12,578 nucleotides of DNA from Bacteroidales bacterium UBA3684. GTDB taxonomy: Bacteria > Bacteroidota > Bacteroidia > Bacteroidales > P3. Shown one piece after another: positions 1 to 12,578 of this stretch. Location of the stretch: NCBI GenBank assembly GCA_002372855.1, contig DFIZ01000084.1, positions 1 through 12,578 on the forward strand, written 5' to 3'. Each line of letters opens with the position of its first letter. Position 1 is the stretch's first letter. The position numbers were made by a program, and so were the translations under genes. Under the pieces are notes generated by a model. That model saw only the letters and a list, made by a program, of their open reading frames with translations. It had not been told where the DNA came from and ran no database searches.

Positions 1-34
1 ATATAAGAAATGCCGAATTATGTACCTCTCGGGT

Positions 35-69
35 AGGTCGGAGGTGGGTGGTATGAGGTAGGCGGTGGG
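35..69. repeat. Degenerate heptanucleotide array upstream of the lipoprotein promoter
   Basis: The trinucleotide GGT recurs at 36, 43, 50, 57 and 64, exactly every 7 bases, giving units of the form AGGTCGG, AGGTGGG, TGGTATG, AGGTAGG and CGGTGGG. The array ends about 15 bases before the -33 box of the lipoprotein promoter. A possible inverted unit (TACCTCTC, 23-30) lies just to the left, and any further part is beyond the window edge. The units are more degenerate than those of the other arrays in this window, so membership in the same family rests on the period alone. Confidence 0.5.
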
Positions 70-83
70 GGGAGAATTATTTT

Positions 84-114
84 TTTGGCGGTATTGAAAA
101 AAGTTGTATCTTTG
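84..114 (+). promoter_or_regulatory. Bacteroidota-type promoter (-33 TTTG, -7 TATCTTTG) for the lipoprotein gene
   Basis: TTTG at 84-87 is followed after 19 bases by TATCTTTG at 107-114, which matches the Bacteroidota primary sigma factor consensus (TTTG, about 19-21 bases, TAnnTTTG). The expected transcription start falls about 4-8 bases after the -7 box, at or within a few bases of the ATG at 119. The mRNA would then be leaderless or nearly so. Confidence 0.75.
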
Positions 115-118
115 CAGC

Positions 119-772
119 ATGAAAAAGATAACCCTAGCATTAGTCCTTGCAGGATCCATCCTGCTGAGTTCGTGTGATATACTCACACAAGTAGCCTCGC
201 AGTTCAGCAGCGTGGCCAACCTCGCCAACTGCGAATTCGCGCTGAAGAACGTCTCCAACGTCAGCGTTGCCGGCGTCAACGTGAAGAATCTGACCAACGG
301 CAACCTCTCGGCCACCGACATCGTGAAGCTCGTGGCCGCCTACCAGAGCAAGCAGGTGCCGCTGAACCTCGACGTCAACGTCAACGTGAAGAACCCCACC
401 ACCACGCAGGCCGCCATGACGGCGCTGGACTGGATTCTGGCCATCGACGGCTCCGACATGGCCAACGGCGTGTCGAGCAAGAACTACACCATCAAGCCCT
501 CGACGACGACCACCGTGCCGCTGCCCGTGAGCACCGACCTCGGCAAGCTCTTCTCGCAGAAGGGCCTCGACGCGCTGAAGAACTTCGCCTCCAGCTTCAC
601 CTCCGAGGGCATCTCCTCCAAGGTGGGCCTCCGTGTGCGTCCCAGCCTCAGCGTCGGCACCACCCAGGTGCCCTTCCCCAACTACATCACCCTGGAGAAG
701 AAGACCGGCACCTCCACCACCACCAACACCACTACCACCCCCACCTCCAATACCAAGAAAGGCAGAATCTGA
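119..772 (+). CDS. Lipoprotein with LEA-2/WHy-like domain
   Basis: A 217-residue protein. Residues 1-19 are a lipoprotein signal: Lys2-Lys3, a hydrophobic stretch and the lipobox Leu-Ser-Ser-Cys19, so it is predicted to be lipidated and anchored in the outer envelope. Residues about 78-137 look like a LEA type 2/WHy domain: alternating hydrophobic beta strands (LNLDVNVNV), an NPT motif, a Trp-Ile-Leu-Ala-Ile-Asp-Gly turn, Gly117 and a VPLPV strand. A second beta segment near 178-203 resembles the end of that fold. The tail (206-217) is Thr/Ser/Asn-rich and probably unstructured. I chose ATG 119 because it gives a clean lipoprotein signal; an upstream in-frame TTG at 104 lies in the promoter box and would put extra residues before the signal. 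The gene is monocistronic, with its own promoter and terminator. The WHy assignment is by pattern only; the function is unknown. Confidence 0.8.
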   Translation: MKKITLALVLAGSILLSSCDILTQVASQFSSVANLANCEFALKNVSNVSVAGVNVKNLTNGNLSATDIVKLVAAYQSKQVPLNLDVNVNVKNPTTTQAAMTALDWILAIDGSDMANGVSSKNYTIKPSTTTTVPLPVSTDLGKLFSQKGLDALKNFASSFTSEGISSKVGLRVRPSLSVGTTQVPFPNYITLEKKTGTSTTTNTTTTPTSNTKKGRI

Positions 773-787
773 TACATTAACAACCCT

Positions 788-837
788 AAAAAAAAGAGAA
801 ACAGGCAGACGGGATTCCATCTGCCTGTTTCTGTTTT
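788..837. terminator. Bidirectional intrinsic terminator
   Basis: A perfect 13-bp stem (797-809 with 820-832) closes a 10-base loop. A run of A lies on the left (788-795) and a T-rich stretch on the right (834-837), so the hairpin can end the lipoprotein transcript on the plus strand and the amidohydrolase transcript on the minus strand, where the left A run reads as a strong U tract. It sits between the two convergent genes. Confidence 0.85.
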
Positions 838-850
838 CCAAAGGGGCCTC

Positions 851-2041
851 TTATCCCTCGGTGCAGGCCGTCGCCAGGCGGAAGAAGAGCCGGGCGGCGG
901 GTTCGACGAGGGCGTCGGGGAAGTCGTAGTCGGGATGGTGGAGTTCGGGCTGGTGCTCGCCGCTGCCGATGCCGAACATGGCACCGGGGAACTCAAGCAG
1001 ATACTCGGCGAAGTCCTCGCTCCAGCGGTTAGGCTCCATCTGATAACGGACACGAAGCGGCACATCCTCTGCCGCTTTTTCTATTGCTTCCACGCAATCG
1101 CCGTTGTTCTCGGTGGCGCGGAAAGGTTCGACGAGAGAACGACTGACTTTCAAACCATAACGAGCAGACACCTCGTCTACTACTTGGTTGGCTTCTGAGA
1201 GCATTTTTTCCATCTCGTCGTTGGTGAAAGCACGGAGGGTGAACATCACTTCGCCATGCCCCGCCGAAGTGCCGAAGGCCGGCTGCCCCACCCTCACGCA
1301 TATCAGCGTAGACTGCCGAAACTCCCCATTTTGCCCATTAAACCTATTGAACCTATCAATCATCTCGGCAATAGCCATCCCCGGATTGATGCCCAATTCG
1401 GGTGTCGAAGCATGTGTCTCGCGACCGTCAAGGTGGTAGACGACGCCCGTGGAGGCGGCGGCGAAAGTCCTCGGACAGAGTACTACGGTGCCCAGCGGAT
1501 AGCCCGGAAGGTTGTGCAAAGCATAGAACGACTGAATGTTATACTGCTGGAGAATGCCACTCTCAAGGATGGCCTGTGAACCGGTGCCGGTTTCCTCGGC
1601 GGGCTGCCAGAGGAGGAGGAGGTTTTTGTCAGTGTTAAGTGTTGAGTGTTTAGTGTTTAGTTGGCTGTCGCCGTCCCGCGTAGCATCACTACACACTGAA
1701 CACTGAGCACTAAACACTTCATCTATCAGTTCTGCCAGGCGGAGGAGGATGGTGGTGTGGCCGTCGTGGCCGCAGCGGTGGCCTATGGGCAGGGCGTCGG
1801 TGTCGGCGCGGAAGGCGATGGTGGGAACACCCCTCCGCCCTTCGGGCACCTCCCCTTGCGAAGGGGAGGAGTCTTTTGCCATCCAGACGGCGATGACGCC
1901 GTAGCCGCCGACGTTGGTGTAGACCTTGTCGGGGTGGAGGCCCTGCAGGTGACGGACAATCATATCGTGTGCAAACTGCTCGTTGCCGGCGGTCTGCGGG
2001 TGCTCGTGGAGCTGATGGCGTATTTCCTTGTAATCAATCAT
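851..2041 (-). CDS. M20D-family amidohydrolase (metallopeptidase-like)
   Basis: A 396-residue protein of the M20D family, which hydrolyses N-acyl amino acids or related amides with a two-metal centre. Visible motifs: Asp80-x-Asp82-Ala-Leu-Pro, Cys90-Gly-His92-Asp-Gly-His, the Glu149-Glu150 pair in QPAEE, His176 in HNLPG, a dimerisation-domain His210, and the terminal metal ligand in LHHP (368-369). All expected ligands are present, so the enzyme looks active. The start ATG overlaps the stop of the upstream ligase gene (ATGA), which implies coupled translation. Two odd stretches look like inserted repeat DNA: residues about 58-72 and 111-137, both at loop positions. The linker between DALPI and CGHDGH is also much shorter than usual for M20D. 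The substrate is unknown; the operon with two muropeptide-precursor genes suggests, without proving, a cell-wall or D/L-amino acid role. Longer upstream starts in this frame only read through the ligase gene in the wrong frame. Confidence 0.85.
   Translation of the reverse strand: MIDYKEIRHQLHEHPQTAGNEQFAHDMIVRHLQGLHPDKVYTNVGGYGVIAVWMAKDSSPSQGEVPEGRRGVPTIAFRADTDALPIGHRCGHDGHTTILLRLAELIDEVFSAQCSVCSDATRDGDSQLNTKHSTLNTDKNLLLLWQPAEETGTGSQAILESGILQQYNIQSFYALHNLPGYPLGTVVLCPRTFAAASTGVVYHLDGRETHASTPELGINPGMAIAEMIDRFNRFNGQNGEFRQSTLICVRVGQPAFGTSAGHGEVMFTLRAFTNDEMEKMLSEANQVVDEVSARYGLKVSRSLVEPFRATENNGDCVEAIEKAAEDVPLRVRYQMEPNRWSEDFAEYLLEFPGAMFGIGSGEHQPELHHPDYDFPDALVEPAARLFFRLATACTEG
1631..1718. repeat. 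Inverted heptad-array element (AGTGTTN units) inside the amidohydrolase gene
   Basis: Four forward units (AGTGTTA, AGTGTTG, AGTGTTT, AGTGTTT; 1631-1658), a core of about 32 bases (1659-1690), then four inverted units (ACACACT, GAACACT, GAGCACT, AAACACT; 1691-1718). The whole can fold as a hairpin. It lies in frame and encodes residues about 111-137 of the amidohydrolase, between a helix and the QPAEE strand. A perfect AGTGTTT array would bring a stop into frame; the unit-to-unit changes seen here avoid it. Confidence 0.85.
1829..1870. repeat. Double-hairpin element, copy 1 (in amidohydrolase gene)
   Basis: Two adjacent small hairpins: GCCC-TTC-GGGC (1837-1847) and a 9-bp stem CCTCCCCTT/AAGGGGAGG with loop GCG (1849-1869). 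A second copy is at 3088-3133 in the ligase gene. Both are read in the same orientation and frame, giving SPSQGE-(V/L)-(P/S)-EG-(R/L)-RG. Here it encodes residues about 58-72, before the RADTDALP strand. Confidence 0.8.
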
Positions 2042-3408
2042 AGTTTCAAAATCTGTTCGCGGAAGAAGTCGCCGCGGTGTTCGAAGTTCTTGAAGGCGTC
2101 GTAGCTGGCCGCCGCCGGCGAGAGGAGTACTACCCCACCCTGCGGCGTGTGGGCGGCGCACCAGGGGACGATCTTGGTGTAGTCGTCCTCGGTTAAAATT
2201 GAAAATTGAAAATTGGAAATTGAAAGTTCTTCGCGAATCCTTCTGCCTGCTTTTCCGACAAATACGACGTTCTTCAAGGGCGTATCCTTCAGGAAGGCAA
2301 CCAGCGGACTGTAGTCGATGCCACGGTCGAAACCGCCGAGGATGAGGGTGTCGACACGGCCGAGGGCTCGCACGGCGGCGATGGCAGCCTCGGGGATGGT
2401 GGAGATGCTGTCGTCGTACCAGGTGATGCCGTGCACCTCGCCGATGCGCTCCATGCGGTGGCGGAGACCTTTGAAAGTGGAGAGCGGAGAGTGGAGAGTG
2501 GAGAGCGGCTGGCGCAGGACGAGGGCGGCCACACGGCAGGCCACGAGGGCGTTGCTGCGGTTGTGGTCGCCGCTGAGGGGGCAAGCGTCGAGGAGCTGGC
2601 ACTCTTCGGCGGTGATGTCGTGGAGGCTGTAGGGATGGAGAGTGGAGAGTGGTGAGTGGTGAGTGGTGAGAGACGAGTGGGCGACGAGGTCGCGCAGTTC
2701 GTCGTTGTCGGTGCAGTAGAAGAAGTGGTCGCCCTCCTGCTGGCGCAGGGCTATCTGGAACTTGGCCATTTTGTAGCCGAGGTAGTTCTCGTAGTGGTCG
2801 AGGTGTTCCTGGAAGAGGTTGAGCAGCACGGCGATATGGGGTCCGCGATGGATGTTCTCCAGCTGGTGGCAGCTGAGTTCGGCCACGACGAGGGAGTCGG
2901 GGCGGAGGTCGTCGAGGATGTCGAAAAGCGGGATGCCGATGTTGCCGGCCAGGATGGAGCCCGGCAGCAGATGATGGATGAGGCTGGCAGTGGTGGACTT
3001 GCCTTTGGTGCCGGTGACGCCGATGGTAAGGTCGCCGTAGACCTGCAGGAAGAGGTCGGTGAGGGAAGTTAGGTGAAAAGAGGAGGAACCCCTCAGTCCT
3101 TCGGACAGCTCCCCTTGGGAAGGGGAGCAGCCAGTCGGGGCGAGGGAGGGGTCGTATTGGGGAAGAGGGATACAGTGGAAGGTGGGGATGCCGGGGCTCT
3201 TGATGACGAGGTCGAAAGGCCAGTCGTCGTGCCACTGGTCGGCGATGTCCTTCCACTTCCCCTTTTCCACCTGCGTGGCGATGGTGACGGGTGCCGAGGG
3301 CAGGAGTTTCTTGATCAGGTTCTCGGCGCTCTTGCCTTCGCGGCCGTAGCCGGCGACGAGTATGCGGCGGCCCTGGAGGAGGGCTTTCAGTTGTTCTTCT
3401 CTGTACAT
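2038..3408 (-). CDS. murD2: MurD2-like ligase (UDP-MurNAc-L-Ala--L-glutamate ligase)
   Basis: A 456-residue Mur ligase. N-terminal UDP-binding domain 1-90 (ILVAGYGREGKSA), ATP P-loop GTKGKSTT at 133-140, catalytic-centre motifs NLFQEHLDHYENY (197-209) and SGDHNRSNA (279-287), and C-terminal domain motifs FKGLRHRMERIGE (312-324), DDSISTIPEA (332-341) and LSPAAASYDAFKNFEHRG (429-446). The overall pattern is MurD-like, but canonical MurD has DSKATN where this protein has DSISTIPE, and GTNGKS/GSNGKS where this has GTKGKS. With MurL next to it, this fits MurD2, which adds L-Glu rather than D-Glu to UDP-MurNAc-L-Ala in the cytoplasm. Its start overlaps the end of murL by 22 bases and its stop overlaps the amidohydrolase start. 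Four in-frame repeat insertions (residues about 94-111, 245-261, 301-312, 397-404) lie at loops or domain borders. Plain MurD is the alternative; glutamate specificity cannot be proved here. Confidence 0.8.
   Translation of the reverse strand: MYREEQLKALLQGRRILVAGYGREGKSAENLIKKLLPSAPVTIATQVEKGKWKDIADQWHDDWPFDLVIKSPGIPTFHCIPLPQYDPSLAPTGCSPSQGELSEGLRGSSSFHLTSLTDLFLQVYGDLTIGVTGTKGKSTTASLIHHLLPGSILAGNIGIPLFDILDDLRPDSLVVAELSCHQLENIHRGPHIAVLLNLFQEHLDHYENYLGYKMAKFQIALRQQEGDHFFYCTDNDELRDLVAHSSLTTHHSPLSTLHPYSLHDITAEECQLLDACPLSGDHNRSNALVACRVAALVLRQPLSTLHSPLSTFKGLRHRMERIGEVHGITWYDDSISTIPEAAIAAVRALGRVDTLILGGFDRGIDYSPLVAFLKDTPLKNVVFVGKAGRRIREELSISNFQFSILTEDDYTKIVPWCAAHTPQGGVVLLSPAAASYDAFKNFEHRGDFFREQILKL
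2195..2229. repeat. Heptad array (AAAATTG units) inside the ligase gene
   Basis: AAAATTG three times, GAAATTG, AAAGTTC, all in 7-bp register (2195-2229), with no inverted partner. The minus strand reads in frame as SISNFQFSIL, residues about 395-404 of the ligase. The minus-strand unit CAATTTT is stop-free; the plus-strand unit would give TGA, so the array lies in the only orientation that keeps the gene open. Confidence 0.8.
2476..2510. repeat. Heptad array (AGTGGAG/AGCGGAG units) inside the ligase gene, copy 1
   Basis: Five units in exact 7-bp register: AGTGGAG, AGCGGAG, AGTGGAG, AGTGGAG, AGCGGCT. The coding (minus) strand reads PLSTLHSPLSTF, residues 301-312, between the HNRSN motif and the FKGLRHR motif. 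There is no inverted arm. Confidence 0.85.
2635..2682. repeat. Heptad array (AGTGGAG/AGTGGTG units) inside the ligase gene, copy 2
   Basis: ATGGAG, AGTGGAG, AGTGGTG three times, AGAGACG, AGTGGGC, all in 7-bp register. Coding-strand product SSLTTHHSPLSTLHPYS, residues about 245-261. It has the same orientation as the array at 2476-2510, 124 bases away, so the two form direct rather than inverted arrays. Confidence 0.85.
3088..3133. repeat. Double-hairpin element, copy 2 (in ligase gene)
   Basis: Same layout as 1829-1870: hairpin GTCC-TTC-GGAC, then a 9-bp stem GCTCCCCTT/AAGGGGAGC with loop GGG. It differs from copy 1 by paired changes in both stems (C:G to T:A in the first, C:G to G:C at the base of the second), so pairing is kept. 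It encodes residues about 94-107 of the ligase in the same frame as copy 1, at the border of the N-terminal and central domains. Confidence 0.8.
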
Positions 3409-4793
3409 GCTTGCTGAAGGATTTGGCGTTCTTCTTCGGTGAGGTTGCCGATGGGAGAGATATGCTCCAGGTTTATGATTTGCCGGCGGGACGCCGGCGC
3501 TCCATCATATTCCAGGAGTTTGGGGCGGCGGTCTTTGTACCAGCGTTCGACAGCCATCTGGAGGGCCTGGCGCACCTCGCTGACGGTGCCGACGCACTCG
3601 AAGGGTTTGGTCTCGGCCAGGCCAAGGAGCTGGCGGAACTCAAGGTCGAGCGTTGTGTCGTCGAGCATCGACTTGCCGAAGATGGCGTTGAGGCGCTCCG
3701 GCGCTATGAAGGGCGAAAGGATGATGTAGGCGAAGAGGCACTTGGCGCAGTGGCCGCACCAGATGTCCTCCTTGCTGCCGACGTTGCAGGAGCGGAAGAC
3801 GTCGTGGTAGGCCGTGAAACGGCTGAAAAGCATGGCTATCTGCAGCTCGGAGAGCGGCCGCAGGAAAGAGAAGTAGTTAAATGAAGCCGCTTCATTTACA
3901 TAATTACGGAAGTCGTCCTCAAACTCGAGGCTCTTGCTGTACTGATGGTTGACATAGCTGCCTTTCACGGTGCTCTCGTTGGCGGAGCTCTCGTTGCTGA
4001 GGGCCACATTGGGGATGCCGCTGAGGGCAGAGGCCAGGCGGGTGTAGAAGGCCAGCATGGCGGAGAAGGGGGTGTGGCCGTTGAGGTAGCCTTTGGCGTT
4101 GAGGTCCAGGAGCGTGGGGTCAATCTTGCGGCGGATGACGAGCACCTCCTCCAAGGGGAAGCCCGCCACACGGGCACACTCGCGCGTGGCGCCGCGGGGG
4201 TTCATAATCAACGGCCGGATGGTCTTGCCCGCACGGCGCAGCAGCTCGAGCGTCACCACGCTGTCTTTGCCGCCTCCGATGGGGACGAGGTAAGCGGAGA
4301 GTGGAGAGTGGAGAGTGGAGAACGGGCTGCCGCCGGTCTGACTGGTTTTGTTCTCCGTTCTCCGCTCTCCGTTCTCCACTCTCCACTCTCCACTCTCCAC
4401 TCTCAGAAAACCATCCTGGCTTTCCGAGATGCCGTTGGTATAGAAGAACTCGCCGAGGCCGTTCCAGTAGAGCTTGCGCCAGAAGGCCGTCTGTTCGTCG
4501 GTGAGTGCGCCGCAGAGTACCTTGACCGTTGGCGGACAGGCACATTTCCAGTAGCTTATCAGTTCTATCATGCCGATGTCGAACACCATGCGGTCCAGCA
4601 CCTGGGTTGGAACATCACGGGAAAGGAAGGGGCGCGCCTCGATGAGGGCCTCGGGGTGGAACACCACATCGCCCATGCGGAAATCGAACCACAGACGCAG
4701 TCCCTCGGCCGTCCACTCGTGGTGGAAGGCCTCGTAGAGAAACTCGGGATAGCGCTCCCGCAACTCGGCGTATTTTGTACTATTGTTATTCAT
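3387..4793 (-). CDS. murL: MurL, UDP-MurNAc-L-Ala-L-Glu epimerase
   Basis: A 468-residue protein with an ATP-pyrophosphatase PP-loop, PIGGGKDS at 171-178, followed by NPRGATRECARVAG (198-211), NGHTPFSA (238-245), ALSNESSANEST (264-275), NHQYSKSLEFEDDF (282-295) and a Cys cluster C346-GH-C349-AK-C352. These features fit MurL, the enzyme shown in Xanthomonas to invert the terminal L-Glu of UDP-MurNAc-L-Ala-L-Glu with ATP cleaved to AMP and PPi; the PP-loop suits that chemistry. It is the first gene of the minus-strand operon and overlaps the ligase start by 22 bases, so the two steps are co-expressed. The start ATG at 4793-4791 follows an A/T-rich leader. Residues about 130-166 are encoded by an inserted inverted heptad element directly before the PP-loop, and residues 431-437 by a GC palindrome. 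The assignment rests on motifs and neighbourhood, not on a database search. Confidence 0.85.
   Translation of the reverse strand: MNNNSTKYAELRERYPEFLYEAFHHEWTAEGLRLWFDFRMGDVVFHPEALIEARPFLSRDVPTQVLDRMVFDIGMIELISYWKCACPPTVKVLCGALTDEQTAFWRKLYWNGLGEFFYTNGISESQDGFLRVESGEWRVENGERRTENKTSQTGGSPFSTLHSPLSAYLVPIGGGKDSVVTLELLRRAGKTIRPLIMNPRGATRECARVAGFPLEEVLVIRRKIDPTLLDLNAKGYLNGHTPFSAMLAFYTRLASALSGIPNVALSNESSANESTVKGSYVNHQYSKSLEFEDDFRNYVNEAASFNYFSFLRPLSELQIAMLFSRFTAYHDVFRSCNVGSKEDIWCGHCAKCLFAYIILSPFIAPERLNAIFGKSMLDDTTLDLEFRQLLGLAETKPFECVGTVSEVRQALQMAVERWYKDRRPKLLEYDGAPASRRQIINLEHISPIGNLTEEERQILQQACTEKNN
3482..3498. repeat. GC-rich palindrome in murL
   Basis: GCCGGCG, loop GGA, CGCCGGC: a perfect 7-bp stem inside the C-terminal part of murL. 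On the coding strand it reads as GAPASRR. It looks unlike the flanking codons and may be another short inserted palindrome, but one copy is not enough to be sure. Confidence 0.4.
4294..4405. repeat. Inverted heptad-array element (AGTGGAG units) inside murL
   Basis: Forward units GCGGAGA and GTGGAGA three times (4294-4321), a core of 30 bases (4322-4351), then seven inverted units TCTCCGT, TCTCCGC, TCTCCGT and TCTCCAC four times (4352-4400), plus a partial TCTCA. The two arms can pair into a long hairpin. The element is in frame and encodes residues about 130-166 of MurL, with the repeated peptides SGEWRVE on one side and STLHSPL on the other. Confidence 0.9.
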
Positions 4794-4920
4794 ATTGCTA
4801 TATAACTACATTCGGCGTAAAATATTGTATCCATGCCATACTAAATATTTTTTCACCTCCGATACAATAAAAGAAACCGGGCTCCGTTATGGAACAAGTA
4901 ACAAAAAAACATACAGAAAA

Positions 4921-5214
4921 ATGACCGATTTTATACTCCTCGACATCGCCAACGGCTGGAAGACCGGCATCATGATTGTGCTGATGATAGTGGTGTTCTA
5001 CCTCTTCCTCATCCGTCCGCAAAGCCAGAAAACCAAGAAAGAAAAAGAATACCGCGACGGCCTGCAGAAGGGCGACCTCGTGATGACCGCCGGCGGCATC
5101 CACGTCAGCTTCGTCAGCCGCGACGGCACATGGGCCATCGTCGAAGCCGCCCCCGGTGCCCGCATGAAAGTGCAGATTGGCACCCTGCAGCCCATCCCCG
5201 AAAAGAAACAATAA
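4921..5214 (+). CDS. yajC: YajC, Sec translocon accessory subunit
   Basis: A 97-residue protein with one membrane segment (about 15-32) followed by the family's FLIRPQ-x-K motif (29-37), a charged stretch KKEKEYRDGLQKGD and the TAGGIH turn (56-61), then a small beta domain ending in VQIGTLQPI. YajC associates with SecDF-YidC and the SecYEG translocon in the inner membrane. ATG 4921 puts the membrane segment where the family has it; earlier in-frame starts add residues with no family support. The leader is A-rich (ACAGAAAA just before the ATG) without a Shine-Dalgarno sequence. It is divergent from murL with 127 bases between, in which I find no convincing promoter box. A strong terminator follows, so it is probably transcribed alone. 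Confidence 0.92.
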   Translation: MTDFILLDIANGWKTGIMIVLMIVVFYLFLIRPQSQKTKKEKEYRDGLQKGDLVMTAGGIHVSFVSRDGTWAIVEAAPGARMKVQIGTLQPIPEKKQ

Positions 5215-5263
5215 CAAGAGTGCAGGCTCACGTCCTACGTTCCTGTTAAGATTATTTAACACC

Positions 5264-5303
5264 AAAAACTCCGAAAACCCACGCGGTTTTCGGAGTTTTT
5301 TTT
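5264..5303 (+). terminator. Rho-independent terminator of yajC
   Basis: ACTCCGAAAACC (5268-5279) pairs perfectly with GGTTTTCGGAGT (5285-5296) around a 5-base loop, followed by an uninterrupted T run to 5303. The A run before the stem allows the stem to extend. The next promoter box starts two bases after the T run. Confidence 0.93.
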
Positions 5304-5304
5304 G

Positions 5305-5312
5305 TATCTTTG
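5305..5312 (+). promoter_or_regulatory. -7 box TATCTTTG for the tetR-efflux operon
   Basis: An exact TAnnTTTG box, identical to the one before the lipoprotein gene, directly after the yajC terminator. No clean TTTG is seen at the -33 distance; the weak candidate is GGTTTT (5285-5290), inside the terminator stem. The predicted start near 5317 gives a leader of about 70 bases before tetR. This is the only recognisable promoter ahead of the efflux genes. Confidence 0.65.
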
Positions 5313-5314
5313 CA

Positions 5315-5342
5315 CCGCTTTTTTTGCTCAAAAAAAGAGCGG
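5315..5342 (+). other. Possible 5'-leader hairpin
   Basis: CCGC plus seven T (5315-5325), loop GCTC, seven A and GCGG (5330-5342), with a two-base bulge (GA). It would form at the very 5' end of the predicted tetR mRNA. It may affect mRNA stability or early termination; there is no direct support for either. Confidence 0.35.
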
Positions 5343-5359
5343 AAACGGAAGACTAAATA

Positions 5360-5382
5360 CTGTTATACAATAGTTTAAACAG
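5360..5382 (+). promoter_or_regulatory. Candidate TetR operator
   Basis: An imperfect palindrome with outer arms CTGTT (5360-5364) and AACAG (5378-5382), ending three bases before the tetR ATG. TetR regulators often bind palindromes next to their own gene. The inner bases match poorly, so this is only a candidate. Confidence 0.25.
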
Positions 5383-5385
5383 AAA

Positions 5386-6027
5386 ATGGCAACAGAAGAA
5401 ACAAGGGAAAAGATAGTGGAAACGGCGTTGCAGATGTTCAACAGCCGCGGATGCCGGGGGGTGACGATGGACGACATCGCCCAGGCCCTCCACATGTCGA
5501 AACGCACCCTCTACGAGACCTTCGCCAACAAGGAGGAGCTGCTCACCGAATGCCTGATGCTGGTGCAGGAGCGCACCAACGAACGCCACCGCAAGGCCCA
5601 CAGCCAGGTGGACGAGCCGTTGCTGGTGGCCATGTACATGCTGCGCACCAACGCCATGTTCATCCACAAGTATCGCCGCATCATCGAGGAGACGGAACGC
5701 TACTACCCCGAAATCCACGACCGCTTCTTCAAACTGCACACGGGCGGTCTGCGTGCCATGATGGAGCACGGCATGGAATATGTGCGCAGCCACAACTACC
5801 TGCGTCCCGATGCCGATGTCGATGTGGCCATCGACTTCTTTTGCAACCTCATCCAGCAGCAGCGCATCTCCGAAGTGCCCAACCGCGAGGAGTATGCACG
5901 GAGAATCAACGAGATGTGCTTCACCTACCTGCGCGGCCTGATGACCACCGAGACCCTCATGCGCTACGACAACCATGTGGACCGCTTCGCCGAGGTCATT
6001 CAGAAACTGGATGCCGACAACGAATAG
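5386..6027 (+). CDS. TetR/AcrR-family transcriptional regulator
   Basis: A 213-residue protein. The N-terminal helix-turn-helix spans about 25-50 (GVTMDDIAQALHMSKRTLYETFANKEEL), the usual TetR pattern; the rest is the helical ligand-binding and dimerisation region, with many aromatic and Met residues that could line a drug pocket. It is the first gene of the efflux operon, 32 bases before the channel gene, and so most likely represses the operon and itself until a ligand is bound. The start ATG at 5386 follows AAACAGAAA, typical of Bacteroidota leaders. The ligand cannot be inferred from the sequence. Confidence 0.92.
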   Translation: MATEETREKIVETALQMFNSRGCRGVTMDDIAQALHMSKRTLYETFANKEELLTECLMLVQERTNERHRKAHSQVDEPLLVAMYMLRTNAMFIHKYRRIIEETERYYPEIHDRFFKLHTGGLRAMMEHGMEYVRSHNYLRPDADVDVAIDFFCNLIQQQRISEVPNREEYARRINEMCFTYLRGLMTTETLMRYDNHVDRFAEVIQKLDADNE

Positions 6028-6059
6028 TAACGAAAATAAAATAAAAAAAATAACAACAG

Positions 6060-7376
6060 ATGAAATTGAAAAGACTGACATTAGCCATTGTGCTGGCAGG
6101 CATGGGGCTCACGGCCACGGCGCAGCAGACGCTGCGGCTGTCGCTCGCCGAGGCCCAACAGTATGCCGTCGAGCACAACCAGACCATGAAGAACGCCGAC
6201 CTGGAGGTGAAGAAAGCCGAGATGGAGCGCTGGAAGACGCTGTCCTCCATGCTGCCGTCGGTGAAGGCCAACTTCGACTACCAGAACATGCTTGGCTACG
6301 AGATGGAGATGCACATGGGCGGCAGCAGCGGCCCCGCTATCAAGATTCCCCTCAACCCTAACGGCACCTTCGGCATCAACGCCTCTGTGGCCCTGACGGG
6401 TGCACAGATTGTGGGCACAATGCTTCAAAACCTGGCCATTGAGATGACCGACCTCTCGCGCCAGCAGACCGTGCAGCAAACCCGCTCGCAGGTGAAGAAC
6501 ATCTATGTCTCCATCCTCGTCATGGAAGAAACCGTGGGCCTGCTTGACTCCAGCCTGGCCAACCTTGAGCGCCTCGCTGCCACCAGCCAGGCCAGCGTCG
6601 ACGTGGGTGCCGCCGAGCAGGTGGACGCCGACAAACTGCAGGTACAAGTGGCTTCGATGAAGAGCAGCATCAACAGCACCAAACGCTCACTCCAGATGCT
6701 GCGCAACTCGCTGCTGCTCCAACTGGGTGCCGATGTAACCAGCAATGTCGAACTCACTACCCCAATCAACGACATTCTCAGCATCGAAGGGGCTGCTGCC
6801 ATCCTCAACGAGCCTTTCCACATCGAAAACAACTACAACTACCAACTCCTGGCCAAGAACGAGGAACTGGCCACCCGCCAGGTCAACATGGCATGGATGG
6901 ACTTCCTGCCCACCGTAGCCCTCTTCTATCAGTACAGCGGCAAGACCTACTTCGGCGAGGACGAAGGCATGAATATGACGCCCCCCAACATGATCGGCGC
7001 CAGCATCAGCCTGCCGCTCCTGACCACCGGCACCCGCTACGCCTCCATCAAGAGCGCCAAGATTGCCCAGCAGGAAACCGCCAACAGCCGCCGCCAGGCC
7101 GAGGACGGCCTGCGCGTGCAGTACAACCAGCTACGCTACGACCTCGCCTCCGCCCTCGAGACCTACGACATCCAGCGTCGCAACCTCGACGTCACACAGC
7201 GCGTTTTTGCCAACGTCACGGAGAAATACAACTACGGCCGCGCCTCGAGCCTCGAGGTCACCACGGCTTCCACCGACATCATCTCCGCCCAGAGCAACTA
7301 CATCCAGGCCGTCATGAGCGTCATCAGCGCACAGGTGGCCCTCGAAGACCTGCTCAACGCCAACAGCCAGAATTAA
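6060..7376 (+). CDS. TolC-like outer-membrane efflux channel
   Basis: A 438-residue protein with a Sec signal peptide (1-21, Lys-rich start, hydrophobic core, cut near Ala-Thr-Ala/Gln). It holds the two OEP repeats of the TolC family, roughly 25-215 and 250-430, with the usual long helices rich in Ala, Gln, Asn and Ser (for example LQVQVASMKSSINSTKRSLQ... and NLDVTQRVFANVTEKYNYG) and the conserved ending YNYGRASSLEVTTASTD then a long helix. As a trimer it would form the exit duct for the pump encoded downstream. It lies between tetR and the adaptor gene, with short A-rich gaps of about 32 bases on each side, so the genes are probably one transcript. Confidence 0.92.
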   Translation: MKLKRLTLAIVLAGMGLTATAQQTLRLSLAEAQQYAVEHNQTMKNADLEVKKAEMERWKTLSSMLPSVKANFDYQNMLGYEMEMHMGGSSGPAIKIPLNPNGTFGINASVALTGAQIVGTMLQNLAIEMTDLSRQQTVQQTRSQVKNIYVSILVMEETVGLLDSSLANLERLAATSQASVDVGAAEQVDADKLQVQVASMKSSINSTKRSLQMLRNSLLLQLGADVTSNVELTTPINDILSIEGAAAILNEPFHIENNYNYQLLAKNEELATRQVNMAWMDFLPTVALFYQYSGKTYFGEDEGMNMTPPNMIGASISLPLLTTGTRYASIKSAKIAQQETANSRRQAEDGLRVQYNQLRYDLASALETYDIQRRNLDVTQRVFANVTEKYNYGRASSLEVTTASTDIISAQSNYIQAVMSVISAQVALEDLLNANSQN

Positions 7377-7407
7377 AAACACATCAACGAATAAAATAAT
7401 AAGTACA

Positions 7408-8442
7408 ATGAATAGATACCTCAAAATTGCGACCGTCGTCCTCGCCACCCTCTCCCTCGTGGCCTGCGGCGGCAAGGGTGGCGACAATGCTGCCACCACC
7501 ACCAAGAAAGAAGCCGAAAAAGTGAAAGTGCAGGTCCTCCAGAGCGAGCGCATCGCCAAGAGCCTCGAACTCTCCTCCACCCTCGAGGGCTACGAGACCA
7601 TGAACATCGCCCCCTCCGTCACCGGCCACATCGAGCACATCTACGTCGAAGTGGGCAGCCGTGTGCAGAAGGGCTCCATGCTCGTCCGCATGGACCAGAC
7701 CCAGCTCAACACCACCCGCATCAACCTCGCCTCCACCAAGACCGAGCTCGACCGCGTCACCGCCCTCAAGGCCTCCGGCTCCGTCAGCGAGCAGGTCTAC
7801 GACCAGACCAAGGCCGGCTACGACCAGCTGGTGGAAAGCGAGCGTTTCCTCGACCAGAACACCTTCGTCAAGGCCCAGTTCGCCGGCGTCATCAGCGCCA
7901 AGAACTACGAGGACGGCGAGATGTATGCCGGCCAGCCCATCCTCACGCTGACCCAAATCTCCCGCCTCAAGGCCATCATCAACATCCCCGAAACCTACTT
8001 CCCCCTCGTCCGTCAGGGCATGAAGGTCGACATCGCCAGCGACATCTACCCCGACCAGACCTTCCCCGCCACCATCGAGATTGTCTACCCCACCATCGAC
8101 CCCGCCAGCCACACCTTCCAGGCCAAGCTCAACATCCCCAACAGTTCTGAAAAGATCCGTCCCGGCATGTACGTCCGCGCCACCCTCGCCATCGGCGAAA
8201 TCGACGCCATCGTCGTCCCCTACCAGAGCGTGCTGAAGCTCACCGGCAGCAATGACCGCTATGTCTTCGTGGCCGACGGCAACACCGCCCGCCGCGTGGC
8301 CGTCACCATGGGACAGCGCTTCGACGACCGCATCGAAATCATCCCCGTCGAACCCGGCGCCATCAAAGCCGGCGACCGCCTCGTAGTCACCGGCCAAGCC
8401 CGCCTCGTCGACGGCGACAACCTGGAAATTGTGGAAAATTAA
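7408..8442 (+). CDS. RND efflux membrane-fusion protein (lipoprotein adaptor)
   Basis: A 344-residue HlyD/AcrA-family adaptor. The signal ends in the lipobox Leu-Val-Ala-Cys20, so it is lipid-anchored. After a Thr/Lys linker come the first half of the biotinyl-lipoyl domain (about 64-98, APSVTGHIEHIYVEVGSRVQKG), a short coiled-coil hairpin (98-150), the second lipoyl half (152-185, FAGVISAKNYEDGEMYAGQPI), the beta-barrel (188-265) and the membrane-proximal domain (266-340). It links the pump to the TolC-like channel across the periplasm. Its TAA stop is the first three bases of an A/T heptad array that precedes the inserted four-helix-bundle gene, which now separates it from the pump gene. 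Confidence 0.93.
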   Translation: MNRYLKIATVVLATLSLVACGGKGGDNAATTTKKEAEKVKVQVLQSERIAKSLELSSTLEGYETMNIAPSVTGHIEHIYVEVGSRVQKGSMLVRMDQTQLNTTRINLASTKTELDRVTALKASGSVSEQVYDQTKAGYDQLVESERFLDQNTFVKAQFAGVISAKNYEDGEMYAGQPILTLTQISRLKAIINIPETYFPLVRQGMKVDIASDIYPDQTFPATIEIVYPTIDPASHTFQAKLNIPNSSEKIRPGMYVRATLAIGEIDAIVVPYQSVLKLTGSNDRYVFVADGNTARRVAVTMGQRFDDRIEIIPVEPGAIKAGDRLVVTGQARLVDGDNLEIVEN

Positions 8443-8467
8443 AAATTAATAATTAAAAATTAAAACA
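8440..8467. repeat. A/T heptad array, left arm (TAAAAAT units)
   Basis: TAAAAAT (8440-8446), TAATAAT (8447-8453), TAAAAAT (8454-8460), TAAAACA (8461-8467). Bases 8444-8463 are a perfect 20-bp inverted match to 8880-8899 on the far side of the four-helix-bundle gene. The first unit supplies the stop codon of the adaptor gene. The units contain TAA, so this array could not stay open inside a gene. Confidence 0.85.
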
Positions 8468-8486
8468 GCAGAAAAACAACCGGAAC

Positions 8487-8855
8487 ATGGCTAACAACAC
8501 ACTGAAAGACAAAAGTCTCCTGTTTGCTGTACGATGCGTGAACCTGTACAAGCTGCTTTGTGACGAACGTAAAGAATTCGTCCTAAGCAAACAGATGCTC
8601 CGCAGCGGTACAAGCATCGGGGCAAATATCAGTGAAGCCCTATGTGCCGAAAGCAACAAAGATTTCATCCACAAACTACATATTGCATACAAGGAAGCGA
8701 ACGAAACACAGTATTGGTTCGAGGTCATGCTGAAATCAAATCTGATTAATGATATAGAATATACATCAATCAACAATGATCTCGCCGAACTCTTAGCCCT
8801 CCTTACCTCCATTATAAAAACCTCAAAGAAAAAACAATTATCAGACCAAATTTAA
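8487..8855 (+). CDS. Four-helix-bundle protein (23S rRNA intervening-sequence/S23 type)
   Basis: A 122-residue, fully helical protein. Family hallmarks: SKQMLRSGTSIGANISEA (34-51), a short turn, then SNKDFIHKLHIAYKEANET (56-74) with a YWFEVMLKSNLI helix. Proteins of this family were first seen encoded in intervening sequences of bacterial 23S rRNA genes and are related in fold to the Avd accessory protein of diversity-generating retroelements; they form pentamers and may bind nucleic acid. The biochemical role is unsettled. Here the gene splits the adaptor-pump pair of an efflux operon. Its base use is markedly more A/T-rich than its neighbours, and it is bounded by inverted A/T heptad arrays, all signs of a later insertion. 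It has no role in efflux that I can see. ATG 8487 follows a short A-rich leader; no promoter of its own is evident. Confidence 0.88.
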   Translation: MANNTLKDKSLLFAVRCVNLYKLLCDERKEFVLSKQMLRSGTSIGANISEALCAESNKDFIHKLHIAYKEANETQYWFEVMLKSNLINDIEYTSINNDLAELLALLTSIIKTSKKKQLSDQI

Positions 8856-8903
8856 TTGTTATCTTATAATTGTTAATTATTAATTTTTAATTATTAATTA
8901 GAC
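8855..8903. repeat. A/T heptad array, right arm (inverted)
   Basis: ATTGTTA (8855-8861), TCTTATA, ATTGTTA (8869-8875), ATTATTA, ATTTTTA (8883-8889), ATTATTA (8890-8896), ATTAGAC (8897-8903), all in 7-bp register and, apart from TCTTATA, the reverse complement of the TAAAAAT/TAATAAT type seen on the left. It starts on the last base of the four-helix-bundle stop codon and ends three bases before the pump ATG. Confidence 0.85.
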
Positions 8904-8906
8904 AAC

Positions 8907-11900
8907 ATGGCAATCTATAAAACCGCAATCAACAAGCCCATCACGACCGGCCTCATCTTCGTGGCCGTCATCGTGCTCGGCCTCTTCTCGCTGACGCGGC
9001 TGCCCATCGACCAGATGCCCGAGATGGACCCGCCCTACGTCACCGTCATGACCACCTACGCCGGCGCCAACGCCAGCGACATCGAGACCAACATCACCAA
9101 GCTGGTCGAAAACTCCCTCAACTCCGTCGACGGCCTGAAGAACATCACCTCCAACAGCCGCGACAACATCTCCGTCGTCACCCTCGAGTTCGAATGGGGC
9201 GCCGACATCGACGAGGCGCTCAACGACATCCGCTCCTACGTCGACCTCCTCTTCGACAACCTCCCCGACGGCGTCTCCCGTCCCATGATTCTCAAGCTCA
9301 ACTCCTCGGCCATGCCCATCATGGTCTACGGCTTCACCGCCAAGGAGAGCTATTCCGGTCTCGACCGCATCCTCGAGGACAACGTCGTCAACGAGCTCAA
9401 CCGCATCGACGGCATCGGCAACATCACCGTCTCCGGCGCCCCCGAGCGCTACGTCTACATCGACCTCGACCCCAAACAGCTCGACGCCTACGGCATCTCC
9501 CTCGAGCAGGTCGGACAGGCCATCTCGGCCAACAACCTCGACCTCGCCTCCGGCACCGTCAAGATGGGCAAGGAGCAGTACCAGATGCGCGTCAAGGGCG
9601 AATACGTCGAAAGCTCCGAGATAGCCGACATCGCCGTCACCACCACCTACACCGGCCGCCAGGTCTTCGTCCGCGACCTCGCCACCGTGCGCGACACCAT
9701 CAAGGACCTCTCCCTCGACGAGAAAATCAACCGCCACGACGGCGCCCGCATCATCATCTCCAAGCAGACCGGCGCCAACACCGTGCAAATCGCACGCGAG
9801 GTGAAAGCCGAAATGGAACGCATCCAGAAGACCCTGCCCCCCGACATCGAGACCACCCTCATCCGCGACGGCTCGACCGACATCGTCAACGCCATCAACG
9901 GCCTCACCGAGTCCATCTTCTACGCCCTGCTCTTCGTGGTCCTCGTGGTGCTCGTCTTCCTTGGCAACTGGCGCGCCACCGTCATCATCTCCCTCACCAT
10001 CCCCATCTCCCTCGTCACCTCCTTCATCTACCTCCTCCTCGCCGACTCCTCGCTCAACATCATCTCCCTGGCCTCCCTCACCGTGGCCATCGGCATGGTG
10101 GTCGACGACGCCATCGTCGTTCTGGAGAATATCTCCAAGCACATCGACCGCGGCGAGAACCCCCGCGAGGCCGCCATCTGCGCCACCAACGAGGTCTGGA
10201 CCTCCGTCATCGCCACCACCCTGGTCCTTGTGGCCGTCTTCGTGCCCCTGACCATGCTGCCCGGCATGATGGGCATCTTCATGAAAGAGATGGGCTGGAT
10301 CATCACCATCGTGGTCTGCGTATCCACCACCGCCGCCATCACCCTCATCCCCATGCTCTCCTCCAAGATGCTCAAGGAGCGCCCCTTCTTCTTCAAGAAG
10401 GAGGAAGAGGAAGCCTACAACCGCAAGAAAGAGCACAGCTTCTACAACCGCACCGTCATCCGGGCCTTCAACGCCATCGAGGCCGCCTACGCCAACCTCC
10501 TGCGCTGGTGCCTGCGCCACAAACGCATCACCCTCCTCATCGCCCTCGCCTTCTTCGTCGTCACCCTCCTGCCCATGTTCATGGGCAAAATCGGCATGGA
10601 CTTCATGAAGGAGCAGGACAACGGACAGATTTCCATCACCGCCGAGCTGCAGCGCGGCACACGCATCGAGGAAACCCTCAAGACCGCCCGCCAGATGGAG
10701 GACGACGTCTACCGCATCCTCGGCGACGAGGTCATCGTGGTCTCCACCACCGCCGGCTCCAACGACGACGCCGGTTTCGCAGCCCTCTTCAACTCCACCA
10801 CCAACAACAAGATCTCCATGAATATCCGCACCACCAAGAAGTACGACCGCGACATCACCATCTTCCAGATGCAGGAACAGCTGCGCCAGTGCTTCGCCGA
10901 ATACCCCGAGCTGGTCACCTATCAGGTCAACCAGGGCGGCATGGGAATGGGCGGCCAGAACTCCCTCTCGGTCGAAATTTACGGCTACGACTTCGACATC
11001 ACCACCAACTTCACCCAGCAGCTCAAGAAGCGCGTCGAACAGAACGTCCCCGGCGCCCGCGACACCAAGGTCAGCCGCGACGAGGACCGCGCCGAGCTCA
11101 AGATTACCTTCGACAAGCAGAAACTGGCCCTCCACGGCCTCAACGGCTCCACCGTGGCCCTCTACGTCCGCAACCGCGTCAACGGCATGTCCGCCGGTTT
11201 CCTCAAGGAGGACGGCGAGGAGTACAACATCGTGGTCCGCCTCCGCGAGGAGTACCGCTCCTCCATCTCCGACATCGAGCAGCTCTCCATCCCCACACCC
11301 ACGGGCAAAATCATCAAGCTCGAGGAACTGGCCAAAGTCGAGGAATACTGGTGCCCGCCCACCATCGAGCGCAAGAACCGCCAGCGCTACCTCACCCTCA
11401 CCGTCATGCCCTATAACACCTCGCTGCAGGAGCTGGCACAGAGCGTGCAGCATGAGCTCGACCAGATGGAGATACCCTCCGACGTCCACGTCGCCCTCGC
11501 CGGCAACTACAAGGACCAGCAGGATTCCACACGCGACATGATGATGCTCGGCATGCTCATCCTCATGCTCGTCTACATCGTCATGGCCTCGCAGTTCGAA
11601 TCCTTCTCCAAGCCCTTCATCATCATGTTCTCCATCCCCTTCGCCATCAGCGGCGTGGTACTCATGATGTTCTTCACCGGCAACAACATCGACATGGTGG
11701 GCCTTCTCGGCCTCATCCTCCTCATCGGTATCGTCGTCAAGAACGGTATCGTGCTCGTCGACTACATCAACCTCATGCGCGAACGCGGCATCGCCCTCAA
11801 CGAGGCCATCGCCCTCTCCGGACAGAGCCGTCTGCGCCCCGTGCTCATGACCGCCTTCACCACCATCCTCGGCATGATCCCCATGGCCACCTCCACCTCC

Positions 11901-12086
11901 GAGGGCTCCGAAATCTGGACCACCATGGGCCTCGTCGTCATCGGCGGCCTCACGGTCTCCACCTTCGTCACCCTCATCGTCGTCCCCGTTCTCTACGGCG
12001 TCTTCAACCGCCGCGGCGACATCGAAAAGAAGGAGCGCGAACGCCGCAAATTCGTATTCATGAACATCGATCTTAATGAAAAATAA
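8907..12086 (+). CDS. AcrB-type RND efflux pump (HAE1-like)
   Basis: A 1059-residue inner-membrane pump, full length for the family. TM1 is at about 11-31, followed by the first porter region (PPYVTVMTTYAGANASDIE...), TM2-6 (about 336-490), TM7 near 540-560, the second porter region, and TM8-12 to about 1035. The proton-relay residues are in place: Asp400-Asp401 in GMVVDDAIVVLENI and Lys945 in GIVVKNGIVLVDY. It would exchange protons for export of drugs, bile salts or similar compounds through the adaptor and channel encoded upstream. The Asp-Asp pair and sequence type fit the multidrug (HAE1) branch better than metal pumps, but the substrate is unknown. The start ATG lies just after an inserted A/T array, so its original leader has been changed. 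Confidence 0.93.
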   Translation: MAIYKTAINKPITTGLIFVAVIVLGLFSLTRLPIDQMPEMDPPYVTVMTTYAGANASDIETNITKLVENSLNSVDGLKNITSNSRDNISVVTLEFEWGADIDEALNDIRSYVDLLFDNLPDGVSRPMILKLNSSAMPIMVYGFTAKESYSGLDRILEDNVVNELNRIDGIGNITVSGAPERYVYIDLDPKQLDAYGISLEQVGQAISANNLDLASGTVKMGKEQYQMRVKGEYVESSEIADIAVTTTYTGRQVFVRDLATVRDTIKDLSLDEKINRHDGARIIISKQTGANTVQIAREVKAEMERIQKTLPPDIETTLIRDGSTDIVNAINGLTESIFYALLFVVLVVLVFLGNWRATVIISLTIPISLVTSFIYLLLADSSLNIISLASLTVAIGMVVDDAIVVLENISKHIDRGENPREAAICATNEVWTSVIATTLVLVAVFVPLTMLPGMMGIFMKEMGWIITIVVCVSTTAAITLIPMLSSKMLKERPFFFKKEEEEAYNRKKEHSFYNRTVIRAFNAIEAAYANLLRWCLRHKRITLLIALAFFVVTLLPMFMGKIGMDFMKEQDNGQISITAELQRGTRIEETLKTARQMEDDVYRILGDEVIVVSTTAGSNDDAGFAALFNSTTNNKISMNIRTTKKYDRDITIFQMQEQLRQCFAEYPELVTYQVNQGGMGMGGQNSLSVEIYGYDFDITTNFTQQLKKRVEQNVPGARDTKVSRDEDRAELKITFDKQKLALHGLNGSTVALYVRNRVNGMSAGFLKEDGEEYNIVVRLREEYRSSISDIEQLSIPTPTGKIIKLEELAKVEEYWCPPTIERKNRQRYLTLTVMPYNTSLQELAQSVQHELDQMEIPSDVHVALAGNYKDQQDSTRDMMMLGMLILMLVYIVMASQFESFSKPFIIMFSIPFAISGVVLMMFFTGNNIDMVGLLGLILLIGIVVKNGIVLVDYINLMRERGIALNEAIALSGQSRLRPVLMTAFTTILGMIPMATSTSEGSEIWTTMGLVVIGGLTVSTFVTLIVVPVLYGVFNRRGDIEKKERERRKFVFMNIDLNEK

Positions 12087-12091
12087 ACGTA

Positions 12092-12182
12092 AGCTGTGAG
12101 CTGTAAGTTTTAAGCTGTTAGTGGTTTGCACAACCTGCGTAGCCACTTAAAACTCACAGCTCACAGATTAAAACTCGAAACT
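12092..12182. repeat. Inverted heptad-array element (AGCTGTG/AGTTTTA units) between pump and PII-like gene
   Basis: Five forward units (AGCTGTG, AGCTGTA, AGTTTTA, AGCTGTT, AGTGGTT; 12092-12126), a core of 14 bases (12127-12140), then six inverted units (AGCCACT, TAAAACT, CACAGCT, CACAGAT, TAAAACT, CGAAACT; 12141-12182), all in strict 7-bp register. The inverted array ends four bases before the ATG of the PII-like gene, so it forms nearly the whole intergenic region. The hairpin has no T run after it and so is not a typical terminator. Confidence 0.88.
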
Positions 12183-12186
12183 TGAT

Positions 12187-12480
12187 ATGAAAAGTGTCTT
12201 TATAGTCTACAACCAGGCCAACAACGAACGTGCCGAATACATGCTCGACACCCTCGGCATCCGCGGCTTCACCTTCTGGGAGAACATCCAGGGCCGCGGC
12301 CACGAGAACGGCGACCCCCATCGCGGCACCCACACCTGGCCCGAACTCAACAACGCCATCCTCACCGTCGTCCCCGACGACCGCGTCGACGAGCTCCTCC
12401 AGGCCGTCCGCAAACTCGACAAGCGCAACGAGGAAGTCGGCATCCGCGCCTTCGTCTGGAACATCGACCAGATGGTCTGA
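12187..12480 (+). CDS. PII-like small protein (GlnB-fold family)
   Basis: A 97-residue protein with a PII-type ferredoxin-like pattern: strand KSVFIVYNQ (2-10), helix ERAEYMLDTLGI, strand GFTFWENIQGRG (27-38), a short exposed loop HENGDPHRGTHTWPE (39-53) where classical PII has its longer T-loop, strand NAILTVVPD, helix VDELLQAVRKLDKRNEEVG and strand IRAFVWNID. It lacks the long T-loop and the Tyr of GlnB/GlnK, so it belongs to the PII-like group rather than nitrogen-status PII. Small PII-like proteins are known beside RND export genes, and its place straight after the pump suggests that it senses a ligand or tunes the pump. That link is inference from position. Confidence 0.72.
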   Translation: MKSVFIVYNQANNERAEYMLDTLGIRGFTFWENIQGRGHENGDPHRGTHTWPELNNAILTVVPDDRVDELLQAVRKLDKRNEEVGIRAFVWNIDQMV

Positions 12481-12513
12481 CCGCGTTGTACCGCAACCCT
12501 CCATCCCGCCCCC

Positions 12514-12578
12514 AAGCAACGACCGATTTCAGTCGTTGCCCCCACCAAAAAAGCCCAAGCAACGACCGATTTCGGTCG
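12514..12578. repeat. Palindromic direct repeats, 43-bp spacing (cut by window end)
   Basis: CAAGCAACGACCGATTTC occurs at 12514 and again at 12557. In the first copy GCAACGAC (12516-12523) pairs with GTCGTTGC (12532-12539). The second copy has a G where the first has an A, which lengthens the stem (CGACCG/CGGTCG), and it runs into the window edge. There is no T run after the first hairpin, so it is not a clear terminator. Confidence 0.7.

Follow-up and report, generated by a model that had tools for sequence, protein, structure and literature searches.

The segment at positions 8435–8900 of the window, the 12,578-nucleotide stretch of DNA from Bacteroidales bacterium UBA3684 that we analyzed, is probably a member of a class of short insertion elements in which a gene for an S23-type four-helix-bundle protein lies between a short-unit tandem array and an inverted array. 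The units of these arrays are 6–12 bp long, with 7 bp in most loci. This order of array, S23 gene and inverted array recurs as a unit across many phyla, with arms that match within each locus and units that differ between loci.

The features of the window locus are listed in Table 1. As the preliminary description of this DNA had proposed, an S23-type gene was found to split the adaptor and pump genes of an efflux operon, and the site lies outside any rRNA gene. The adaptor reading frame ends within the left array, so its stop codon is supplied by the array. Tandem Repeats Finder reported period 7 at 8435–8465 and 8867–8900, and period 14 at 8852–8899. The opposed orientation of the two A/T heptad arrays was also confirmed, as was a perfect 20-bp inverted match between the arms (8444–8463 and 8880–8899); a second inverted pair of 29 nt (93%) was present at 8437–8465 and 8864–8892. 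The A/T content of the arms could be ruled out as a chance source of the 20-bp match, as in 5000 dinucleotide shuffles of both arms, which preserved their A/T richness, the longest inverted match had a mean of 8.5 and a maximum of 17, and a length of 20 was reached in 0/5000.

Table 1. Positions of the insertion, its host genes and the gene-less arrays in the window.
Feature	Position	Strand	Remarks
S23 / four-helix-bundle gene (PF05635, TIGR02436)	8487..8855	+	122 aa; profile matches, model
Left array, period 7	8435..8465	+	unit about AATTAAA; contains adaptor stop codon
Right array	8852..8900	-	inverted relative to left array; clean period-7 part 8867-8900
Host adaptor gene, HlyD/CusB-type	7408..8442	+	left of insertion
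Host RND pump gene, AcrB-type	8907..12086	+	right of insertion
Gene-less inverted pair, period 7	4296..4404		4296-4321 GGAGAGT, 4350-4404 inverted; 28-nt core; inside ORF 3387-4793
Gene-less pair, period 7	1631..1718		1631-1661 AGTGTTT, 1693-1718 ACACTGA; inverted by eye
Single array, period 7, AATTGAA type	2195..2225		inside murD-like ORF 2038-3408
Single array, period 7, GGAGAGC	2479..2508		inside murD-like ORF 2038-3408
Single array, period 7, TGGTGAG	2636..2670		inside murD-like ORF 2038-3408

The window protein had PF05635 as its sole Pfam match (E 7.8e-27, 94 bits against a cut-off of 33.8), with no transposase domain, and it also matched TIGR02436 (E 8e-31, 106.5 bits against a cut-off of 24). 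An AlphaFold monomer model consisted of four helices with a mean pLDDT of 93.3. The top Foldseek match to this model was 2RLD (TM 0.98 by target length), followed by 2GSC; the Avd structure 4DWL reached a TM of up to 0.86 with a weak E value of 0.11. Solved relatives of S23 proteins are pentamers. A single search with the window protein alone returned 5874 homologues. In five of ten pairs of S23 genes dN/dS was 0.02–0.12, the remaining pairs being saturated, and the gene is under purifying selection. The PF05635 match places the protein, as had been suggested, in the family that is encoded in rRNA intervening sequences (PMC4990558).

To quantify the association of S23 genes with arrays, we scored the best tandem segment (period 6–13) within 300 bp on each side of a gene, and called the gene framed when the best ungapped match between the left arm and the reverse complement of the right arm was at least 12. 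The genome of the window (G000) contained nine PF05635 matches, and inverted arrays with units of 7–11 bp framed eight of them. These arrays were alike within one locus and different between loci; the 7-mer types were GTGTTTA, GAGTTAA, AATTAGG, AATTAAA and GTGGAGA, and 8-mer, 9-mer and 11-mer units were also present. The ninth gene (L008) was longer, more divergent and without arrays, as were all four loci from other genomes of the genus with a similar score and length (4/4 without arrays). This longer, divergent S23 branch (L008, L263–L266; arrays in 0/5) perhaps has a host gene role.

A first set from the genus comprised 69 loci, of which 66 had flanks of at least 150 bp on each side, 44 were framed and four matched directly; in an added set 14/16 were framed. 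Together with the eight loci of the window's own genome, 66 of 90 genus loci were framed, a count that covers mainly the top E-value matches among those listed, against 1 of 279 control ORFs drawn from random stretches of four genomes. When the threshold was raised to 18, these numbers were 53 of 90 and 0 of 279. Genes for ParE toxins, another small accessory family, were framed in 0/28 cases in the genus (30 loci fetched, 29 scored with L301 left out, and one dropped for a short flank).

Framing extended well beyond the genus. Among the best 80 of 579 relatives in named genomes from many phyla, 76 had flanks and 36 of these were framed, compared with 2/242 control ORFs from the same records, and the two framed controls were themselves a second S23 gene and a GxxExxY gene. 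Within that best-80 sample, with phyla taken from the record names, 21/41 loci outside Bacteroidota were framed, including 6/9 in Acidobacteria. Two handles of this sample, L170 and L072, denote one locus. The expectation that other family members carry such flanks more often than random genes was therefore borne out in both samples. The inverted-array test was failed by 24/90 genus loci and 40/76 named loci. In the class of L243, which we take to be Gammaproteobacteria in GTDB, 44/274 genomes matched the 2GSC segment; 30 loci were fetched (L345 being a repeat of L243), 28 had flanks, and 16 were framed. No Xanthomonas S23 copy was recognised in this class sample because the best match to the 2GSC segment, 2GSC being the Xanthomonas S23 protein, had 55% identity. 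Seven genomes reached through individual loci held 26 S23 matches, of which 19 were scored and 15 framed, seven of the 19 having already been counted elsewhere.

There were 25 plasmid records that matched S23, and 11/15 plasmid loci were framed; L370 had a direct match stronger than its inverted one, and L379, L382 and L383 had a direct instead of an inverted match. Neither of two phage scaffolds with S23 was framed (0/2). Several S23 units were located within defence operons (L371, L379, L380, L382), in between hsdS and hsdR, cas2 and cas1, or the genes for a DrmD helicase and for a methyltransferase of the PglX type. Matches between arms in direct orientation were rare (4/90 in the genus, 2/76 in named genomes and 0/28 in the class of L243). 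Same-direction arrays or adjoining second S23 genes were noted at L066, L082, L094, L200, L379 and L382, and these loci are possibly compound units.

Comparison of relatives revealed both empty and occupied sites, as anticipated in the preliminary description, at the window junction, at four other junctions of the same genome and in closed Nostoc plasmids. Both genes flanking the window junction were in view in 23 genomes of the genus, its own included. S23 was present in 5/23, 2–25 bp separated the genes in 9/23, and 33–88 bp in the remaining 9/23; several of the 33–88 bp spacers resemble arrays or gene-less mini-units, and at L016 A/T heptads in inverted order with a core of a few bases were recognised by eye. 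In G022 the S23 frame appears broken. The four other junctions gave 29 comparisons with relatives, which were classed by eye: 11 relatives had 2–16 bp, two had a 55-bp host spacer, L416 held a different S23 element, six had inverted array pairs without S23 (L422, L419, L420, L409, L415, L421), and the rest had single arrays or other spacers. Plain host sequence was also found between inverted array pairs at these junctions in relatives. At the L007 junction, L413 carried a hairpin repeat of another kind, with much CCCCTCTCCAAGAGG, and similar stretches were seen by eye in the window near 1829–1869 and 3089–3130.

On the Nostoc plasmids, BLAST segments indicated that insert L374 replaces 188–198 bp present in four relatives. 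Insert L376 replaces 328 bp of a methyltransferase gene that is intact in three relatives, and inserts L379 and L380 replace 61–64 bp between cas2 and cas1; the replaced host DNA may have been lost after insertion. No target-site duplication was seen by eye at the three Nostoc site types. At one of them the array unit was present once at the left junction in the intact relative, as would fit a unit seeded by the target site, and at the other two no match to the array unit was seen by eye in intact relatives.

These comparisons bear on whether S23 is instead a regulator or host gene whose operator or terminator sites are the arrays. For the array-free branch (L008 and the four similar loci) a host role is possible. 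Over the family as a whole we consider this explanation extremely improbable, since copy number ranged from 0 to 18 per genome, many relatives had empty junctions, and several S23 copies contained stops.

Across the 88 framed loci the period was 7 in 52, 8 in 14, 9 in nine and 10 in seven, with periods of 6, 11 and 12 in two loci each. Median lengths were 480 bp for the element and 32 bp for the arm. When the strand was read inward from either end, G exceeded C in 83 of the 88 loci; the window is one of the five exceptions to this polarity. Within the genus, the unit type follows the S23 subfamily: array resemblance was 0.722 within a subfamily and 0.569 between subfamilies (0/1999 permutations), and the period was likewise common to the subfamily (0/1999). 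Over all 88 loci the link between array sequence and subfamily held (0/1999 permutations) and the link with period was absent (593/1999). For 26 distant loci the array sequence gave 23/1999 permutations, and the relation of period to subfamily was reversed (1999/1999). A plain Mantel test was not significant (172/999).

Counts of the 8-mer GTTGATNN array in 59 genomes provided a further view of this association. The nine genomes with the AFFEEL subfamily had 0 to 205 such arrays (median 34) and the 50 without it had a median of 3 (p 0.0009), with a reversed control pattern near zero. High counts were also found without a subfamily gene in G065, G056, G060 (44), G013 (41) and G022 (35), and G014 had the AFFEEL gene without the array. 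GTTGAT arrays were abundant in some genomes without the cognate subfamily (143 in G065 and 73 in G056) and absent in G014, which has it. The preliminary description had raised the question whether the S23 protein acts on the arrays; this gained indirect support from the subfamily–unit association in the genus and, with these clear exceptions, from the larger number of cognate arrays where the subfamily is present.

In S23-bearing genomes, arrays can be far more numerous than the S23 genes themselves. A 149-kb sample of G000 contained 51 non-simple arrays (period 7–12); samples of 80 kb contained 34 in G002, 20 in G022 and two in G015, a genome with a single weak S23 match. Per 100 kb this amounts to 34 arrays in G000 and 42 in G002, and block-shuffled sequence gave 0 in every sampled genome. 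G006 had 13 S23 matches, yet 0 arrays in 40 kb, and S23 number was rejected as a simple predictor of array number (Spearman 0.23, p 0.078, not significant). A less strict threshold gave 226 arrays in random stretches; where two of them lay no more than 700 bp apart, the pair was unrelated in 69 cases, direct in 13 and inverted in 11, which indicates that single arrays prevail. The murD-like genes of the genus (window 2038–3408, L249–L260) were observed to encode heptad-derived peptides, e.g., NFQFSIFNFQ; these lie in loops of low conservation, and their positions coincide in several species. A separate repeat type consisted of period-11 arrays placed head to head with loops of 3–5 nt (L141:7500–7592, L142:9455–9540, L128:11436–11514, L116:12828–12922 and L145:11231–11325).

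That arrays far exceed S23 genes in number in G000, G002 and G022, that relatives carry single and inverted gene-less arrays at the same junctions, and that arrays occur in murD gene loops would all fit a model in which the arrays came first, as common repeats that spread or originate by slippage, with S23 genes as passengers moving from array to array by ordinary homologous recombination. We regard this order of events as unlikely. In array-rich genomes framing of control ORFs was near nil (1/279), none of the ParE genes was framed, insertion into one array predicts same-direction flanks whereas inverted flanks were observed, and the unit type in the genus follows the S23 subfamily.

The preliminary description had also proposed that a stem formed by the arrays loops the S23 gene out of the polycistronic mRNA, and this part was unsupported. 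Over the 88 loci, arm pairing comprised 2285 Watson–Crick, 36 G.U, 55 A.C and 124 other pairs, and the 36 G.U against 55 A.C pairs give no indication that a stem in the sense RNA has been under selection. In addition, the S23 gene on two Nostocaceae plasmids is opposite in strand to the surrounding cas1/cas2. An RNA-level intervening sequence, with a stem of paired arms that RNase III would cut in the transcript and an element that operons tolerate because the mRNA loses the insert as 23S rRNA does, is quite doubtful in our opinion, even though the predicted RNA fold has the window arms as its terminal stem (z -3.73) and an S23-bearing rRNA intervening sequence has a 28-bp terminal stem that is cut by RNase III (PMC4990558). 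Arm mismatches lack a G.U excess, some S23 loci lie on the strand opposite to their neighbours, and a coding mRNA that was cut but not rejoined would still be lost as a message.

There was no match to the reverse transcriptase profile RVT_1 (PF00078) in 11/22 genomes, including G000, whose assembly is only 79% complete, and G002, which has 18 S23 matches. Movement driven by a reverse transcriptase of this family in the manner of Avd is thus disfavoured, and a PF00078-family enzyme from the same genome seems not to be needed. GxxExxY nucleases (PF13366, PD-(D/E)XK) were also examined: by the same criterion, 11/30 of their loci in the genus (L425–L454) were framed, mostly with period 9, or 12/30 if periods up to 26 were allowed (p 1e-11 against the 1/279 control ORFs and p 3e-4 against ParE). 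GxxExxY matches were absent in several array-bearing S23 genomes, e.g., G049, G052, G053 and G072, and the nuclease is accordingly a parallel passenger or partner and not a general need.

Returning to the reading of the segment as an insertion element, we propose that the S23 protein would bind or bridge its cognate arrays, as DNA or nucleoprotein, and would aid the copying of the element into new sites; gene-less arrays would probably also be copied in trans with S23 help. The G-rich inward polarity of the 83 loci suggests that arrays may arise where the host's 3' ends flanking a break or gap are extended from either side. Counting against the element reading are the loci that fail the inverted-array test, the lack of a period link outside the genus, the Mantel result, the loose relation of array density to S23 number and of GTTGAT arrays to their subfamily, the scarcity of inverted pairs among neighbouring arrays, the inverted pairs around plain host sequence, and the exceptional polarity of the window locus. 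A far broader reading, to which we give a low though appreciable probability, is that S23 proteins, with GxxExxY nucleases acting in parallel, drive cross-phylum elements that write telomere-like arrays. By this reading, both host 3' ends at breaks or gaps would receive a G-rich inward extension with a repeat set by the protein subfamily, a PF00078-family reverse transcriptase would not be needed, and the arrays would come to enclose either an S23 gene or a segment of host DNA. The rRNA intervening sequence would then be a trace of this process, as would the unexplained heptamer arrays known from Xanthomonas, Nostoc, Geobacter and Beggiatoaceae.

One of the closest known counterparts of these units is the rRNA intervening sequence. 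PMC4990558 describes an insert of about 430 nt that has complementary ends and contains an S23 ORF and, in one case, three tandem heptamers ahead of the ORF. The S23 ORF between complementary ends, the sporadic distribution and the proposed mobile past are shared with the units described here. Intervening sequences, however, lie in rRNA genes and are excised by RNase III, whereas our units lie between or inside protein genes, with arrays on both sides and no sign of RNA-stem selection. The rRNA intervening sequence may belong to the array-ended class; on a stricter view, the units may be a variant of it, the novelty being their array-ended architecture.

Heptamer arrays have been described separately. 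Hundreds of short arrays of GGGAATC in Xanthomonas and GGGGATT in Nostoc were reported (PMC4692102), with 70 and 75 convergent inverted pairs in two Xanthomonas genomes and the G-rich strand inward, and they resemble ours in their short heptamer units, convergent pairs and polarity. No protein partner was seen there, and a word search of the main text for S23 and four helix gave nothing. TAACTGA repeats in Beggiatoaceae, Cyanobacteria and Bacteroidetes, for which no evident mechanism was given (PMC4679880), and heptanucleotide elements in Geobacter (PMC2700814) are likewise dispersed heptamer arrays, mostly intergenic, but differ in having been interpreted as regulatory sites; S23 and four helix were absent from both main texts (word search). 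A link between S23 and arrays outside rRNA was absent from the available parts of these four papers, and in the open-access literature, with subscription journals and preprints lying outside it, we found no paper tying S23 genes to tandem arrays as mobile units.

Two other systems invite comparison. Avd of diversity-generating retroelements (4DWL, 8UB7) has the same fold as the window protein, and PF05635 has been called Avd-like (PMC10053308), but the partner of Avd is a reverse transcriptase, which half of the genomes tested here lack as RVT_1. REP/RAYT systems consist of a single gene between inverted short repeats, with numerous gene-less copies. Our units are similar in that a gene is framed by inverted repeats and many copies lack the gene, and differ in having no transposase domain and in being built of tandem arrays that vary by locus.

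The function of S23 proteins is not known, although crystal structures exist, and the heptamer arrays reported from several phyla are likewise without a mechanism. The link between them gives both puzzles one shared, testable partner. If S23 proteins do make or move arrays, the array-ended elements would form a class apart from known transposons, introns and retroelements, one whose insertion targets include cas1–cas2, restriction-modification and efflux operons. Such a link may help to explain the seven-letter repeats that are scattered in many bacterial genomes.
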